Assembly: GCA_022819985.1 (NCBI GenBank) | Contig: JAJEGH010000004.1 | Location: 124,001 to 188,000 of the forward strand | Source: Alphaproteobacteria bacterium | GTDB lineage: Bacteria > Pseudomonadota > Alphaproteobacteria > Bin65 | Direction of reading: 5' to 3' | Length of the DNA: 64,000 nucleotides | Shown here: positions 1 through 64,000 of the stretch, piece after piece | How positions within the stretch are numbered: position 1 is the first letter of the stretch | Layout of the letters: every line of letters begins with the position of its first letter | Program-made: the position numbers and the translations under genes | The notes under the pieces: generated by a model | Told to the model about the DNA's origin: nothing | What the model saw: only the letters and a program-made list of their open reading frames with translations | Databases searched by the model: none

Positions 1-622
1 CGAAGAAGGCGGTGCCGGGCCGCTTCTCGATATCCATCTGATTGAGTTCGAAATTGCGGTAAGCGCCGATCACCGCGCTCACCTTGCCCGCCATCAGGCT
101 GGACGACAGGTCGAAGTTCACATTCACCAGCGTGATGTCTTCGATCGTCAGCCCGTGCTTGCCCAGCATGGCCTTGAGCAGGGCGGTCTCGAAGCCGCCG
201 ACCGAATAGCCGACCTTGCGGCCCTTGAGATCGGCGATCCGCTTCACCGGGCCGTCGCGCAGCACGACCAGCGAATTGAGCGGCGTCGCGACCAGCGTCC
301 CGATCCTCACCAGCGGCAGGCCCTTGCTGGTCTGGATGTGGAGCTGCGGCTGGTAGGAGATGGCGACGTCGCCGCGCCGGGCCGCGACCAGCCGCGGCGG
401 ATCGTTCGGGTCGGACGGCGCGATCAGTTCGACGTCCAACCCGGCCTCCCGGAAGTAGCCGCGCTCCTGTGCCACGAACAACGGCCCGTGGTCCGGGTTG
501 ACGAACCAGTCGAGCAGGACGGTGAATTTGTCCGCGGCGCCGGCCGCAGGAGCGGCGGTGGCGAAGATTGCGCCGGCCAGGCAGGCGGTGCGGAACAGGC
601 GGAGTGAGGGCGGCAGAAGCAT
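1..622 (-). CDS. ABC transporter substrate-binding protein, thiamine-precursor type (partial)
   Basis: The N-terminal 207 codons are present; the C-terminus lies beyond the left edge. The start is the ATG at 622, which opens a signal peptide (basic MLLPPSLRLFR, a hydrophobic stretch, then an AAPAAGAAD cleavage region). The mature part follows the NMT1/ThiY-like periplasmic binding-protein pattern: FTVLLDWFVNPDHGPLFVAQ near residue 32, then GYFREAGLDVEL, and GYSVGGFE near residue 133. This family captures pyrimidine precursors of thiamine, such as formylaminopyrimidine. It lies 15 bp downstream of an ABC permease gene, and both sit behind a TPP riboswitch, which supports the substrate assignment. 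No ATPase gene is visible; it may lie beyond the edge. The exact ligand is inferred. Confidence 0.85.
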   Translation of the reverse strand, partial: MLLPPSLRLFRTACLAGAIFATAAPAAGAADKFTVLLDWFVNPDHGPLFVAQERGYFREAGLDVELIAPSDPNDPPRLVAARRGDVAISYQPQLHIQTSKGLPLVRIGTLVATPLNSLVVLRDGPVKRIADLKGRKVGYSVGGFETALLKAMLGKHGLTIEDITLVNVNFDLSSSLMAGKVSAVIGAYRNFELNQMDIEKRPGTAFF

Positions 623-637
623 GGGATACCTCGATGT

Positions 638-1492
638 TCAGGCGGATTCGGCGCGCCAGGGCACGGCGAGACGGAGCAGCCGGTCGACGGTGAAATAGAG
701 GCCGACCGCGATGACCGCGATCACGACCAGGGCGGCGAACATGCGCGGCTCCTCGGCCTGGGCCTTGGACTGGTTCATGACATGGGCGAGGCCGGCGCTG
801 GCGCCGATCCATTCGCCGACGATGGCGCCGATCGGCGCGGTTGCCGCGGCGATGCGGATGCCGGAGGCGAGCGAGGGCAGGGCGGCAGGCAGGCGGACCA
901 GCCGCAGCACGTCGCCGCGCGACGCGCCCATCGAGCGCGCCAGGTCGATCCATTGCCGGTCGGCCCGGCGTAATCCGTCGAAGAAAGCGGCGGTGACCGG
1001 GAAATAGATGATCAGGGTCGCCATCACGACCTTGGGCCAGATGCCGAAGCCGAACCACAGCACCAGCACCGGCGCCAGCGCGTAGACCGGCACGGCCTGG
1101 CTGGCGACCAGCACCGGCAGCATCCAGCGCCGGACCGGCGCGCTCGCCGCCATCGTCAGCGCCGTGGCGCAGCCGATGGTCAGGCCGAACAGCATACCGA
1201 GCAGGATTTCGCTGATCGTGGTGAGCGCATTGGCGGCGAGCAGGCCGGCATCGTCGATCAGCGAGACCAGCACCGCGTCCGGCGGCGGCAGGATGAATCG
1301 CGGTGCGCCGGTCAGCAGGATCGCGGCATACCAGAAGGCGACGACGCCGAGCAGCACGACGCCGATGCGGACGGCCCGTTCGAGTGCGCCCGCCTCGTCC
1401 GGCCCAAAGGGGTCGTCCGGCGCAAAGGAATCCTGCGTCGTGCTCGCGGAGGGGAGCGGGATGGTTCGGCTGGTATTCCGGCGCTCGGCCAT
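638..1492 (-). CDS. ABC transporter permease, thiamine-precursor uptake (ThiX-like)
   Basis: A 284-residue inner-membrane permease of the BPD_transp_1 family. About 45 polar N-terminal residues precede the first membrane segment (IGVVLLGVVAFWYAAILL). Five or six hydrophobic segments follow. The cytoplasmic EAA loop that docks the ATPase is visible near residue 200 (SMGASRGDVLRLVRLPAALP). The ATG at 1492 lies about 7 nt after the end of a TPP aptamer, so expression should fall when thiamine pyrophosphate is plentiful. The periplasmic binding protein gene follows directly. Together they form two of the three parts of a thiamine-pyrimidine importer. The family assignment is firm; the substrate rests on the riboswitch. 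Confidence 0.88.
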   Translation of the reverse strand: MAERRNTSRTIPLPSASTTQDSFAPDDPFGPDEAGALERAVRIGVVLLGVVAFWYAAILLTGAPRFILPPPDAVLVSLIDDAGLLAANALTTISEILLGMLFGLTIGCATALTMAASAPVRRWMLPVLVASQAVPVYALAPVLVLWFGFGIWPKVVMATLIIYFPVTAAFFDGLRRADRQWIDLARSMGASRGDVLRLVRLPAALPSLASGIRIAAATAPIGAIVGEWIGASAGLAHVMNQSKAQAEEPRMFAALVVIAVIAVGLYFTVDRLLRLAVPWRAESA

Positions 1493-1496
1493 GTCA

Positions 1497-1618
1497 CTGT
1501 TCCCTACGCCGGTGCGAACCGGATCAGGTTCCAGGGGTCGTTCGCTGCGCCGTCCGGCGGTCTGTTACAGGCCGGGCGGGGCAGGGAACCTCTCAGCCGG
1601 GCTAGGGCTCCCCCAAGT
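1497..1618 (-). promoter_or_regulatory. TPP (THI-box) riboswitch
   Basis: Read on the minus strand, the conserved TPP aptamer parts appear in order: the P1/P2 side GGGGGAGCCC, the pyrimidine-sensing CTGAGAGG, then ACCCCTGGAACCTGATCCGG and finally GCGTAGGGAA. The last element is both the 3' strand of P1 and the only Shine-Dalgarno-like sequence (AGGGA), about 8 nt before the ATG at 1492. Ligand binding should therefore hide the ribosome site of the permease gene directly. Confidence 0.95.
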
Positions 1619-1742
1619 GATGCGGACAGGATACTGACAAGCGGCGCGCCGATGCAAGGCCGGGCGTTCGCGCCCGGCCCCGCCGATGCAGCGGTCCCTC
1701 GGGGCTGGAACGGTCGGCCTGCCGCGCTATTTCCGGAGCATC

Positions 1743-2789
1743 ATGGCCGAACCGCGCCTCATCGCCAGCGAGATTTACCGGAAATCCCGCTATGGCGGCA
1801 AACACCCGCTCGCGATCCCGCGGGTATCGCTCGCCGTCGACCTGTGCCGGGCGCTGGGCTGGCTGCCGGCGGAACAATATATCGACAGCCCGGTCGCCAC
1901 CGACGAACAGCTGACCCGGTTCCACGATCCGGACTATGTCGCCGCGGTCCGGCAATGCGAGCGCGACGGCAGGGCGACGGCGGAACAGCGCACGCGCTTC
2001 AATCTCGGCGTCAACGGCAATCCTGTGTTCGGCGAGATCTTCCGGCGCCCCGCGACGGCGGCCGGCGCGACGCTGCACGCCATCGGCCTGCTGGAGAAGG
2101 GCGGCATCGTGTTCAGCCCGGCCGGCGGCACCCATCACGGCCTGAAGGACCGGGCGAGCGGCTTCTGCTTCTTCAACGATCCGGTGCTGGGTATCCTCGC
2201 CGCCCTCGACCGCGGCGCCACGCGGGTCGCCTATCTGGATATCGACGCCCATCATTGCGACGGCGTGGAGATCGCCCTCGGCGACGACCCCCGGGTGATG
2301 ATCCTGTCGGTCCATGAAGCAGGGCGCTGGCCGCGCACCGGCACCGAAAGCGATCCGTCGCGGCGTATCCACAATCATCCCGTTGCCGCAGGTTTCGGTG
2401 ACAACCAATTCGAATCGCTGATGAATTCGGAAATTCTTCCGGCAGTCCGCGCGTTCGATCCGCAGCTCCTGATCCTGCAATGCGGCGCCGACGCCCTGGC
2501 CGACGACCCGATGAGCGGGCTGGCGCTGACCAATACCAGTCACGCCCGGGCGGCCGCGGCGGCAGCGACGCTGAGCCCGCGCCTGCTGGTGACGGGCGGC
2601 GGCGGCTACAATCCCTGGGCGACGGCGCGCTGCTGGACCCGGGTTTGGGGCGTGCTGAACGGCCTGGAAGCGGAGAGCCCGATCGCCGATGAGGCCCAGG
2701 CCGTACTGCGCGCGGTGACCTGGAGCCACTCCCGCGGGCGCAATCCGCCGGAGGCCTGGTTCGCGTCGATCGCCGACGAGGCGGGCTAA
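1743..2789 (+). CDS. Histone deacetylase-family (AcuC/HDAC-like) amidohydrolase
   Basis: A 348-residue zinc-dependent deacetylase-superfamily protein. Diagnostic motifs are GGTHHG near residue 127 (the tandem active-site histidines), LDIDAHHCDG near 163 (Asp and His zinc ligands), and QCGADALADDPMSG plus GGGGYNP further on. The length fits the family. The ATG at 1743 is chosen because the sequence from MAEPRLIASEIYR matches the family start; the reading frame opens earlier at 1686, but that extension looks non-coding. Bacterial members remove acetyl groups from polyamines, acetoin-related substrates or proteins; the substrate here is unknown. Its stop overlaps the convergent methyltransferase stop by 4 bp. 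Confidence 0.88.
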   Translation: MAEPRLIASEIYRKSRYGGKHPLAIPRVSLAVDLCRALGWLPAEQYIDSPVATDEQLTRFHDPDYVAAVRQCERDGRATAEQRTRFNLGVNGNPVFGEIFRRPATAAGATLHAIGLLEKGGIVFSPAGGTHHGLKDRASGFCFFNDPVLGILAALDRGATRVAYLDIDAHHCDGVEIALGDDPRVMILSVHEAGRWPRTGTESDPSRRIHNHPVAAGFGDNQFESLMNSEILPAVRAFDPQLLILQCGADALADDPMSGLALTNTSHARAAAAAATLSPRLLVTGGGGYNPWATARCWTRVWGVLNGLEAESPIADEAQAVLRAVTWSHSRGRNPPEAWFASIADEAG

Positions 2790-3454
2790 CGCAGCCGTCT
2801 GGCCATCAGCAGGCCGTCGCCGATCGGCACCATCGCGACTTCGAAATCGTCGCGCTCGAAGGCCATGCGCGTTACTTCCCGGATCGCGGCCGTCGATTTG
2901 CGGGCATCGTCCGGGTCGGCGACCCGGCCGCCCCAGAAGGTATTGTCGATCAGCACCAGCCCGTTGGGCCGGACGAGCTGCGCACACAGGGAGAAATAAA
3001 CCGGATAATCCTCCTTGTCGGCGTCGATGAAAGCCATGTCGAAGCTGCCGGGTCCGGGATTGGCCAGCAGCCGTTCGAGGGTTGCCGCCGCCGGGCCGAT
3101 GCGCAGGTCGATGCGGTCCTCCATGCCGGACTCGCGCCAGTGCCGGCGGCCGGCCTTCTCGACGAACTCGTCGGTGATGTCGCAGGCGACGACCCGGCCG
3201 TCCTCCGGCAGCGCCAGCGCCATGCGCAGGGTGCAATAGCCGGTAAACGTGCCGATTTCGAGAAACCGGCGGGCGCCGATCGCGCCGGCGAGCAGGGCCA
3301 TGAACTGGGCCTGTTCGGGCGAACTCTGCCAGCCGTCCTGGGAGAGCCTGTGCGTGTCTTCGCGCAACGCCCGCACCGGAGCGGGCTCGTCGACGCCCCA
3401 GCGCAGCAGGTAGGCGTGGAGCGCGTCGGTCAGGTGGCCGGTGCGGCGGGACAT
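2786..3454 (-). CDS. SAM-dependent O-methyltransferase (class I, CCoAOMT/COMT type)
   Basis: A 222-residue methyltransferase_3 family protein. The SAM-binding motif I region reads FLEIGTFTGYCTLRMALAL, followed by the acidic loop VACDITDEFVEKA. The metal/catalytic region FDMAFIDADKEDYPVYF and the later LIDNTFWGGRVADPD are the classic catechol/caffeoyl-CoA O-methyltransferase motifs. I place the start at the ATG at 3454 (MSRRTGHLTDALHAYLL); the frame extends to 3532, but those residues are not family-like. The natural acceptor is not predictable from sequence. It converges on the deacetylase gene, with stops overlapping, and stands alone upstream. Confidence 0.9.
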   Translation of the reverse strand: MSRRTGHLTDALHAYLLRWGVDEPAPVRALREDTHRLSQDGWQSSPEQAQFMALLAGAIGARRFLEIGTFTGYCTLRMALALPEDGRVVACDITDEFVEKAGRRHWRESGMEDRIDLRIGPAAATLERLLANPGPGSFDMAFIDADKEDYPVYFSLCAQLVRPNGLVLIDNTFWGGRVADPDDARKSTAAIREVTRMAFERDDFEVAMVPIGDGLLMARRLR

Positions 3455-3592
3455 GGGCGGATTCCTGGATGGGGAGGGGCGCCGGGTCCGGCGCGGACGG
3501 GCGTCTTGATAACACAGGTCCGGCGATACCACATCACCTCTGCGACAGGCGCTTGCCGCGGCCGCCGGGTTCGGCTATCGGCAGGCGGGTGC

Positions 3593-3669
3593 CGGGGCGT
3601 AGCTCAGCCAGGTAGAGCACCTGCTTTGGGAGCAGGAAGCCGGCGGTTCGAATCCGTCCGCCCCGACCA
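3593..3669 (+). tRNA. tRNA-Pro (anticodon TGG)
   Basis: A full cloverleaf can be drawn. The acceptor stem CGGGGCG pairs with CGCCCCG, the D-arm contains AGCTCAGCCAGGTAGAGC, the anticodon stem-loop CTGCTTTGGGAGCAG gives anticodon TGG, and the T-arm contains GGTTCGAATCC. The discriminator A and an encoded CCA end the gene at 3669. Confidence 0.97.
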
Positions 3670-3700
3670 GTCAGGAGCTTTGGGAATTCGGAAGCGAACC

Positions 3701-3997
3701 ATGCGCGCGCGCATCTACCGCCCGGCCAAGACCGCCATGCAGTCCGGCCGCGGCAACGCGAAGAGCTGGATTGTCGAATACGAGCCGGCGGCGGCCCAGA
3801 AGCACGATCCCGTGACCGGCTGGACGACATCGTCGGATACCGGCCAGCAGGTCAGGATGGGCTTCGAGACCCGCGAGGCGGCGATCGCCTTCTGCAAGCG
3901 CAAGGGCATCGACTACCAGATCCGCGAACCGCGGGAGCGGACGGTAAAGCCCAAGAGCTACGCCGAGAATTTCCGCTCCGACCGCGTGATCGGCTGA
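3701..3997 (+). CDS. NDUFS4-like accessory subunit of respiratory complex I (ETC complex I subunit)
   Basis: A 98-residue protein of the ETC_C1_NDUFS4 family, a supernumerary complex I subunit that alphaproteobacteria share with mitochondria. Family features are the start MRARIYRPAKTAMQSGRGN, the central WIVEYEP and GWTTSSDT, then the aromatic/basic segment FETREAAIAFCKRKGIDY and the C-terminal KSYAENFRSDR. The start is the ATG at 3701, 31 bp after tRNA-Pro. In this class the gene is often next to a proline tRNA, as here. It should associate with the peripheral arm of NADH:quinone oxidoreductase; the complex I operon itself is not in this window. Confidence 0.9.
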   Translation: MRARIYRPAKTAMQSGRGNAKSWIVEYEPAAAQKHDPVTGWTTSSDTGQQVRMGFETREAAIAFCKRKGIDYQIREPRERTVKPKSYAENFRSDRVIG

Positions 3998-4102
3998 CCG
4001 GCCGTTTCCCGCGGGACCGGGCGGCCCGAAGCGGCTGCGGCCGGCGCGTCCCGCGCGCAATCGCGCCTTGAACGGCGACAGGCGAGGAGGCATCTCCGGG
4101 GC

Positions 4103-5101
4103 ATGGCGATTTCCGAATCCGCAGCCGTTGTCACCGGGGACCGGATCAAGCCCCGGCATCCCGAGAAGGCGCACCGGCCGGACAGCCCGATCCGGCGCAA
4201 GCCCGACTGGATTCGCGTCAAGGCGCCTGTCAGCCAAGCCTACCATGCGACCCGGAACCTGATCCGGGAACACAATCTCGCGACAGTCTGCGAAGAGGCG
4301 GCCTGCCCCAATATCGGCGAGTGCTGGGCGAAGAAGCACGCCACCTTTATGATCCTGGGCAGCGTGTGCACCCGCGCCTGCGCTTTCTGCAACGTCGAGA
4401 CCGGCCTGCCGGACCGGCTCGATCCCCACGAGCCCGAAAATGTCGGCCTGGCCACAGCGCGCCTCGGCCTGGAGCATATCGTGGTCACGTCCGTCGACCG
4501 GGACGACCTGCCGGACGGCGGCGCCGGCCATTTCGTCGGGACGATCGAAGCGATCCGGCGCCACGCGCCGCGGACGACGGTCGAAATCCTCGCACCGGAC
4601 TTTCTCAACAAGCCGGGCGCGGTCGAAACGGTCGCGAGGGCGCGGCCGGACGTGTTCAACCACAATCTGGAGACGGTGCCGCGGCTCTATCCCGCGATCC
4701 GGCCGGGCGCGCGCTATTTCGCGTCGCTGCGCCTGCTTCAACAGGTCAGGGAAACCGATCCGTCGATCTTCACCAAGTCCGGCCTGATGGTCGGCCTGGG
4801 CGAGACGAAGGAGGAGGTCTACCAGGTCATGGACGACCTGCGGTCGGCCGGCGTCGATTTTCTCACCGTCGGCCAGTATCTGCAGCCGACGCGCAAGCAT
4901 GCCCCCGTCGACCGATTCGTCGATCCCGACGAGTTCCGGGCCTACGAAAAAATGGCCTATGGCAAGGGCTTCCTGATGGTTTCCGCCTCGCCGCTCACCC
5001 GCAGCTCCTATCACGCCGGCGACGATTTCGCCCGGCTGAAGGCGGTGCGGGCCGCGGCACGGACGGCAAGCGGGACGGCAGACGGGCACGGCAGTGCCTA
5101 A
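4103..5101 (+). CDS. lipA: Lipoyl synthase
   Basis: A 332-residue radical-SAM enzyme that inserts two sulfur atoms into octanoyl groups on the E2 subunits of 2-oxoacid dehydrogenases and on GcvH. Both iron-sulfur cluster sites are present: the auxiliary cluster cysteines C63, C68 and C74 ([14 protein letters not shown]) and the radical-SAM cysteines C89, C93 and C96 (CTRACAFC). The C-terminal RSSYHA supplies the conserved serine ligand. The start is the ATG at 4103. Its last 8 bp overlap the GTG start of the coq10-like gene, so the two are probably translationally coupled. Confidence 0.98.
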
Positions 5102-5576
5102 ACACCGCCAGACCGCGATCCTGCCCTACGCGCCGGAGCAGATGTTCGATCTGGTCGCCGACGTGAAGCGCTATCCCGAATTCCTGCCCTGGGTGATGGG
5201 TGCGCGCATCCGCCGGCAGTCGGACACCCTGATCGTCGCGGACCTGCTGGTCGGCTTCCGGATGATCCGGGAACGCTACACCTCCCGCGTGGTCCTCGAC
5301 CGGCCGGGCCGGATCGACGTGACCTATACCGAGGGTCCGTTCCGCTACCTCGAGAACCACTGGAAGTTCGCGCCCCATCCGGACGGCTGCGAAATCGAGT
5401 TCTTTCTCGATTTCGAGTTCAGGTCCCGGCTGCTTCAACGGCTGATCGGAGCCCTATTCCACGAGGCGGTGCGCAAGATGGTCTCTGCCTTCGAAAGCCG
5501 CGCGCGCAGGCTGTACGGCGACCCCGCGGCCGTCGGCAATGCCGCGCCGGTGGCGCCGCACGAAACGCCGGCCTGA
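5094..5576 (+). CDS. COQ10-like / RatA-type polyketide cyclase (START-fold) protein
   Basis: A 160-residue SRPBCC/START-fold protein starting at a GTG inside the end of lipA. It shows the family pattern: [25 protein letters not shown] at the start, then [23 protein letters not shown] and [19 protein letters not shown]. Alphaproteobacterial members resemble mitochondrial COQ10, which chaperones ubiquinone. The enterobacterial relative RatA is described as a ribosome-association toxin. The lipA neighbourhood favours the COQ10-like respiratory role, but that is inference. Confidence 0.9.
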
Positions 5577-5580
5577 CCGG

Positions 5581-6342
5581 TCAGCCGAGCCCGCTGCGGT
5601 CGGGCGCGAGCGCGACGGCACCGTAGACGAAGGCCAGCTGCGCCGTATTGAAGGTCTGGTGCAGCAGAATGCTGGGCAGGATCGAGCGCGATTTTTCGTA
5701 AAGCCAAGCCAGCAGGCAACCCATCGCGAAGGCGACGACCATGACCTCGATGCGCAGATGCACGACCGCGAAGGCCAGCGCGCTCAGCGGTATCGCGCTC
5801 GCCGCCGCCAGCCGGTTGCGCAGCCAGGAATAGACCACGCCGCGGAAGAACAACTCCTCGAACATCGGGACGAGCAGGCCGCCGTAGAGAACGATCGTGG
5901 CGGCGGCGACCCAGGAAAAGCCGTCCGGTGCGAAAAAGTCGATGGCCGGCGGGTCGAGATCGAACGTCCGGCGCAGGAACAGGCCGGCGGCGAAGGCCAG
6001 CGGTGTCGCCGCGAGGCCGAACAGGACGGCGCGCCGTTTCCAGATGTCGCCGGCCGGTCTGACGCCGAGATCCTGCCAGCTGTAGCCGGGATCGCGCAGC
6101 AGGAGCGCCGAGATGGCGGCGCCGAACGCGGCCAGGTTGGCCGCCAGATAACCGATCAGGACGAGCTGCCTGCCGGAGCCGGTTACCGGCTCGGATTTGA
6201 GCAGGGGCACGAACTGGATCGCGAAGGCGTAGACCAGGACGGCGACGCCGACGGCGACCAGCAGGTCGCGCCCGGCGATCGGTTTCGGCGCCCCCATCCG
6301 GTTTCGGGCCGTTTTCGGGGTTATGGTCGGGGTCGCGCTCAT
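5581..6342 (-). CDS. CPBP-family intramembrane metalloprotease (CAAX/Abi)
   Basis: A 253-residue polytopic membrane protein with about seven hydrophobic segments. The three catalytic motifs of the CPBP (Rce1-like) family are present: FEELFFRG near residue 164, FAVVHLR near 190, and the later LLHQTFN. The start ATG overlaps the stop of cinA (ATGA), so it is the last gene of the ispDF-pgpA-cinA run. Family members process prenylated or bacteriocin-like peptides or act in immunity; the substrate is unknown here. Confidence 0.88.
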
Positions 6343-6911
6343 GGCTTCGCCGCGCCGGCCGCCGCTTCGATCGCCCGGGCGAGCAGTCCAAGGGCGTGCC
6401 GCATTGCTGCCGTGCGGATTTCCGCGCGGCCGCCGGCGAAAATCCGGCGATCGGCGCCGGCTGCCCCGTCGCGCGTCACCCCCTTGCGCGTCACCCCCGT
6501 GCGCGTCGCCCCGTTTCGCGTCGCCCAGCCGAAATGGACCAGGCCGACCGGCTTGCCGGCGCTGCCGCCGCCCGGACCGGCGATCCCGGTGACCGACACG
6601 GCGACGTCCGCCCGGGAACGGCGCAGCGCGCCTTCGGCCATGGCCCGCGCGACCGGCTCGCTGACCGCGCCGGGGCCGCCCGGCCCGGTCAACGCCGGAT
6701 CGACGCCCAGCAGTTCCACCTTGGCGTCATTGGAATAGGTAACGAAACCGCGCTCGAATACATCGGACGAACCGGCGATATCGGTCAGCGCGGCCGCGAC
6801 CATGCCGCCGGTGCAGGATTCGGCGGTGGCGACGGTCAGGCCGGCCGCCCGCGCCGCCTGCAACAGGTCCGCCGGGTCGACGGGCTCGACGGGCGTTGCT
6901 TCCGGGTTCAC
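6339..6911 (-). CDS. CinA C-terminal family nicotinamide-nucleotide amidohydrolase (PncC-like)
   Basis: A 190-residue stand-alone CinA C-terminal domain, the type that deamidates nicotinamide mononucleotide in pyridine-nucleotide salvage. The active-site region [32 protein letters not shown] and [21 protein letters not shown] are all intact. The GTG start at 6911 overlaps the pgpA stop (GTGA), so initiation is probably coupled. Between the last conserved strand (HFGWAT) and the C-terminal helix sits a 15-bp tandem repeat that encodes repeated threonine/glycine/arginine units absent from typical homologues. Confidence 0.9.
6472..6530. repeat. 15-bp tandem repeat inside cinA, about 4 copies
   Basis: Direct repeats of CGCGTCACCCCCTTG with slight drift fill this stretch in frame with the cinA-like gene. 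They encode units of the type TRxGV in a surface loop. Confidence 0.9.
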
Positions 6912-7411
6912 AGGTTCGGCTCCAGCCGGATGGCCAGCCAGGTCAGCGCCCCGGCATAGAGGCCGGCCGCGACATCGTCCGCCATGACGCCCCAGCCGCC
7001 GCCGATCCGCCGGTCGATCCAGCCGACCGGCCAGGGTTTGGCGATGTCGAACAGCCGGAACAGGCCGAACGCCAGCGCATACTGCCACCACGCCGCCCCG
7101 GAAACCGTCATCGGGGCGACGGGCAACAGGGCGATCCATTGGCCGGCGGCCTCGTCGACGACGATGGCGGCGTTGTCGTGCCCGCCGGTCTGCCGGTCGT
7201 AGTGCGCCGCCGCCCAGGCGCCCAGCGGCAGCAGCAGCAGGACGGCCAGGCCGAGCCAGAACCAGCCCGAGGCGCCGCCGGCCCACAGGATCGCCGCGCC
7301 GAAGGGCAGGGCGGCCAGCGAACCCACCGTTCCCGGCGCAACCGGCGACAGACCGGCGCCGAACCACACCGCCAGCCAGCCGGCGAAGCCCGACGGGCGC
7401 CCGGCCGCCAC
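6908..7411 (-). CDS. pgpA: Phosphatidylglycerophosphatase A
   Basis: A 167-residue membrane phosphatase that removes the phosphate from phosphatidylglycerophosphate in phosphatidylglycerol synthesis. Family features are the [17 protein letters not shown] loop near residue 23, the charged active-site region [17 protein letters not shown], and [18 protein letters not shown] followed by [15 protein letters not shown] choose the GTG at 7411, one base past the ispDF stop, because the protein from there has the normal family length. The longer frame (to 7459) overlaps ispDF with no family support. The stop overlaps the cinA start. Confidence 0.92.
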
Positions 7412-7412
7412 G

Positions 7413-8651
7413 TCACACCGTATCCGGCAGGTCGAGCGACACGACGGCCTGCGCCGCAAGACCTTCGCCGCGGCCGGCGAAGCCGAGCTTTTCGGTCGTC
7501 GTCGCCTTGAGGCCGATGCGGGCCGGCGGCAGGCCGGTCAAGGCGCAGAGGCTGCGCTTCATCGCATCGTTATGCGGCTGCAGTTTCGGCCGTTCGCAGA
7601 CGATCGTGAGGTCGAGGTTGACCAGTCTGCCGCCCGCCGCGGTGGCCAGGCCGAGCGCGTGGCGCACGAAGCGGTCCGAGGCCGCATCGCGCCATTGCGG
7701 ATCGCTGTCGGGAAAATGCCGGCCGATATCGCCTTCGCCCAACGCGCCGAGAATGGCGTCGGTCAGGGCGTGCAGGGCGGCGTCGGCGTCCGAATGGCCT
7801 TCGAGCCCGTGGGTATGGGCGATCCGCACGCCGCACAGCACGATATGGCCGCCGGGGCCGAAGGCGTGAACGTCGAACCCGTGCCCGACGACCGTGACCC
7901 TCGGACCGGCGGAAGCCCGCGCCATCCGGTCCGCCCGCGCCAGGTCTTCGGCCGCGGTGATCTTGAAATTGTCCTCCGATCCCTGGCTCATGGCGACGGC
8001 GAGGCCGGCGGCTTCGGCGACCGCAGCATCGTCGGTCAGCGCCCGGCCGGCCGCCGCCTCGTGCGCCGCCAGCAGGTCGCGATAGCGGAAGGCCTGGGGC
8101 GTCTGGGCCCGCCACAGCCGGTCGCGGGCAATCGTTCCGGTCACGAGTCCCACACCGTCGGTTTTCTTGACGGTATCGGCCATCGGCACGCCGGCGGCGG
8201 CGGCGCCGTGGCGGCGCGCTGAATCGAGGCACCGGCTGACGATGTCCGCAGTGACGAACGGCCGGGCCGCATCGTGAACGAGAACGAATTCCGGATCCAG
8301 GTTATCGAGAAATTTCAATCCGTTGTAGACCGATTCCTGACGCGACGCGCCACCGGTCACGAAATGGATCGGCGCCGGGCCGGCCGCCTGCCGGGCCAGC
8401 GCCCCGTCGTCGGGATGGATGACCGTCACGACGGTCGAGACGGCCGGATGCGCCGCGAAGACGCCGACCGTCCGGCGCAGCACCGGTTCGCCGCCGATTC
8501 GGGCATACTGTTTCGGCACGTCGCCGCCGGCGCGCACGCCGCGCCCGGCGGCCACGATCACGGCGGCGCAGGCGCCCGGTCCTCCGGCGGACGCTCCGCC
8601 CGGTTCTCCGGTTACAGCAGGGTTCGGCTCTTCCGTCATGCTGCCGCTCAT
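7413..8651 (-). CDS. ispDF: Bifunctional IspD/IspF isoprenoid enzyme (MEP pathway)
   Basis: A 412-residue fusion carrying two steps of the non-mevalonate isoprenoid pathway. The N-terminal half is the cytidylyltransferase IspD: AVIVAAGRGVRAGGDVPKQY, VHDAARPFV, and TPQAFRYRDLLAAH. The C-terminal half is cyclodiphosphate synthase IspF: GHGFDVHAFGPGGHIVLCGV, the metal site GHSDADAALHALTDAILGA, DIGRHFPDSDPQW, and KATTTEKLGFAGRGEG at the end. Fused ispDF is usual in many alphaproteobacteria. A downstream ATG at 8639 (MTEEP) is an alternative start. It heads the ispDF-pgpA-cinA-CPBP run and is divergent from dusB. Confidence 0.97.
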   Translation of the reverse strand: MSGSMTEEPNPAVTGEPGGASAGGPGACAAVIVAAGRGVRAGGDVPKQYARIGGEPVLRRTVGVFAAHPAVSTVVTVIHPDDGALARQAAGPAPIHFVTGGASRQESVYNGLKFLDNLDPEFVLVHDAARPFVTADIVSRCLDSARRHGAAAAGVPMADTVKKTDGVGLVTGTIARDRLWRAQTPQAFRYRDLLAAHEAAAGRALTDDAAVAEAAGLAVAMSQGSEDNFKITAAEDLARADRMARASAGPRVTVVGHGFDVHAFGPGGHIVLCGVRIAHTHGLEGHSDADAALHALTDAILGALGEGDIGRHFPDSDPQWRDAASDRFVRHALGLATAAGGRLVNLDLTIVCERPKLQPHNDAMKRSLCALTGLPPARIGLKATTTEKLGFAGRGEGLAAQAVVSLDLPDTV

Positions 8652-8771
8652 ATCACCGATCCGGCATCGTTCCCATCCCGTGCTGACCGCCGCTGCGCCG
8701 GCGCGCGTTGCCGAGGCGCCGGCGGCGGCCTAGTTTGCTGAATTGCACAATAAACGGGCGCTGGACGAAAA

Positions 8772-9770
8772 ATGGGCATCCGGATCGGAAATGTGATGCT
8801 GGACGCGCCGGTCCTGCTGGCGCCCATGTCCGGCGTGACCGATCTGCCGTTCCGGCGGCTCGTGCGGTCGTTCGGCGCCGGTCTGGTCTTTTCCGAGATG
8901 GTCGCCAGCCGCACAATGGTGCAGCGGACCCGCAAGTCGCGGCTCCGGGGCGACCTCAGCGGCGAGCGTCATCCCGCCGCGCTCCAGCTCGTCGGCGCGG
9001 ACCCGGCGGACATGGCCGAGGCGGCCCGGATGGCCCGGGACGGCGGCGCGGCCCTGATCGACATCAACTTCGGCTGTCCGGCGAAAAAGGTCGTGAACAA
9101 GGCGTGCGGATCGGCGCTGATGCGCGAGCCGGCGCTTGCCGCGCGCATTGTCGAAGCGGTGGTGCGCGCCGCCGATCCGCTGCCGGTGACCGCGAAAATG
9201 CGCCTGGGATGGGACGAGGCGCACCGCAACGCGCCGGAATTCGCCCGGCTGTGCGAAGCGGCCGGCGCCCGGATGCTCACCGTCCACGCCCGGACCCGCG
9301 AGCAGCGGTTCGGCGGCAGCGCCGACTGGGCCGCGGTGGCGCCGGTCAAACGCGCCGTCGGCGTGCCGGTCATCGTCAACGGCGACATCCGCTCGCCGGC
9401 GGATGCGGCGGAAGCCCTGGCGCGGTCGGGAGCCGACGGCGTCATGATCGGCCGCGGCGCCTGCGGCCGGCCGTGGCTGCTGCGCGACGCGATGCGGCGC
9501 ATGGCCGGCCGCCCGGCCGCCGCACCGCCCGCCGGGCCGGCGCTTGCTGCGCTCGTCAAGGGCCACTACGGCGCCATCCTCGAACATTACGGCGTTCCGG
9601 TGGGGGTCAGGATCGCCCGCAAGCACCTCGCCTGGTACGCCGACGCCGCCGGCGTGCCGCCATCCTTCAGGGCCGCGGCGAACCGGATGACCGGGCCCGC
9701 CGGGGTCTTGGACCTGATCGACCGGGCCTTCGCGGCGCCCGCGCCGCCGCCCGCAGCCCTGGCGGCCTGA
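8772..9770 (+). CDS. dusB: tRNA-dihydrouridine synthase (DusB type)
   Basis: A 332-residue FMN-dependent TIM-barrel enzyme that reduces uridines in the tRNA D-loop. Signature motifs are APMSGVTDLPFRRLVRSFGA near the start, FSEMVAS, DINFGCPAKKVVNKACGSAL with the catalytic cysteine near residue 103, LTVHARTREQ, and NGDIRSPADAAEALARSGADG. The ATG at 8772 gives the usual N-terminus. It immediately precedes ntrB (2 bp), the conserved alphaproteobacterial arrangement (nifR3-ntrBC). Confidence 0.96.
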   Translation: MGIRIGNVMLDAPVLLAPMSGVTDLPFRRLVRSFGAGLVFSEMVASRTMVQRTRKSRLRGDLSGERHPAALQLVGADPADMAEAARMARDGGAALIDINFGCPAKKVVNKACGSALMREPALAARIVEAVVRAADPLPVTAKMRLGWDEAHRNAPEFARLCEAAGARMLTVHARTREQRFGGSADWAAVAPVKRAVGVPVIVNGDIRSPADAAEALARSGADGVMIGRGACGRPWLLRDAMRRMAGRPAAAPPAGPALAALVKGHYGAILEHYGVPVGVRIARKHLAWYADAAGVPPSFRAAANRMTGPAGVLDLIDRAFAAPAPPPAALAA

Positions 9771-9772
9771 CC

Positions 9773-10948
9773 GTGGCCCTGACCGCCGCCTCAGCGCCGC
9801 GGGAACGGACCGGCGCCGGGACCGGGACTCCGGCAGACGCTCCGGACGCCCCAAAGGACCGGGCCGAGGATCGGGCCGAGAGCTGGGCGGACGGCCGCGC
9901 CTGCCTCAATGCGCTGGCGGACGCGATCCTCGTCGTCGACCGGGACAACGCCATCCGGTTCGCCAATCCCGCCGCCGAAAATCTGCTGCGCTCCAGCCGG
10001 AAAGCCATCTGCCGGAGGACGCTCGCGCAGTATTTTCCGGAAGACAGCCCGGTTTTCTCGCTCCTGCAGCAGGCGCGGGAGACCGGCAGCACCGTCGCGG
10101 ACAGCGACGCGTCGCTCGAATCGCGGCAGCGGGCCATCCCCCATGTCGCCGTCCACGCCAGCCCGGTCGGCGACGGTGCCGGATCGATCGTGCTCAGCTT
10201 CCGGGAGCAATCCATCGTCCACCAGATCGACCGCCAGCTCAGCCATCGCAGCGCCGCCCGTTCGGTCTCCGCCATGGCCGCCCTGCTGGCCCACGAAATC
10301 CGCAACCCCCTGAGCGGCATCAAGGGCGCCGCGCAACTGCTCGAATCCGCGGCGTCCGCAGAGGACCGGCCGCTCGCCAGCCTGATCTGCGAGGAGGCCG
10401 ACCGGCTGAACGCCCTGGTCGACCGGTTCGAGATATTCGCCGACCGGCCGCTGGTCCGGCGCGACGGGGTCAACATCCACGAAGTCCTGGGCCGGGTCAG
10501 GCGCACCGCCGAGTACGGTTTCGCGAAGAGCCTGCGGATCGTCGAGGACTACGATCCGTCCCTGCCGCCGGTTCCGGGCGACCGGGACCGGCTGGTCCAG
10601 GTGTTCCTGAATCTGGTGAAGAACGCCGCCGAGGCGGCGCCGGACCGGGACGGCGAGATCCGCCTGCGCACCGCCTATCGCGCGGGTGTCCGGATCACGG
10701 CGCCGGCCGGCGACGGCGCGATCCGGTTGCCGATCGTCGTCTCGGTCGAGGATAATGGCCCCGGCATACCCGGCGAACTGCGCAACCACCTGTTCGATCC
10801 GTTCGTGACGACCAAATCGGCGGGCAGCGGCCTCGGCCTCGCGCTGGTCGCCAAGCTGGTCGAAGAGCTGGGCGGGGTCGTCGAATTCGACCGGGACAAC
10901 GGGCGCACCGTGTTCCAGGTGCGGCTGCCGGCGCAGGAAGGGCCCTGA
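9773..10948 (+). CDS. ntrB: Nitrogen regulation sensor histidine kinase NtrB
   Basis: A 391-residue cytoplasmic kinase. A PAS domain occupies about residues 40-140 (LADAILVVDRDNAIRFANPA). The phospho-acceptor histidine is in LLAHEIRNPLSGIKGAAQLL near residue 172. The ATPase domain has the N box LNLVKNAAEA, the G1 box VEDNGPGIP and G2 GSGLGLAL. It phosphorylates NtrC when PII signals nitrogen shortage. I start it at the GTG at 9773, 2 bp after the dusB stop; the roughly 30 residues before the PAS domain are Ala/Asp/Pro-rich, so the exact start is less certain. It ends 3 bp before ntrC. Confidence 0.95.
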   Translation: MALTAASAPRERTGAGTGTPADAPDAPKDRAEDRAESWADGRACLNALADAILVVDRDNAIRFANPAAENLLRSSRKAICRRTLAQYFPEDSPVFSLLQQARETGSTVADSDASLESRQRAIPHVAVHASPVGDGAGSIVLSFREQSIVHQIDRQLSHRSAARSVSAMAALLAHEIRNPLSGIKGAAQLLESAASAEDRPLASLICEEADRLNALVDRFEIFADRPLVRRDGVNIHEVLGRVRRTAEYGFAKSLRIVEDYDPSLPPVPGDRDRLVQVFLNLVKNAAEAAPDRDGEIRLRTAYRAGVRITAPAGDGAIRLPIVVSVEDNGPGIPGELRNHLFDPFVTTKSAGSGLGLALVAKLVEELGGVVEFDRDNGRTVFQVRLPAQEGP

Positions 10949-10951
10949 CCC

Positions 10952-12447
<1,496 letters not shown>

Positions 12448-12448
<1 letters not shown>

Positions 12449-14721
12449 TGGACAGCGCCGCCGCCCCGGCCCGCCGGCGCCAGCGCGCGATGCTGCGGCT
12501 CTCGGCGCTCGCCAACCGCGTCGCCCTGTCGAGCCGCCTGACCGTCGGGCTGACGATCGCGGCGGTCGTCATCAGCCTGGCGACCGCGATCAACCTTGCG
12601 GAGTCGCCGCTCGGCGCCGATCCGGCCATCAACGTCGCGCTGATCCTGATCGATCTGATGGTCGTCCTGCCGCTTGCCGGGCTCATCGCGTTCCGGATCG
12701 TCCTGCTCTGGTCGGCCCGGCGGCAGGGCAAGGCGGGGTCGCGGCTGCATGCGCGGCTGGTGCTTCTGTTCAGTTTCGTGGCGGTGGCGCCGGCGATCGT
12801 CGTTGCGGTGTTTTCCGCCGCGATGTTCGAATTCGGCATCCAGTCCTGGTTCAGCAGCCGGGTCGGTACGGCGCTGCGCGAATCGGTTCAGATGACCGAG
12901 AAATACGTCGACGAGCACATCATCGCGCTGCAGGCGGACATCCGCAATCTGGCGTCCGACATCAACGAGAGCGCCCTGGGACTGATGAGCGAGCCGCAGC
13001 GCCTGCCCGACTTCTTCAACCGGCGCGTGCGCGAACGCGGCATCGTCGGCGCCTCGGTGTTCGACGAGTTCGGGCGCGTGCTGGTCGGCACTGTCGGCAG
13101 CTTTTCGCCGGCGAACGAAACGCCGGCGAATCTCCGCGCCGCCATATCGCGTATCCGCAGGGACGGCGACATCGTCCTGATGGCGCGCCGGGGCGAACAC
13201 AATATCCGCGCGATAACGCGGCTGACGATCTTCTTCGATTCGAATCTCTATCTCTATGTCAGCCGCCCGATCGAGCCGACCCTGCGCTCCCATATGCTGC
13301 GCATGAAGGAGGCGGTCGACGAATATCTTATGCTCGAGGGACAGCGCTCCGACATGCAGATCGGCTACTTCCTGCTGTACGGAGTGGTCTCGCTGCTGCT
13401 CCTGCTCGCCGCGGTCTGGCTGGGGCTCTATTTCGCCAACCGGATGATCCGGCCGATCTCCGAACTGGTCGCCGCGTCGGAGCGGGTCGGCAAGGGCGAC
13501 CTCAGCGTCAGGGTACGCAGCGCCGGGCAGGACGAAATTGCCAATTTATCCAAATCTTTCAATCAAATGACGGGAGAACTTCAACGAAACCGGGAAGAAC
13601 TTGTAGAAGCGAACCGGCAGGTCGAGGCGCGCCGGGAGTTTACCGAGAAAGTGCTCGAGGGCGTGACCGCCGGGGTGATCGGCCTCGACGCCGGGCGCCG
13701 GATCAACCTGCCGAACCGGTCGGCGTCCGATCTTCTCGGAATCGACCTGGAAAGCCGGATCGGCGAGAAGATCGCCGATATCGTGCCGGAATTCGGCGAG
13801 ATGATGGAGCGGGTCGAGCGCAATCCGGCGCGCCTCCACGGCAGCGAGATCGTCATTCACCGCAACGACCGGGCGCGCACCCTCATGGTGCGCCTCGCCG
13901 CCGAGCGCCTGGGGTCGGAAACCGTGGGCTATGTCCTCACCTTCGACGATATCACCGACCTGCAGCAGGCCCAGCGCACGGCGGCCTGGGCCGATGTCGC
14001 CCGCCGGATCGCCCATGAAATCAAGAATCCGCTGACGCCGATCCAGCTCTCGGCCGAACGCCTGCGGCGCAAATATCTCAAGCATATCGAGACGGATCCG
14101 GAAGTTTTCGATACCTGCACCGACACGATCATCCGGCAGGTCGACGATATCGGCCGGCTGGTCAGCGAGTTTTCCAGCTTTGCGCGGATGCCGGCGCCGC
14201 GCATGAAGGAAAACGACCTGCGGAAGCTGTGCCGGCAGGCGATTTTTCTCGAACGCTCGGCCCATCCGGCGATCGCCTACGAATTCGCGAAATCCCAGAC
14301 GCCGCTGCACGTCCTGTGCGACGGCCATCAGATCGGCCAGGCGCTGACCAACCTGCTGCAGAACGCCGCCAACGCAATCGAGGAACAGGGCGGCCCGGAC
14401 GATTCGGGACGGGCCGGCGCCATTACCGTCGCGATCGACGACGACGAGACGGGCATAACCGTGTCGATTGCCGATACCGGCCTCGGCTTGCCGACCGACA
14501 TGCTGCACCGGTTGACCGAGCCCTACGTCTCGACCCGGGCGAAGGGCACCGGACTGGGACTCGCCATCGTGCGCAAGATCATGGAGGATCATGGCGGCGA
14601 GTTGCGGTTGAAGAACGACTATTCGACGGAAAGGAAGATTCGCGGTGCAACAGTCAGCATGGCGTTCCCGGCGACCGTTCGCGCGGACAGGGCCGCCCGG
14701 CCCGTTCCGGCGGACGCCTGA
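12448..14721 (+). CDS. ntrY: Membrane sensor histidine kinase NtrY
   Basis: A 757-residue kinase. Two or three hydrophobic N-terminal segments (LTVGLTIAAVVISLATAINL, NVALILIDLMVVLPLAGLIA, LVLLFSFVAVAPAIVVAVFS) precede a roughly 200-residue extracytoplasmic domain. Another membrane segment (LLYGVVSLLLLLAAVWLGLY) follows near residue 310. Then come a HAMP linker (RPISELVAASERVGKGDLSV), a PAS domain, the H box RRIAHEIKNPLTPIQLSAER near residue 522, and an ATPase domain ending GTGLGLAIVRKIMEDHGGEL. NtrYX senses nitrogen and redox state and adjusts envelope and respiratory functions in this class. It overlaps ntrC by one base. Confidence 0.96.
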
Positions 14722-14770
14722 CATGCCCCGGTTCCGGTCCGGATCCCGGTCGCACCCGGACGGCTAGCCG

Positions 14771-16174
14771 ATGTCCGCCGAAATCCTCGTCGTCGACGAC
14801 GAAGCCGACATCCGCAAGCAGATATCGGGCATCCTGACCGACGAAGGATACCAGACCCGGGTCGCCGCCGACGCCGAGGAAGCGCTCAGGCAGATTCGCG
14901 CCCGGCGGCCGTCGCTGATCCTGCTGGATATCTGGCTGGAGGGCAGCCGGAAGGACGGCATCGAAATTCTCGGACTGGTCAAGAAAGACCATCCCGACCT
15001 GCCGGTCATCATGATCAGCGGCCACGGAACGGTCGAAATCGCCGTGAACGCCATCAAGATGGGCGCCTACGACTTTATCGAGAAGCCGTTCAAGACCGAC
15101 CGGCTGCTCCTGCTGGTCGAGCGCGCCATCGAGACCGAGCGCCTGAAACGGGAGAACGAAGCGCTGCTCGAGCGCACCGGCGGCGCCATCGAGCTGATCG
15201 GCCATTCGCCGGCGATCGCGCAGATCGACCAGGCGATCGGGCGGGTCGCCCGCACGAGCAGTCGGGTGCTCGTCACCGGGGCCGCCGGCGTCGGCAAGGA
15301 GGTCGTCGCCCGGCTGATCCATCAGCGCAGCGCGCGCGGCAACGGCCCGTTCGTGAGCGTGAACTGCGCGACCATGCATCCGGACCGGCTGGAACAGGAA
15401 CTGTTCGGCGAAGAGACCGGCGAACGCACGACCAGCGGCATTCTCGAACTCTGCCACGGCGGCACGCTCCTGCTCGACGAAGTGGCGGAAATGCCGTGGG
15501 AAACCCAGGGCAAGTTCGTGCGGATTCTCCAGGACCGGGGATTCGAGCGGATCGGCGGCCGGGCGACCGTTGAGGTCGATATCCGCGTCATCGCGTCGAC
15601 GAGCCGGCGTCTCGAAGCCGAAATCGCCGCCCGGCGTTTCCGCGAGGACCTGTACTACCGCCTCAGGGTCGTCCCCATCGATATTCCGCCCCTGCGCGAC
15701 CGCCGCCCGGACATCCCCGAACTGGCCCGGCATTTCATGGCAAGAGCCGCCGCCCGGTCCGGCCTGCCGGCGCGCAGCTTCTCCGCGGACGCGCTGGCGG
15801 CCCTGCAGGCCTACGACTGGCCGGGCAATGTCAGGGAGCTGGGCAACGTCATCGACCGGCTGCTCATCATGGCTCAGGCCGGGCCCGGCGAACAGTTGAC
15901 GGCGAAGATGATGCCGCCGGAAATCCTCGGCGAAGAGACCATGCTGCCGCGCTTCGAGAAGGGCGGCGAGATCATGGCGCTGCCCTTGCGGGAGGCCCGG
16001 GAAATGTTCGAGCGCGAGTATCTGGCGGCGCAGATCGACCGGTTCGGCGGCAACGTCTCCAGGACGGCGGAATTCGTCGGTATGGAACGCTCCGCCCTGC
16101 ACCGCAAGCTGAAGCTGCTCGGCCTGACCGGCGGCGAGCGCGGCGCCGGCGACAGCGCCGATACGGTCCATTGA
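14771..16174 (+). CDS. ntrX: Response regulator NtrX
   Basis: A 467-residue partner of NtrY. The receiver domain has VVDDEADIRKQI and the phospho-Asp in LLDIWLEGS near residue 53. The AAA+ domain keeps Walker A (GAAGVGKEVVA) and Walker B (GTLLLDEVAEMP). It lacks the GAFTGA loop, where EETGERTTSG is found instead, so it probably does not drive sigma54 promoters. Loss of this loop is usual for NtrX proteins. A Fis-type DNA-binding helix-turn-helix ends the protein (GGNVSRTAEFVGMERSALHR). A 49-bp gap separates it from ntrY. Confidence 0.96.
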   Translation: MSAEILVVDDEADIRKQISGILTDEGYQTRVAADAEEALRQIRARRPSLILLDIWLEGSRKDGIEILGLVKKDHPDLPVIMISGHGTVEIAVNAIKMGAYDFIEKPFKTDRLLLLVERAIETERLKRENEALLERTGGAIELIGHSPAIAQIDQAIGRVARTSSRVLVTGAAGVGKEVVARLIHQRSARGNGPFVSVNCATMHPDRLEQELFGEETGERTTSGILELCHGGTLLLDEVAEMPWETQGKFVRILQDRGFERIGGRATVEVDIRVIASTSRRLEAEIAARRFREDLYYRLRVVPIDIPPLRDRRPDIPELARHFMARAAARSGLPARSFSADALAALQAYDWPGNVRELGNVIDRLLIMAQAGPGEQLTAKMMPPEILGEETMLPRFEKGGEIMALPLREAREMFEREYLAAQIDRFGGNVSRTAEFVGMERSALHRKLKLLGLTGGERGAGDSADTVH

Positions 16175-16228
16175 TCCGCCGCAGCCTAACTTACGGCAGC
16201 CTTACTCACTACGGGGTCCGTTGACATC

Positions 16229-17605
16229 ATGCGCGTAATCGTGTGCGGGGCGGGGCAGGTGGGTCTCAACATCGCCCGCCACCTGGCGACCGAGAACAAC
16301 GAGGTCACCGTCATCGACCGGTCCGAGGCGCTGATCCGCCGCATCAGCGATGCCCTGGACGTGCGCGCCATCGTCGGCCATGCGCCGCATCCCGACGTGC
16401 TGGAGCGCGCCGGCGCCGCCGACTGCGACATGATCATCGCGGTCACCCAGACCGACGAGGTCAACATGGTTGCCTGCCAGGTGGCCCATTCCCTGTTCGA
16501 GGTGCCGACCAAGATCGCCCGGGTGCGGGCGCAATCCTACCTGCAGCCGATCTGGGCGAGCCTGTTCAGCGCCGATCACATGCCGATCGACGTGCGCATC
16601 TCCCCGGAAGTCGAGGTTGCGCGGGCGGTCCGGCGCCGCATGCACGTTCCCGGCGCCTTCGAGGCGATTCCGCTCGGCCTCGGCAAGGTGCAGGCGATCG
16701 GCACCCGGCTGGGCGAGGACTGCCCGGTGCTGGACACGCCGATCCGCCAGCTGACTTCCCTGTTTCCCGACCTGGCCACGGTGATCGTCGCCATCCTGCG
16801 CGACGGCCGGACGATCGTGCCGACGCCGGACGACCAGCTGCTGTCCGGCGACGAAATCTACTTCGTCGCCGACCGCGACCACGTCGCGCGCGCCATGGCG
16901 GCTTTCGGCCACGAAGAGCCGGAGGCGCACCGGGTCGTCATCGTCGGCGGCGGCAATATCGGCCTGTTCCTTGCCCAGGAGATCGAGGAGCAGGACGAGG
17001 AGGTCTCGCTCAAGCTGGTCGAGCAGGACGAGGCGCGGGCGAAGCTGGTCGCAACGTCCCTGTCCCATACCGTCGTCGTCCACGGCGATGTCCTGGACAG
17101 CGAAATCCTCGAAGACCTCAACATTCCCCATACCGACACGCTGATCACCGTCACCGACAACGACGAAGTCAACGTGCTCGCGGCGCTGCTCGCCAAGCGG
17201 CTCGGCTGCGCGCGCACGGTGGCGCTGGTCAACACCGAGCATTACCAGCCGCTGGTCACCTCGCTCGGCATCGATGTCGCGGTCTCGCCGCGCGCCATTA
17301 CGGTGTCGACCATCCTCCAGCATCTGCGCCGTGGGCGGATCCGGGCGGTCCATTCGCTGCGCGAAGGGGTAGGGGAGATCATCGAGGCCGAGGCGATGGA
17401 TACCTCGCGGATCGTCGGCAGGCCCCTGAACAGCGCGAAACTGGACAAGGGCATCATGGTCGGCGCGATCGTCCGGGGGGACGAAGTCGTCATGGCGCGC
17501 GGCGATACCGTGATCGAGGCGGGCGACCGGGTGATCCTCTACGCCCTGCCGAACGTTGTGCGCAAGGTCGAGAAGCTGTTCTCCGTCAGCCTCGAATTCT
17601 TCTAG
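16229..17605 (+). CDS. trkA: Trk potassium uptake NAD-binding regulatory subunit TrkA
   Basis: A 458-residue cytoplasmic protein with two RCK modules. Each has a Rossmann NAD(H)-binding start (VIVCGAGQVGLNIARHLA at residue 3 and VVIVGGGNIGLFLAQEI near 236) followed by a TrkA-C ligand domain. It gates the TrkH/TrkG potassium channel at the inner membrane; no trkH is in this window. Its place directly after ntrYX is conserved among alphaproteobacteria. The start is the ATG at 16229. Confidence 0.96.
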   Translation: MRVIVCGAGQVGLNIARHLATENNEVTVIDRSEALIRRISDALDVRAIVGHAPHPDVLERAGAADCDMIIAVTQTDEVNMVACQVAHSLFEVPTKIARVRAQSYLQPIWASLFSADHMPIDVRISPEVEVARAVRRRMHVPGAFEAIPLGLGKVQAIGTRLGEDCPVLDTPIRQLTSLFPDLATVIVAILRDGRTIVPTPDDQLLSGDEIYFVADRDHVARAMAAFGHEEPEAHRVVIVGGGNIGLFLAQEIEEQDEEVSLKLVEQDEARAKLVATSLSHTVVVHGDVLDSEILEDLNIPHTDTLITVTDNDEVNVLAALLAKRLGCARTVALVNTEHYQPLVTSLGIDVAVSPRAITVSTILQHLRRGRIRAVHSLREGVGEIIEAEAMDTSRIVGRPLNSAKLDKGIMVGAIVRGDEVVMARGDTVIEAGDRVILYALPNVVRKVEKLFSVSLEFF

Positions 17606-17658
17606 CGCCGCGCCCATCGCATTCCGCGCCTTTCCCGATCGCGTTTCCGAGGCCCGCC

Positions 17659-18522
17659 ATGTCCCGTTTCGCCTATGTCAACGGCCGCTTCACCCGACAC
17701 CGCGACGCCGCGGTCCATATCGAGGACCGGGGCTACCAGTTCGCCGACGCCGTCTATGAGGTCATCGCGATCCAGAACGGCCGCTTCGTCGACGAGGAAC
17801 CCCATCTCGACCGGCTCGACCGTTCGCTCGGCGAATTGCGCATGGCGCCGCCGGTCGCCCGGTCCGCCCTCAAACGCATCCTGCGCGAAACCGTCCGGCG
17901 CAACCGGGTGCGCAACGGCATCGTCTATCTGCAGGTCTCGCGCGGCGTCGCCCGGCGCGACCATGCCTTTCCGGCGCACCGGGACTCCTCCCTCGTCGTG
18001 ACGGCCCGGTCGACGAAACCGAAGTCGGCGGCGATGGCGGACGGCGTCGTTGTGGTGACGACGGAGGACATCCGCTGGAAGCGCTGCGACATCAAGACGG
18101 TCGGTCTCCTGCCGAATGTGCTCGCCAAGCAGCATGCGGCGGAGGCGGGCGCCTACGAAAGCTGGATGGTCACGCCGGACGGCGACGTCACGGAAGGCAC
18201 GTCGGCCAACGCCTGGATCGTAACGGCCGGCCGCGAGGTCGTGACCCGGCCGCCGACCAACGCGATCCTCAACGGCATCACCCGCCGCACCGTTCGCGCC
18301 ATCGCCGAGCGCGAGGGCTATACCGTGGTCGAGCGGGTCTTCTCGCTCGACGAGGCGCGGGCCGCGGCCGAGGCCTTCCTGACCAGCACGACCTCCCATG
18401 TCATGCCGGTCGTGCGGATCGACGATACGCCGGTCGGCGACGGCCGGCCCGGCCCGCTGACCGCAGCGCTCCAGGCCGATTACGCCGCCCATGCAGGCAT
18501 GGCGCGTCCGGATACAGCATGA
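17659..18522 (+). CDS. dat: D-amino-acid transaminase (class IV aminotransferase)
   Basis: A 287-residue PLP enzyme of fold type IV. The start MSRFAYVNGRFTRHRDAAVH and IEDRGYQFADAVYEV are typical of D-alanine transaminases. The PLP lysine lies in RWKRCDIKTVGLLPNVLAKQ near residue 146. The phosphate-binding loop EGTSANAW and the late LTSTTSHVMPV are present. It interconverts D-alanine and D-glutamate with 2-oxoacids, feeding peptidoglycan. Its last 4 bp overlap the HAD phosphatase ATG (ATGA). Confidence 0.93.
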   Translation: MSRFAYVNGRFTRHRDAAVHIEDRGYQFADAVYEVIAIQNGRFVDEEPHLDRLDRSLGELRMAPPVARSALKRILRETVRRNRVRNGIVYLQVSRGVARRDHAFPAHRDSSLVVTARSTKPKSAAMADGVVVVTTEDIRWKRCDIKTVGLLPNVLAKQHAAEAGAYESWMVTPDGDVTEGTSANAWIVTAGREVVTRPPTNAILNGITRRTVRAIAEREGYTVVERVFSLDEARAAAEAFLTSTTSHVMPVVRIDDTPVGDGRPGPLTAALQADYAAHAGMARPDTA

Positions 18523-19187
18523 CGGGGCTGCCGGCGCCGGCCGCCGTCCTGTTCGACTGGGACAACACGCTGGTCGACAACTGGGCCGCCATCGCCCGCG
18601 CCCTGAACGCCGCGCGCGGCGCCTTCGGCCATCCGGAAATGAGCGAAGCGGCGGTGCGCGGCTGGGTCCGGCAGTCGATGCGCAACAGCTTTCCCGCCAT
18701 GTTCGGCGACGCCTGGACCGAGGCGCGCGACATCTTCTACGGCAGTTTCCGCGCCGACCACCTGGAGATGCTGACGCCGCTGCCCGGCGCCGCCGGGCTG
18801 CTGCGCGGCCTCAACGGGCTCGGCGTCTATGTCGGCGTCGTCAGCAACAAGAACGGCGACTATCTGCGCAAGGAAATCCGCCATCTCGACTGGGGCGGTT
18901 ATTTCGGGCGGGCCGTCGGCGCCGGCGACGCCGTCGAGGACAAGCCGGCCGTCGCGCCGGTCGACCTTGCGCTTCGGGGAACCGGCATCGACCGGTCGGA
19001 ATCGGTCTGGTTCGTCGGCGATGCGGCGGTCGACATGGAATGCGCCATCCGCGCCGGCTGCACGCCGGTCCTGCGGGCGACCGGCGACGAGCCCGAAGCG
19101 GCATTCCGCGACTGGCCGCCGGCGGCTGTGGCGGATTCTTCCGAAGACATATTACGGCTTGCCGTCGATGCGCGGCGGCCCATATGA
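18519..19187 (+). CDS. HAD-superfamily hydrolase, phosphoglycolate-phosphatase-like
   Basis: A 222-residue HAD phosphatase. Motif I is LFDWDNTLVDNW near residue 14 (nucleophile and acid/base aspartates). The cap helices follow, then motif II VGVVSNKNG and motifs III/IV KPAVAPVDLAL and WFVGDAAVDMECA. The closest well-known relatives are Gph-type phosphoglycolate phosphatases, but HAD substrate prediction from sequence is weak. The ATG overlaps the stop of dat, so the two are co-translated. Hfq follows after 79 bp. Confidence 0.85.
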   Translation: MTGLPAPAAVLFDWDNTLVDNWAAIARALNAARGAFGHPEMSEAAVRGWVRQSMRNSFPAMFGDAWTEARDIFYGSFRADHLEMLTPLPGAAGLLRGLNGLGVYVGVVSNKNGDYLRKEIRHLDWGGYFGRAVGAGDAVEDKPAVAPVDLALRGTGIDRSESVWFVGDAAVDMECAIRAGCTPVLRATGDEPEAAFRDWPPAAVADSSEDILRLAVDARRPI

Positions 19188-19266
19188 CCCCTACGACCGG
19201 GACAAAGAGAGACTCTGAAGCTGGCGTGTCGCAACCGACTGCAGAAAAGTAACGAAGGGATCGAGC

Positions 19267-19521
19267 ATGTCGTCGGAAAAACAGAACCTGCAGGACGTTT
19301 TTCTGAACAACATCCGGAAAAACAAGACGCCGGTGACCGTGTTTCTGGTGAACGGCGTCAAATTGCAGGGAATTGTCACCTGGTTCGATAATTTCTGCAT
19401 CCTGCTGCGCCGGGATCAGCATTCGCAGTTGGTTTACAAGCACGCGGTCTCGACGGTGATGCCGTCGCAGCCGGTCCAGCTGTTCGAACCGGACACGGCG
19501 GGCGCCGACAGCAAAGCCTGA
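19267..19521 (+). CDS. hfq: RNA chaperone Hfq
   Basis: An 84-residue Sm-like hexameric chaperone that pairs small RNAs with mRNAs. The Sm1 motif reads [20 protein letters not shown] and [20 protein letters not shown], and the Sm2 motif is [10 protein letters not shown]. The start is the ATG at 19267, preceded by a clear GAAGGGA ribosome site. The TGA stop at 19519-19521 is in the same reading frame as the downstream hflX, which lacks a standard start codon. Confidence 0.98.
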
Positions 19522-19536
19522 AACCGGGCCGCCGCC

Positions 19537-20946
19537 ATCGCTACCGAAAGACAGCCGAACGGGCTGCGGCCCGGCGCGCCGGGAGAACCGGCCGGGCCGA
19601 CCCCGCCGGGTGCGCATACCGGAGGGGCGGGGGCTCTGGTCGTCCACCCCTGGCGGCGCGGCGACAGCGGCGCGGCGGAACGCAGCGAAGACCGGCTCGG
19701 GGAGGCCGTCGGACTGGCGCGCGCCATCGGGCTGGATGTCCGCAGCGCCCGTCCGGTGCCGTGCGCGCGGGTCGTGCCGGCAACCTGGATCGGCAAGGGC
19801 GCGGCCGAAACGATCGGCAATGAGGTCGCGGCCGAGGGTGCGCAGCTCGTCGTCATGGACTGCACCCTCAGCCCCGGCCAGCAGCGCAATCTGGAGCGGC
19901 GCTGGCACTGCAAGGTCATCGACCGGACCGCGCTGATCCTGGAAATCTTCGGCGCGCGCGCCCGCACCCGGGAGGGCCGGCTCCAGGTCGAGCTTGCGCA
20001 CCTGACCTGGCAGCGCAGCCGGCTGGTGCGCAGCTGGACCCATCTGGAGCGCCAGCGCGGCGGTTTCGGCTTCGTCGGCGGGCCGGGCGAATCCCAGATC
20101 GAGCTGGACCGGCGGCTGATCGACGACCGGATCGCCCGGCTGAAGCGCGAGCTCGAAACGGTGCGCAAGCGCCGCGCCCTGCAACGCAAGGCGCGCGCGA
20201 AGGTTCCCTATCCCGTGGCGGCGCTGGTCGGCTACACCAACGCCGGCAAATCGACCCTGTTCAACCGGCTGACCGCCGCCGGCGTGGTCGCCGAGGACGC
20301 ATTGTTCGCGACCCTCGACCCGACGATGCGCAAGGTCGTGCTGCCGCGCGGCCGGCGGATCGTGCTGTCCGATACCGTGGGTTTCATTTCCGACCTGCCG
20401 ACCGAGCTCGTCGCGGCGTTCCGGGCGACGCTGGAAGAGGTGGCGCTGGCCGATGTCATCCTGCATGTCCGGGATATCGCGCGGCCGGACACGGCGGCCC
20501 AGGCCGAGAGCGTGCGCCGGATCCTGAAGGACCTGGTCGCCGAAGAACGGCTTGCGTCGGCGACGATCGAGGTCTGGAACAAGATCGACCGCCTCGACGG
20601 CGCGGATCTGGAACGCCTGTGCAACCGGGCCGGCCGGGCCAACGACCGGATACGACCGGTCTCCGCGCTCACCGGCGCCGGGGTCGACGGCCTGTGCGCC
20701 GAGGTCGAGGCGCTGCTCGGCGCCGCCCGCCGGCGCATGACGGTCCGCGTGCCGCACGAAAAGGGCGCGGCGCTGGCCTGGCTGTACGACCGGGGCGCGG
20801 TCGTCGAGCGCACGGACGACGAGGAGGGCAGCCTGCTGACCGTCGATATCGAGCAATCGGACTGCCGGACCCTGGACAGCCGCTACGGAGTGAGCGCCGC
20901 GTCCCCGACCGGGGACGGGGCGGGCGAGATACCCGGCCGGCCGTGA
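19537..20946 (+). CDS. hflX: GTPase HflX with a probable non-canonical (ATC) start
   Basis: A ribosome-associated GTPase that rescues stalled ribosomes. The HflX N-domain is intact: ALVVHPW, a region ending GLARAIGLDV, TWIGKGAAETIGNEV, LSPGQQRNLERR, VIDRTALILEIFGARARTRE and GGPGESQIELDRR. The G domain follows with G1 GYTNAGKST near residue 231, G3 DTVGFI and G4 NKID. No ATG, GTG or TTG occurs between the in-frame hfq stop (19521) and the first conserved residues at about 19639. The first standard codon is a GTG at 19756, which would delete about 40 conserved residues. The ATC at 19537 is the best candidate start (469 aa); a CTG at 19564 is second. Readthrough of the hfq stop cannot be excluded. 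Confidence 0.85.
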   Translation: MATERQPNGLRPGAPGEPAGPTPPGAHTGGAGALVVHPWRRGDSGAAERSEDRLGEAVGLARAIGLDVRSARPVPCARVVPATWIGKGAAETIGNEVAAEGAQLVVMDCTLSPGQQRNLERRWHCKVIDRTALILEIFGARARTREGRLQVELAHLTWQRSRLVRSWTHLERQRGGFGFVGGPGESQIELDRRLIDDRIARLKRELETVRKRRALQRKARAKVPYPVAALVGYTNAGKSTLFNRLTAAGVVAEDALFATLDPTMRKVVLPRGRRIVLSDTVGFISDLPTELVAAFRATLEEVALADVILHVRDIARPDTAAQAESVRRILKDLVAEERLASATIEVWNKIDRLDGADLERLCNRAGRANDRIRPVSALTGAGVDGLCAEVEALLGAARRRMTVRVPHEKGAALAWLYDRGAVVERTDDEEGSLLTVDIEQSDCRTLDSRYGVSAASPTGDGAGEIPGRP

Positions 20947-20954
20947 GTCCGACG

Positions 20955-20997
20955 CCCTGTATACTGCGTGTAAAACCGCACCTCTGCATGCAGTATT
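20955..20997. promoter_or_regulatory. Imperfect inverted repeat upstream of the inositol-phosphatase-like gene
   Basis: GTATACTGCGTG and CATGCAGTATTC are imperfect inverted copies (10 of 12 positions pair) about 18 bp apart, in the 82-bp gap between hflX and the next gene. They could be an operator or an mRNA hairpin; no regulator is identified. Confidence 0.4.
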
Positions 20998-21028
20998 CTG
21001 GATACGGGTTGAATACGAGGCCGGTTCG

Positions 21029-21916
21029 ATGACGCCGCCGGGCGACCGCGGCCCGTTGGCCGACCTGCCGGGCCTGTCCGCCCCTCCTGACCTGTCCGAC
21101 CTGCCGGATTTCGATACGGTCGACGGGATTCTGCGCGAGGCGGCCCGGACCATCGTGCTGCCGCATTTTCAAAATCTCGCCGGCGCGGACGTCAGGACGA
21201 AAACGGGTCCCAACGACTTTGTCACCGTCGCCGACGAACGCTGCGAAGCCTTTCTGCGCGAGGCGTTGACCCGCGCGCTGCCCGGCTCGACAACGATCGG
21301 CGAGGAGGCGGCGGCGGCCGACCCGTCGGTCATGGACCGGCTCGGCCGGCCCGGCGACGTCTGGATTATCGACCCGATCGACGGCACCTGGAACTACGCC
21401 CACGACAATCCGCGTTTCGCGACCATCGTGGCGCTGGTGCGCGACGGCGTTGCGGTCCGCGGCTACATCCATCTGCCGGTCCGCGAAGAAACCTACGCAG
21501 CCGGGCTGGGGCAGGGGGCCCACGGTATGTCCGGCGCGCTCCGGATGCCGGCCCCGGCCGCCTTCCGCGCCATGACGGGGGCGCTCTATGTCGGCAAGTC
21601 GCGGGCGCCGGCGATGTTCGAGCGCATCAAGACGCTGCGCAACAACGGGCGCCTCGGGCCGCGCCGCTTCGCCCGCTGCGCCGCCTGGGAGTATATCGCG
21701 ATGCTGACGGGCAGGGCGCACTATACTGTATTCACTCGCCTGCTGCCCTGGGATCATGCCGCCGGAATCCTGATGATCGCCGAGGCCGGCGGCTGCTACG
21801 GCTATGTCGACGACGCCCCGCAATCCGGCCCGTGGCGGCCGGTCGAACGCGACATTCCCTTCCTGCTGGCGCCCGACGCCGCAAGCTGGCGCCTGATTCG
21901 CGACACGCTGACGTGA
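21029..21916 (+). CDS. Inositol monophosphatase-family protein
   Basis: A 295-residue Mg2+-dependent, lithium-sensitive phosphatase-family protein. The metal site EEAAAADPS, the signature WIIDPIDGTWNYAHDNPRFA near residue 111, and the C-terminal LPWDHAAGILMIAEAGG are present. Members act on inositol phosphates, fructose bisphosphate, PAP or histidinol phosphate; the substrate cannot be chosen here. A proline/aspartate-rich N-terminal tail (PDLSDLPDFD) precedes the domain. The start is the ATG at 21029. Confidence 0.88.
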   Translation: MTPPGDRGPLADLPGLSAPPDLSDLPDFDTVDGILREAARTIVLPHFQNLAGADVRTKTGPNDFVTVADERCEAFLREALTRALPGSTTIGEEAAAADPSVMDRLGRPGDVWIIDPIDGTWNYAHDNPRFATIVALVRDGVAVRGYIHLPVREETYAAGLGQGAHGMSGALRMPAPAAFRAMTGALYVGKSRAPAMFERIKTLRNNGRLGPRRFARCAAWEYIAMLTGRAHYTVFTRLLPWDHAAGILMIAEAGGCYGYVDDAPQSGPWRPVERDIPFLLAPDAASWRLIRDTLT

Positions 21917-22189
21917 ATTCGAGGGGGGCGGACGCGGGTTTCCGCGGCGGCCTCTCATAGTTGGGAAGAAATATTGATCAATCTACTGAAATATAACAAT
22001 AAATTTATTGGCTCACGCCCGAATCGCCGCCCTTCGATACGCTCCGGTTCAAGGGGCCGGGGCTGCTCGGGATGAGGGGAAGCGGTGTGTCGAGGTTTTT
22101 GAACCCCCAATAAACCTCCTCCCCCATCCCGATGGGCGCGTCAGCAGCCTGTCCTGAGCTTGTCGAAGGGCCGTATCGAGGGGAGGGGC
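21917..22189. repeat. Intergenic DNA with AT-rich palindromes and a dispersed repeat
   Basis: No gene is seen. An AT-rich island (about 21965-22012) has two perfect palindromes, ATTGATCAAT (21973-21982) and CAATAAATTTATTG (21997-22010). The rest (about 22020-22190) contains CCTGAGCTTGTCGAAGGG and CTCGGGATGAGGGG, which recur near 62100-62340, the first in inverted orientation. It is probably a dispersed repeat family. The palindromes may end transcription from the upstream gene. Confidence 0.7.
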
Positions 22190-23068
22190 CTATTCCGCCG
22201 CCTTGGCCGTTTCCCAGTAGCGTTCCAGTTCGTCCATGGGCAGGGCGGCGATATCGGCGCCGTCCTTCCGTATGCCGTCTTCCGCCGCGCGGAAGCGGCG
22301 CTCGACCTTGCGGTTCGCCCGGCGCAGGGCCTCTTCCGGGTCGATGCCGAGCCGGCGGCCGACCTGGGCGACGGTGAACAGCAGGTCGCCCAGTTCCTCG
22401 GCGATGCGGCCTTCGTCGCCGCGCCGCATCTCGTCGCGCAGCTCGCCGAGTTCTTCCGTCACCTTGCCGACGATCGACAGGGCGTCCGGCCAGTCGAAGC
22501 CGGCCCGCGCCATGCGCCGGCCGAGCTTGTGGGCGCGCAGCAAGGCGGGCAGGGCGGCCGGCACGTCGTCCAGCACGCTCGCGGAATCGCCGGATTGGCC
22601 GGATTGGGCCGATTTCCGGGATTTTTCGCCCCGTTCGCGCGCCTTGTGCTCTTCCCAGGCGGCCGACTGGGCCTCAATCGAGGCGACCCGTTCCACGCCG
22701 AACACATGCGGATGCCGCCGTTCCATCTTGTCGGCGATGGACCGGGCGACGTCGGCGAACGCGAACGCGCCGGCCTCTTCGGCCATCCGGGCGTGGAACA
22801 CGGACTGGAACAGCAGGTCGCCCAGTTCGTCCTGCAGGTCGGCCATGTCGTTGCGGAGAATCGCGTCGGCGACCTCGTAGGCTTCCTCGATGGTATAGGG
22901 CGCGATGCTGGCGAAATCCTGCTCCAGGTCCCAGGGGCAGCCGCCGTCCGGATCGCGCAGCGCCGCCATGATGGCGAGCAGACGCCGGATCTGCGTTGCG
23001 GCCTCGGCAACGGCATCCGACGGATCGGCGGTCGCAATTCCGGCTGGCGGAGAGGGGTCCGTCGTCAT
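22190..23068 (-). CDS. mazG: Nucleoside triphosphate pyrophosphohydrolase MazG
   Basis: A 292-residue all-alpha NTP-PPase with two MazG repeats. The first has GGCPWDLEQDFASIAPYTIE, EEAYEVADAI and DLQDELGDLLFQSVFHARMA. The second has RIAEELGDLLFTVAQVGRRL. The ExxxE...ExxD metal sites are intact in both. It hydrolyses house-cleaning targets such as dUTP, 8-oxo-dGTP and ITP, and may modulate ppGpp. A short linker between repeats contains SAQSGQSGDSA-type small repeats. It lies 59 bp downstream of tatD on the same strand. Confidence 0.93.
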   Translation of the reverse strand: MTTDPSPPAGIATADPSDAVAEAATQIRRLLAIMAALRDPDGGCPWDLEQDFASIAPYTIEEAYEVADAILRNDMADLQDELGDLLFQSVFHARMAEEAGAFAFADVARSIADKMERRHPHVFGVERVASIEAQSAAWEEHKARERGEKSRKSAQSGQSGDSASVLDDVPAALPALLRAHKLGRRMARAGFDWPDALSIVGKVTEELGELRDEMRRGDEGRIAEELGDLLFTVAQVGRRLGIDPEEALRRANRKVERRFRAAEDGIRKDGADIAALPMDELERYWETAKAAE

Positions 23069-23102
23069 TGTTTCAAGCCCCGTATGCCGTATCGATGATT
23101 CG

Positions 23103-23118
23103 CATAATATGTATTATG
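23103..23118. promoter_or_regulatory. AT-rich inverted repeat between tatD and mazG
   Basis: CATAATA and TATTATG are perfect inverted arms separated by two bases, inside the 59-bp gap ahead of mazG. It could be an operator overlapping a promoter -10 element or a short hairpin. Confidence 0.4.
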
Positions 23119-23127
23119 GAAAATAAA

Positions 23128-23925
23128 TCAGGTTGCAGAAGCTGTAACCGGCCGCTCTATCTTATTGAAAAGCCGATAGAAATTCTCGGTCGTGACCTGC
23201 GCCAGCCGTTCCATCGGCATATCCCGGACCGACGCAAGGCACTGCGCCGTGTGAACGACGAAGGCCGGCTCGTTGGTCTTGCCGCGATGCGGCACCGGCG
23301 CGAGGAACGGCGCGTCGGTCTCCACCAGCAGCCGGTCCTCCGGCAGATCGCGGGCAATGTCCCGCAGCTCGTCCGCCCTCCTGAAGGTCAGGATGCCGGA
23401 AAAGGAAATGTGGAGCCCGAGCGCAATCGCGCGTTCGGCCAGCGCCCGCGAGCCGGTGAAGCAGTGGATGACGCCGGGAAAAGCGCCCTTCTCCCGCTCC
23501 GTCGTCAGAATCTCCATCGTTTCGGTGTCGGCGTCGCGGGCATGGACGATCAGCGGCAGGCCGGTTTCCCGCGCCGCGGCGATATGGGCGATGAAACTGG
23601 CGCGCTGGGTTTCAGGACGACTGTTCGTGTAAAAATAATCCAGCCCGGTCTCGCCGATGCCGACAACCTTGTTCAAACCCGTTTTTTCAACCAGTTCCGC
23701 GGCGTCTTGAATGCCCTCATCGTCGGTATTGTGGGGATGGACGCCGATCGAGCAGTAGATTCTTTCATGAGCCTTCGCGATCTCAAGGACCTCGCCGAAC
23801 CGGCTCATCCGCGTGCAGATGGTCACAACGGTCTCGATCCCGGCGCGCCAGGCGCGCTCCAGCACGGCGGCGCGGTCCTCGGCCAGGGAGTCGAAATCCA
23901 GATGGCAGTGGCTGTCGACCAGCAT
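23128..23925 (-). CDS. tatD: TatD-family metal-dependent DNase/hydrolase
   Basis: A 265-residue TIM-barrel metallohydrolase. The metal site is LVDSHCHLDFDSL at the start. Then come SIGVHPHN, VVGIGETGLDYFY, LIVHARDADTET, IHCFTGSRALAE and LLVETDAPFLAP. Family members have 3'-5' exonuclease activity on DNA and take part in repair. The metG-tatD order on one strand is a common proteobacterial arrangement. The ATG at 23925 lies 38 bp after the metG stop. Confidence 0.93.
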   Translation of the reverse strand: MLVDSHCHLDFDSLAEDRAAVLERAWRAGIETVVTICTRMSRFGEVLEIAKAHERIYCSIGVHPHNTDDEGIQDAAELVEKTGLNKVVGIGETGLDYFYTNSRPETQRASFIAHIAAARETGLPLIVHARDADTETMEILTTEREKGAFPGVIHCFTGSRALAERAIALGLHISFSGILTFRRADELRDIARDLPEDRLLVETDAPFLAPVPHRGKTNEPAFVVHTAQCLASVRDMPMERLAQVTTENFYRLFNKIERPVTASAT

Positions 23926-23963
23926 CTTTCGCGTTCGGGGGGGTCTCGGGGGGTCCGGGGGGC

Positions 23964-25538
23964 TCAGGCGGCGTCTTCGGCGACGAAGCGCGGGAATACC
24001 GGCCAGGGCGCCGGCAGGGCCGTACTGGGGGCGATGCGCGCCGGCAGGGCTGCGAAGCCGCGGGTGCCCTCCCCGTCGCCCTTCCCGTCGCCTTTCCCGT
24101 CCGGCACCGCAAGCTGTTCGAGCAGCGCGCCGGCCGCGTCCGGCACCACCGGCTGCACGAAGATCGCCAGCTGCCGGATGACGTCGGCCAGGACATACAG
24201 CACCGTCGCCATGCGCGCGGGATCGGTCTTGCGCAGCGCCCAGGGCGCCTGGGCGTCGACATAGCGGTTGGCGTCGCCGACGACGCGCCAGATCGCCTCC
24301 AGCATCCGGTGGATCGCCAGATCCTCCATAGCGTGCCGCGTTTCGTCGAGCAGCGCGGCGGCGGCGGCGAACAGCGCCTCGTCTTCCGCGGTGAATTCGC
24401 CCGGCTCCGGCACCCGCCCGCCGCAGTTTCTTGCGATCATGGTCAGGACGCGCTGGCCGAGATTGCCCAGGTCGTTCGCCAGGTCGCTGTTGATGCGCTG
24501 CACGATGGCCTCCGGCGTCACCGAGCCGTCGTTGCCGTAGGGCACTTCGCGCATCAGGAAATAGCGCATCTGGTCGAGGCCGTAGGTTTCCCGCATCGCG
24601 TCCGGCGTCACGACGTTGCCCAGCGACTTGGACATTTTCTGCCCTTCGATGGTCAGGAAGCCGTGGCCGAACACCTGGCCGGGCAGCGGCGCGCCGGCCG
24701 ACATCAGGAAGGCCGGCCAGTAGATCGCGTGGAAGCGCATGATGTCCTTGCCGACGATGTGGATATCGGCCGGCCAGTAGCGCCGGTAAAATTCCGATTC
24801 TTCATCGGGATAGCCGGCAGCGGTAATGTAGTTCGTCAATGCGTCGAGCCAGACGTAGACGATATGCTCGTCGTCCCCCGGCACGGGCACGCCCCAGTTG
24901 AAACTGGTGCGCGACACCGACAGGTCCTTCAGCCCCTGGCGCAGGAAGTTCATCAGTTCGTTGCGCCGGTGCGGCGGCGCGGCGAAGTCCGGATTGGCCT
25001 CGTAATGGGCGATCAGCCTGTCCGTGTAGGCCGACAGCCGGAAGAAGTAGCTCGGCTCCTCGATCCACTCGACCTCGGCCCCGCCCGGCGTCAGCCAGCG
25101 GTCGCCGTCCCGGACCAGCTCGTCCTCGCTGAAATAGGCCTCGTCGCGCACCGAGTACCAGCCGGCGTAGCTGCCGAGATAGATGTCGCCGGCCTCGACC
25201 AGCTTCTGCCAGATCGCCCGGGTCGATTCGTAATGGCGCGGCTCGGTCGTGCGGATGAAGCCGTCGTTCGAGATGTTGAGCGTCCGGGTCATCTCCTCGA
25301 ACTGGGCGGCGATCATGTCGCAGAAGGCCTTCGGCTCCATGCCTTGGGCGCGCGCCGAGGATTCGACCTTCTGGCCGTGCTCGTCGGTCCCGGTCAGGAA
25401 GAACACGTCGTAGCCGTCCAGCCGCTTGTAGCGGGCGATCGCGTCGGTCGAGATCGCTTCGTAGGCATGGCCCAGATGGGGCGCGCCGTTGACGTAGGAA
25501 ATCGCCGTCGTGATGTAGAATTTGGGCTTGTCGGTCAT
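23964..25538 (-). CDS. metG: Methionyl-tRNA synthetase
   Basis: A 524-residue class I synthetase. The HIGH-type motif is in NGAPHLGHAYEAISTDAIAR near residue 15, and the KMSKS loop reads GQKMSKSLGNVV near 300. The zinc-knuckle region has no cysteines (YFSEDELVRDGDRWLTPGG), a zinc-free form common in alphaproteobacteria. There is no C-terminal tRNA-binding (EMAP-like) domain. I prefer the ATG at 25538 (MTDKPKFYITTAISYV) to the longer frame from 25601. Near the C-terminus a 12-bp tandem repeat (24058-24105) encodes repeated GKGD units. Confidence 0.96.
   Translation of the reverse strand: MTDKPKFYITTAISYVNGAPHLGHAYEAISTDAIARYKRLDGYDVFFLTGTDEHGQKVESSARAQGMEPKAFCDMIAAQFEEMTRTLNISNDGFIRTTEPRHYESTRAIWQKLVEAGDIYLGSYAGWYSVRDEAYFSEDELVRDGDRWLTPGGAEVEWIEEPSYFFRLSAYTDRLIAHYEANPDFAAPPHRRNELMNFLRQGLKDLSVSRTSFNWGVPVPGDDEHIVYVWLDALTNYITAAGYPDEESEFYRRYWPADIHIVGKDIMRFHAIYWPAFLMSAGAPLPGQVFGHGFLTIEGQKMSKSLGNVVTPDAMRETYGLDQMRYFLMREVPYGNDGSVTPEAIVQRINSDLANDLGNLGQRVLTMIARNCGGRVPEPGEFTAEDEALFAAAAALLDETRHAMEDLAIHRMLEAIWRVVGDANRYVDAQAPWALRKTDPARMATVLYVLADVIRQLAIFVQPVVPDAAGALLEQLAVPDGKGDGKGDGEGTRGFAALPARIAPSTALPAPWPVFPRFVAEDAA
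24065..24102. repeat. 12-bp tandem repeat near the 3' end of metG, about 3 copies
   Basis: Units of the form CCCGTCGCCCTT, in frame, encode GKGD repeats in the C-terminal tail of MetRS. Confidence 0.85.
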
Positions 25539-25678
25539 GCCGTCGGAACCGCGGGGCGTCGAGGGTTGCAGAAAGGCCGGGCGCGCCGGGACCAGAGACA
25601 TACGCCAAGCCGCGCGGCGGCGCTACAGCGGCCAATCGCCCTTGGGGGTGTCTGCGAAGGCAGGCGGCTCCGGCGCCG

Positions 25679-26812
25679 CTATCCGCCGCCGGACCCGGAG
25701 GAGGCGCGGACGAGGCGGCCGGTGTCCCGGCACGCCTTCAGGACGGTGTGGCGGCGGTCGAGGTTGAGCAATTCGGCTTCGCGGAACCGGTCGGCGACCT
25801 CGAACCACAGCGCGGCGGCGGCATCCCGCGCCGCCGGCGACGCGGCTTCGTGCGCCAAGCGGGCGTTGCGGCGCGCCAGCAGTTCGCCGACGATGCGGAA
25901 AGCGACGGTCGCCCCGCTGCGCGCCACCCGTTCGGCCAGGTCCAGCGCCGCCAGCCCGCTGCCCGCTTCCGGCGCTTCGAGAACGGCGTCGATCTGCGCC
26001 TGCAGCGCGCCGGCGTCGGCCTCGATCAGCCGGATCGCCCGGCCCGGGCTGCCCGCGGCCAGGTCGAGCAGCGCCCCGTCCGCCTTCGGCGCCAGATCCG
26101 GCGCTACCGCACCGACCGCAGCGCGGACATCGGCCGCCGGCAACGGCGGCAGGGCGAGAATCTGGCAGCGCGAGCGGATCGTCGGCAGGACGGTATCGGA
26201 AACGTGGCTTATCAGCAAAAACAGGCACTTGCCCGGCGGTTCCTCAAGCGATTTCAGCAGGGCGTTGGCGGCGCTCCGGTTCATCTCGTCGACCGGATCG
26301 ACGATGACGATGCGCCAGCCGCCGTCGGCCGCCGTCCGGCTCAGGAATTCCATGGCCCGGCGCACGTCCCCGACGACGATTTCGCCGCGCATCTTCCCGG
26401 TCTGGGGATTGACCGACCGGCGGACGACCCGAAGGCCGGGATGGGCGCCGGCGGCGATCTTCCGGGCCGCGGCATCGTCCGGGGCGACGTCGGGCAGGCG
26501 TTCGCCCGCCATGCCGTCGCCCGCCATGCCATCGCCGGCCATGCCATCTCTGGGCGGCGCAGGGTCCGCCAGGCCCGGCAGGGCCGCCGCCGGCGCCGTT
26601 GCGCCGTCCATCGCGCCGGACAGGATGGCGCGGGCGAAGCGGAAGGCGAGCGTCGCCTTGCCGACGCCCTCGCCGCCGGTCAGCAGCCAGCCGTGGGCCA
26701 GCCGGCCGCGGCGCCACGCCCTCGCCAGCACCGCCTGCGCCGCGTCGTGGCCGATCAGCGCGTAAGTGTTCTCCGGGCCGGGCCGCGCCTCTTCGGCTCC
26801 CCGTTCAGCCAT
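25679..26812 (-). CDS. holB: DNA polymerase III delta-prime subunit
   Basis: A 377-residue clamp-loader subunit. The AAA+ fold begins ALIGHDAAQAVLARAWRRGR, with a Walker A-like GGEGVGKATLAFRFARAIL near residue 47. Later motifs are IVIVDPVDEMNRSAANALLK and KSLEEPPGKCLFLLISH, and SRCQILALPPL follows. The zinc-module cysteines typical of HolB are absent; the equivalent segment is replaced by a linker with a 15-bp repeat encoding GDGMA units. The ATG at 26812 is the third copy of a 13-bp repeat that also contains the tmk stop. Confidence 0.93.
   Translation of the reverse strand: MAERGAEEARPGPENTYALIGHDAAQAVLARAWRRGRLAHGWLLTGGEGVGKATLAFRFARAILSGAMDGATAPAAALPGLADPAPPRDGMAGDGMAGDGMAGERLPDVAPDDAAARKIAAGAHPGLRVVRRSVNPQTGKMRGEIVVGDVRRAMEFLSRTAADGGWRIVIVDPVDEMNRSAANALLKSLEEPPGKCLFLLISHVSDTVLPTIRSRCQILALPPLPAADVRAAVGAVAPDLAPKADGALLDLAAGSPGRAIRLIEADAGALQAQIDAVLEAPEAGSGLAALDLAERVARSGATVAFRIVGELLARRNARLAHEAASPAARDAAAALWFEVADRFREAELLNLDRRHTVLKACRDTGRLVRASSGSGGG
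26506..26551. repeat. 15-bp tandem repeat inside holB, 3 copies
   Basis: Units of the form CGCCCGCCATGCCGT are in frame and encode MAGDG repeats in the HolB segment that normally carries the zinc module. Confidence 0.9.
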
Positions 26813-26838
26813 GGGGTTCAGCCATGGGGTTCAGCCAT
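26801..26838. repeat. 13-bp direct repeat duplicating the holB start region
   Basis: On the minus strand the sequence ATGGCTGAACCCC occurs twice, followed by ATGGCTGAACGG, the actual holB start. The unit is not a multiple of three. The first copy contains the tmk stop TGA; the first two ATGs open six-codon frames (MAEPHG then stop). Confidence 0.92.
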
Positions 26839-27505
26839 CGGACAACAGCCTTTCTTCGACCGCCGCGGCGACCTGCCGGGCCACCTCGTCGACCGGCGCA
26901 GCCGCATCGACGACGACGCAGCGCGCGGGCTCCCGGCGCGCGATGTCGAGAAAGCCGTCGCGCACCGCTTCGTGGAACCGCAGGTCCCGGCCCTCGAAGC
27001 GGGTCTCGGCCGAAGGTCCGTCCGGCATCGTCTGCCCTGCCCGCCGCCCTGCCCGCGCCAGCCCCGTTTCGACCGGCAGATCGAGAATGACGGTCAGGTC
27101 CGGCGTCAGGTCGCCCACCGCGAGCCGGGTGAGCGCCGTCAGCCGGTCCAGCGGCAGGCCGCCGGCATAGCCCTGGTAGGCCAGGGTCGAATCGGCGAAG
27201 CGGTCGCACAGCACCCAGGCGCCGCGCGCCAGCACCGGCCGGATGACCTTCCCGGCATGGTCGCGCCGGGCCGCGGCGATGAGCAGGGCTTCGGTCATGG
27301 CGTCCCACCGGTCCGGCGCGCCGGTGACGAGCAATGCGCGGATCGCCTCGGCCCCCGGCGTGCCGCCCGGCTCCCGCGTCGTCACGGTTTCGATGCCCCG
27401 CCCCTCCAGCCAGGCGGCGAGCCGGCGGATCTGGGTCGACTTGCCGGCCCCCTCCCCGCCTTCGGCGGCGATGAAGCGCCCGGTTGCGCGCGCGCCTTCC
27501 GTCAC
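26831..27505 (-). CDS. tmk: Thymidylate kinase
   Basis: A 224-residue dTMP kinase that makes dTDP for DNA synthesis. The P-loop is AAEGGEGAGKSTQIRRL near residue 14. The DRX motif is VLCDRFADSTLAYQGYAGGL, followed by PDLTVILDLPVETGLARAG and FHEAVRDGFLDIA. The start is the ATG at 27505, 4 bp after the D,D-carboxypeptidase stop. HolB follows after 18 bp. The dac-tmk-holB-metG-tatD order is typical of alphaproteobacteria. Confidence 0.96.
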   Translation of the reverse strand: MTEGARATGRFIAAEGGEGAGKSTQIRRLAAWLEGRGIETVTTREPGGTPGAEAIRALLVTGAPDRWDAMTEALLIAAARRDHAGKVIRPVLARGAWVLCDRFADSTLAYQGYAGGLPLDRLTALTRLAVGDLTPDLTVILDLPVETGLARAGRRAGQTMPDGPSAETRFEGRDLRFHEAVRDGFLDIARREPARCVVVDAAAPVDEVARQVAAAVEERLLSDG

Positions 27506-27509
27506 CGGT

Positions 27510-28388
27510 CTATCGCCTGTCCGCCGGTGGGGTTCCGGCCGGCTGGCGGAAGCCCCAGCGCAGCAGGCGCACCGCCTCGCGTTGCCGTTCGCCCTCGCTC
27601 TTCAGGCCGTTGACGACCAGGATCAGCCGCCGGCCCGCGCGCTTCGCCGAGGCGACGAGGCCGTAGCCGCCGGCGCGCGTGTAGCCGGTCTTCAGGCCGT
27701 CGGCGCCCGCGACCCGGCCGAGCACCGGATTGCGGTTGCGCCATGTCCGGCCGCCGAATTTCACGCTGCGCCGGGCGAAGAGCGCGTAGCGTTCCGGGAA
27801 CCGGGCGACGATCTCGCCGGCGAGCCGGGCGATGTCGCGCGCGCTGGTCAGGTGGCCGGGGGCGGTGAAGCCGGTGGCGTTGCGGAACGCCGTGTCGCGC
27901 AGGCCGAGCGTCCGGGCGCGCCGGGTCATCGCCGCGGCGAAGGCTTGCTCGCTGCCGGCCAGCCGCTCGGCGAGCGCAACCGCCGCATCGTTGGCCGAAT
28001 ACACGATCGTCGCGCGCACCAGGTCGCCCGCCCGGTAACGACCGCCGGGCTTCAGGCCGACCCGCGAGCCGCGCTGCCCGGCGGCATGCCGGCTGGCGGC
28101 GATCCGCGTCTCCGCGGAGAGCGCGCCGGACCGGAGCGCCTCGAAGACCATCAGGGCGGTCATCAGCTTGGTCATGGACGAGGGCCGCATCCTGTCTCCG
28201 GCGTTCTTCGCCAGGAGCGTGCGGAAGGACGGATATTCGACCAGCAGCGCCTGTTTCGCCGGCGTGGCGATCGCGCGCCCGGCCGTTGCACCCGCTTCGG
28301 CCGCCGCCGCCGAAAGCACCGGGAGCGAAAGCATCGGCGGCGAAAGCATCAGGCCGGTCGGCAGGAGGAGCAGCAGAAGCGGACGCAT
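27510..28388 (-). CDS. D-alanyl-D-alanine carboxypeptidase (penicillin-binding protein, S11 family)
   Basis: A 292-residue serine peptidase that trims pentapeptide stem ends in peptidoglycan. All three active-site motifs are intact: SxxK in RPSSMTKLMTALMV near residue 55, SxN in YSANDAAVALAERL, and KTG in DGLKTGYTRAGGYGLV. The N-terminus is a signal peptide (LLLLLLPTGLMLS) ending near AAAAEAG; part of it is a 15-bp tandem repeat (about 28318-28361). The protein is short, so it probably lacks the full C-terminal PBP5 domain. It is the first gene of the minus-strand run through tmk and holB. Confidence 0.93.
   Translation of the reverse strand: MRPLLLLLLPTGLMLSPPMLSLPVLSAAAAEAGATAGRAIATPAKQALLVEYPSFRTLLAKNAGDRMRPSSMTKLMTALMVFEALRSGALSAETRIAASRHAAGQRGSRVGLKPGGRYRAGDLVRATIVYSANDAAVALAERLAGSEQAFAAAMTRRARTLGLRDTAFRNATGFTAPGHLTSARDIARLAGEIVARFPERYALFARRSVKFGGRTWRNRNPVLGRVAGADGLKTGYTRAGGYGLVASAKRAGRRLILVVNGLKSEGERQREAVRLLRWGFRQPAGTPPADRR
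28318..28361. repeat. 15-bp tandem repeat in the carboxypeptidase signal peptide, 3 copies
   Basis: Units like AGCGAAAGCATCGGC, in frame on the minus strand, encode LSxPx repeats within the signal peptide. Confidence 0.8.
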
Positions 28389-28549
28389 GAATTCGACGCA
28401 TGAATTTCCGGGGCGGTCGGCGGCGGCGCGGCCATTGTACGAAAAAATCGCCGGCCGGACAGCGTGGCGGCATCCGCCCGGTTTCGTCGGTTGACGCCCG
28501 GCGCCCCGACCCTACTCTGATCGGCGCGGGCAGCGCTCCCGCACCGGCC

Positions 28550-28639
28550 GGATGGGTGGCCGAGCGGTCGAAGGCACCGGTCTTGAAAACCGGCAGGCGT
28601 TAATGCGTCTCGTGGGTTCGAATCCCACCCCATCCGCCA
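28550..28639 (+). tRNA. tRNA-Ser (anticodon TGA)
   Basis: The acceptor stem GGATGGG pairs with CCCATCC, with discriminator G and an encoded CCA. The anticodon stem-loop CCGGTCTTGAAAACCGG gives anticodon TGA. A long variable arm (AGGCGTTAATGCGTCT) is typical of class II serine tRNAs, and the T-arm has GGGTTCGAATCCC. Confidence 0.97.
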
Positions 28640-28769
28640 ACTTCGCAGTGTAACGGTTTGATATATAGCTATTTTATCTTAATTTTTAGAACATTCACTT
28701 CAATATTTACACGCGAGCGCGGCCGCGTTTCCGCGGGATTTTGCGGCCGGCGCCGCTCACCCCCACCTG

Positions 28770-29032
28770 ACCTCCCCCTCTGAAGAGGAGTCCTCTGCGA
28801 AAGCCGAACAAAACCGTGTAATCGGCTCCCGCCGCCCTCTCCCGTCATTCCGACCGGAGCGCCCCGGATTTCATCCGGGGCGCGTAGCGGAGGAATCTCA
28901 GCGCAGGACCAGGGGTTTCTTGTGGGTGAGACCGAGTCGAGATTCCTCCGCTACGCCCCGGCCCTGCGGGCCGGGGCTCCGGTCGGAATGACGGGAAGGG
29001 GCTTCGCAGGGCAATCCTCTGAAGAGGGGGAG
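28770..29032. repeat. Composite palindromic intergenic element
   Basis: Nested inverted repeats share one centre. The outer arms (about 28770-28804 and 28999-29032) match around CCTCCCCCTC and CTTCGCAGGG. Inside are CCCGTCATTCCGACCGG (28841-28857) with its inverse near 28979-28995, and GCGTAGCGGAGGAATCTC with its inverse near 28939-28956. Two self-complementary hairpins (28861-28881 and 28955-28977) lie within. This type of sequence is common as a dispersed non-coding repeat in GC-rich proteobacteria. Confidence 0.8.
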
Positions 29033-29311
29033 GAAAAACAAGGTAAAACGGAGCGTTGCCTCCGTTATCCTTCCCCCGCTTCAGCGGGGAAGTAGCCCCG
29101 CGTTAGCGGGGTCGATGGGGGTGTCCGTCCGCCTGCCGCATTGGCGGGGTATCGCAGAGGAATCGCTTTAGAAGATCGCCCTGCGCACAGCGGCGCGCCT
29201 GCGGCAGGTCTATCGCCCCCTCGTTTTTGATCGCCCGTTCCAGTTTTTTCTCCGCTGCCGCTGCCGTTTTCCGCAGTTTTCCGCCATTTTCCGCGCTCGA
29301 CGCCGAATTAG

Positions 29312-29325
29312 ACAGACCGGTCTGT
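29312..29325. promoter_or_regulatory. Perfect 14-bp palindrome, TetR-operator-like
   Basis: ACAGACCGGTCTGT is self-complementary and sits in an AT-rich context beside a run of eight T residues. It resembles operators of TetR/NemR-type repressors (GACC-GGTC core). No TetR gene or obvious target gene is adjacent. Confidence 0.4.
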
Positions 29326-29507
29326 ATTCAATTTTTTTTGCACTTTGCAGGCCCTCGAATCGCCCGAACCTCGCGGAAACGCTGGGAAACCGCGATTCGG
29401 GAGAGCGGTGAAAATAATCAAGTCAGGAAATATTTCTGTACCGCATCGGGCAGCGCAGCTCCGTTGAAGCGTCGAAATACATCCCCCTTGCCGCCCCGGA
29501 CCCCGAT

Positions 29508-29559
29508 CCGGGGCCCAGAGTCGACCCGAAAGGCTTTTGCCCGCGACTCTGGTCCCCGG
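29508..29559. repeat. Inverted-repeat hairpin element
   Basis: The arms CCGGGGCCCAGAGTCG (29508-29523) and CGACTCTGGTCCCCGG (29544-29559) pair at 15 of 16 positions around a 20-nt loop. It is probably a member of a dispersed REP-like family. Confidence 0.75.
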
Positions 29560-29837
29560 ATCTACGCTTCGCTCCGTCCGGGGAAGCAATCGGGGGCGAA
29601 AGAGTGGCGGATTGGGGGGGCGGCCCGGATAGCGGAAAATCCGCAGTTTCCCCACATCTTCCCGGGGACGTCGGCGGGCCGTAGCGGGCGCACTTCGGGC
29701 GTTGACGGGGCCGATATAGGGTGTGGAGGTCGCCCTGTCAAGGAATATTGCCGGAAAAAAGGAAATATTTTAAGAAACCGGCCCGACCGACCCCGCCGCA
29801 TGGAGGTTGCAGGGCGGCGGCGGGCCGGCCTGCCCCC

Positions 29838-30233
29838 TCACGCCGCCGCCGATCCGGGCCGACAGGCGCCGTCCTCCGGCGCGTCGTCCTCCGAGCGCAC
29901 CGGGTAGCCGGCGATCGACCAGTCGACGATGCCGCCGTCCATGTGCACGACTTCCCGGTAGCCGGTTTCGAGAAAGCGGGCGAAATTCTCCGCGGTGCGC
30001 CGTCCGGAGCGGCAGTGGAAAATGCCGATCTTGCCGCTGTCGCCCTCGGGCCGCAGGCTGTCGAAGGTCGAGAGCGGAAAGTGCGCCGCGCCGGGGATAT
30101 GCTCGTCCTCATATTCGATATCCTCGCGCACGTCGATCAGGACCGCCTCGCCGGCCTCGAGCAGCATCTTCGCCCGGTGCACGTCGACCGCCTGGACGGT
30201 GAGGGTCTTCCTGTCGTTCGAAAGTGTCGCCAT
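29838..30233 (-). CDS. Rhodanese-like sulfurtransferase domain protein
   Basis: A 131-residue single-domain rhodanese. The CDC25/rhodanese features are VLIDVREDIEYEDEHIPGAA near residue 32 and the active-site loop FHCRSGRRT near 71, with the catalytic cysteine and following arginines. There is no signal peptide, so it is cytoplasmic. It lies 17 bp downstream of metZ on the same strand and is probably co-transcribed under the SAM-II riboswitch, suggesting a role in sulfur delivery; that link is inference. Confidence 0.9.
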   Translation of the reverse strand: MATLSNDRKTLTVQAVDVHRAKMLLEAGEAVLIDVREDIEYEDEHIPGAAHFPLSTFDSLRPEGDSGKIGIFHCRSGRRTAENFARFLETGYREVVHMDGGIVDWSIAGYPVRSEDDAPEDGACRPGSAAA

Positions 30234-30250
30234 GGCTTTCGTTCCTTCCG

Positions 30251-31489
30251 TCAGGCGCCGAAACCGGCCGCAGAAAAGGCGCGGTCGAGGTCGCCGATCA
30301 GGTCGCCGGGGTGTTCGAGGCCGACCGACAGGCGGATCATGTCGTCGCCGATGCCGACCGCGGCGCGGCCTTCCGCGCCGATCCGGTGGTGGGTCGTCGA
30401 GGCCGGATGGGTCGCCAGGCTCTTGGCGTCGCCCAGATTATTGGAAATCGGGATCAGGCGCAGGCCGTTCAGCAGGGCGAAGGCTTCGCGCCGGCCGCCC
30501 TTGATCGTGAAGGTGACGACCGTGCCGCCGTCCGCCATCTGGCGGCGCGCCAGTTTCGCTTGGGGATGGGACTCGAGGAAAGGATAGAGCACGCGGCGGA
30601 CGCCGGCCCGCCCTTCCAGCCAGCGGGCGATCCGGAGCGCTGTCCGGCACTGGCGCTCGACCCGCACGGCCAGGGTCTCCAGCCCCTTGAGCAGCACCCA
30701 GGCGTTGAACGGGCTCATGCTCGGCCCGGTATGGCGGACGAAGGGCGAGAGCGCCTCGCTGCAATAGTCCTTGGAGCCGAGGATGGCGCCGCCCAGGCAG
30801 CGCCCCTGCCCGTCGATATGCTTGGTCGCGGAATAGACCGCGACATCCGCGCCGAGTTCGAGCGGCTTCTGCAGCAGCGGCGTCGCGAACACATTGTCGA
30901 CCACCAACGTCGCGCCGGCGCCGTGCGCCAGGCCGGCGACCGCCCGCACATCGACGATTTCGAGCTGCGGGTTGGTCGGCGTCTCCAGGAAAACCGCCTT
31001 TGCCGGGCGCGCCAGCGCCCGCTCCCACGCCGCCATGTCCGTGCCGTCGACCAGTTCGGTGACGATGCCGAAGCGCGGCAGGATATCGGTGCAGACAAAG
31101 GCGCAGGAGCCGAACAGCGCGCGCGACGCCACCAGCCGGTCGCCGGCGCGCAGCAGGCCGATCAGGGCGGTGAAGACGGCCGACATGCCGCTCGCCGTCG
31201 CCACGCCGGCCTCGGCGCCCTCGATCGCGCACAGCCGGTCGACGAACATCTGCACCGTCGGGTTGCCGTAGCGGCTGTAGACGTAGCGCAGGTCCGGGTT
31301 GTCGAAGGCGTCCGCCGCCTCCTCGGCCGAGCCGTAGACATAGCCCGAGGTGAGATAGAGCGCTTCGGCCGTTTCCTCGAAGCGGCTGCGCGCGATGCCG
31401 CCGTGAACGGCGGCGGTATCGGGGTGAAGCGGATCGGGAAAGTCCCGGATACAGGCCCCGGGCGGCTGGATCGGTCGATTCACGGTCAT
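30251..31489 (-). CDS. metZ: O-succinylhomoserine sulfhydrylase (methionine biosynthesis)
   Basis: A 412-residue PLP enzyme of the Cys/Met metabolism family. Family landmarks are TAAVHGGIARSRFEETAEAL, YSRYGNPTV, ATASGMSAVFTAL, FLETPTNPQLEIVDV, and the PLP-lysine segment YSATKHIDGQGRCLGG. The C-terminal LATHPASTTHHRI and LSVGLEHPGDLIGDL complete it. The last segment and the MetZ-type N-terminus favour direct sulfhydrylation of O-succinylhomoserine to homocysteine over cystathionine synthesis. The ATG at 31489 is chosen because the longer frame to 31564 would run through the SAM-II riboswitch. Confidence 0.93.
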   Translation of the reverse strand: MTVNRPIQPPGACIRDFPDPLHPDTAAVHGGIARSRFEETAEALYLTSGYVYGSAEEAADAFDNPDLRYVYSRYGNPTVQMFVDRLCAIEGAEAGVATASGMSAVFTALIGLLRAGDRLVASRALFGSCAFVCTDILPRFGIVTELVDGTDMAAWERALARPAKAVFLETPTNPQLEIVDVRAVAGLAHGAGATLVVDNVFATPLLQKPLELGADVAVYSATKHIDGQGRCLGGAILGSKDYCSEALSPFVRHTGPSMSPFNAWVLLKGLETLAVRVERQCRTALRIARWLEGRAGVRRVLYPFLESHPQAKLARRQMADGGTVVTFTIKGGRREAFALLNGLRLIPISNNLGDAKSLATHPASTTHHRIGAEGRAAVGIGDDMIRLSVGLEHPGDLIGDLDRAFSAAGFGA

Positions 31490-31538
31490 CCCCACGGGCT
31501 GCCGGTCGGCGGGCCCACGGAGATCGGCTCCGTGGCGC

Positions 31539-31590
31539 TTTAGCAGTTGGTGACGCGGATGCAAGCTGCCCGGTCAAATCCCGCGGATCC
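31539..31590 (-). promoter_or_regulatory. SAM-II riboswitch ahead of metZ
   Basis: The minus strand shows the short pseudoknot pattern of SAM-II: CGCGGGATTTGACCGG, then GCTTGCATCCGCGTCACC and a final GCTAAA. SAM-II is an alphaproteobacterial class that commonly precedes metA, metX or metZ. It ends about 50 nt before the metZ ATG. A hairpin (CCACGGAG/CTCCGTGG, 31513-31535) lies between aptamer and gene and may be part of the expression platform. Confidence 0.9.
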
Positions 31591-31612
31591 GGTAAGGGGG
31601 ATCGGCCCATAC

Positions 31613-31641
31613 AAAAACCCGTCGCGGCTTCCGGACGGGTT
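31613..31641 (-). terminator. Rho-independent-like terminator upstream of the metZ leader
   Basis: On the minus strand a GC stem (ACCCGTC pairing with GACGGGT, loop CGGAAGCCGC) is followed directly by TTTTT. It would end transcripts coming from the upstream ZIP gene and so insulate the SAM-II/metZ unit. Confidence 0.65.
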
Positions 31642-31756
31642 CCCACCTCTTTAGCCGCATTTCTTCGAAGCGCCCGCAAGTCGGTCTAAATCGGCGCCGC
31701 TTCCCATATGGAACATCGCCGGGGCGGCGTCAAGGCCCGTCGGAGCTCCCGGCGGG

Positions 31757-32461
31757 TTATTCGGCGCCCGCGACGCCGATCAGCGCCAGCGCGCCGAGGA
31801 AGCCGAGCGCGGTCGCCACGCCCGCCATGTGATGGTCGCGGCGGAAGGCTTTCGGAAAAATCTCGGTGGCGAGGGACGAGATCACCGCACCGCCGGCGAA
31901 GGCGCGGATCAGCGCAAGCATTTCCTCCGAAGCGCCGAGGAGCAGGAAATTTCCGATAACCGCCGCCGCGCCGAGCAGAACGGCCGTGCCGGTCCAGAGC
32001 GCCAGGATCCGGCCGTCCGGCCAGCCCGTCTCGCGCATGCGTTTCGCGCCGCCCGCCGCTTCCGGCAGATTCGAGAGGAAGATGGACGCGGCCAGCGCGG
32101 CGACTTCCGGAAACCCGGCGCCGATCAGCGCAACGCCGAGGGCGAGGTTTTCCGGGACGCCGTCGAGCGTGACCGCGGCGAGCAGGCCGGCCCCGCCCTC
32201 GTCGCCCCAGCGTTCGTCGATCAGATAGTCGATGCCGGCGAAGACCGCAGCGCCGGCCAGCACCGCAGCGGCCGTCGCCTCGAACGAGGTCGCGCGCTGG
32301 GCCGGTACGATCAGTTCGAGCACCGCGGCGAGCATGAGCGCGCCGCCGCCCAGGGCGAGGACGAAGCCTTCGGTCCGGTCGCCGAGCCGGCCGTAGAGGC
32401 CCCACAGCGCGCCCAGAAGCAGCGCCGACGAGACGGCAGCGGCGACGGCGAGTAGGGTCAC
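31757..32461 (-). CDS. ZIP-family metal transporter
   Basis: A 234-residue membrane protein with about eight hydrophobic segments. The ZIP metal-binding helix is visible as VTLDGVPENLALGVALIGAG, and the next helix has FLSNLPEAAGGAKRMRETGW, matching the HxxPE/NxxE pattern in modified form (first residue D in place of H). The family imports divalent cations (Zn, Fe, Mn) into the cytoplasm; the metal is unknown. The GTG at 32461 opens the first membrane segment; an ATG at 32539 in the same frame gives a less likely longer form. Divergent from the K+ channel gene. Confidence 0.82.
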   Translation of the reverse strand: MTLLAVAAAVSSALLLGALWGLYGRLGDRTEGFVLALGGGALMLAAVLELIVPAQRATSFEATAAAVLAGAAVFAGIDYLIDERWGDEGGAGLLAAVTLDGVPENLALGVALIGAGFPEVAALAASIFLSNLPEAAGGAKRMRETGWPDGRILALWTGTAVLLGAAAVIGNFLLLGASEEMLALIRAFAGGAVISSLATEIFPKAFRRDHHMAGVATALGFLGALALIGVAGAE

Positions 32462-32700
32462 GGCCGGGCCGGCATCGCGCCGGTCGGGTATTCGCGAGGC
32501 ATGCGCCGCACCATGTGCCACAATGCCGATCCGCCGCAAGGGCGGGAGCGGCCTTCGCGGCCCGTCCTTGGCTTCCGCAGCCCATCGGGTAATCTTGCGG
32601 CGCCCTGGGGACCTCGATTACGGGGGCCGGTCCCGCGGTCCGGTCCCGTATCCCGGTCCGGGGGCGGGAGCCGATGTGCAACCGGGGGAGCAGCCAAGCG

Positions 32701-33141
32701 ATGACCAGCCAGCTTGCCTGGGGGACGGTTCTGATCGTGCTGTCCATCGCCATTCAGGCGACCCTGATGGCCGTGGCCGTCCGGACGATCCGGCGCCGCG
32801 CAGCCTGGCTCAGCCGGCCGCCGCACTTTCCCAAGCTGGCGGGCGCTTTCTGCGGCGTCTCGCTCTGGATGCTTGCGGGCCTGAGCGCGAGCGTCTGGAT
32901 CTGGGCGGTCTTTCTCAATTGGACCGGCGCGCTGGCCGACCTCGAACTGTCGCTCTATTTCTCGCTCGTTTCGTTCACCACGCTGGGCTTCGGCGACATC
33001 CTGCTGGAAAAGCCCTACCGGCTGCTGTCGGGCATGATGGCCGCCGACGGGCTGATCCTGTTCGGCCTGACCACGGCCTTCCTGATCGAGTTCATCCGCA
33101 GCCTGCACGTCGCCCAGGGCGAAGCGGACGACGGGGATTGA
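32701..33141 (+). CDS. Two-transmembrane potassium channel-like protein (Ion_trans_2)
   Basis: A 146-residue small ion channel. A first membrane segment (GTVLIVLSIAIQATLMAVAV), a second (AFCGVSLWMLAGLSASVWIW), a pore helix with selectivity filter SFTTLGFGDILLEKPYRL, and a final helix (ADGLILFGLTTAFLIEFI) match the bacterial 2TM K+ channel layout with one extra segment. The filter is GFGD instead of the commoner GYGD, a known K+-permissive variant. No cytoplasmic RCK domain is attached. The ATG at 32701 is used; a TTG- or ATG-started longer form from 32674 is possible. Confidence 0.85.
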   Translation: MTSQLAWGTVLIVLSIAIQATLMAVAVRTIRRRAAWLSRPPHFPKLAGAFCGVSLWMLAGLSASVWIWAVFLNWTGALADLELSLYFSLVSFTTLGFGDILLEKPYRLLSGMMAADGLILFGLTTAFLIEFIRSLHVAQGEADDGD

Positions 33142-33382
33142 GCGCCCTCCCCCGCCCCTGCCACGCATATCGAGGATTTCGCGCAGCCGGGTCCTGCCCG
33201 CAATCGGTCATGCAGGACCTGCGGGGAAACACTCTGCAAGCGTCCGCTCTCTTTGCAATCCGCGGGGAGCGCCGGATTTCGTATTGCGACGCGACACCGG
33301 GAGGTCCATATCCAATCGGCAATCGCGGACGCCGATGCGGCGGACCGTATGCGCGTCGGCCTCGGCAAAACGGTAGTGCATC
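33142..33382. other. Leader region of the ATP-grasp operon with a 58-codon open frame
   Basis: This 241-bp gap is less GC-rich than the genes around it. A 58-codon frame (33210-33386, plus) has an ATG and its stop overlaps the ATG of the ATP-grasp gene as ATGA, the same junction style as the two genes downstream. It has two GGPY-plus-arginine segments and two cysteines. Its third-position GC is only about half, unlike real genes here, so I do not call it a gene. Confidence 0.4.
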
Positions 33383-35545
33383 ATGAAAATCGCGGTCGTT
33401 TACAACCGAAGCAGCAAGAACGTGATCAACCTGTTCGGCATGCCGAACCGGGAGCGCATCGGCCTCAAAACGATCCACCGGCTGGTCGACGCCCTGAAGA
33501 AGGGCGGGCATCAGGTCATCTCGCTGGAAGCGGACAAGGATATCGTCGAACGGCTCGGGGATTTCATGCCCCAGGTTGTGCAGGGCGAGCGGCCGGGCAT
33601 GGTGTTCAACGTGTCCTACGGCCTTCAGGGCCAGGCCCGCTACACCCATGTTCCCAGCATCCTGGAAATGGTCGGCATTCCCTATGTCGGGTCCGGACCG
33701 CTCGGCCATTCGCTCGCGCTCGACAAAGTCGTGACCAAGATGCTGCTCCGCCAGCGCGGCATCCCGACTCCCGATTTCGCCGTGCTCGACACGCCGGACG
33801 CCGAACTGCCGCCGGACCTGACCTACCCGATGATCGTAAAGCCCAAGAACGAGGCCGTTTCGTTCGGCCTGAAAGTCGTCGACGAAGAAAGCAGCCTGCG
33901 CGAAGCCGCCAAGGTCATTTACGACGAGTTTCGCCAGCCCGTGCTTGCCGAACAGTATATCACCGGGCGGGAGATCAATGTCGGCGTCCTGGGCAACGAT
34001 CCGGTCGAGGCGTTCCAGCCCGTCCTGCTCGATTTCGGCGAAGGCCAGCAGATCTACACCTACGAGGACAAGACCGGGCGCAGCGGCCGCGAAATCCGCC
34101 CGGTCTGCCCGGCGCCGATCGGCGAGGAACTGACGGAGAAGGCCAGGGACATCGCGATCCAGACCTTCAAGGTGCTGGGACTGAACGATTGCTCGAGGAT
34201 CGATATGCGGCTCGACGACGCCGGGCAGCTTTACGTTCTCGAAGCAAATTCGCTGCCGAGCCTGGGCGAGCACGGCTCCTATCTGGTCGGCGCGGCCCAT
34301 GCCGGCCTCGACTTTGCCGGGTTCGTCAACCGGCTGGTCGATGTCGCGACCGCCCGCTATTTCGGCGTGCCCGACGTGTCGCCGCTGGAGGCGGGGCCAA
34401 AAGATTCCGCCAGCCAAATCCTGCTCTACATCACGCAAAACCGGGAACGGATCGAGCGGCGGCTGCGCGACTGGGTGCAGTTGTCGAGCAGTTCCAACGA
34501 TCCGGTCGGGATCGAACAGGCAGTCGGCAAGGCGGGCCGCATGCTCGAAGGTCTGGGGCTGAAACCGGTAAAGGAACTGACCGACGGCCCCGAAGTCTGG
34601 ACCTGGCAGACTTCGGCCGGGCTCGATGGCGGCACCCTGCTGATCGCAAATCTGGATACGCCGGTCGACACCAGGGTCGCCCTGCAGCCTTACCGGCGCG
34701 ATCCGGAATGGGTCTATGGCGAAGGCGTCGGCACGTCGCGGGCGCCGCTGGTCATTCTGGAATTCGCGCTTCGGGCGCTGCGCCGCATACGCAGGCTCGG
34801 CCGGACGCCGCTGGGCGTTCTCCTCTATACCGACGAAGGGCGGAGCGCGTTGCACAGCGCCGAACTGATCCGCGAGGCGACGGCGCGGACGAAGCGCACG
34901 ATCGTCCTCAGCCCGGTTGAGGCGGCCGGCGATTTCGTGACCAACCGGCGCGGCTCGCGGCGCTATCGCCTCACCGTGGAAGGCGAAGCGATCCGTCCGG
35001 GCAAGCGGACCAGGCGGGTTCCCGTCCTGCGCTGGGCCTGGAGCAGGCTCGGCGAGATGACCGAAATGACGTCGTCGAAGGCGCGGCTCGCGGTCGAGGT
35101 GCTGGACATCGAATCGGAGCGCAATCCGATGATGACGCCGCATCGGATCTCCGCCGAGATTGCCGTCGCCTATTTCAACGTCGAGGATGCCGAACGGGTC
35201 GAGCGGAAGATGCGGGAAATCCTCGGCAGGCGCGGACGGCGCTGGAAGCTGACCCTGCTCTCGGACCGGCCGCCGATGAAGGAGCGCGCCCAGGGCCTGC
35301 GCCTGGCGAGAGCCTTCGAAGAAGTCGCCCGGACGCTCGAACTGCCCGCAGGGCGCCATTCGTCGGCATGGCCTTCGGTTGCCGGCCTGGTTCCCGCCAG
35401 GGTCGCCTGCATCTGCGGCCTCGGCCCGGTCTGCCGCGACCGCGGTACTTCCAGGGAGGCGGTCCAGCGGGTCAGCCTGGTGCAAAGGTCGCTATTGCTG
35501 GCGACCTTCCTGAGCAGGCCGAGCGGGACGAAGAAACCGCAATGA
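33383..35545 (+). CDS. ATP-grasp (D-Ala-D-Ala ligase-like) protein fused to a degenerate M20-peptidase-like domain
   Basis: A 720-residue two-part cytoplasmic protein. Residues 1-340 are an ATP-grasp ligase of the D-Ala-D-Ala ligase type: IVKPKNEAVSFGLKVVDEES (ATP-binding lysine), LAEQYITGREINVGVLGND, and the Mg2+ site CSRIDMRLDDAGQLYVLEAN near residue 275. It should join a carboxylate to an amine through an acyl-phosphate. Residues 370-710 follow the M20 carboxypeptidase layout: TLLIANLDTPVDTR, VYGEGVGTSRAPLVILEFAL, GVLLYTDEGRSALHS and a final ICGLGPVCRDRGTS. The usual zinc ligands are replaced, so it is probably catalytically dead. The ATG at 33383 is preceded by overlap with a small frame. 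Its stop overlaps the next gene (ATGA). Substrates are unknown. Confidence 0.82.
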   Translation: MKIAVVYNRSSKNVINLFGMPNRERIGLKTIHRLVDALKKGGHQVISLEADKDIVERLGDFMPQVVQGERPGMVFNVSYGLQGQARYTHVPSILEMVGIPYVGSGPLGHSLALDKVVTKMLLRQRGIPTPDFAVLDTPDAELPPDLTYPMIVKPKNEAVSFGLKVVDEESSLREAAKVIYDEFRQPVLAEQYITGREINVGVLGNDPVEAFQPVLLDFGEGQQIYTYEDKTGRSGREIRPVCPAPIGEELTEKARDIAIQTFKVLGLNDCSRIDMRLDDAGQLYVLEANSLPSLGEHGSYLVGAAHAGLDFAGFVNRLVDVATARYFGVPDVSPLEAGPKDSASQILLYITQNRERIERRLRDWVQLSSSSNDPVGIEQAVGKAGRMLEGLGLKPVKELTDGPEVWTWQTSAGLDGGTLLIANLDTPVDTRVALQPYRRDPEWVYGEGVGTSRAPLVILEFALRALRRIRRLGRTPLGVLLYTDEGRSALHSAELIREATARTKRTIVLSPVEAAGDFVTNRRGSRRYRLTVEGEAIRPGKRTRRVPVLRWAWSRLGEMTEMTSSKARLAVEVLDIESERNPMMTPHRISAEIAVAYFNVEDAERVERKMREILGRRGRRWKLTLLSDRPPMKERAQGLRLARAFEEVARTLELPAGRHSSAWPSVAGLVPARVACICGLGPVCRDRGTSREAVQRVSLVQRSLLLATFLSRPSGTKKPQ

Positions 35546-37191
35546 ACGAAAGCCGCGAAAGCCGCAGCGACACCCGTCCGGCCCGACGCGGCAGGAGCGG
35601 CGCCGGCCGGCGGGCGCAGGCCGAAAAGACCGTCGAGCCGCAGCGGATCGCCGTGTCCGGCAAAGGCATGGTGTCGACCCAGCATCGCTGCGCCACCCGC
35701 GCCGGAGTCCGGATGCTCGAAGAGGGCGGCAACGCCGTCGACGCCGCTGTTGCCGCCGCGCTTGCCCTGGGGGTCTGCGAGCCTGCGGCTTCGGGAATCG
35801 GCGGCCAGACCATGATGCTCGTCCATCTGGCCGAGCCCAAGCGCACCTTCGCCCTGGACGGCTCGTCCCGGGCGCCGTACCGGGCGGTTTCCGAGGTGTT
35901 TTCCGACCGCCGGAGCGAGGTCCGGCGGGGTTATCGCGCCGCGACGGTGCCGAGTGCGCTGGCGACCTACCATTATGTGCTCACCAGCTACGGCCGGCTC
36001 GGATGGTCGAAGGTTTTCGAACCGGCCATCGAACTGGCGCGGGACGGCTACCCGGTCAGCGCGCTGCAATACACGCTGACGCAGCGCGAACGCCGGCATC
36101 TCCTGGAGGGTACGGCAGCGCCGTTTTTTCTCGACGAAGGCAGGGCGATCCGGCCGGGGCGGATGTTCCGGCAGCCGACGCTGGCGGCCACCTTCGAACG
36201 CATCGCCCGGCAGGGAATGGAAGAGTTCTATCTGGGCGAAACGGCCGAGTTGATCCACCGGGACATGGAGGAGAATGACGGCCTGATCCGCAAGGACGAC
36301 CTTGCCCAGATTCCCCACCCCATCGAGCGGCGTCCGCTGACCGGCCGGTTCGATTCCAACCGGGTATTCACCATGCCGCCGCCGGGCGCGGGGCGAACGC
36401 TGGTCGAAATGCTGAACGTATACCAGAACCTGTCCGGACGCGCCGCCGATCCGGATACGCCGCTCGGCGCGGTGTTCCTGGCGGAGACGATCCGCCGGGC
36501 CACCCTCGACCGGCAGGACCGGCCCTACGACCCGAACTTCTATTCGCAGGTGTCGAGCCGCGAAATGGTCCGCACCGAATACGCCAAGCGCGTTGCGAGG
36601 CAGATCGGCAGGCGGATACAGAGCCGGGGCGAGACCACGCACCTGACGGTCATGGACGAGGCCGGAAACGTCGTCGCGCTCACCCAGTCGATCGAGAATG
36701 TCTACGGCTCGTGCTGCGCCACGCCCGGCCTCGGCTTCCTCTACAACAACTACATGAACGCCTTCGAATACAGCGATCCCTCGCATCCCTACTACATGCG
36801 GCCGAACGCGGTTCCCTGGGCCAGCGTGGCGCCGACGGTGATCTTTCGCGGCAGAAGGCCCTGGATCGCGATCGGGTCGCCGGGCAGCGAGCGCATCGCG
36901 CCGTCGATCCTCCAGGTCCTGCTCCGGTTGCGGCATTCCTCGCCCTTCGCCGCCGTCGAGGCGCCGCGCCTCCATTGTTCGCTCGACGGCAAGGTTTCGC
37001 TCGAGGCGTCCAGGATTCGCGACGACGTTCCGGCCAGGCTCGCAAAGCACGGATTCGAGGTCGTCCGCCGGGAAGCCTTCAGCTTCTACATGGGATGCGT
37101 CCAGATGGTGGTTCGCGACCACAAATCCGGCCGAATGACCGGCGTCGCCGATCCGCGGCGCGACGGCGCCGCCGCCGGGCCGGCGCGGTGA
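35542..37191 (+). CDS. Gamma-glutamyltranspeptidase-family protein without signal peptide
   Basis: A 549-residue Ntn-hydrolase. The GGT pattern is clear: GMVSTQHRCATRAGVRMLEE, GGNAVDAAVAAALALGVCEP, GIGGQTMMLVH, the autoprocessing threonine in GETTHLTVMDEAGNVVALTQ near residue 365, GTG-like GLGFLYNNYMNAFE, and GSPGSERIAPSILQVLL. The N-terminus is arginine-rich (RSDTRPARRGRSGAGRR) and has no signal sequence, so unlike most bacterial GGTs it should act in the cytoplasm. Overlaps of 4 bp at both ends (ATGA with the ligase, GTGA with the amidohydrolase) tie it tightly to its neighbours. Confidence 0.88.
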   Translation: MNESRESRSDTRPARRGRSGAGRRAQAEKTVEPQRIAVSGKGMVSTQHRCATRAGVRMLEEGGNAVDAAVAAALALGVCEPAASGIGGQTMMLVHLAEPKRTFALDGSSRAPYRAVSEVFSDRRSEVRRGYRAATVPSALATYHYVLTSYGRLGWSKVFEPAIELARDGYPVSALQYTLTQRERRHLLEGTAAPFFLDEGRAIRPGRMFRQPTLAATFERIARQGMEEFYLGETAELIHRDMEENDGLIRKDDLAQIPHPIERRPLTGRFDSNRVFTMPPPGAGRTLVEMLNVYQNLSGRAADPDTPLGAVFLAETIRRATLDRQDRPYDPNFYSQVSSREMVRTEYAKRVARQIGRRIQSRGETTHLTVMDEAGNVVALTQSIENVYGSCCATPGLGFLYNNYMNAFEYSDPSHPYYMRPNAVPWASVAPTVIFRGRRPWIAIGSPGSERIAPSILQVLLRLRHSSPFAAVEAPRLHCSLDGKVSLEASRIRDDVPARLAKHGFEVVRREAFSFYMGCVQMVVRDHKSGRMTGVADPRRDGAAAGPAR

Positions 37192-37889
37192 AACTGCCGT
37201 TCCTGCTGTCGGTCCCCCATGCCGGGCTGACCGTGCCGCCGGAGGCGGCGCCCTACTGCGCGCTCACGCCGCGCGAGATCGCAGAGGACGGCGACGAAGG
37301 GGCGGCGGCGATCTATCTCGGTCTGGAGCCGCTGGTTGCAGCCTTTCACACGACGGACATCGCCCGCGCCATCGTCGACATGAACCGGGCCGGGGACGAC
37401 CGGAGGCGCGACGGCGTCGTCAAAACCCACACCTGCTGGAACGTTCCGGTCTACCGCGAGCCGCTGCCCGACAGCGTTGCCGAAGGGCTGATCGGCCGCT
37501 ATCACCGGCCCTATCACCGCCGCCTGAGCGAACTGGCGGCCGAACGGCCCGTCCGCCTCGCCATCGACTGCCACACGATGGCCGCACAGGGCCCGCCCGT
37601 CGGCCCCGACGCGGGCTGCGAACGGCCGTGGATATGCCTGGGATACGGCGACGGGACCTGCCCGGACGCGTGGATCGAGGCGCTGAAAGAGCTGTTCGAG
37701 CGCCGGATCGGTGCGCAGGTCACGATTAACGAACCCTTCGGCGGCGGCTACATCACCCGGATGCATTCGGCTGAAATGCCGTGGCTCCAGCTGGAAATGT
37801 CGCGGGCGCCCTTTCTTTCCGACGCCGAAAAGTCCGGCCTTGTCCGGGACGCGCTGAGCGAGCTGGCGGGGTGCATCGGGGCGGCGTGA
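37188..37889 (+). CDS. N-formylglutamate amidohydrolase-family protein
   Basis: A 233-residue zinc hydrolase of the HutG/FGase family. Typical features are LLSVPHAGLTVPPEAAPY at the start, DMNRAGDDRRRDG near residue 64, RYHRPYHRRLSEL, AIDCHTMAAQGP, and GGYITRMHSAEMPWLQLEMS with ligands near the end. The GTG start at 37188 overlaps the GGT-like stop. There are no hut genes nearby, so a histidine-degradation role is unlikely; its partners suggest cleavage or editing of a small gamma-linked or N-acylated amino-acid conjugate. That function is inference. Confidence 0.85.
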   Translation: MKLPFLLSVPHAGLTVPPEAAPYCALTPREIAEDGDEGAAAIYLGLEPLVAAFHTTDIARAIVDMNRAGDDRRRDGVVKTHTCWNVPVYREPLPDSVAEGLIGRYHRPYHRRLSELAAERPVRLAIDCHTMAAQGPPVGPDAGCERPWICLGYGDGTCPDAWIEALKELFERRIGAQVTINEPFGGGYITRMHSAEMPWLQLEMSRAPFLSDAEKSGLVRDALSELAGCIGAA

Positions 37890-37905
37890 GGCCGGGCGGC
37901 TTGCC

Positions 37906-39078
37906 CTACCACGCCAGGTCGAGGATTTCGCGCACCTGGGCGGCGCTGTCGATCCGCCGCGGGTTGGAGCGGACCATCATGTTGCCGAGGCTGCCTTCGG
38001 CAATCGTGTCGAGTCGGTCCTCGGTTATGCCAACCGCCCGCAGGCTGCCGGGCTGGCCGAGCCGGGCGATGAAGTCCGCGACGACGTCGGCCGCCGCCTC
38101 CCCCGCCCGGCCGAAGGCCTCGCTCACCAGCGCCTGCCGTTCCGCGTTCGCCGGCGCGTTCCAGCGCAGCACGCTCGGCAGCATGACGCAGCTGGTGTGG
38201 CCGTGGGGCACGCCGCCGACCGCGCCGAGTTGGTGGCCGATGCCGTGGCTGGCGCCGTATTCGACCCGGCCGAGGCCGAACGCCGCCAGCCACACGGCAA
38301 GCTGGCAATCGCGCCGCGCCGCCAGATCGTCCGGCCGGTCCTTCGTCCGCGGCAGCGCTTCGGCGAAAATCTTCAGCGCATGGATGGCGGTGGCGTCCGG
38401 CAGCGGCTGGGCCGAGCGCGAACACAGGGTCTCCACGGCATGGTCGACCGCGCGCACGCCGGTCGAGAGCCACAGCCATTCGGGCGTGTGGACCGTCGCC
38501 GCCGGGTCGAGGATTACGGCGGCCGGGGCGCTGTCGCGCGCGATGTAGGCGTCCTTGACGCCGCGGGCCGGGTCGGTCACGCCGGCGATGTTGCTGAACT
38601 CCGCGCCGGACAGCGTGGTCGGCACCGCGATCTGCCGGACCGCCGACGGCCCGACGGCGGGCACGGTGCGCGCGCCGTCTTCGGCAATCGTCACGCGGTA
38701 GTTCTTCAGGGCTTCGGCGTCGCGCACGTCTTCCGCCAGGCACAGGATCGCGGCCTTCACGGTGTCGATCGGCGTGCCGCCGCCCACGGTGACGACGACA
38801 TCGGCTTGGCTTCGCCGGATCGCGGCGGCGCAGTCGATGACGGTGTCGATGGGCGTATGTTCCCGGCAGCCGGTGAACAGGCCGGCGGCGGAGTCGCCCA
38901 ATCCGGCCTCGATGGCAGCGATCAGATCCGTCTGCGTGGCAAGCGTCGTCGAAGCCACGATCAGCGCCCGGCCGGCGCCGAGCGCCGCCATCTCCCGCGC
39001 GACCGCCTGCGGCGCCGGCGTGCCCCAGCCGACGCGCTCCTGGGCCAGAAACTGGAACAGGCCTTCTGTAACCGTCAT
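37906..39078 (-). CDS. Iron-containing alcohol dehydrogenase / maleylacetate reductase-like
   Basis: A 390-residue group III NAD(P)-dependent dehydrogenase. The dinucleotide region VVVTVGGGTPIDTVKAAIL lies near residue 95. Metal-site segments are STGVRAVDHAVETL (Asp/His) and GASHGIGHQLGAVGGVPHGH (His ligands). The substrate could be a simple alcohol, lactaldehyde or maleylacetate; sequence alone does not decide. It converges with the ATP-grasp operon (16-bp gap) and is not part of it. The start is the ATG at 39078. Confidence 0.9.
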   Translation of the reverse strand: MTVTEGLFQFLAQERVGWGTPAPQAVAREMAALGAGRALIVASTTLATQTDLIAAIEAGLGDSAAGLFTGCREHTPIDTVIDCAAAIRRSQADVVVTVGGGTPIDTVKAAILCLAEDVRDAEALKNYRVTIAEDGARTVPAVGPSAVRQIAVPTTLSGAEFSNIAGVTDPARGVKDAYIARDSAPAAVILDPAATVHTPEWLWLSTGVRAVDHAVETLCSRSAQPLPDATAIHALKIFAEALPRTKDRPDDLAARRDCQLAVWLAAFGLGRVEYGASHGIGHQLGAVGGVPHGHTSCVMLPSVLRWNAPANAERQALVSEAFGRAGEAAADVVADFIARLGQPGSLRAVGITEDRLDTIAEGSLGNMMVRSNPRRIDSAAQVREILDLAW

Positions 39079-39140
39079 GGCGTCCGTCCGGTGTGGTGCG
39101 AGTTATCCGTCAATCGAGGCCCGGCCGGCCCAACGCGTCC

Positions 39141-39176
39141 CCCGGGGCGTCCCCTGGGACGTCCCCTGGGGCGTCC
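39141..39176. repeat. 12-bp tandem repeat between Ppx and the alcohol dehydrogenase, 3 copies
   Basis: Units like GCGTCCCCTGGG abut the ppx stop codon (39177-39179) and lie in non-coding DNA. Confidence 0.85.
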
Positions 39177-40772
39177 CTATTCCAGAACCAGCTTCGGCTC
39201 GATTTCCAGCGTTGCCGCCAGGTCGCCGAGGCGGCGGTCGATCACTTCGCCGGAATAGTGGGCGGCATGGGCCTCGACCTGCAGCGCAAGGCCGCGGTCG
39301 GTGCGCTCGAAACGGCTGCCGGCGAGGATTTCGGGCCGCCCGGCGGCGACGGTGTAGCCCAGCCGCAGGGCCTGGCCGAGCGCGCGGGCGTCGCGGATAT
39401 CCTCTTCGCCGAGGCCGGTGTCGCGGGCGATCCGCTCCATCGGCTCCTGGATGCCGCCGCTGTAGCGCGCGCTTGCCGCCAGGGCGAGGAAGGCGCGGCC
39501 CGGATGGTCCAGGCCCATCAGCGGAGCGGTCAGGATGCGGTCCCAGGCGTGGCGGTTGCGGTAGTCCGGATGGTCGATCCAGCCGGCGTCGGCAATCTCG
39601 CAGGCCGCCCGGCGCAGCCGCGCCCGTTCCCTGCTTTCCTGCGGGAAGAGGCCGCCGGTCCAGGCGGCGAGCGCCGGTCCGAGGCCGGTGAAGCGGCAGA
39701 AGCGCTGACCGTAGGCGGCCGCCCCGGCGAGCAGCGGATCGGCGCGCCGCGTCCTCAGGTCGAGGGCTTCGTAAAGCACCCCCTCGCGGACGCCGCGCGC
39801 GGCGAAGACGATCTGCGCCGGCCGGGCGATGCGGATCAGGCGGCGCAGCACGATGGCCGACGCCCGCACCGCTTCGATCCGCCGGACCGAAATCGCCGGA
39901 AGCCGCTCCAGCCCCCGCTCGCTCTGGCGGGCCAGAAGTTTCGCGAAATCGGCGAACTCCACGGCCCCGGCCCGGTACCCGTCGATCATCCTGAGCGCCC
40001 GGTCGTGCTGCGCCATGTGCACCTTGGCCAGCGAGCGCCACGCACCGCCCACCGCGTAGAGCGTCCCGCCTTCCGCGCCGGCAAGCCAGTCGATTTCGGT
40101 CAGCGCCTTCTTGACCGCTCCGCCGACCGTTTCACCCTGCGCCATGGCCTCGTTGAGGCGCAGCGGGCCAAGCGGCAGGGTCGCCATCTCGCGGACCTGC
40201 TCGCCGCCGACCCGGACCAGCTCCAGGCTGCCGCCGCCCAGGTCGCCGACGATGCCCTCGGCCCGGGGAAAGCCGGCCATGACGCCGTAGGCCGAAAGGC
40301 GGGCCTCGTCCTCGCCGCTCAGCACCCGGACTTCGAGGCCCGGATCGCGCCGCAGCGCCTCGATGAAGGCCGGGCCGTCCGCCGCCTCGCGCACGGCCGC
40401 GGTCGCAAAGGCCGACAGGCCCGCCACCTTCATGGCGGCGGCCGCGCCGACGAAGCGGCCGAGATTCGCCCTGGCCTGGACGACGCCGTCCGGGTTGAGC
40501 CGGCCGGTGGCGCGCAGGCCGCGGCCCAGCCCGCACATCACCTTCTCGTTGAAGATCGGAATCGGCGCGCGGGCCGACCCCTCGAACACCACAAGGCGGA
40601 TGGAATTGGAGCCGATGTCGATGACGGCGACCCGCCGCCCGAGATAATCGTGCGCTGCCCCGGCTTCCGGGCCGGCTTCGCCGCCGTCCGCGGCCGGGCC
40701 GACCGGCAGTACGGCGACGTTACCCGCAGCGAAACCTTGCGCGGCAGCGTCTTCGGCGAGGCCGGAGGCCAT
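39177..40772 (-). CDS. ppx: Exopolyphosphatase / guanosine pentaphosphate phosphatase
   Basis: A 531-residue Ppx/GppA enzyme that releases phosphate from polyphosphate ends. The ASKHA fold signature is VAVIDIGSNSIRLVVFEG near residue 50, followed by NEKVMCGLGRGL, ATAAVREAADGPAFIE, SGEDEARLSAYGV, VGDLGGGSLELV near 180, and ARGVREGVLYEAL. A C-terminal HD-like region completes the long form. About 45 Ala/Gly-rich residues precede the domain. It lies 42 bp after ppk1 on the same strand, so synthesis and breakdown enzymes form one operon. Confidence 0.95.
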   Translation of the reverse strand: MASGLAEDAAAQGFAAGNVAVLPVGPAADGGEAGPEAGAAHDYLGRRVAVIDIGSNSIRLVVFEGSARAPIPIFNEKVMCGLGRGLRATGRLNPDGVVQARANLGRFVGAAAAMKVAGLSAFATAAVREAADGPAFIEALRRDPGLEVRVLSGEDEARLSAYGVMAGFPRAEGIVGDLGGGSLELVRVGGEQVREMATLPLGPLRLNEAMAQGETVGGAVKKALTEIDWLAGAEGGTLYAVGGAWRSLAKVHMAQHDRALRMIDGYRAGAVEFADFAKLLARQSERGLERLPAISVRRIEAVRASAIVLRRLIRIARPAQIVFAARGVREGVLYEALDLRTRRADPLLAGAAAYGQRFCRFTGLGPALAAWTGGLFPQESRERARLRRAACEIADAGWIDHPDYRNRHAWDRILTAPLMGLDHPGRAFLALAASARYSGGIQEPMERIARDTGLGEEDIRDARALGQALRLGYTVAAGRPEILAGSRFERTDRGLALQVEAHAAHYSGEVIDRRLGDLAATLEIEPKLVLE

Positions 40773-40814
40773 TCAGGCGCGTTCCCTCAAGGCCATCCCC
40801 TCAATGGCATCCTC

Positions 40815-43142
40815 TCAATGGCATCCGGGCGACGGCAGGCCGGCCGGCGGGCGCCGGCCTTTGCTGCGCCCCTTGCCGTAGCCCTTGCCGTAGAGAGCGC
40901 TGCCGCGGCCGGAAAGGCTCGGATTGGTCATGAAATAGGTATGGCAGGAAAAGTCCTCCGGCGCACGCCCGGAAGCGTCGCCGGCCTCCGGGCCGGATTC
41001 TGAACCGGCCTCCGGGCCGGTCCCGCTGCCAGTTCCGCTGCCGTTTCCGCTGCCGTTTCCGCTGCCGGGCGAAACCCGGGCATAGCGGCCGGCCGCGTCG
41101 AGCACCCAGCTCTGCCGGTTGTCGTTGATCTGCGCGACCATGATCTGGTCGAGCATCTGCTCGTGCACGGTCGGGTTCTCGATCGGCACCAGGCTCTCGA
41201 CCCGGCCGTCGAGGTTGCGCGGCATCCAGTCGGCCGACGACAGGTAGAGCGGCGCATCGCGGTTCGGCAGGGCCTTGCCGTTGGCGAAGGCGACGATGCG
41301 CGAATGTTCGAGGAAGCGGCCGATAATGCTCTTGACCCGGATATTCTCCGACAGGCCCGGCACCCCCGGCCGGAGGCAGCAGATGCCGCGCACCACCAGG
41401 TCGATCTGCACCCCGGCCCCGGAGGCGCGGTAGAGCGCGTCGATCAGCGGGCCGTCGACCAGGGCGTTCAGCTTGGCCCAGATCTGCGCCGGCTTGCCGG
41501 CCCGGGCGTTGGCGATTTCGGTGTCGATCTGCTCGAGCAGGGTCTGGCGCAGGTCGATCGGCGCAACCGCGATCTTCTGCATCGGCTCGGGCCGGGCATA
41601 GCCGGTCATGTAGTTGAACAGGTGGGCGGCGTCGCGGGTCAACACCGGATCGCAGGTGAAGAAGGACAGGTCGGTATAGATCCGCGCCGTGACCGGATGG
41701 TAGTTGCCGGTGCCGAAATGGGCGTAGCTGGCCAGGCCGTGGCCCTCGCGCCGCACGACCAGCGAGACCTTGGCGTGGGTTTTGAGGTCGAGGAAGCCGT
41801 AGACGACCTGGGCGCCGGCCCGCTCCAGGTTGCGCGCCCAGCGGATATTGGCCTCCTCGTCGAAGCGCGCCTTCAGCTCGACCAGGGCCGTGACGCTCTT
41901 GCCCGCCTCGGCCGCTTCGGCCAGCGCCGCGACGATCGGCGAATCCGTGCTCGTCCGGTACAGGGTCTGCTTGATCGCCACGACGGAAGGATCGCGCGCC
42001 GCCTGGCGCAGGAACTGCACGACGACGTCGAAGCTCTCGTAGGGATGGTGGACGACGATGTCCTTGGCCCGGACCGCGGCGAAGCAGTCGCCGCCGAAGT
42101 CGCGGATGCGTTCCGGCGAGCGCGGGTTGTAGGGCTCGAACAGCAGGTCCGGCCGGCCGTTGTCGATCAGCTGGTTGACGTCGGCGAGCCCGAGCAGGCC
42201 GTCGATCTCGACGACATCGTCTTCCGGCACCTCCATTTCCTTGACGACGAAGCGGCGCAGGCCCGCCGGCATCGCGGCATCGACCGACAGGTGGATGACA
42301 TGGCCGCGCCGGCGCCGTTTCAGCGCCGTTTCGAACAGGGCGACCAGGTCTTCGGCCTCTTCCTCGATCTCGATGTCGCTGTCGCGGATCACGCGGAACA
42401 GGCCACGCGCCTGGACCTCGAAATCCGGGAACAGGTGGTGCAGCATCAGCCCGACCAGGTCCTCGAGCGTCACATGGCGCGCCGAGTCGCCGGGCAAACG
42501 GACGAAACGGGGCAGCTGGTCGGTCAGGCGGACCAGCGCATAGAGCGAATCGCCCCGGTCCGGCTGCGCCAGTTCCAGCGCGATCGCCAGGCCCAGATTG
42601 GGGATGAAGGGGAAGGGATGCGCCGGATCGACCGCAATCGGCGTCAGGACGGGGAACACCTCTTCCATGAAATGCCGGTCGAGCCAGGCAAGTTCGGCGG
42701 CGCTCAGCGCGCCCGGATCGACGACGCCGATGCCGCGCGGCTCCAGATCGGCCTTCAGGCGCCGCCAGGTATCGAGCTGGGAATCGATCAGGTCGCCGGC
42801 GCGCTCGTGGATCGCGCGCAGCTGTTCGGCCGGCGTCAGGCCGTCCTGGCTCGGCGCGGTTACGCCGGCTTCGACCTGCCCTTTCAGCCCGGCGACCCGG
42901 ACCATGTAGAATTCGTCCAGATTACTCGAGGAAATCGACAGGAACCGCAGGCGCTCGAGCAGCGGATGATCCGGATTGTCCGCCTCTTCCATGACCCGCT
43001 CGTTGAAGGCGAGCCAGGAAAGCTCCCGGTTGATGAACCGCCCGGAATCGGTCGGCGAAATGCCTTCGGCGTCCGGAATATCGTCTCCGGCGTCGGCGAA
43101 GCGCGCGTCGCTGTCCTGTAACGGGGCGATCCGGTCGTCCAT
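40815..43142 (-). CDS. ppk: Polyphosphate kinase 1
   Basis: A 775-residue enzyme that polymerises ATP gamma-phosphate into polyphosphate. The N domain begins [20 protein letters not shown] near residue 35. The catalytic region has [17 protein letters not shown], the autophosphorylated histidine in [15 protein letters not shown], and later [17 protein letters not shown] with [14 protein letters not shown]. The final about 80 residues are unusual: a Gly/Ser/Asn-rich 12-bp-repeat tract (41023-41072), an acidic [12 protein letters not shown] repeat and a basic [12 protein letters not shown] tail. The core is normal. Confidence 0.96.
40985..41072. repeat. Tandem repeats in the ppk 3' end
   Basis: CCGCTGCCGTTT-type 12-bp units (about 4 copies, 41023-41072), preceded by two copies of GCCTCCGGGCCGG (40985-41020), lie in frame. 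They encode GSGN/GSGT and PEAG repeats. Confidence 0.9.
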
Positions 43143-43215
43143 CGGGGGGTCCGCGTCAATATCGGGCGTCGGCCCGTCTCCAGGCTAATATATAACAGAT
43201 TCGCAGGAGAACATA

Positions 43216-43746
43216 ATGGCCGGTACCCACGACTACCGCCGCATCCTGATCCTGCGGCACGCCAAGTCCGACTGGCACGCCGGAGTCGGATCGGATTTCG
43301 AGCGTCCGCTGAACGGCCGGGGCCGCCGCGCCGCCGCGCTCATGGGGGCCTGGCTGGCCGACGAAGCGCCGGTCCCGTCCCTCGTCCTGTGCTCCGCCGC
43401 CCGGCGCGCCGCCGAAACCTGGACGATCGTCGCCCGGCAATGGCCCGACGCGCCGGAGGCGGTGCATGACGAGGCCCTCTATCTCGCCGAAACCGCCGAT
43501 CTGCTGCACCGCCTGCGTTCGCTCGACGACGATGTGGCGACGGTCTACCTGGTCGGTCATCATCCCGGCTTCGACGGCCTGGCGATCCGGCTCGCGTCCG
43601 ACCGGGCGGCGCCCGCGGTCGCCGAGATGCGCGCCAAGTTCCCGACCGCCGCCCTGGCCGACCTGGCGTTCGACGGCCCCTGGTCCGCGCTCGGGCCGGG
43701 CAAGGCGGCCCTGCTGCGCTTCGTCCGCCCGAAGGACCTGGTCTGA
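43216..43746 (+). CDS. Histidine phosphatase-family protein (SixA-like)
   Basis: A 176-residue phosphohistidine phosphatase-like protein. The catalytic RHG-type motif reads LILRHAKSDWHAG near residue 11, followed by DFERPLNGRGRRAAALMG, LVLCSAARRAAETW and the second histidine in YLVGHHPGFDGLA. SixA proteins dephosphorylate histidine kinases or phosphotransfer proteins. The start ATG has a good AGGAG ribosome site. It is divergent from ppk with 73 bp between. Confidence 0.9.
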   Translation: MAGTHDYRRILILRHAKSDWHAGVGSDFERPLNGRGRRAAALMGAWLADEAPVPSLVLCSAARRAAETWTIVARQWPDAPEAVHDEALYLAETADLLHRLRSLDDDVATVYLVGHHPGFDGLAIRLASDRAAPAVAEMRAKFPTAALADLAFDGPWSALGPGKAALLRFVRPKDLV

Positions 43747-43898
43747 CGCCGGATTTCCGCGGCGCCGGCCCGGCCGGCGGAACGGGATATCGAAATCCCC
43801 CGATTTTGCCGGGGAGACTTTGAAACCTTCAATTCCGAGGGATCGAACTTGGACACGAACGGCGGCATCAGCCGTGCCAAGCGTGCGAGTGCGTTCGC

Positions 43899-44840
43899 TC
43901 AACGAGAAACTCTGCCGCCCGGCGAATGCAATTCCGCGGCGGGCTGATCGGTCTGTCTGGACGCCTCCGCTTCGAGCCAGTCGACGACAGGCCTGACCGT
44001 TTCGCGCATCGAAGCGGTTTCGGAGAGGACGATCCAGTACGCACGCGGCAGCGGAACCTCAAGGTCGCCGAAGGGCCGAATCAGAACGCCCGACCGGATG
44101 GCGTCACTGGCCAGCCGATGCCTTGCCAATGCAACGCCGAGGCCGTGCTCGGCGCCGCACAGTACGAGGTCCGATGAGGTGAACCTCGCGCCGATACGCG
44201 TATCGAGCGCCTTGGGTCCGTAGTGTTTCTTCCAGACGGCCCAGGAGGCGTTGGAATCTCGATCGTGCAGCAGCCGAAGGCGCCGAAGATCCTGAGAAGT
44301 GCGCGCACGGCCGTGTGCCGCCCAGTAAGCAGGACTCGCAACCGGATACAACGCGTCATCCATCAGCGGGAGGCATGTAAGGCCCGGCCAGGGCCGACCG
44401 CCCATCCGGATCGCGAAGTCGGCGCCTTCATCGGCCGGCGCATGAACGCGTTGATCGACGATTACGGAGACTTCAAGCCCCCGGTGATTCGCTTCCAGTG
44501 AGGCCAGTCGCGGGAGCAGCCAGCGCGCAGCGAAGGAGGGCGTCGTTGAGATGGTGACGGAATGGCGGCGCCTGTTCTCGCGCAAGGCGGCGACGGCACT
44601 CTCGAGCTCGGATAGGCACGAGAACGCGGCACGCCCCAGCGCCTGCCCCTCCGGCGAAAACGTCAGGGTACGCCGTCCTTCTTTGCGCACAAGCAGCGGC
44701 GTGCCCAGCCAGGACTCAAGCTCCTTCAGATGACGGCTGACTGCGGAGTGCGTGACATTGAGCCGTCTGGCGGCCGACCTTACGCCGCCCGTCTCGTAAA
44801 CCGCGGCAAGAGCGCGAAGCATGGTGAGCGGAAGGTTCAT
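43899..44840 (-). CDS. LysR-family transcriptional regulator (GcvA-like)
   Basis: A 313-residue regulator. The N-terminal winged helix-turn-helix reads AVYETGGVRSAARRLNVTHS and AVSRHLKELESWLGTPLLVR. A periplasmic-binding-protein-like effector domain follows from residue 90 (SVTISTTPSFAARWLLPRLA). The ATG at 44840 gives a standard LysR start; the long frame to 45182 is not needed. It is divergent from a LysE-type exporter and probably controls it. GC and codon use look lower than in the flanking housekeeping genes, consistent with acquisition. Confidence 0.93.
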   Translation of the reverse strand: MNLPLTMLRALAAVYETGGVRSAARRLNVTHSAVSRHLKELESWLGTPLLVRKEGRRTLTFSPEGQALGRAAFSCLSELESAVAALRENRRRHSVTISTTPSFAARWLLPRLASLEANHRGLEVSVIVDQRVHAPADEGADFAIRMGGRPWPGLTCLPLMDDALYPVASPAYWAAHGRARTSQDLRRLRLLHDRDSNASWAVWKKHYGPKALDTRIGARFTSSDLVLCGAEHGLGVALARHRLASDAIRSGVLIRPFGDLEVPLPRAYWIVLSETASMRETVRPVVDWLEAEASRQTDQPAAELHSPGGRVSR

Positions 44841-45069
44841 TTCGGTCGATAAATTAGACCAAATTCGGTGTATTTTGTACCATAAATTCAAGCTGGCCCA
44901 AGCTACCCTGTCGCGACGGTGTCGTAGGGGGCAAAGGCATGGGTATGACGATTGAGGGAAGATGGACCTCTGAGACCGGCCATGACCGGGCGCGGCTCGG
45001 TCCGGCCCGGGTCTGGTACCAGGAGACCGGGCGCACGACCGTCGAAGCAGGCGAACGCGAACGGCCGGG
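44841..45069. promoter_or_regulatory. Divergent lysR/lysE intergenic control region
   Basis: This 229-bp gap is AT-rich near the lysR end (44846-44888), with TAAATTAGACC and GTATTTTGTACCATAAATTC. That is where LysR boxes (T-N11-A) and a promoter would be expected. No single site is decisive. Confidence 0.5.
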
Positions 45070-45684
45070 ATGAGCACGGTGCAAGCCTGGTGGGCGGTTA
45101 CCGGCATCGTCGCCATCGCCTTCGTAACCCCGGGACCCAACAATCTGGCGGTGCTGGCAGCAGCGAGCCGGGGCGGGTTCACCGGGGCGGCGGCGACCGC
45201 CGCCGGCGTCGTTGCCGGAACGGTCGCGCTCGTCGTCGTCTCCTGGGCGGGTGCCGGTCTGGTGTTCGAGGGGATTCCCGCGGCGCGGTCCGGTCTGGCG
45301 GTCGCGGGCGGTCTTTACTTCGCTTGGCTCGGGGTGCAACTGTTCCGGTCGAACGAGGTCGCGGAGGACGGCTCAGCGCCGCGCCCGCTCTCGTTCGCGG
45401 CAATGTTCTTGCTGCAATTCGTGAACCCGAAGGCCTGGCTTCTCGTTCTCGCCGTGACCGCGACCGCACACGGGAGCGTCGCGAATCTTGCGGTTCTGGT
45501 ATCGATAATGTCCGCTATCTCCGTGGTTTGCCTGTCGCTTTGGGCCGCGATGGGAAGAATCATTGGCGTCCTGTTCTCGGGCAACGCCGCGCGACGCTGG
45601 GTGGACCGGATATTAGGAGCCTCGCTGGTCGGGCTGGCGGGCTTGACGCTCGCACAGGGGTTGGCAGGTTGGACGCTTGCATAG
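45070..45684 (+). CDS. LysE/RhtB-family amino-acid exporter
   Basis: A 204-residue membrane protein with six hydrophobic segments. The family signature is FVTPGPNNLAVLAAASRGGF near residue 19, then GLYFAWLGVQLFRS and FLLQFVNPKAWLLVLAV. It exports amino acids or their analogues from the cytoplasm. Its divergent LysR gene is a typical partner. The start is the ATG at 45070. Confidence 0.9.
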   Translation: MSTVQAWWAVTGIVAIAFVTPGPNNLAVLAAASRGGFTGAAATAAGVVAGTVALVVVSWAGAGLVFEGIPAARSGLAVAGGLYFAWLGVQLFRSNEVAEDGSAPRPLSFAAMFLLQFVNPKAWLLVLAVTATAHGSVANLAVLVSIMSAISVVCLSLWAAMGRIIGVLFSGNAARRWVDRILGASLVGLAGLTLAQGLAGWTLA

Positions 45685-45748
45685 GTGCGATACGCGGAGT
45701 ATCGATCAGCACACAAATGTTTCGATTGAATAAGATTAATACTATTGG

Positions 45749-46291
<543 letters not shown>

Positions 46292-46331
46292 GGGTGAGCG
46301 GCCTCCCCTTCCCTGCCGCGCCTACCGGTAT

Positions 46332-46385
46332 GCGGTCCGGATAGCGCCCCGGATAGCGTCCCGGTTCATGTCCCGGTTCATGTCC
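46332..46385. repeat. 12-bp tandem repeat between two membrane-protein genes
   Basis: Two related unit types follow one another, GCCCCGGATAGC and GTCCCGGTTCAT, about 4 to 5 copies in total. The stretch is just past the end of the gene at 46378-47034. Confidence 0.8.
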
Positions 46386-47034
46386 GGGCCATCTCCTTCG
46401 CGCCGACGATCAGGCCGATGCCGTGGCAGACCCAGCCGCCGAGCATGACCGCGCCGGCGAACAGCGCGAGCATGCCGAAAGCCGCCCCGCTGCCCGACGC
46501 GAGCAGCGCCAGGGCGATCGCGACCAGGCCGCTCGCAGCGAGGTAAACGATGCCGATCGCCCTCCAGAGCAGGGAGCCGACCTGGGCGCCGAAGCCGATC
46601 GCCGCCACCGAAAACCAGATCCACGCCGCCAGCATCGCGAGCACGACGCCGAAGGACAGCGCGTCCAGCACGCCGAGGCCCCCGCCCCCGGCCGGCGCGG
46701 CGCCCGTCGCCGGCAGGTTGCCGCCGCCGAGCAGCGTCAGCAGCAGATTGAGCGCCAGGGCGGTCATCAGCGTCAGGATCGGGAAATCGGCCCTGGTGTA
46801 GGAGAAGGCGTTGAACAGGCCCTTCGTCGTCCAGTAGACGAAGGTCATGACGCCGTTATAGACCGCGGTCATCAGGACCAGCATCGCGCCGAAGCCTGCG
46901 GGGTCGGGCCGGCCCGTTCCACCCGCTCCGCCCGCTCCGACCGCGGCCCCGGCCAGCATGATTCCCGTTACCAGCACCGCCAGGATCAGGAAGAAGACCA
47001 GGATTCCCCCGGTGCGCACCATTGCCGACGACAT
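46378..47034 (-). CDS. Hypothetical membrane protein, paralogue 1
   Basis: A 218-residue protein with about six hydrophobic segments, starting at an ATG (47034) with a GGGCGAGG ribosome site. It is clearly related to the gene at 47160-47822: both have an LW[RK]A[IV]GIVYLA segment and end LGGW[VI]CHGI.LI.GA..MA. I know no function for this family. The region after the first segment is glycine-rich (AGAAVGAGGAGGTGRPDP). An in-frame longer start at 47091 would overlap the SDR-gene scar and is less likely. Confidence 0.65.
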   Translation of the reverse strand: MSSAMVRTGGILVFFLILAVLVTGIMLAGAAVGAGGAGGTGRPDPAGFGAMLVLMTAVYNGVMTFVYWTTKGLFNAFSYTRADFPILTLMTALALNLLLTLLGGGNLPATGAAPAGGGGLGVLDALSFGVVLAMLAAWIWFSVAAIGFGAQVGSLLWRAIGIVYLAASGLVAIALALLASGSGAAFGMLALFAGAVMLGGWVCHGIGLIVGAKEMART

Positions 47035-47087
47035 TTCGACCTCGCCCTTATTTCGCGCGCCGGATTCCGCCCCGGACCGGCGCGCCG

Positions 47088-47159
47088 TCAATGCCGGTTT
47101 GGATTGGCGTCATGGCGGCTCTGCATTTCCTCCGCGAACGGAATGTTCTTGCGCTTCGC
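47088..47159 (-). pseudogene. Fragment of a duplicated SDR dehydrogenase gene
   Basis: Directly after the stop of paralogue 2, the minus strand reads A-K-R-K-N-I-P-F-A-E-E-M-Q-S-R-H-D-A-N-P, then two more codons and a stop. This matches about residues 198-218 of the intact SDR gene at 47856-48635 (AERKNIPFEEEMQSRYDGNP). It has no start and is far too short to be a gene. It is best read as the remnant of a second SDR copy. Confidence 0.8.
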
Positions 47160-47822
47160 TCAGGCCCGCGCATGCGCCATTGTCCGGGCCCCGCGAATCA
47201 ACGCGATACCGTGGCATATCCAACCGCCCAGCAGGACCGATCCGGCGACCGCCCAACACAATGTGTACAGCCATCCTTTGTTGCCCGACACGAGGAGCAG
47301 GTAGCCGGCAACGGCGGGCGTCATGCCTGCGAGATAAACGATACCGACCGCTTTCCAGAGCGGCAAATCCGCATTCCGGCCGAAGCGAATCGCCGTTATT
47401 GCGAACCAGATCGTAAGCGGTATGAGCAGGGGATAGACAAATATCAGCAACATCAGGGAAAGCATGGCCTGGCCGAACTTGTCCACTCCAATCCACAATA
47501 TCAGGGAGATTACCGCGAGAACGGCGGCGAAGATCCACATGGCCATCGCCGGCGCCTTGGCTGCACGATCGCCGAGCGCGCCGAAAAGTCCCCAGGTCGC
47601 CCGGTATACGACAGCCATAGTGGCCAGAACGAGAAATTGCCCCAGTTGGATTATCCACTCTCTTATCTCTATCGTTTCGACATACTTGCGTTCCCGGATG
47701 GCCGGATCGGTCGCCGCTTCCATTGCGCCCTGCGCCGCCAGGTAAACGACTCCGCCAACAATCCCGGCCACTATCGGCAACAATACCGCGATTCCGCCGA
47801 TCCGCACGATTCCAGGGGCCAT
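47160..47822 (-). CDS. Hypothetical membrane protein, paralogue 2
   Basis: A 220-residue protein with about five hydrophobic segments (GGIAVLLPIVAGIVGGVVYL, FLVLATMAVVYRATWGLFGA, MWIFAAVLAVISLILWIGV, LMLLIFVYPLLIPLTIWFAI and a C-terminal pair). A polar loop after the first segment is charged (TDPAIRERKYVETIEIREW). It shares its C-terminal half with the protein at 46378-47034. The family is unknown to me. It lies 33 bp downstream of the SDR gene and is probably co-transcribed with it. Confidence 0.65.
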   Translation of the reverse strand: MAPGIVRIGGIAVLLPIVAGIVGGVVYLAAQGAMEAATDPAIRERKYVETIEIREWIIQLGQFLVLATMAVVYRATWGLFGALGDRAAKAPAMAMWIFAAVLAVISLILWIGVDKFGQAMLSLMLLIFVYPLLIPLTIWFAITAIRFGRNADLPLWKAVGIVYLAGMTPAVAGYLLLVSGNKGWLYTLCWAVAGSVLLGGWICHGIALIRGARTMAHARA

Positions 47823-47855
47823 CCGATTCTCCTCCGGCAGGCCGTTCCGCCCGCG

Positions 47856-48635
47856 CTACAGCGTCGACATCGCCTCGCCGCCGTCGATAACGATATTCTG
47901 CCCGGTGACGTAACCGGCATGGGCCGAGGCGAGGAAGGCGCACATGGCGCCGAACTCGGCCGGATCGCCGATGCGGCCGGAGGGATTGCCGTCGTAGCGG
48001 CTCTGCATTTCCTCTTCGAACGGGATGTTCTTGCGCTCCGCCATCGCCGCCACGTTCGAACGCAGCCGGCCGGTGTCGAACGGCCCCGGCAGCACGTTGT
48101 TGATCGTCACGTTATGCTTCACCGTTTCGCGCGCCAGCCCGGCGATGAAGCCGGTGAGACCGGCCCGGGCGCCGTTCGACAGGCCGAGGCCGGGCAGCGG
48201 CTTTTTTACGGCGTAGGAGGTGACGTTCAGGATCCGGCCGAAGCGCCGTTCGATCATCGGGTCGATCACCGCCCTGATGAGCAGGATCGGCGTTATCATG
48301 TTCGCGTTGCAGGCGGCGGCCCATTCGCCGTAGCCCCATTCGCGGAAATCCCCGGCCGGCGGCCCGCCGGCATTGTTGACCAGGATGTCCGGCGCGGGGC
48401 AGGCCGCGAGCGCCGCCGCCCTGCCCTCTTCGGTCGCGATGTCCCCCGGCGCCGGCGTCACCGCCTGCCCGGTCGCCTCCGAAATCTCCGCGGCGGCGCG
48501 CTCCAGGTCGGCCGCCGTGCGCGCGGTGATCGTCACGCGCGCGCCCTCGCGGGCCAGCGCCTCGGCGCAGGCGCGCCCCAGCCCCTTGCTCGCCGCGCAG
48601 ACCAGCGCCGTCTTCCCCTCAAGCCCCAGGTCCAT
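47856..48635 (-). CDS. Short-chain dehydrogenase/reductase (SDR)
   Basis: A 259-residue classical-type SDR. The cofactor loop reads ALVCAASKGLGRACAEALA near residue 10, then VNNAGGPP, and the catalytic region has S in NVTSYAVKKPLPGLGLSNGA. In that region the usual YxxxK is replaced by a GLSNG segment, as in some divergent SDRs, so the catalytic tyrosine is not obvious. It ends YVTGQNIVIDGGEAMSTL. The substrate is unknown. Its ATG lies inside the last 17 bp of hdaA, so the two may be translated together. Confidence 0.88.
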   Translation of the reverse strand: MDLGLEGKTALVCAASKGLGRACAEALAREGARVTITARTAADLERAAAEISEATGQAVTPAPGDIATEEGRAAALAACPAPDILVNNAGGPPAGDFREWGYGEWAAACNANMITPILLIRAVIDPMIERRFGRILNVTSYAVKKPLPGLGLSNGARAGLTGFIAGLARETVKHNVTINNVLPGPFDTGRLRSNVAAMAERKNIPFEEEMQSRYDGNPSGRIGDPAEFGAMCAFLASAHAGYVTGQNIVIDGGEAMSTL

Positions 48636-49371
48636 GGTCCTCCCCCCCGGCGGCGGCCGGTTCGTCCGGCCCGCCGCTCCGGTTCAACAGTTCGGCCGCC
48701 AGTTCCCGGCCGATCCGCCGGCGCCGTTCCAGCGCCAGCCGGTCGATCCGCTCGACGAAGGACCGGACGGCCGGAAACGACCGCTCGATCCGCGGCAGGA
48801 CATAGCGCACCAGGCCCGGCTGGACGGCGAGCTGCCGGTCGCCGAACTGCTTGCGCAGCACGGTTTCGAGCAGCCCGTCGTCGGGCAGCGCGATTTCGGC
48901 CGCCGGCAGCGCGGCGATGCGCGAGCGCAGGTCCGGCAGATCGGTGCGCCAGGTCGCCGGCAGGGTGCGTGCGGTCATGAGCAGGCTGCCGCCGGCCAGG
49001 CGCACGGCGTTGTAGAGGTGGAGCAGCGCTTCCTGCCAGGCCGGCACCGCGGCCAGCCGGGCGTCGACATCCTCCAGCAGCAGGGCGCCGCCCCGCTCCG
49101 CCAGGTTCCGGCCGGCTTCCAGGTCGAGCGCGCCGTCGCCCAGTTCGGCGCCGCCGCTGACCGCGCGCCAGACCGCCGCAAGATGGGATTTTCCGCAGCC
49201 TTCGGGGCCGTGCAGGATCAGCCCGGCGCCCGGCCAGTCGGGCCAGCGGTCGATCCAGCCGACCGCCAGCGCATTGCATCCGGCGACGGCGAAATCCTCG
49301 CGCGCCAGCGCCGGCCGGAACGGGAGATCGAGCGTCAGCTGGCGCGGCCCCCCGGCGTCTGCCTGCCTCAT
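48619..49371 (-). CDS. hdaA: HdaA, DnaA-related replication-initiation regulator
   Basis: A 250-residue DnaA-family AAA+ protein without the DNA-binding domain. It begins QLTLDLPFRPALAREDFAVA, has Walker A GPEGCGKSHLAAVW near residue 55, Walker B-like GGALLLEDVDARL and the sensor-1 region SLLMTARTLPATW. The N-terminal QLTLDL is a clamp-binding motif: Hda proteins bind the beta clamp and promote DnaA-ATP hydrolysis. It follows the DUF2066 gene with a 4-bp overlap. Confidence 0.92.
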   Translation of the reverse strand: MRQADAGGPRQLTLDLPFRPALAREDFAVAGCNALAVGWIDRWPDWPGAGLILHGPEGCGKSHLAAVWRAVSGGAELGDGALDLEAGRNLAERGGALLLEDVDARLAAVPAWQEALLHLYNAVRLAGGSLLMTARTLPATWRTDLPDLRSRIAALPAAEIALPDDGLLETVLRKQFGDRQLAVQPGLVRYVLPRIERSFPAVRSFVERIDRLALERRRRIGRELAAELLNRSGGPDEPAAAGGEDHGPGA

Positions 49372-50690
49372 TCGGACGGTTCGCCTTCCCGCTGCCCTTC
49401 GCCCAGGACCCAGAAGGTCTTCGCCTTCCGCCCCCGGCCGCTGCTCTCCTGCCGCAACGCCAGGCCGAAGGCGGGCAGGCGCGCCGCCAGCGCCGCCGCA
49501 TCGCCCCGGTGCGTCAGGGCGAGCTGCGCCTCGCCGGCAGAAAACGCGATCACCCGGTGCCCGGTGACGGACGGGGCGGCGGCGAGATTTCCGCGCACCC
49601 GGACCCAGGCGGCAAGATCGTCGAACCGCAGCACGACCCGCGTGGTCGAGACCGGCCCTTCGGCGACGATGACCCGGTCCTTCCAGCGTTCCTGGAGCCG
49701 CCCGGTCAGGACCGTCGCGGCTTCCGCCATCGCCGTTTCGCCCTCTGCGGTCAGCGGTTCGAGGTCCTCGGACGCGCCGCTGCGCAGATTGAACAGGGCG
49801 GCGGAGACCGTCAGGCTGCCCTGGGCCCCGGCAGCGGCCCCGGCAGCGGCTTCGGTATCGTTCTCGGTAGCGGTCCCGGTGGTGGTCCCGGTATCGGCTT
49901 CAGTATCGCTCTCGGTATCGGCTTCAGTATCGCTCTCGGTATCGGCCCCGGCATCGGTCCCGGCAGCAGCAGCGGCGGCAGCGGCCACCGCCACCAGCAC
50001 CTGTTTCGCCCCGTAGGCGCGCGCGATCGCCGCCAGCGCCTCCGCATCGCGCCCGACCGCCTGCTCGGCGTCGATCGCCTGCAGGTCTTTCAGGCTGCCT
50101 TCCGGCAGGACGACCGGCACCAGGCCGGGTTCGCGCTCGGTCGCCGTCCAGGCGTCGCGCCACGGATTCGGATCGTCCCACAGGACCGCGCCGCCCTCGC
50201 CGCGCCAGACCGGCAGGACGAGCACCGGATCGCTGCGTCGCGCCGACCAGCCGAGCTGTTCGGCCTTGAGAAAGGCGGCGACCGCTTCGGGATTGAACAG
50301 ATAGCTCAGCGCCCCGTCGAACGCCCGTCCGCCCGGGCTGTCCTGCCGCTTGGCGCGCACGACCTCCAGCCCCCGGACCATCGCGCGGGCGCGCTCCGGC
50401 GGGACCGGCGGGAGAAACTCGCGGTCGCGGATCGAGGTCAGCCGGCGCAGCAGCCGCTCCAGGGCCGCCGGCGCGGCGTTCAGCGCGGCATCGGTGCGGG
50501 CCGCCCGGTCGGTCTTGCCCTCGCCCTTCGCCGCAACGTCGCGGACCCAGTAAATGTCGCTTTGCGCGGCCGCCGGACCCGCGAAGAGCAGGGCGGCGAG
50601 CAGGGCGGCGAGAGCGGCGGCAGGCAGGCGGATGCCTGCCGCGGGGGCGGCCGGGCGGAACGGTCGTCGGGACGGGGAAATCGGAATCAT
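49368..50690 (-). CDS. DUF2066 domain protein, exported
   Basis: A 440-residue protein with a signal peptide (about 42 residues, ending FAGPAAAQSD). The DUF2066 core is present (VRDVAAKGEGKTDRAARTDA, LNAAPAALERLLRRLTSIRD, ALSYLFNPEAVAAFLKAEQL, PVLVLPVWRGEGGAVLWDDPN). Function is unknown. DUF2066 genes usually lie next to hda and divergent from purM, as here. The middle carries long tandem repeats (ESDTEADT units, GTATENDTE, AAAAAAAA) encoded by 12- and 24-bp DNA units at 49830-49980. Confidence 0.88.
   Translation of the reverse strand: MIPISPSRRPFRPAAPAAGIRLPAAALAALLAALLFAGPAAAQSDIYWVRDVAAKGEGKTDRAARTDAALNAAPAALERLLRRLTSIRDREFLPPVPPERARAMVRGLEVVRAKRQDSPGGRAFDGALSYLFNPEAVAAFLKAEQLGWSARRSDPVLVLPVWRGEGGAVLWDDPNPWRDAWTATEREPGLVPVVLPEGSLKDLQAIDAEQAVGRDAEALAAIARAYGAKQVLVAVAAAAAAAAGTDAGADTESDTEADTESDTEADTGTTTGTATENDTEAAAGAAAGAQGSLTVSAALFNLRSGASEDLEPLTAEGETAMAEAATVLTGRLQERWKDRVIVAEGPVSTTRVVLRFDDLAAWVRVRGNLAAAPSVTGHRVIAFSAGEAQLALTHRGDAAALAARLPAFGLALRQESSGRGRKAKTFWVLGEGQREGEPSE
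49830..49985. repeat. 12/24-bp tandem repeats inside the DUF2066 gene
   Basis: The 24-bp unit GGTATCGGCTTCAGTATCGC(TCTC) occurs twice in perfect copies within a longer tract of 12-bp variants. All are in frame and encode Glu/Ser/Asp/Thr/Ala repeats. Confidence 0.93.
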
Positions 50691-50776
50691 CGGCAGAGGC
50701 GGCGAAAGCGGGATTGCGTCGGGCCTGCGAGGCCGCCTAAACCTAGCCCGGAAATCCAGCCGGGGAAACCGCCGTC

Positions 50777-51892
50777 ATCGCTGCCGAACGCTACAGCAAA
50801 GCCGGAGTCGATATCGCGGCCGGCGACCGGCTGGTCGAGCGGATCGCCCCGCTGGCCGGAGCGACCGCGCGGCCCGGCGCGACGGGCGGGATCGGCGGCT
50901 TCGGCGGCCTGTTCGACCTTGCCGCGGCCGGCTACCGCGACCCGATCCTCGTGGCGGCGGCGGACGGCGTCGGCACCAAGCTGCGCATCGCCATCGAGAC
51001 CGGCTGCCACCGCACGGTCGGCATCGACCTCGTGGCCATGTGCGTCAACGATCTGGTCGTCGTCGGCGCGGAGCCGCTGTTCTTCCTCGACTATTTCGGC
51101 GCCGGCAGACTGGAGCCCGACGTGGCCGCGGAGGTCGTCGAAGGCATCGCCGAGGGCTGCCGGCGCGCCGGCTGCGCCCTGATCGGCGGCGAGACCGCGG
51201 AACTGCCGGGCCTCTATGCGGCGGGCGACTACGATCTCGCCGGCTTCGCGGTCGGCGCCGCGGAACGCGGGCGGGTGCTCACCGGCGCGGCGGTCGGGCC
51301 GGGCGATATCGTGCTCGGCCTGGCGTCGGACGGCCTTCATTCCAACGGGTTTTCGCTGGTCCGGATGCTGTGCGCCGACGCCGGCCTCGGCTGGGACGAC
51401 CCGGCCCCGTTCGATCCGGCCCGGCCGCTCGGCGAAGCGCTGCTGACGCCGACCCGGATCTACGTCCGCAGCGTTCTGGCGGCCCTGAAACGGCAAATCC
51501 CGAAACGGCAGCCCCCGGGCGGGCAGGAAAACGCCGGCATCGGCGCCCTGGCGCACATCACCGGCGGCGGGCTGACCGGGAATATCCCGCGCGTCCTGCC
51601 GCCCGGCCTGGGCGTCGACCTGGACGGCGGCGCCTGGCCGGTCCCGCCGGTCTTCGGCTGGCTGCGCGGGGCCGGCCGGCTCGATCCCGCCGAAATGGCG
51701 CAGACCTTCAACTGCGGCCTCGGCATGGTCGCCATCGCCGCGCCGGACGCCGCCGGCGACGCCGAAGCGCGGCTGCGCGAGCAGGGCGAAACCGTTACGC
51801 GGATCGGCACGGTCGTGCCGCGCGACGCCGGGGCGCCGGCCGTGCGCATCGCCGGCTGGGAGGCCGGATGGGAGGACCGATGGCGCGCCTGA
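50777..51892 (+). CDS. purM: Phosphoribosylformylglycinamidine cyclo-ligase with a probable ATC start
   Basis: A 371-residue purine-synthesis enzyme that closes the imidazole ring to make AIR. Family landmarks are [81 protein letters not shown], and [16 protein letters not shown]. The frame is closed upstream by a TAG at 50744, and no ATG/GTG/TTG occurs before the conserved N-terminus. The first standard codon (GTG, 50951) would remove 58 conserved residues. ATC at 50777 gives the expected start [12 protein letters not shown] and has a GGGGA ribosome-site match 11 nt upstream. Confidence 0.9.
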
Positions 51893-52533
51893 AGGTCGGC
51901 GTGCCGATTTCCGGGCGCGGCTCCAACATGGCGGCGCTGGCCGAAGCCTGCGCCGACCCCGGCTTCCCGGCCGACATCGTCCTCGTCCTGTCCAACGAAC
52001 CGGGCGCGGCGGGGCTGACGCGGGCGCAGGCGTTCGGCATCCCCACGGCTGTCGTCGACCATCGCGATTTCCCGGACCGCGCCGCGTTCGACGCCGCGCT
52101 GACGGCCCGGCTCGAAGCCGCCGGAGCCGACTTCGTCTGCCTCGCCGGCTTCATGCGCCTGCTGACCGCCGGCTTCGTCGAACGGTGGCGCGACCGGCTG
52201 CTCAACATCCATCCCTCGCTGCTGCCGGCCTTCCGGGGGCTCGACACCCACGAACGCGCGCTGGCTGCCGGGGTGCGGCTGCACGGCTGCACGGTCCATT
52301 TCGTGCGGCCGGAACTGGACGACGGGCCGATCGTCATGCAGGCGGCCGTGCCGGTGCTGCCGGACGATACGGCCGGCAGCCTCGCCGCCCGCGTCCTGGC
52401 ACAGGAGCACCGGATTTACCCGGCCGCCCTGCGGCTGGTGGCCGAAGGCGCGGCGCGGGTGGAGGGCGAGCGGGTCGTTTACCGGCGCGACCAATCCGGC
52501 GGCGGCGCGCTGGTGGCCCCGCCCCTGCCCTGA
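51880..52533 (+). CDS. purN: Phosphoribosylglycinamide formyltransferase
   Basis: A 217-residue folate-dependent enzyme adding the first formyl group in purine synthesis. The start is the ATG at 51880, inside the end of purM (13-bp overlap). Motifs are [20 protein letters not shown], the catalytic/folate region [20 protein letters not shown], and [20 protein letters not shown]. The purM-purN pair is a standard coupled unit. Confidence 0.96.
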
Positions 52534-52578
52534 ATTTTCTTCTGCAATAAGACCGGGAACCGCCGGGCCCGGCGCCCC

Positions 52579-53181
52579 TTACACCGCCGGCGTTTCCTCG
52601 AGCCGCGCGCGCAGCATGTCGAGGCGCTCGCTGCCCCAGAACAGCTCGTCCCGGTAGATAAAGGTCGGCACGCCGAACACGCCGAGCGCCTCGGCCTCCC
52701 GGCACAGCGCATCGTGGCGCCGGCGGCCCTCGCCCTGCGCCCATTCGGCGAAACCGGCCGACGGCACGCCGGCCTCGTCCAGCACCGCGGCGATCGCAGC
52801 CGGGTCCTCGATCTCCAGTTCGCGCTTCCAGAAGCGCAGGAACGCACGGTCGATATAGGGCTCGAAACGGCCGTGGTCCTGGGCAAGCAGCATGCCGATA
52901 TGGACGATGGAACTGTCGAATATCTTCTGCGGGCCGAGCACGGTCAGCCCGCGCGTGTTGGCGATCCGGCGCGCGTCCATATAGGCGTAGCGGACCTTGC
53001 GCCACTGATGTTCGTTGCGGGTCTCGACCGCGCCCAGGAAATCCGGAATTTCCAGCGTGTAGGGCTTCCAGACCGGCTCGATGCCGAACTCCGCCGCCAG
53101 CGCCCGGGTCGGTTCCATGGCGAGGTAGGCAAAGGGGCTCTTGACGTCGATATAGACGGTGAGGTCGGGGAGGTCGGGCAT
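52579..53181 (-). CDS. DsbA-fold isomerase-like protein (2-hydroxychromene-2-carboxylate isomerase family)
   Basis: A 200-residue thioredoxin-fold protein. The active-site position reads VKSPFAYLAMEPTRALAAEF, with serine in the Cys site, typical of the glutathione-dependent HCCA isomerase/DsbA-like family. Further family marks are GVFGVPTFIYRDELFWGSER. Possible roles are an isomerase of aromatic breakdown or glutathione chemistry; the amidohydrolase next to it (43 bp upstream, same strand) hints at a small aromatic-metabolism unit. This is inference. Confidence 0.83.
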   Translation of the reverse strand: MPDLPDLTVYIDVKSPFAYLAMEPTRALAAEFGIEPVWKPYTLEIPDFLGAVETRNEHQWRKVRYAYMDARRIANTRGLTVLGPQKIFDSSIVHIGMLLAQDHGRFEPYIDRAFLRFWKRELEIEDPAAIAAVLDEAGVPSAGFAEWAQGEGRRRHDALCREAEALGVFGVPTFIYRDELFWGSERLDMLRARLEETPAV

Positions 53182-53224
53182 AGAGGTCGGGGCTCCCGTA
53201 GTCCGTTGCCGTCGTCTGCGCGGT

Positions 53225-54094
53225 CTAGATTCCCAGAACCTTCCGCGCGTTTTCCTTCAGAATCAGCGGCTTGACTTCCGGCTTTATGTTCAGGGTCTCG
53301 AAATCGGCGAGCCAGCGGTCCGGGGTGATGGCCGGCCAGTCGGAGCCGAACAGCACCTTGTGGCGCAGCAGCGAATTGGCGTAGCGCACCAGGATCGGCG
53401 GGAAGTATTTCGGCGACCAGCCGGACAGGTCGATATAGACGTTGGGCTTGTGGGTCGCGACCGAGAGCGCCTCCTCCTGCCACGGAAAGGACGGATGGGC
53501 GAGGACGATGGTCATGTCCGGGAAATCCGCCGCCACGTCGTCCAGATACATCGGGTTGGAATATTTCAGCCGCATGCCCATGCCGCCCGGCATCCCGGCC
53601 CCGACCCCGGTCTGGCCGGTGTGGAACAGCGCCGGCACGCCGGCTTCGGCGATCGCCTCGTAGAGCACATAGGCGCTGCGGTCGTTCGGGTAGAAGCCCT
53701 GCATGGTCGGGTGGAACTTGAAGCCGCGCATGCCGAAATGCTCGACCAGCCGGCGCGCCTCGCGGGCGCCCGCCTTGCCCTTGGCCGGATCGATGCTGGC
53801 GAAGGGGATCAGGATGTCCGAGTGCTCTGCGGCTTCCTCGGCAATCTGCTCGTTGTCGTAGCGCCGGAAGCCGGTCTCGCGCTCGCAATCGACGGCGAAA
53901 ATGACCGCGCCGATGTTGCGTTCGCGGAAATAGGCCGCGGTCTCGGGAATCGCCGGCGGCCAGTCGCGCCCGGTCCGGAAGTATTTCTGCATCCCGGCCT
54001 GGAACTCGGCATAGCCGTCGTCGGCATGGGTGCCGCACGGCTCCTCGGCGTGGGTATGGATATCGATGGCGGCGACGGCGTCGGGATCGAACAT
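53225..54094 (-). CDS. Amidohydrolase-2 family protein (ACMSD/gamma-resorcylate decarboxylase-like)
   Basis: A 289-residue TIM-barrel metalloenzyme. The metal motif is AIDIHTHAEEPCG near residue 12, then FKFHPTMQGF, LFHTGQTGVG, VLAHPSFPWQEEAL and FGSDWPAITPDRWLADFETL. Members decarboxylate or hydrolyse aromatic acids; the substrate is unknown. The ATG at 54094 is used. It is followed by the DsbA-fold gene on the same strand. Confidence 0.88.
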   Translation of the reverse strand: MFDPDAVAAIDIHTHAEEPCGTHADDGYAEFQAGMQKYFRTGRDWPPAIPETAAYFRERNIGAVIFAVDCERETGFRRYDNEQIAEEAAEHSDILIPFASIDPAKGKAGAREARRLVEHFGMRGFKFHPTMQGFYPNDRSAYVLYEAIAEAGVPALFHTGQTGVGAGMPGGMGMRLKYSNPMYLDDVAADFPDMTIVLAHPSFPWQEEALSVATHKPNVYIDLSGWSPKYFPPILVRYANSLLRHKVLFGSDWPAITPDRWLADFETLNIKPEVKPLILKENARKVLGI

Positions 54095-54139
54095 GGCAAT
54101 GGAGCCTTCTCTTTACGGTGCCCCAAGCCTATCCCGCGA

Positions 54140-54427
54140 TCAGGCCGCCGTCACCAGCGGTTGGATGCCCTCGACGTCGGTCGTGTTTCTGGCGACGTCC
54201 AGATCGTACATCCGCTGGAGATTGAGCCAGAATTCCGGAGTCGTGCCGAGCGCCTTGCCGATGCGCAGCGCCGTATCCGCCGTCACGCCGCGGCGGCCGT
54301 GAACGATCTCGTTGATCCGCCGCGGCGGAACGCGGATCGCCGTTGCGAGCCGGTACTGGCTGATCCCGAACTCGTCGAGAAATTCCGCCAGATGCTCGCC
54401 CGGATGGATGGGTTCGATGTCGGGCAT
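54140..54427 (-). CDS. higA: HigA-type antitoxin
   Basis: A 95-residue XRE-family antitoxin. It starts MPDIEPIHPGEHLAEFLDEF, with a helix-turn-helix YRLATAIRVPPRRINEIVHG. The conserved tail is PEFWLNLQRMYDLDVARN. It should neutralise HigB and repress the shared promoter. It lies 8 bp downstream of higB, with toxin first, which is the HigBA order. The ATG at 54427 is preferred over the longer frame to 54502. Confidence 0.93.
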   Translation of the reverse strand: MPDIEPIHPGEHLAEFLDEFGISQYRLATAIRVPPRRINEIVHGRRGVTADTALRIGKALGTTPEFWLNLQRMYDLDVARNTTDVEGIQPLVTAA

Positions 54428-54435
54428 GGGGTTCC

Positions 54436-54714
54436 TCAATGATAGTCGACGATTTCGATTTCCATGGCGCCGCGCTCGGTCCATCGAAAGCAAACGCGCC
54501 ATTGATCGTTGATGCGAATGCTGTATTGGCCTTTTCGATCTCCTTTCAGCGCTTCGAGGCGGTGCGAAGGCGGCACGAAGAGGTCGGCCAGCCTGATTGC
54601 GGCTACGATACGCTGAATCCGCATACGAGCGCGGCGCTGGATCGAAGGAGGCAGGCGCCGGACGTGGAGCCCCGAGAAAATTCGTTCGGCTTCTCTGTCC
54701 TTGAACCGCCTCAT
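54436..54714 (-). CDS. higB: HigB-type toxin (RelE-fold mRNA endonuclease)
   Basis: A 92-residue toxin. Family features are MRRFKDREAERIFSG, RARMRIQRIVAAIRLADLFV, and PPSHRLEALKGDRKGQYSIR, followed by INDQWRVCFRWTERGAMEIE. HigB cleaves mRNA on the ribosome. The ATG at 54714 lies about 8 bp after a near-consensus -10 box, so the transcript may have almost no leader. An 891-residue frame reads through this gene but has no other support. Confidence 0.92.
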   Translation of the reverse strand: MRRFKDREAERIFSGLHVRRLPPSIQRRARMRIQRIVAAIRLADLFVPPSHRLEALKGDRKGQYSIRINDQWRVCFRWTERGAMEIEIVDYH

Positions 54715-54721
54715 CGATTTG

Positions 54722-54750
54722 ATAATAACGCTTGGCGTTATTAACGTCAA
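54722..54750 (-). promoter_or_regulatory. higBA promoter with overlapping palindromic operator
   Basis: On the minus strand, TTGACG (-35, 54750-54745), a 17-bp spacer and TATTAT (-10, 54727-54722) form a near-consensus sigma70 promoter. The perfect palindrome TAATAACGC-TTG-GCGTTATTA (54723-54743) covers the spacer and the -10 box, the expected HigA/HigBA repressor site. Confidence 0.85.
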
Positions 54751-54849
54751 GGGATATACGACGAAGCCCTGTGAATTGCGCTGCGGCGGCGGGCCGATTA
54801 AGTAAGAGGCCGCTGGCCCTTCACCCTCTTCTCCGACAGGTTTACGCGC

Positions 54850-56340
54850 ATGAAAATCCGTTTCAGCAAGCTCGAATTGCCGAAAGACGGTTCGCTCGTC
54901 GTCTTCGCCCTGAAGGGCGGGGATCTCCTGGCCTCGGCGCAGGCCGTGGACAAGGCGCTGGACGGCGCCGTGGCCCGCGCCGTCGCGGCCAGCCGCTTCA
55001 AGGGCGGCGGCGGCGATGCGCTGGTCCTGCCCAGCCCCGGCGAAGGCCGCTGGGAGCGGGTGGTGCTGCTCGGCCTCGGCAAGCCGGCGGACTTCGACGC
55101 CCTGGCGGCGCAGAATGCCGGCGGCCGGGCGGCGACGGCGCTCAACGGCGCCGGCGCTAAATCCGCCGCCCTGCTGCTCGATCCGGTCGACGGCGGCAAG
55201 ATCGGCGGCGCGGAGGCGGCGGCCCGGGCCGGCTTCGGCGCCCGGCTGCGCAGCTACCGCTTCGACCGCTACCGCACCAAGGAAAAGCCCGACCGGAAGC
55301 CGACGCTGGCGCGGATGACGGTCGGCGCGCCCGACGCCGCGGCGGCGCGCAAGGCGTTCCGGCCGCTGGACAGCCTGGCGGACGGCGTGTTCCTGACCCG
55401 CGACCTGGTCTCGGAGCCGCCCAATATCATGTATCCGGAAACCCTGGCGGCCCAGGGCGAGGCGCTGCGCGAACTCGGCGTCGAGGTCGAGGTGCTCGGC
55501 GAGAAGGAGATGCGCGACCTCGGCATGGGCTCGCTGCTCGGCGTCGGCCAGGGCAGCGCGCGCGAATCCAAGCTGCTGGTGATGCAGTGGAAAGGCGGCG
55601 GCGCAAAGGAGCAGCCCGTCGCGTTCATCGGCAAGGGCGTCACCTTCGACACCGGCGGCATCTCGATCAAGCCGGCCGCCGGCATGGACGACATGAAATG
55701 GGACATGGGCGGCTCCGGCGTCGTGATCGGCCTGATGAAGGCGCTGGCCGGCCGCAAGGCGAAATGCAACGCCGTCGGCGTCGCCGGGCTGGTCGAGAAC
55801 ATGCCCTCCGGCACGGCCCAGCGGCCGGGCGACATCGTCACCTCCATGTCGGGCCAGACCGTCGAGGTGCTGAACACCGACGCCGAGGGCCGGCTCGTGC
55901 TGGCCGACGCGCTCTGGTACACCCAGGACCGGTTCAAGCCGAAATTCATGATCGACCTGGCGACGCTGACCGGCGCGATCATCATTGCGCTGGGCAACGA
56001 GAATTGCGGCCTTTTCTCCAACAACGACGAGCTGGCGGACCGGATCGCGGCGGCCGGCAAGGCGGTCGGCGAGCGCGCCTGGCGCATGCCGCTGGGCGAC
56101 GCCTACGACAAGGAGCTGACCAGCGACGCGGCGGACATGAAGAATATCGGCGGGCGCGGCGCGGGCAGCATCACGGCGGCCCAGTTCCTGCAGCGCTTCG
56201 TCAACGACGTGCCCTGGGCCCATCTCGACATCGCCGGCGTGACCTGGAGCAAGAAGGACAAGCCGACCGCGCCCAAGGGCGGCACCGGCTTCGGCGTGCA
56301 ACTGCTCGACCGGCTGGTCGCCGAGCATTACGAGGCGTAG
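54850..56340 (+). CDS. pepA: Leucyl aminopeptidase (M17)
   Basis: A 496-residue hexameric aminopeptidase. The metal and catalytic motifs are IGKGVTFDTGGISIKPAAGM near residue 260, MGGSGVVIGLMKALAG, VEVLNTDAEGRLVLADAL near 340, and the final AGVTWSKKDKPTAPKGGTGF. It cleaves N-terminal leucine and other residues from peptides in the cytoplasm. The start is the ATG at 54850. A holC gene follows after 258 bp of repeat DNA. Confidence 0.97.
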   Translation: MKIRFSKLELPKDGSLVVFALKGGDLLASAQAVDKALDGAVARAVAASRFKGGGGDALVLPSPGEGRWERVVLLGLGKPADFDALAAQNAGGRAATALNGAGAKSAALLLDPVDGGKIGGAEAAARAGFGARLRSYRFDRYRTKEKPDRKPTLARMTVGAPDAAAARKAFRPLDSLADGVFLTRDLVSEPPNIMYPETLAAQGEALRELGVEVEVLGEKEMRDLGMGSLLGVGQGSARESKLLVMQWKGGGAKEQPVAFIGKGVTFDTGGISIKPAAGMDDMKWDMGGSGVVIGLMKALAGRKAKCNAVGVAGLVENMPSGTAQRPGDIVTSMSGQTVEVLNTDAEGRLVLADALWYTQDRFKPKFMIDLATLTGAIIIALGNENCGLFSNNDELADRIAAAGKAVGERAWRMPLGDAYDKELTSDAADMKNIGGRGAGSITAAQFLQRFVNDVPWAHLDIAGVTWSKKDKPTAPKGGTGFGVQLLDRLVAEHYEA

Positions 56341-56404
56341 GGGAAGTTTCGATCCCGCAGGATTCCTCTGCAAAATGCCGCGAACGGGATTCGAAAGAGA
56401 AAGC

Positions 56405-56545
56405 AGGGCGGTCCCCCTCCCCTTGGGGGAGGGGCAAGGGGAGGGGTTGGTCGAAGCCGCACCGGCACCCGATCCCGGCACCGAGACGGGGCAAACGTCC
56501 CCTCCCCCTAACCCCCTCCCCCAAGGGGAGGGGGATTCCGGCGGT
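56405..56545. repeat. Long inverted repeat between pepA and holC
   Basis: CCCCTCCCCTTGGGGGAGGG (arm near 56413-56432) and its inverse near 56514-56534 flank a 100-bp centre. Outer flanks (56361-56382 and 56540-56570) also pair partly. The gap of 258 bp holds no gene. It resembles dispersed palindromic repeats of GC-rich bacteria. Confidence 0.8.
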
Positions 56546-56598
56546 ACCGTTTTGCAAGGGAGTCCTGCAAGGGCACGGCAGGAGGCGCCGGACGGGGT

Positions 56599-57057
56599 AT
56601 GACGGAGATCGGCTTCTACCACCTGCTGCGCACGCCGCTCGAAGCGGCGCTGCCGCGGCTGCTCGAAAGGACGCTGGAAAGCGGCGCGCGGGCGGTCGTC
56701 AAAGCCGGCTCCGAGGAGCGGGTGAAGCAGCTCGACGACGCCCTGTGGCGCTGGGGGCCGTCGAACCGCAACGCGGGCTTCCTGCCCCACGGCACGGCGG
56801 CCGACGGCAACGCCGAAATGCAGCCCGTGTGGCTGACCGCCGCCGAGGAGAATCCCAACGGCGCGACCTTCCTGTTCCTGACCGACGGCGCGGACTCCGG
56901 CGCGCTCGGCGACTACGCCCGCTGCTTCGCCCTGTTCGACGGCCGCGACAAGGCCGCGGTGGCGCAGGCCCGCACGCAATGGAAGGCCTGGAAGGACGCC
57001 GGCCACACCCTCACCTACTGGCAGCAGGGCGAGCGCGGCTGGGAGAAGAAGGGGTGA
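56599..57057 (+). CDS. holC: DNA polymerase III chi subunit
   Basis: A 152-residue clamp-loader accessory subunit. The family pattern is present: MTEIGFYHLLRTPLEAALPR at the start, VKQLDDALWRWGPSNRNAGF, PHGTAADGNAEMQPVWLT, and DGRDKAAVAQARTQWKAWKD. It links the replisome to single-stranded-DNA-binding protein. The pepA-holC-ndk order is typical. The ATG is at 56599. Confidence 0.93.
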   Translation: MTEIGFYHLLRTPLEAALPRLLERTLESGARAVVKAGSEERVKQLDDALWRWGPSNRNAGFLPHGTAADGNAEMQPVWLTAAEENPNGATFLFLTDGADSGALGDYARCFALFDGRDKAAVAQARTQWKAWKDAGHTLTYWQQGERGWEKKG

Positions 57058-57138
57058 GGGCAGGCCCCCGCAGAGCGATACGCCGCTGGCGCGAAGAAGC
57101 GCCCGGTTCATAGTCCGAATTGCCGCGCCGGCCCCGTC

Positions 57139-57537
57139 TCAGCGGCGCGGCGGCGAGGGCCGGGACAGCACGAAAGCCGCCGACGCGCTCAGGACGACCG
57201 CCTGCACTGTCAGAACGAGCGTGCTGGCGTCCAGGGCGACCGATATGCCGATGACCGCGGCCATCGAGGCGACGCCGAGGATCTTGGCCCGCCGGTCGAT
57301 GGCGCGGTGGTCGCGCCAGTCGGCGATGAGCGGTCCGAACACCCGGTGGGACAGCAGCCAGGCGTGCCAGCGGTCGGAAGAGCGGGCGAAGGCGAAGGCC
57401 GCGACCAGCAGGAACGGGGTCGTCGGCAGCAGCGGCAGCACGGCGCCCAGCGCGGCGAGCAACAGCGCGACGACGCCGACGGCAAACCAGACGGCGCGCC
57501 GCGGGTCCAGTCCGGATCGTCGTTTCTGCCGCTCCAT
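57139..57537 (-). CDS. YbaN/DUF454-family membrane protein
   Basis: A 132-residue inner-membrane protein. It has the DUF454 pattern: AVWFAVGVVALLLAALGAVL, LPLLPTTPFLLVAAFAFARS, SDRWHAWLLSHRVFGPLIAD, and HRAIDRRAKILGVASMA. The function is not established. It is convergent with holC and divergent from ndk. Confidence 0.87.
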   Translation of the reverse strand: MERQKRRSGLDPRRAVWFAVGVVALLLAALGAVLPLLPTTPFLLVAAFAFARSSDRWHAWLLSHRVFGPLIADWRDHRAIDRRAKILGVASMAAVIGISVALDASTLVLTVQAVVLSASAAFVLSRPSPPRR

Positions 57538-57614
57538 CGCGTCCGTAGCATAGTGCTGTCGGCATAGTATCGTCTTTGGCGTCCGCGCCGCACCGCCCGG
57601 ACGGCCTCATGCGG

Positions 57615-57660
57615 GCCCGCGCCGGATGCAACCGCGCCGGATGCAACCGCGCCGGCATCC
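57615..57660. repeat. 15-bp tandem repeat upstream of ndk, 3 copies
   Basis: Units of CGCGCCGGATGCAAC, perfect in two copies, lie in the gap between the DUF454 gene and ndk, about 100 bp before the ndk start. Confidence 0.9.
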
Positions 57661-57757
57661 CGTCGCATGGACGGCGCCGCGGGCGCTTCCTATACCCGGC
57701 GGCGCAGTCCCCGAACGTCCCCATCCCCGCCTCTTTTATCGACGGAGCAGCCGCGCC

Positions 57758-58180
57758 ATGGCCCTCGAACGGACCTTCTCGATCGTCAAACCCGACGCCA
57801 CGGCGCGCAACCTGACCGGCGCGATCAACGCCACGATCGAGGCGGCCGGCCTGCGCATCGTCGCCCAGCGGCGCATCCGCATGACCGAGGCGCAGGCGAA
57901 GGGCTTCTACGCCGTCCATGCCGGGCGGCCCTTCTACAGCGACCTGGTCGCCTTCATGACCTCCGGGCCGGTCGTCGTCCAGGTGCTGGAGGGCGAGAAC
58001 GCGATCGCGCGCTACCGCGACGTGATGGGCGCGACCGACCCGGCCGAGGCCGCAGACGGCACGATCCGCAAGTCGTTCGCCGAGAATATCGAGCGCAATT
58101 CCGTCCACGGCTCCGACGCGCCGGAGACCGCCGCGGCCGAAATCCGCTTCTTCTTCAGCGACGTGGAGATCGTGGGATAG
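57758..58180 (+). CDS. ndk: Nucleoside diphosphate kinase
   Basis: A 140-residue enzyme equalising NTP and dNTP pools. The start [20 protein letters not shown] is standard, and the phospho-histidine lies in [20 protein letters not shown] near residue 117. It ends [10 protein letters not shown]. The ATG at 57758 is used; the in-frame codons upstream are repeat DNA. Confidence 0.97.
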
Positions 58181-58358
58181 CGCCGGCCCCGGCGTTGCCG
58201 AGGCGGAACGGGGCCGGGCACGGGCGCCGGCGGCGCAGGGGACATTCGCGCCCGGCGCGCGGCGAAGACCTCGCCAGGCTTGCCCGCGCGGCGGCGCCTG
58301 CTCTATGGAAGGCGCGCTACGGCCCGGCCGGGGCGCAACGGAAAGGGAGAACCGCCAG

Positions 58359-59723
58359 ATGACCGTCCGGTCGCTCGAAGACAAGATCCGGTCGATCGGC
58401 AACCCGGTCGACATGCTGCGCAACGCCGCCGCGGGCCCGTACCAGTTTCCGATCCAGTCCGAATTCTCCAACTGGCGCGACGAGCAGGAGGCCTGGCGGC
58501 GGACCGCCGTCCTGTTCGACCAGTCCTTCCACATGACGGACCTCTACATCGAGGGGCCGGACACCCGCCGGCTGGTCGAGAGCATCACCGCCAACGCGGC
58601 GACCAACTGGCGCCGCGATGTCGCCAAGCAGTTCGTCGCCTGCGCACCGAGCGGCTATTTCGTCGGCGACGCGATCCTGTTCATTCTCGAAGAGGACCGG
58701 GTCAACATCGTCAACAAGCCGATCACGCGAAACTGGGTCGCCTACCACGCCGAAAAGGGCGGATTCGACGTCGAGCTGACCACCGACGACCGGGCGCTCG
58801 ACAACCGGGGCCGCCGGCTGGGCTACCGTTTCGAAGTGCAGGGTCCGAACGCCTGGGCGATCCTCGAGAAGGTCAACGGCGGACCGATCGAAGGCATAAA
58901 GTTCTTCCGTATGGGCGAGATTAACGTCGCCGGACGCCGGGTCCGCGCGCTGCGCCACGGCATGGCCGGCGAGGCCGGGCTGGAGCTGTTCGGGCCGTTC
59001 GAGGACCATGGCCCGGTCCGGGACGCGCTGCTGGAGGCCGGCCGGGAATTCGGGCTGCTGCCCGCCGGATCGCGGACCTATTCGACCGTCGCGCACGAAA
59101 GCGGCTGGTTCCCCTCGCCGATGCCGGCGATCTATTCGGGCGACGACCTGAAGGCGTACCGGGAATGGCTGCCGGCCGACGGTTTCGAAGCCTCGATCTC
59201 GCTCGGCGGCAGTCTCGTCAGCAACGATGTCGAGGACTACTACCTGACGCCCTACGACCTGGGATACGGCCATATCGTCAAATTCGATCACGATTATATC
59301 GGCCGGAGCGCGCTGGAGGCGATGCAGGACCGTCCCCACAAGCGGAAGATGACGCTGCGCTGGAACAAGGACGACGTGGTGCGCGTCTTCGCCAGCCTGC
59401 TCGACGAAGGCGACCGGTTCAAGTATCTGGACATCCCGGCCTCGCACTACGCGACGCTGCCCTACGATCTGGTGACCCACGAAGGGCGGCCCGCCGGCAT
59501 TTCCCATTACCCGGTCTACAGTTCCAACGTGCGCGGCTGGATCTCGCTGGCGCTGCTCGACGAAAGCGCCGCCCGGCCCGGCGCGGAAGTATCGGTACTC
59601 TGGGGCGAGCCCGACGGCGGCACGGCGAAGCCGACCGTCGAGCGCCACGTCCAGACCGAAATCCGCGCCACGGTCGAGCCCTGCCCGATCTCCGTCACCG
59701 CGCGGACGGAATACCGGGCGTAA
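58359..59723 (+). CDS. LigM/DesA-like tetrahydrofolate-dependent O-demethylase (GcvT-type fold)
   Basis: A 454-residue aminomethyltransferase-fold protein. It resembles LigM of Sphingobium throughout: EFSNWRDEQEAWRRTAVLFD, QSFHMTDLYIEGPD, NWVAYHAEKGGFDVEL, RALRHGMAGEAGLELFGPF, GSRTYSTVAHESGWFPSPMP, YREWLPADGFEASISLGGS and VLWGEPDGGTAKPTVERHVQ. LigM removes methyl groups from vanillate or 3-O-methylgallate onto tetrahydrofolate; the methyl donor here could differ. The ATG at 58359 has an AAAGGGAGA ribosome site. A FAD oxidoreductase gene follows after 34 bp. Confidence 0.87.
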   Translation: MTVRSLEDKIRSIGNPVDMLRNAAAGPYQFPIQSEFSNWRDEQEAWRRTAVLFDQSFHMTDLYIEGPDTRRLVESITANAATNWRRDVAKQFVACAPSGYFVGDAILFILEEDRVNIVNKPITRNWVAYHAEKGGFDVELTTDDRALDNRGRRLGYRFEVQGPNAWAILEKVNGGPIEGIKFFRMGEINVAGRRVRALRHGMAGEAGLELFGPFEDHGPVRDALLEAGREFGLLPAGSRTYSTVAHESGWFPSPMPAIYSGDDLKAYREWLPADGFEASISLGGSLVSNDVEDYYLTPYDLGYGHIVKFDHDYIGRSALEAMQDRPHKRKMTLRWNKDDVVRVFASLLDEGDRFKYLDIPASHYATLPYDLVTHEGRPAGISHYPVYSSNVRGWISLALLDESAARPGAEVSVLWGEPDGGTAKPTVERHVQTEIRATVEPCPISVTARTEYRA

Positions 59724-59757
59724 TCGCGGGCGCGGAAGCGTTGCGCGGGAGCGGCCT

Positions 59758-61002
59758 GTGACCTTTGCGCCGCCCGCCAGCGCCCTGCCCGCCGAGCCGC
59801 CGCGGCGCAACCGTTACGACGTCGTCATCGTCGGCGGGGCGATGTACGGCTCGTCGATCGCCTGGTGGCTGACGCGCAATCCGGATTTCGACGGCAGCGT
59901 GCTCGTCGTGGAGCGCAATCCGAGCTACGAATTCTGTTCGACCGCCCACACCAACAGCTGCATACGGCAGCAGTTTTCCAATGCGATCAACGTGCGGGTC
60001 TCGCAGTTCGCCGCCGAATTCGTCAGGAATTTCCGCGCCTGGATGGACGACGATCCGCGGGTGCCGGACGTCGCGCTCGTCAGCACCGGCTATATGTATC
60101 TGGCCGACACCGAAGCGTTCGCCGCCGCTCTGCGCGAGGCCCAGCGGGTCCAGGCGGCCTGCGGCGCCGGCACACGGCACATGACGCCGGCGCAGATCGC
60201 CGCCGAATACCCGTTCTACAATCTCGACGGCATCGTCGCGGCCAACCACAACCCGGTCGACGAGGGCTTTTTCGAGGGCGCGACCCTGTTCGAATGGTGG
60301 CGGCGCAGTGCGCGCGAACGCGGCGCGGAATATGTCGCCAACGAGGTCGTCGCCATGACTCTCAATCCGGCCGGCACGGCGGTCGACGGCGTGACGCTGA
60401 AATCCGGCGAGCGCATCGCCTGCGGTACGGTGGTCAACGCCTCGGGGCCGCGGGCGGCGCGCACGGCGCGCATGGCCGGGATCGAGGACCTGCCGGTCGA
60501 GCCGCGCAAGCGCTACAGCTTCGTCTTCGCCGCGGAAAAGCCGCTCGACCGGCCGCTGCCGCTCACGATAAACCCCTCCGGCGTGCATGTGCGCTCCGAC
60601 GGCGCCGACTATCTCGCCGGCTGCGCGCCGGCCCCCGACGCCGACCCGCCGGTCGATCCCGACGATTTCGTCGAGGACCACGGCCTGTGGGAGAACCGGG
60701 TCTGGCCGGCGCTGATGGACCGGATTCCGCAGTTCGATACGCTGAAGCTGCGCAATTCCTGGGCCGGCCACTACGCCTATAACACCTTCGACCACAACGC
60801 GATCCTCGGGCCGCACACGACGGTCGCCAACTTCCTCTTCGCCAACGGCTTCACCGGCCACGGCTTCCAGCAGTCGCCGGCGATGGGCCGCGGCATGGCG
60901 GAATGGATCCTCTACGGCGAGTTCCGCACGCTGGACCTCGGCCCGTTCCTGTACCGCCGCATCCCGGAGGGCCGCCCGTTCGTCGAAAGCGCGGTGATCT
61001 GA
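59758..61002 (+). CDS. FAD-dependent oxidoreductase (DAO family, sarcosine/dimethylglycine oxidase-like)
   Basis: A 414-residue DAO-family flavoprotein. The dinucleotide loop reads DVVIVGGAMYGSSIAWWLT near residue 21, with VVERNPSYEFCSTAHTNSCI following. Later family parts are VVNASGPRAARTARMAGIED, GHYAYNTFDHNAILGP and NGFTGHGFQQSPAMGRGMAE. These enzymes oxidise N-methylated or other amino acids. The start is the GTG at 59758. The gene is downstream of the LigM-like gene and likely co-transcribed, suggesting linked methyl-group metabolism. Confidence 0.87.
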   Translation: MTFAPPASALPAEPPRRNRYDVVIVGGAMYGSSIAWWLTRNPDFDGSVLVVERNPSYEFCSTAHTNSCIRQQFSNAINVRVSQFAAEFVRNFRAWMDDDPRVPDVALVSTGYMYLADTEAFAAALREAQRVQAACGAGTRHMTPAQIAAEYPFYNLDGIVAANHNPVDEGFFEGATLFEWWRRSARERGAEYVANEVVAMTLNPAGTAVDGVTLKSGERIACGTVVNASGPRAARTARMAGIEDLPVEPRKRYSFVFAAEKPLDRPLPLTINPSGVHVRSDGADYLAGCAPAPDADPPVDPDDFVEDHGLWENRVWPALMDRIPQFDTLKLRNSWAGHYAYNTFDHNAILGPHTTVANFLFANGFTGHGFQQSPAMGRGMAEWILYGEFRTLDLGPFLYRRIPEGRPFVESAVI

Positions 61003-61018
61003 CCCGGAGACTCTTCGC

Positions 61019-62026
61019 CTACCGCTTGCCCTCCCGCTCCAGCCGGCGGCGGATCTTGCGCCACTCGCGCATAGCCTTGAGATGCTGCCGGTAGGTCTTC
61101 GAAAACCTGTGGCCGCCGGTGCCGTCGGCGACGAAATAGAGCTCGTCGTGGGCCATCGGCCGGACGGCGGCGGCGAGCGCTCCGCGGCCCGGATTGGCGA
61201 TCGGCGTCGGCGGCAGGCCGCGATGGACGTAGGTGTTCCACTTGTGCGGCGTCTTCAGGTCCTTGCGCAGCAGCCGGCGGCCGAGCGGCGCCTTGCCTTC
61301 GGTCAGGCCGTAGATCACCGTCGGATCGGTCTCCAGCCGCATGCCCCGGCGCAGCCGGTTGACGAAGACGCCGGCGATGCGCGCCCGCTCGTCCGGCTTG
61401 CCGGTCTCCTTCTCGACGATCGAGGCCAGCACCAGCGCCTCGCTCTTGGTGCGCAGCGGCAGGTCCGGCGCCCGGCCGGCCCAGGCCCGGTCCAGCGCCT
61501 CGGTCATGGCCGCCTGCATCCGCCCGACGATGGCGTCGCGCGTCTCGCCCTTTGCGAACAGGTAGGTGTCGGGCATCAGCGCGCCCTCGCCCGGCTTGAG
61601 CGCGATCGCACCGCGCAGGCCCGGCGTCTGCCGGACGCGTTCGAGGATCTGCCAGGTGGTAAGGCCTTCCGGGACGGTGAGGCGGCGCAGCACCGTCCGC
61701 CCGGCGATCACGATATGCAGCGCCTCGCGCTGGCTGACCTGCGGCGGAAAGCGGTATTCGCCGGCCTTGATCCGGCGGTCCGCGCCGAGAATCAGCGCCC
61801 AGAGCCGGAAAACGGCGGGGTCGCGGATCACGCCGGCCGCGGTCATCTCCTGCACCACCCGGTCCAGGCCGACGCCCTTCGGCACGTCGACGGACGCCTC
61901 CGCCGTCAGCGGTCCCGGCCGGGTGAAGGCGTGGAAGCCGTAGCCGGCCGCACCCGCCGCCAGAAGGAGGAGCAGCGCGAGCCCGGCGAAGGTCCATTTC
62001 AGGATGCGCACCATTCCTTCCCGCAC
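61019..62026 (-). CDS. mltG: Endolytic peptidoglycan transglycosylase MltG (YceG family)
   Basis: A 335-residue membrane-anchored transglycosylase. A single N-terminal membrane segment (WTFAGLALLLLLAAGAAGYG) is followed by a LysM-like region and the YceG domain. The catalytic glutamate is in ALVLASIVEKETGKPDERAR, with YVHRGLPPTPIANPGRGALA near the end. It cuts glycan strands during synthesis. Its place downstream of fabF is standard. A short basic tail follows. Confidence 0.94.
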   Translation of the reverse strand: MREGMVRILKWTFAGLALLLLLAAGAAGYGFHAFTRPGPLTAEASVDVPKGVGLDRVVQEMTAAGVIRDPAVFRLWALILGADRRIKAGEYRFPPQVSQREALHIVIAGRTVLRRLTVPEGLTTWQILERVRQTPGLRGAIALKPGEGALMPDTYLFAKGETRDAIVGRMQAAMTEALDRAWAGRAPDLPLRTKSEALVLASIVEKETGKPDERARIAGVFVNRLRRGMRLETDPTVIYGLTEGKAPLGRRLLRKDLKTPHKWNTYVHRGLPPTPIANPGRGALAAAVRPMAHDELYFVADGTGGHRFSKTYRQHLKAMREWRKIRRRLEREGKR

Positions 62027-62351
62027 GACGGTCTCATGCTCAAGGGGGTTACGGGTCTAGAACGTATCCGCGCCGGAGGGAACCGTGGCGGCGCGGTCCC
62101 CCTTCGACAAGCTCAGGGCAAGTTCTCAATACGGCCCCCTCGATACGGCCCCCTTCGACAAGCTCAGGGCAGGCTCTCGATACGGCCCCTCGATACGGCC
62201 CCTCGATACGGCGCTGACGCGCCTACTCGGGATGAGGGGTCGGTGGGGGTTCAAAGGCCTCAACATTCCCCTCCTCCTCATCCTGAGTAGCCCCGGCCGC
62301 CAGGCCGGGGCGTATCGAAGGGGCGGCGGGGCCGGCCGAAGCGGATGCGCG
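62027..62351. repeat. Gene-free stretch between mltG and fabF with dispersed repeats
   Basis: No gene is seen in these 325 bp. Two copies of CCTTCGACAAGCTCAGGGCA (near 62101 and 62153) and five or six copies of CTCGATACGGCCCC-type units fill 62095-62215. They are followed by CTCGGGATGAGGGG and an inverted pair around CCCCGGCCGCCAGGCCGGGG. The same elements occur near 22020-22190. Confidence 0.8.
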
Positions 62352-63641
62352 CTACGGCGCGGCGGCGAACAGCACGGATGCGTTGGTGCCGCCGAAGCCG
62401 AAGGAGTTCGACAGGGCATAGCGGATCGGCCGCTCTTTCGCCGCATGGGCCGCGAGGTCGATGTCGCAGCCGTCGGACGGATTGTCGAGATTGAGCGTCG
62501 GCGGCGCCACCTGGTGCTTCAGGGCCAGGATGGAAAAGATCGCCTCGACGCTGCCGGCCGCGCCCAGCAGATGGCCGACCGCCGACTTGGTCGACGACAT
62601 GGTGAGGCCGTAGGCATGTTCGCCGAACAGCCGCTTGACCGCGCCCAGCTCGATCTCGTCGCCGAGCGGCGTCGAGGTGCCGTGGGCGTTGATATAGTCG
62701 ATGTCCTCCAGGTTCAGCCCGGCCCGGCGCACGGCGTTGCGCATGGCGCGGTAGCCGCCGTCGCCGTCCTCGGCCGGCGCCGTGATGTGGTAGGCGTCGC
62801 CCGACAGCCCGTAGCCGACGATCTCGGCGTGAATCGCCGCGCCGCGCCGCCTTGCATGCTCGTATTCCTCCAGGATGACGATGCCCGCGCCCTCGCCCAT
62901 CACGAAGCCGTCGCGGTCGCGGTCCCACGGCCGGGACGCCCGCCCCGGCTCGTCGTTGAAGCCGGTCGACATGGCCCGCGCGGCGCAGAATCCGGCCATG
63001 CCCAGGCGGCACACCGCGGCCTCGGCGCCGCCGGCGACCATGACGTCGGCGTCGTCGAGCATGATCAGGCGCGCCGCATCGCCGATGGCGTGTGCGCCGG
63101 TCGAGCAGGCCGTAACGACGGAATGGTTCGGCCCCTTGAAGCCGTAGCGGATCGAAACGTGGCCGGAGGCCTCGTTGATCAGCGCCGACGGAATGAAGAA
63201 GGGCGAAATGCGCCGGGGCCCGCGCTCATGCAGCACGATGGAGCCGTCGTAGATGGTCTCCAGCCCGCCGATCCCGGAGCCGATCAGGACGCCGCTGCGG
63301 TCCTGCGCCTCCTCGGTCTCCGGCCTCCAGCCGGAATCGGCGATCGCCTGTTCGGCCGCGGCGATGGCATAGACGATGAAATTATCGGTTTTTCTCAGGT
63401 CTTTGCGCGGTAGCGTTCCTTCGGCGTCGAAGGGCGTGACATGGTCCGGGCCATCGTCCGGCGCATCGCCCAGATCGTGGCGCACGATCTGGCCGGCGAC
63501 CCGGCACGGGATGTCGGAAACGTCGAAGCGCGTTATCGCGCGGATGCCGGACCGGCCGGCGATGAGATTGTCCCAGTTCTCGCGGACCGTCACGCCGAGG
63601 GGCGCGGTCAGGCCGAGGCCGGTGACGACGACGCGCCTCAC
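62352..63641 (-). CDS. fabF: 3-oxoacyl-[acyl-carrier-protein] synthase II
   Basis: A 429-residue condensing enzyme of fatty-acid elongation. The catalytic cysteine is in SVVTACSTGAHAIGDA near residue 175, the histidines are in NAHGTSTPLGD and KSAVGHLLGAAGSVEAIF, and the glycine-rich end is FGFGGTNASVLF. The start MRRVVVTGLGLTAPLGVTVR is standard. It lies between acpP and mltG in the usual order; the gap to acpP contains a 12-bp tandem repeat. Confidence 0.97.
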   Translation of the reverse strand: MRRVVVTGLGLTAPLGVTVRENWDNLIAGRSGIRAITRFDVSDIPCRVAGQIVRHDLGDAPDDGPDHVTPFDAEGTLPRKDLRKTDNFIVYAIAAAEQAIADSGWRPETEEAQDRSGVLIGSGIGGLETIYDGSIVLHERGPRRISPFFIPSALINEASGHVSIRYGFKGPNHSVVTACSTGAHAIGDAARLIMLDDADVMVAGGAEAAVCRLGMAGFCAARAMSTGFNDEPGRASRPWDRDRDGFVMGEGAGIVILEEYEHARRRGAAIHAEIVGYGLSGDAYHITAPAEDGDGGYRAMRNAVRRAGLNLEDIDYINAHGTSTPLGDEIELGAVKRLFGEHAYGLTMSSTKSAVGHLLGAAGSVEAIFSILALKHQVAPPTLNLDNPSDGCDIDLAAHAAKERPIRYALSNSFGFGGTNASVLFAAAP

Positions 63642-63711
63642 CGGCGGCGCCCTCCGGCCGGGCCGGCGCGCTCAGGCGCCACGGGCCGTCCCGCCGCCGG
63701 GCGGGCCAAGC

Positions 63712-63753
63712 CCGGCAGATTTCCCGGCAGGTTCCCCGGCAGGTTCCCCGGCC
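63712..63753. repeat. 12-bp tandem repeat between acpP and fabF, about 3 copies
   Basis: Units of CCCGGCAGGTTC lie in the non-coding gap between the two genes. The unit length matches those inside coding sequences elsewhere in the window. Confidence 0.85.
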
Positions 63754-63826
63754 ATATCCGGTATATCGCGGTCATCCGCCGGGCCCCTTCGGAGCATCGG
63801 GGGCGGCGCAGGGCGCCGTTCGCCGG

Positions 63827-64000
63827 TCAGGATTTCATTTCGGTGATGAAGTCGATCGCATCCTTGACGGTCGAAATCTTTTCCGCCGCGTCGTCGGGGA
63901 TTTCGATGTCGAACTCTTCCTCGAACGCCATGACGAGTTCGACCGTGTCGAGGCTGTCCGCGCCGAGATCGTCGATGAAGCTTGCATCCTCGGACACCTT
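63827..64000 (-). CDS. acpP: Acyl carrier protein (C-terminal part)
   Basis: The last 57 residues of acyl carrier protein are present, running off the right edge. The phosphopantetheine serine is in [20 protein letters not shown], followed by [20 protein letters not shown] and the end DFITEMKS. It carries growing acyl chains for FabF, its neighbour. The N-terminus and start are outside the window. Confidence 0.97.

Follow-up and report, generated by a model that had tools for sequence, protein, structure and literature searches.

Results

A three-gene locus joined by overlapping start and stop codons

Three genes lie head to tail on the + strand of the 64,000-nucleotide stretch of DNA analysed here (the window). 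Gene A (33383-35545; 720 aa) encodes a Ddl-like ATP-grasp ligase (residues 1 to ~330; 33383-34387) fused to an M20-fold domain (residues ~340-717; 34388-35542) that is predicted to be metal-free. Gene B (35542-37191; 549 aa) encodes a GGT-family Ntn-hydrolase that lacks a signal peptide and has Thr365 as its nucleophile, and gene C (37188-37889; 233 aa), which starts at GTG, encodes an FGase-family hydrolase. All three reading frames are open over the spans that an earlier, sequence-only reading of this DNA had described, and the 4-bp + strand overlaps that it had reported, ATGA between A and B (35542-35545) and GTGA between B and C (37188-37191), were found again at exactly those positions. 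Conservation rules out A, B and C as chance long ORFs, and the C-terminus of gene A aligns with homologues, which excludes a frameshift there. Just upstream of gene A, on the same strand and outside the conserved core, is a gene for a small ion-channel protein (32674-33141; Ion_trans_2, 35.5 bits), a possible functional neighbour of the trio. As had been noted before, there are no hut, glutathione or peptidoglycan genes that account for the three.

Distribution and co-evolution of the trio

Genome contigs were scanned with gene A alone, and B and C were then sought at the resulting loci. The scan found 18 loci, and B and C, which had played no part in finding them, adjoin A in nearly all of those with sufficient sequence. 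The carriers are recorded as Alphaproteobacteria, Acidobacteriota, Acidimicrobiia, Ectothiorhodospiraceae, a Nealsonbacteria bin and Phycisphaerales; at least five taxonomic groups (Alpha- and Gammaproteobacteria, Acidobacteriota, Acidimicrobiia and Planctomycetota) have the trio. Several carriers are presumably sponge-derived bins, judging by the bin names. The sequence-only reading had made its proposal depend on whether the three families keep company elsewhere, and they do so across phyla.

Gene calling showed the order A-B-C to be nearly universal, with overlaps or short gaps at most loci. Order is kept, with 1-bp overlaps, even in a distant copy from the Acidobacteriota (49, 25, 43 and 40% identity). 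The exceptions are L034, which reads A-C-B'-B with a second GGT gene, and L032, which has no gene C, so that C may be dispensable. Furthermore, with the outgroup excluded, the protein distances of the three genes are correlated (A-B, r=0.96; A-C, 0.81; B-C, 0.81), a result reached in 0 of 2000 permutations.

The trio is rare, occurring in 1 of 289 genomes of Alphaproteobacteria, 8 of 246 of planctomycetes, 1 of 247 of Acidimicrobiia and 2 of 297 of Acidobacteriota. None of the ten further genomes searched in the taxonomic family of the window has a member of the gene B family, and genomes of the same genus gave no full-length match to gene A. In the ligase tree the window clade is sister to Acidimicrobiia, within a mostly acidobacterial group. 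Because the trio is rare, it probably moves horizontally as a unit, and horizontal transfer is the simplest reading of its distribution. PLSDB holds no plasmid with the whole trio; there only the ATP-grasp half was found, in rhizobia. The flanking genes differ between phyla and no block is common across them. An all-against-all comparison of ORFs of at least 90 aa gave, among the matches listed, no fourth gene conserved across phyla except scattered channel and Mg-transporter genes, and the conserved core contains no solute transporter or regulator. On one Phycisphaerales chromosome (G303:C1), pieces of gene A lie near 551, 774 and 1006 kb (L046-L048), and B and C accompany one of these pieces; the scatter is probably an assembly error.

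The ATP-grasp half of gene A is related to Ddl but is not a Ddl

Gene A matches Dala_Dala_lig_C in Pfam (E 5.8e-35). Residues K115, K153, K230, R272, D274, E287, N289 and E24 are conserved in its ATP-grasp half, and those that bind ATP and Mg (K115, K153, K230, D274, E287 and N289) are invariant among the trio homologues, as expected of the ATP-grasp superfamily. The trio proteins retain the equivalents of E15 (E24 here) and R255 of E. coli DdlB and have other residues in place of S150 and Y216. In E. coli DdlB, S281 and L282 hold the second D-alanine; in the alignment of trio homologues these acceptor-pocket positions have become G298 and S299. The AlphaFold model of gene A is poor in this half, with pLDDT below 50 in several stretches, residues 1-111 and 201-240 included, and statements about its residues therefore rest on alignments.

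Gene A also scores below both NCBIfam cut-offs for Ddl (PRK01372, 173.8 vs 243; TIGR01205, 157.7 vs 245.65), and its ATP-grasp half is just under the Pfam cut-off for RimK (20.2 vs 21). A separate Ddl is encoded in the same genome (L089) and clusters with other alphaproteobacterial Ddls in the tree. Long branches set the trio ligases apart from these Ddls, the genome's own included, as a group whose fork has support (94/98) slightly below the star threshold. We therefore rejected the identification of gene A as Ddl, on the grounds of the genome's own Ddl, the altered pocket, the tree and the sub-cut-off scores. The earlier description of a D-Ala-D-Ala ligase-type ATP-grasp enzyme holds for the fold and the ATP/Mg residues and fails for Ddl identity. 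The tree additionally contains a long-branch clade of its own made up of adjacent pairs of Ddl-like ATP-grasp genes from Alphaproteobacteria (L010, L013 and L014; G054:C49, G014:C14 and G060:C53).

The second half of gene A has an M20 fold with a degenerate metal site

The M20_dimer match in gene A is weak (18.7 bits, under the Pfam cut-off). A profile built from 12 gene A second halves matches carboxypeptidase G2, an M20 enzyme, with E 1.4e-21, and the predicted structure superposes on it (1cg2) with Z 31.0 over 351 residues. Taken together, the homologue profile and the predicted structure make a firm case for the M20 assignment.

Alignment to carboxypeptidase G2 showed that four of the five metal ligands have been lost in the gene A family, the first, His423, being retained in relatives of the window protein. 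The bridging Asp has become T, S, R or E; one metal Glu is Gly486 in nearly all homologues and the next is R, S, T or K; the last His, which lies beyond the carboxypeptidase G2 profile alignment and was placed by eye, is mostly lost. The catalytic base, Glu485, is retained. With four of the five ligands gone, this half is probably a pseudo-peptidase and not a metallopeptidase. It thus resembles carboxypeptidase G2 in fold and catalytic-base Glu and differs in its metal site and in its fusion to a ligase. Of the previously proposed fusion of an ATP-grasp enzyme and an M20-like domain, the M20 fold stands and an active M20 peptidase does not. In the window itself, residue 423 (34649-34651) is Asn where every aligned homologue has the first metal His.

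Gene B retains the GGT nucleophile and has lost glutamate recognition

Gene B belongs to the GGT family (G_glu_transpept, PF01019; E 1.6e-118, 397 bits) and scores below the NCBIfam equivalog cut-off for GGT (TIGR00066, 347.7 vs 357.85). Its T365, invariant among trio homologues, aligns with T391 of E. coli GGT, and the two proteins share the sequence context of the self-cleavage site as well as the Thr nucleophile. In E. coli GGT the amino and carboxylate groups of the glutamyl moiety are bound by R114, Q430, D433, S462 and G484. All five positions are replaced in every trio homologue: R114 by S or G (position 108), Q430 by Y404, D433 by A407, S462 by A, T or G (427) and G484 by S449, the window protein having Ser, Tyr, Ala, Ala and Ser, respectively. 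Neither gene B of the window nor the homologues whose N-terminus is complete show a signal-peptide-like hydrophobic start, a further difference from gamma-glutamyltranspeptidase and one that bears out the earlier call of a GGT-family enzyme without a signal peptide. Because the residues that would hold the glutamyl amino and carboxylate groups are replaced, the gamma-glutamyl chemistry previously attributed to gene B is unsupported; judging by these substitutions, the acyl group that it is expected to hydrolyse or transfer is not the classical gamma-glutamyl.

Two loci carry variants of this gene. The cassette at L034 has an extra GGT paralogue (L034:10863-12494; 43%), the more divergent of the two, inserted beside the FGase gene, and at L036:10159-11874, in an Acidimicrobiia MAG, the GGT frame is broken in two and is intact in close relatives, reflecting either a pseudogene or a sequencing error.

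Gene C is an FGase-family hydrolase distinct from HutG

The FGase assignment of gene C was confirmed (PF05013; E 1.3e-40; 140.3 vs a Pfam cut-off of 28.9), and all of the catalytic residues checked are present, the polar residues invariant among trio homologues being H11, D34, D36, H81, H110, H129 and E203. Identification as the N-formylglutamate deformylase HutG was rejected, as the score falls far under the NCBIfam equivalog cut-off (59.6 vs 278.75).

Channel and ion-transport genes recur beside the cassette

MscS- or MscK-type channels are encoded next to the cassette at L025, L028, L029, L034 (with a homologue in L033), L065 and L068. Other neighbours include the Mg transporters MgtE (L029, L034), CNNM (L034, L068) and CorA (L030, from Acidimicrobiia), a Na/Ca exchanger (L068), a dicarboxylate symporter (L034) and SulP (L032 and, by homology, L038). 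Some of these form same-strand runs with the trio: MscK, the Na/Ca exchanger and CNNM precede A-B-C at L068, MscK and two porin-like genes precede A-B-C at L065, and MgtE precedes A-B at L029. No ion-transport neighbours were seen at L035, L039, L045, L066, L067 and L069.

In 5 of 14 carrier genomes a mechanosensitive (MscS-type) channel gene is found no more than 5 kb from the trio, where 0.12 would be expected from a background of ~66 mechanosensitive channel genes in 75 Mb (the 14 carrier genomes counted whole). The resulting P value (~2e-7) covers mechanosensitive channels alone; the enrichment had been spotted prior to testing, and P survives a thousand-fold correction. Neither the family of the ion-transport neighbours nor the side on which they lie is constant. 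The adjoining channels are of at least three different types, on varying sides of the cassette, a pattern that speaks for recruitment on several occasions and against shared descent. The proximity of channels suggests a small-molecule pathway tied to salt or osmotic stress.

Relatives of the ligase and known systems

Symbiotic plasmids of rhizobia carry the ATP-grasp half with no M20 domain attached, at 42-46% identity. In one tight cluster, on a Bradyrhizobium plasmid (L062:5282-10047), a lysine 2,3-aminomutase gene precedes a GGT gene, which overlaps a 7TM_transglut gene, which in turn overlaps the ATP-grasp gene. This cluster resembles the trio in its ligase (46% identity), its GGT (38%) and its overlapping genes; unlike the trio, it encodes an aminomutase and a membrane protein, and lacks the M20 domain and the FGase. 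Its product may be a beta-amino-acid conjugate. At two other loci (L061, L063) panD is near the same ATP-grasp gene. In a planctomycete (L070:7677-9968), a trio-type ATP-grasp domain is fused to 7TM_transglut. Near the distant trio copy at L045, and divergent from it, are genes for a C39-like peptidase, an RLAN-RimK ATP-grasp protein and GCS2 (L045:3010-6499).

Amidoligase cassettes with hydrolases are a known class. The Rlo operon of Pseudomonas, which comprises an inactive-transglutaminase-7TM protein, an ATP-grasp protein and a retropepsin, matters for hypoosmotic survival (PMC12239564). It shares with the trio the pairing of ATP-grasp and hydrolase and a link to osmotic stress (PMC12239564), and the rhizobial and planctomycete relatives of the trio ligase are likewise paired with 7TM_transglut. 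The trio itself, however, has no 7TM protein, its protease is of another kind and no retropepsin was found in the scanned neighbours; since RloC belongs to a different ATP-grasp family, the connection is one of architectural analogy and not of ligase homology. The operon for N-acetylglutaminylglutamine amide (NAGGN), a dipeptide osmolyte, consists of AsnO, Ngg and a peptidase (PMC8070244), and is similar in having three genes that combine amide-forming enzymes with a peptidase (PMC8070244). The domains of the trio are solely ATP-grasp/M20, GGT and FGase; asparagine synthase, GNAT and that type of aminopeptidase are all missing from it, and its hydrolases differ. Our literature search found no paper that names the three families together, nor was the trio combination, the pseudo-M20 fusion or the channel association found in the literature searched.

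Discussion

The sequence-only reading had called the operon one of unknown purpose. Because mechanosensitive and ion-transport genes recur beside it, that purpose is no longer wholly open. Our leading reading, held at somewhat less than even confidence, is that the trio is a self-contained, horizontally transferred gene set for assembling and trimming, in the cytoplasm, a small amide metabolite that serves osmotic or ionic balance. Conservation of the catalytic residues argues for ligase chemistry together with hydrolytic activity; the direction of the reactions, the substrates and the osmotic role are what we infer. The ATP-grasp half of gene A would activate a carboxylate with ATP and join it to an amine, while the M20-fold half, its metal site lost, would probably bind substrate or product or serve in dimerisation. 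Gene B would first cleave itself at Thr365; B and C would act on acyl or amide groups by hydrolysis or exchange, trimming an intermediate or recycling the product. That product would be a small amide, dipeptide-like or an N-acyl amino acid, and could help to keep osmotic or ionic conditions in balance, for instance by acting as a compatible solute, as the recurrent channel and transporter neighbours hint. The build-and-trim cytoplasmic pathway proposed earlier survives in this form, in keeping with the conserved unit, the lack of a signal peptide on B and the ligase and hydrolase residues, without its gamma-linked part.

Glutamylation is used as a removable handle in the degradation of putrescine and isopropylamine, and the presence of a ligase and two amide hydrolases in one operon would suit a conjugative catabolism in which A fixes an amino-acid handle to an amine or amino acid and, once processing is done, B and C take the handle off again. 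A LarA-like gene upstream in L038 and L032, and hydantoinase-like genes further out (seen by eye), point the same way. However, no oxidoreductase or importer is conserved with the trio and gene B lacks the glutamyl-recognition residues, and we regard this reading as unlikely.

It is rather improbable that A extends the tail of a peptide or protein with amino acids that B and C trim, as in RimK/RimB or Rlo. The association of ATP-grasp relatives with 7TM_transglut (L062, L070), the divergent RLAN-RimK, GCS2 and C39-peptidase cassette at L045 and the precedent of Rlo in Pseudomonas speak for such tagging, but the ATP-grasp half is Ddl-like and below the RimK cut-off (20.2 vs 21), and neither a conserved extra ORF of at least 90 aa nor a retropepsin was found among the trio neighbours scanned. 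Homology to Ddl would also allow a side pathway of the cell wall, with a Ddl paralogue making or recycling modified wall peptides that B and C trim. This is decidedly doubtful, given that the genome's separate Ddl groups with alphaproteobacterial Ddls and the trio ligases sit on a long branch, the S281 and L282 pocket residues are replaced, wall genes are not adjacent and gene B has no signal peptide. That the genes are chance neighbours with no joint function is conceivable in that each family is common by itself, but it is contradicted by the trio, its order, its overlaps and its correlated distances across phyla, and we give it almost no credence.

Returning to the osmotic cassette, we would put forward, as a possibility held more loosely than the cassette itself, that the trio encodes an undescribed biosynthesis of a new compatible solute or ion-stress metabolite, passed horizontally and built from a Ddl-derived ligase with a pseudo-M20 domain and a glutamate-blind GGT-fold acylase. 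Unusual small molecules are known to come from cassettes of ligases and hydrolases, and osmolytes with assigned pathways are few. The trio is compact, crosses phyla and is tied to mechanosensitive channels, and can thus be tested by expression of three genes. Repurposing is repeated within it: the ligase has acquired a new acceptor pocket, the peptidase fold has lost its metal site and the GGT fold is blind to glutamate, and annotation pipelines would mislabel all three.
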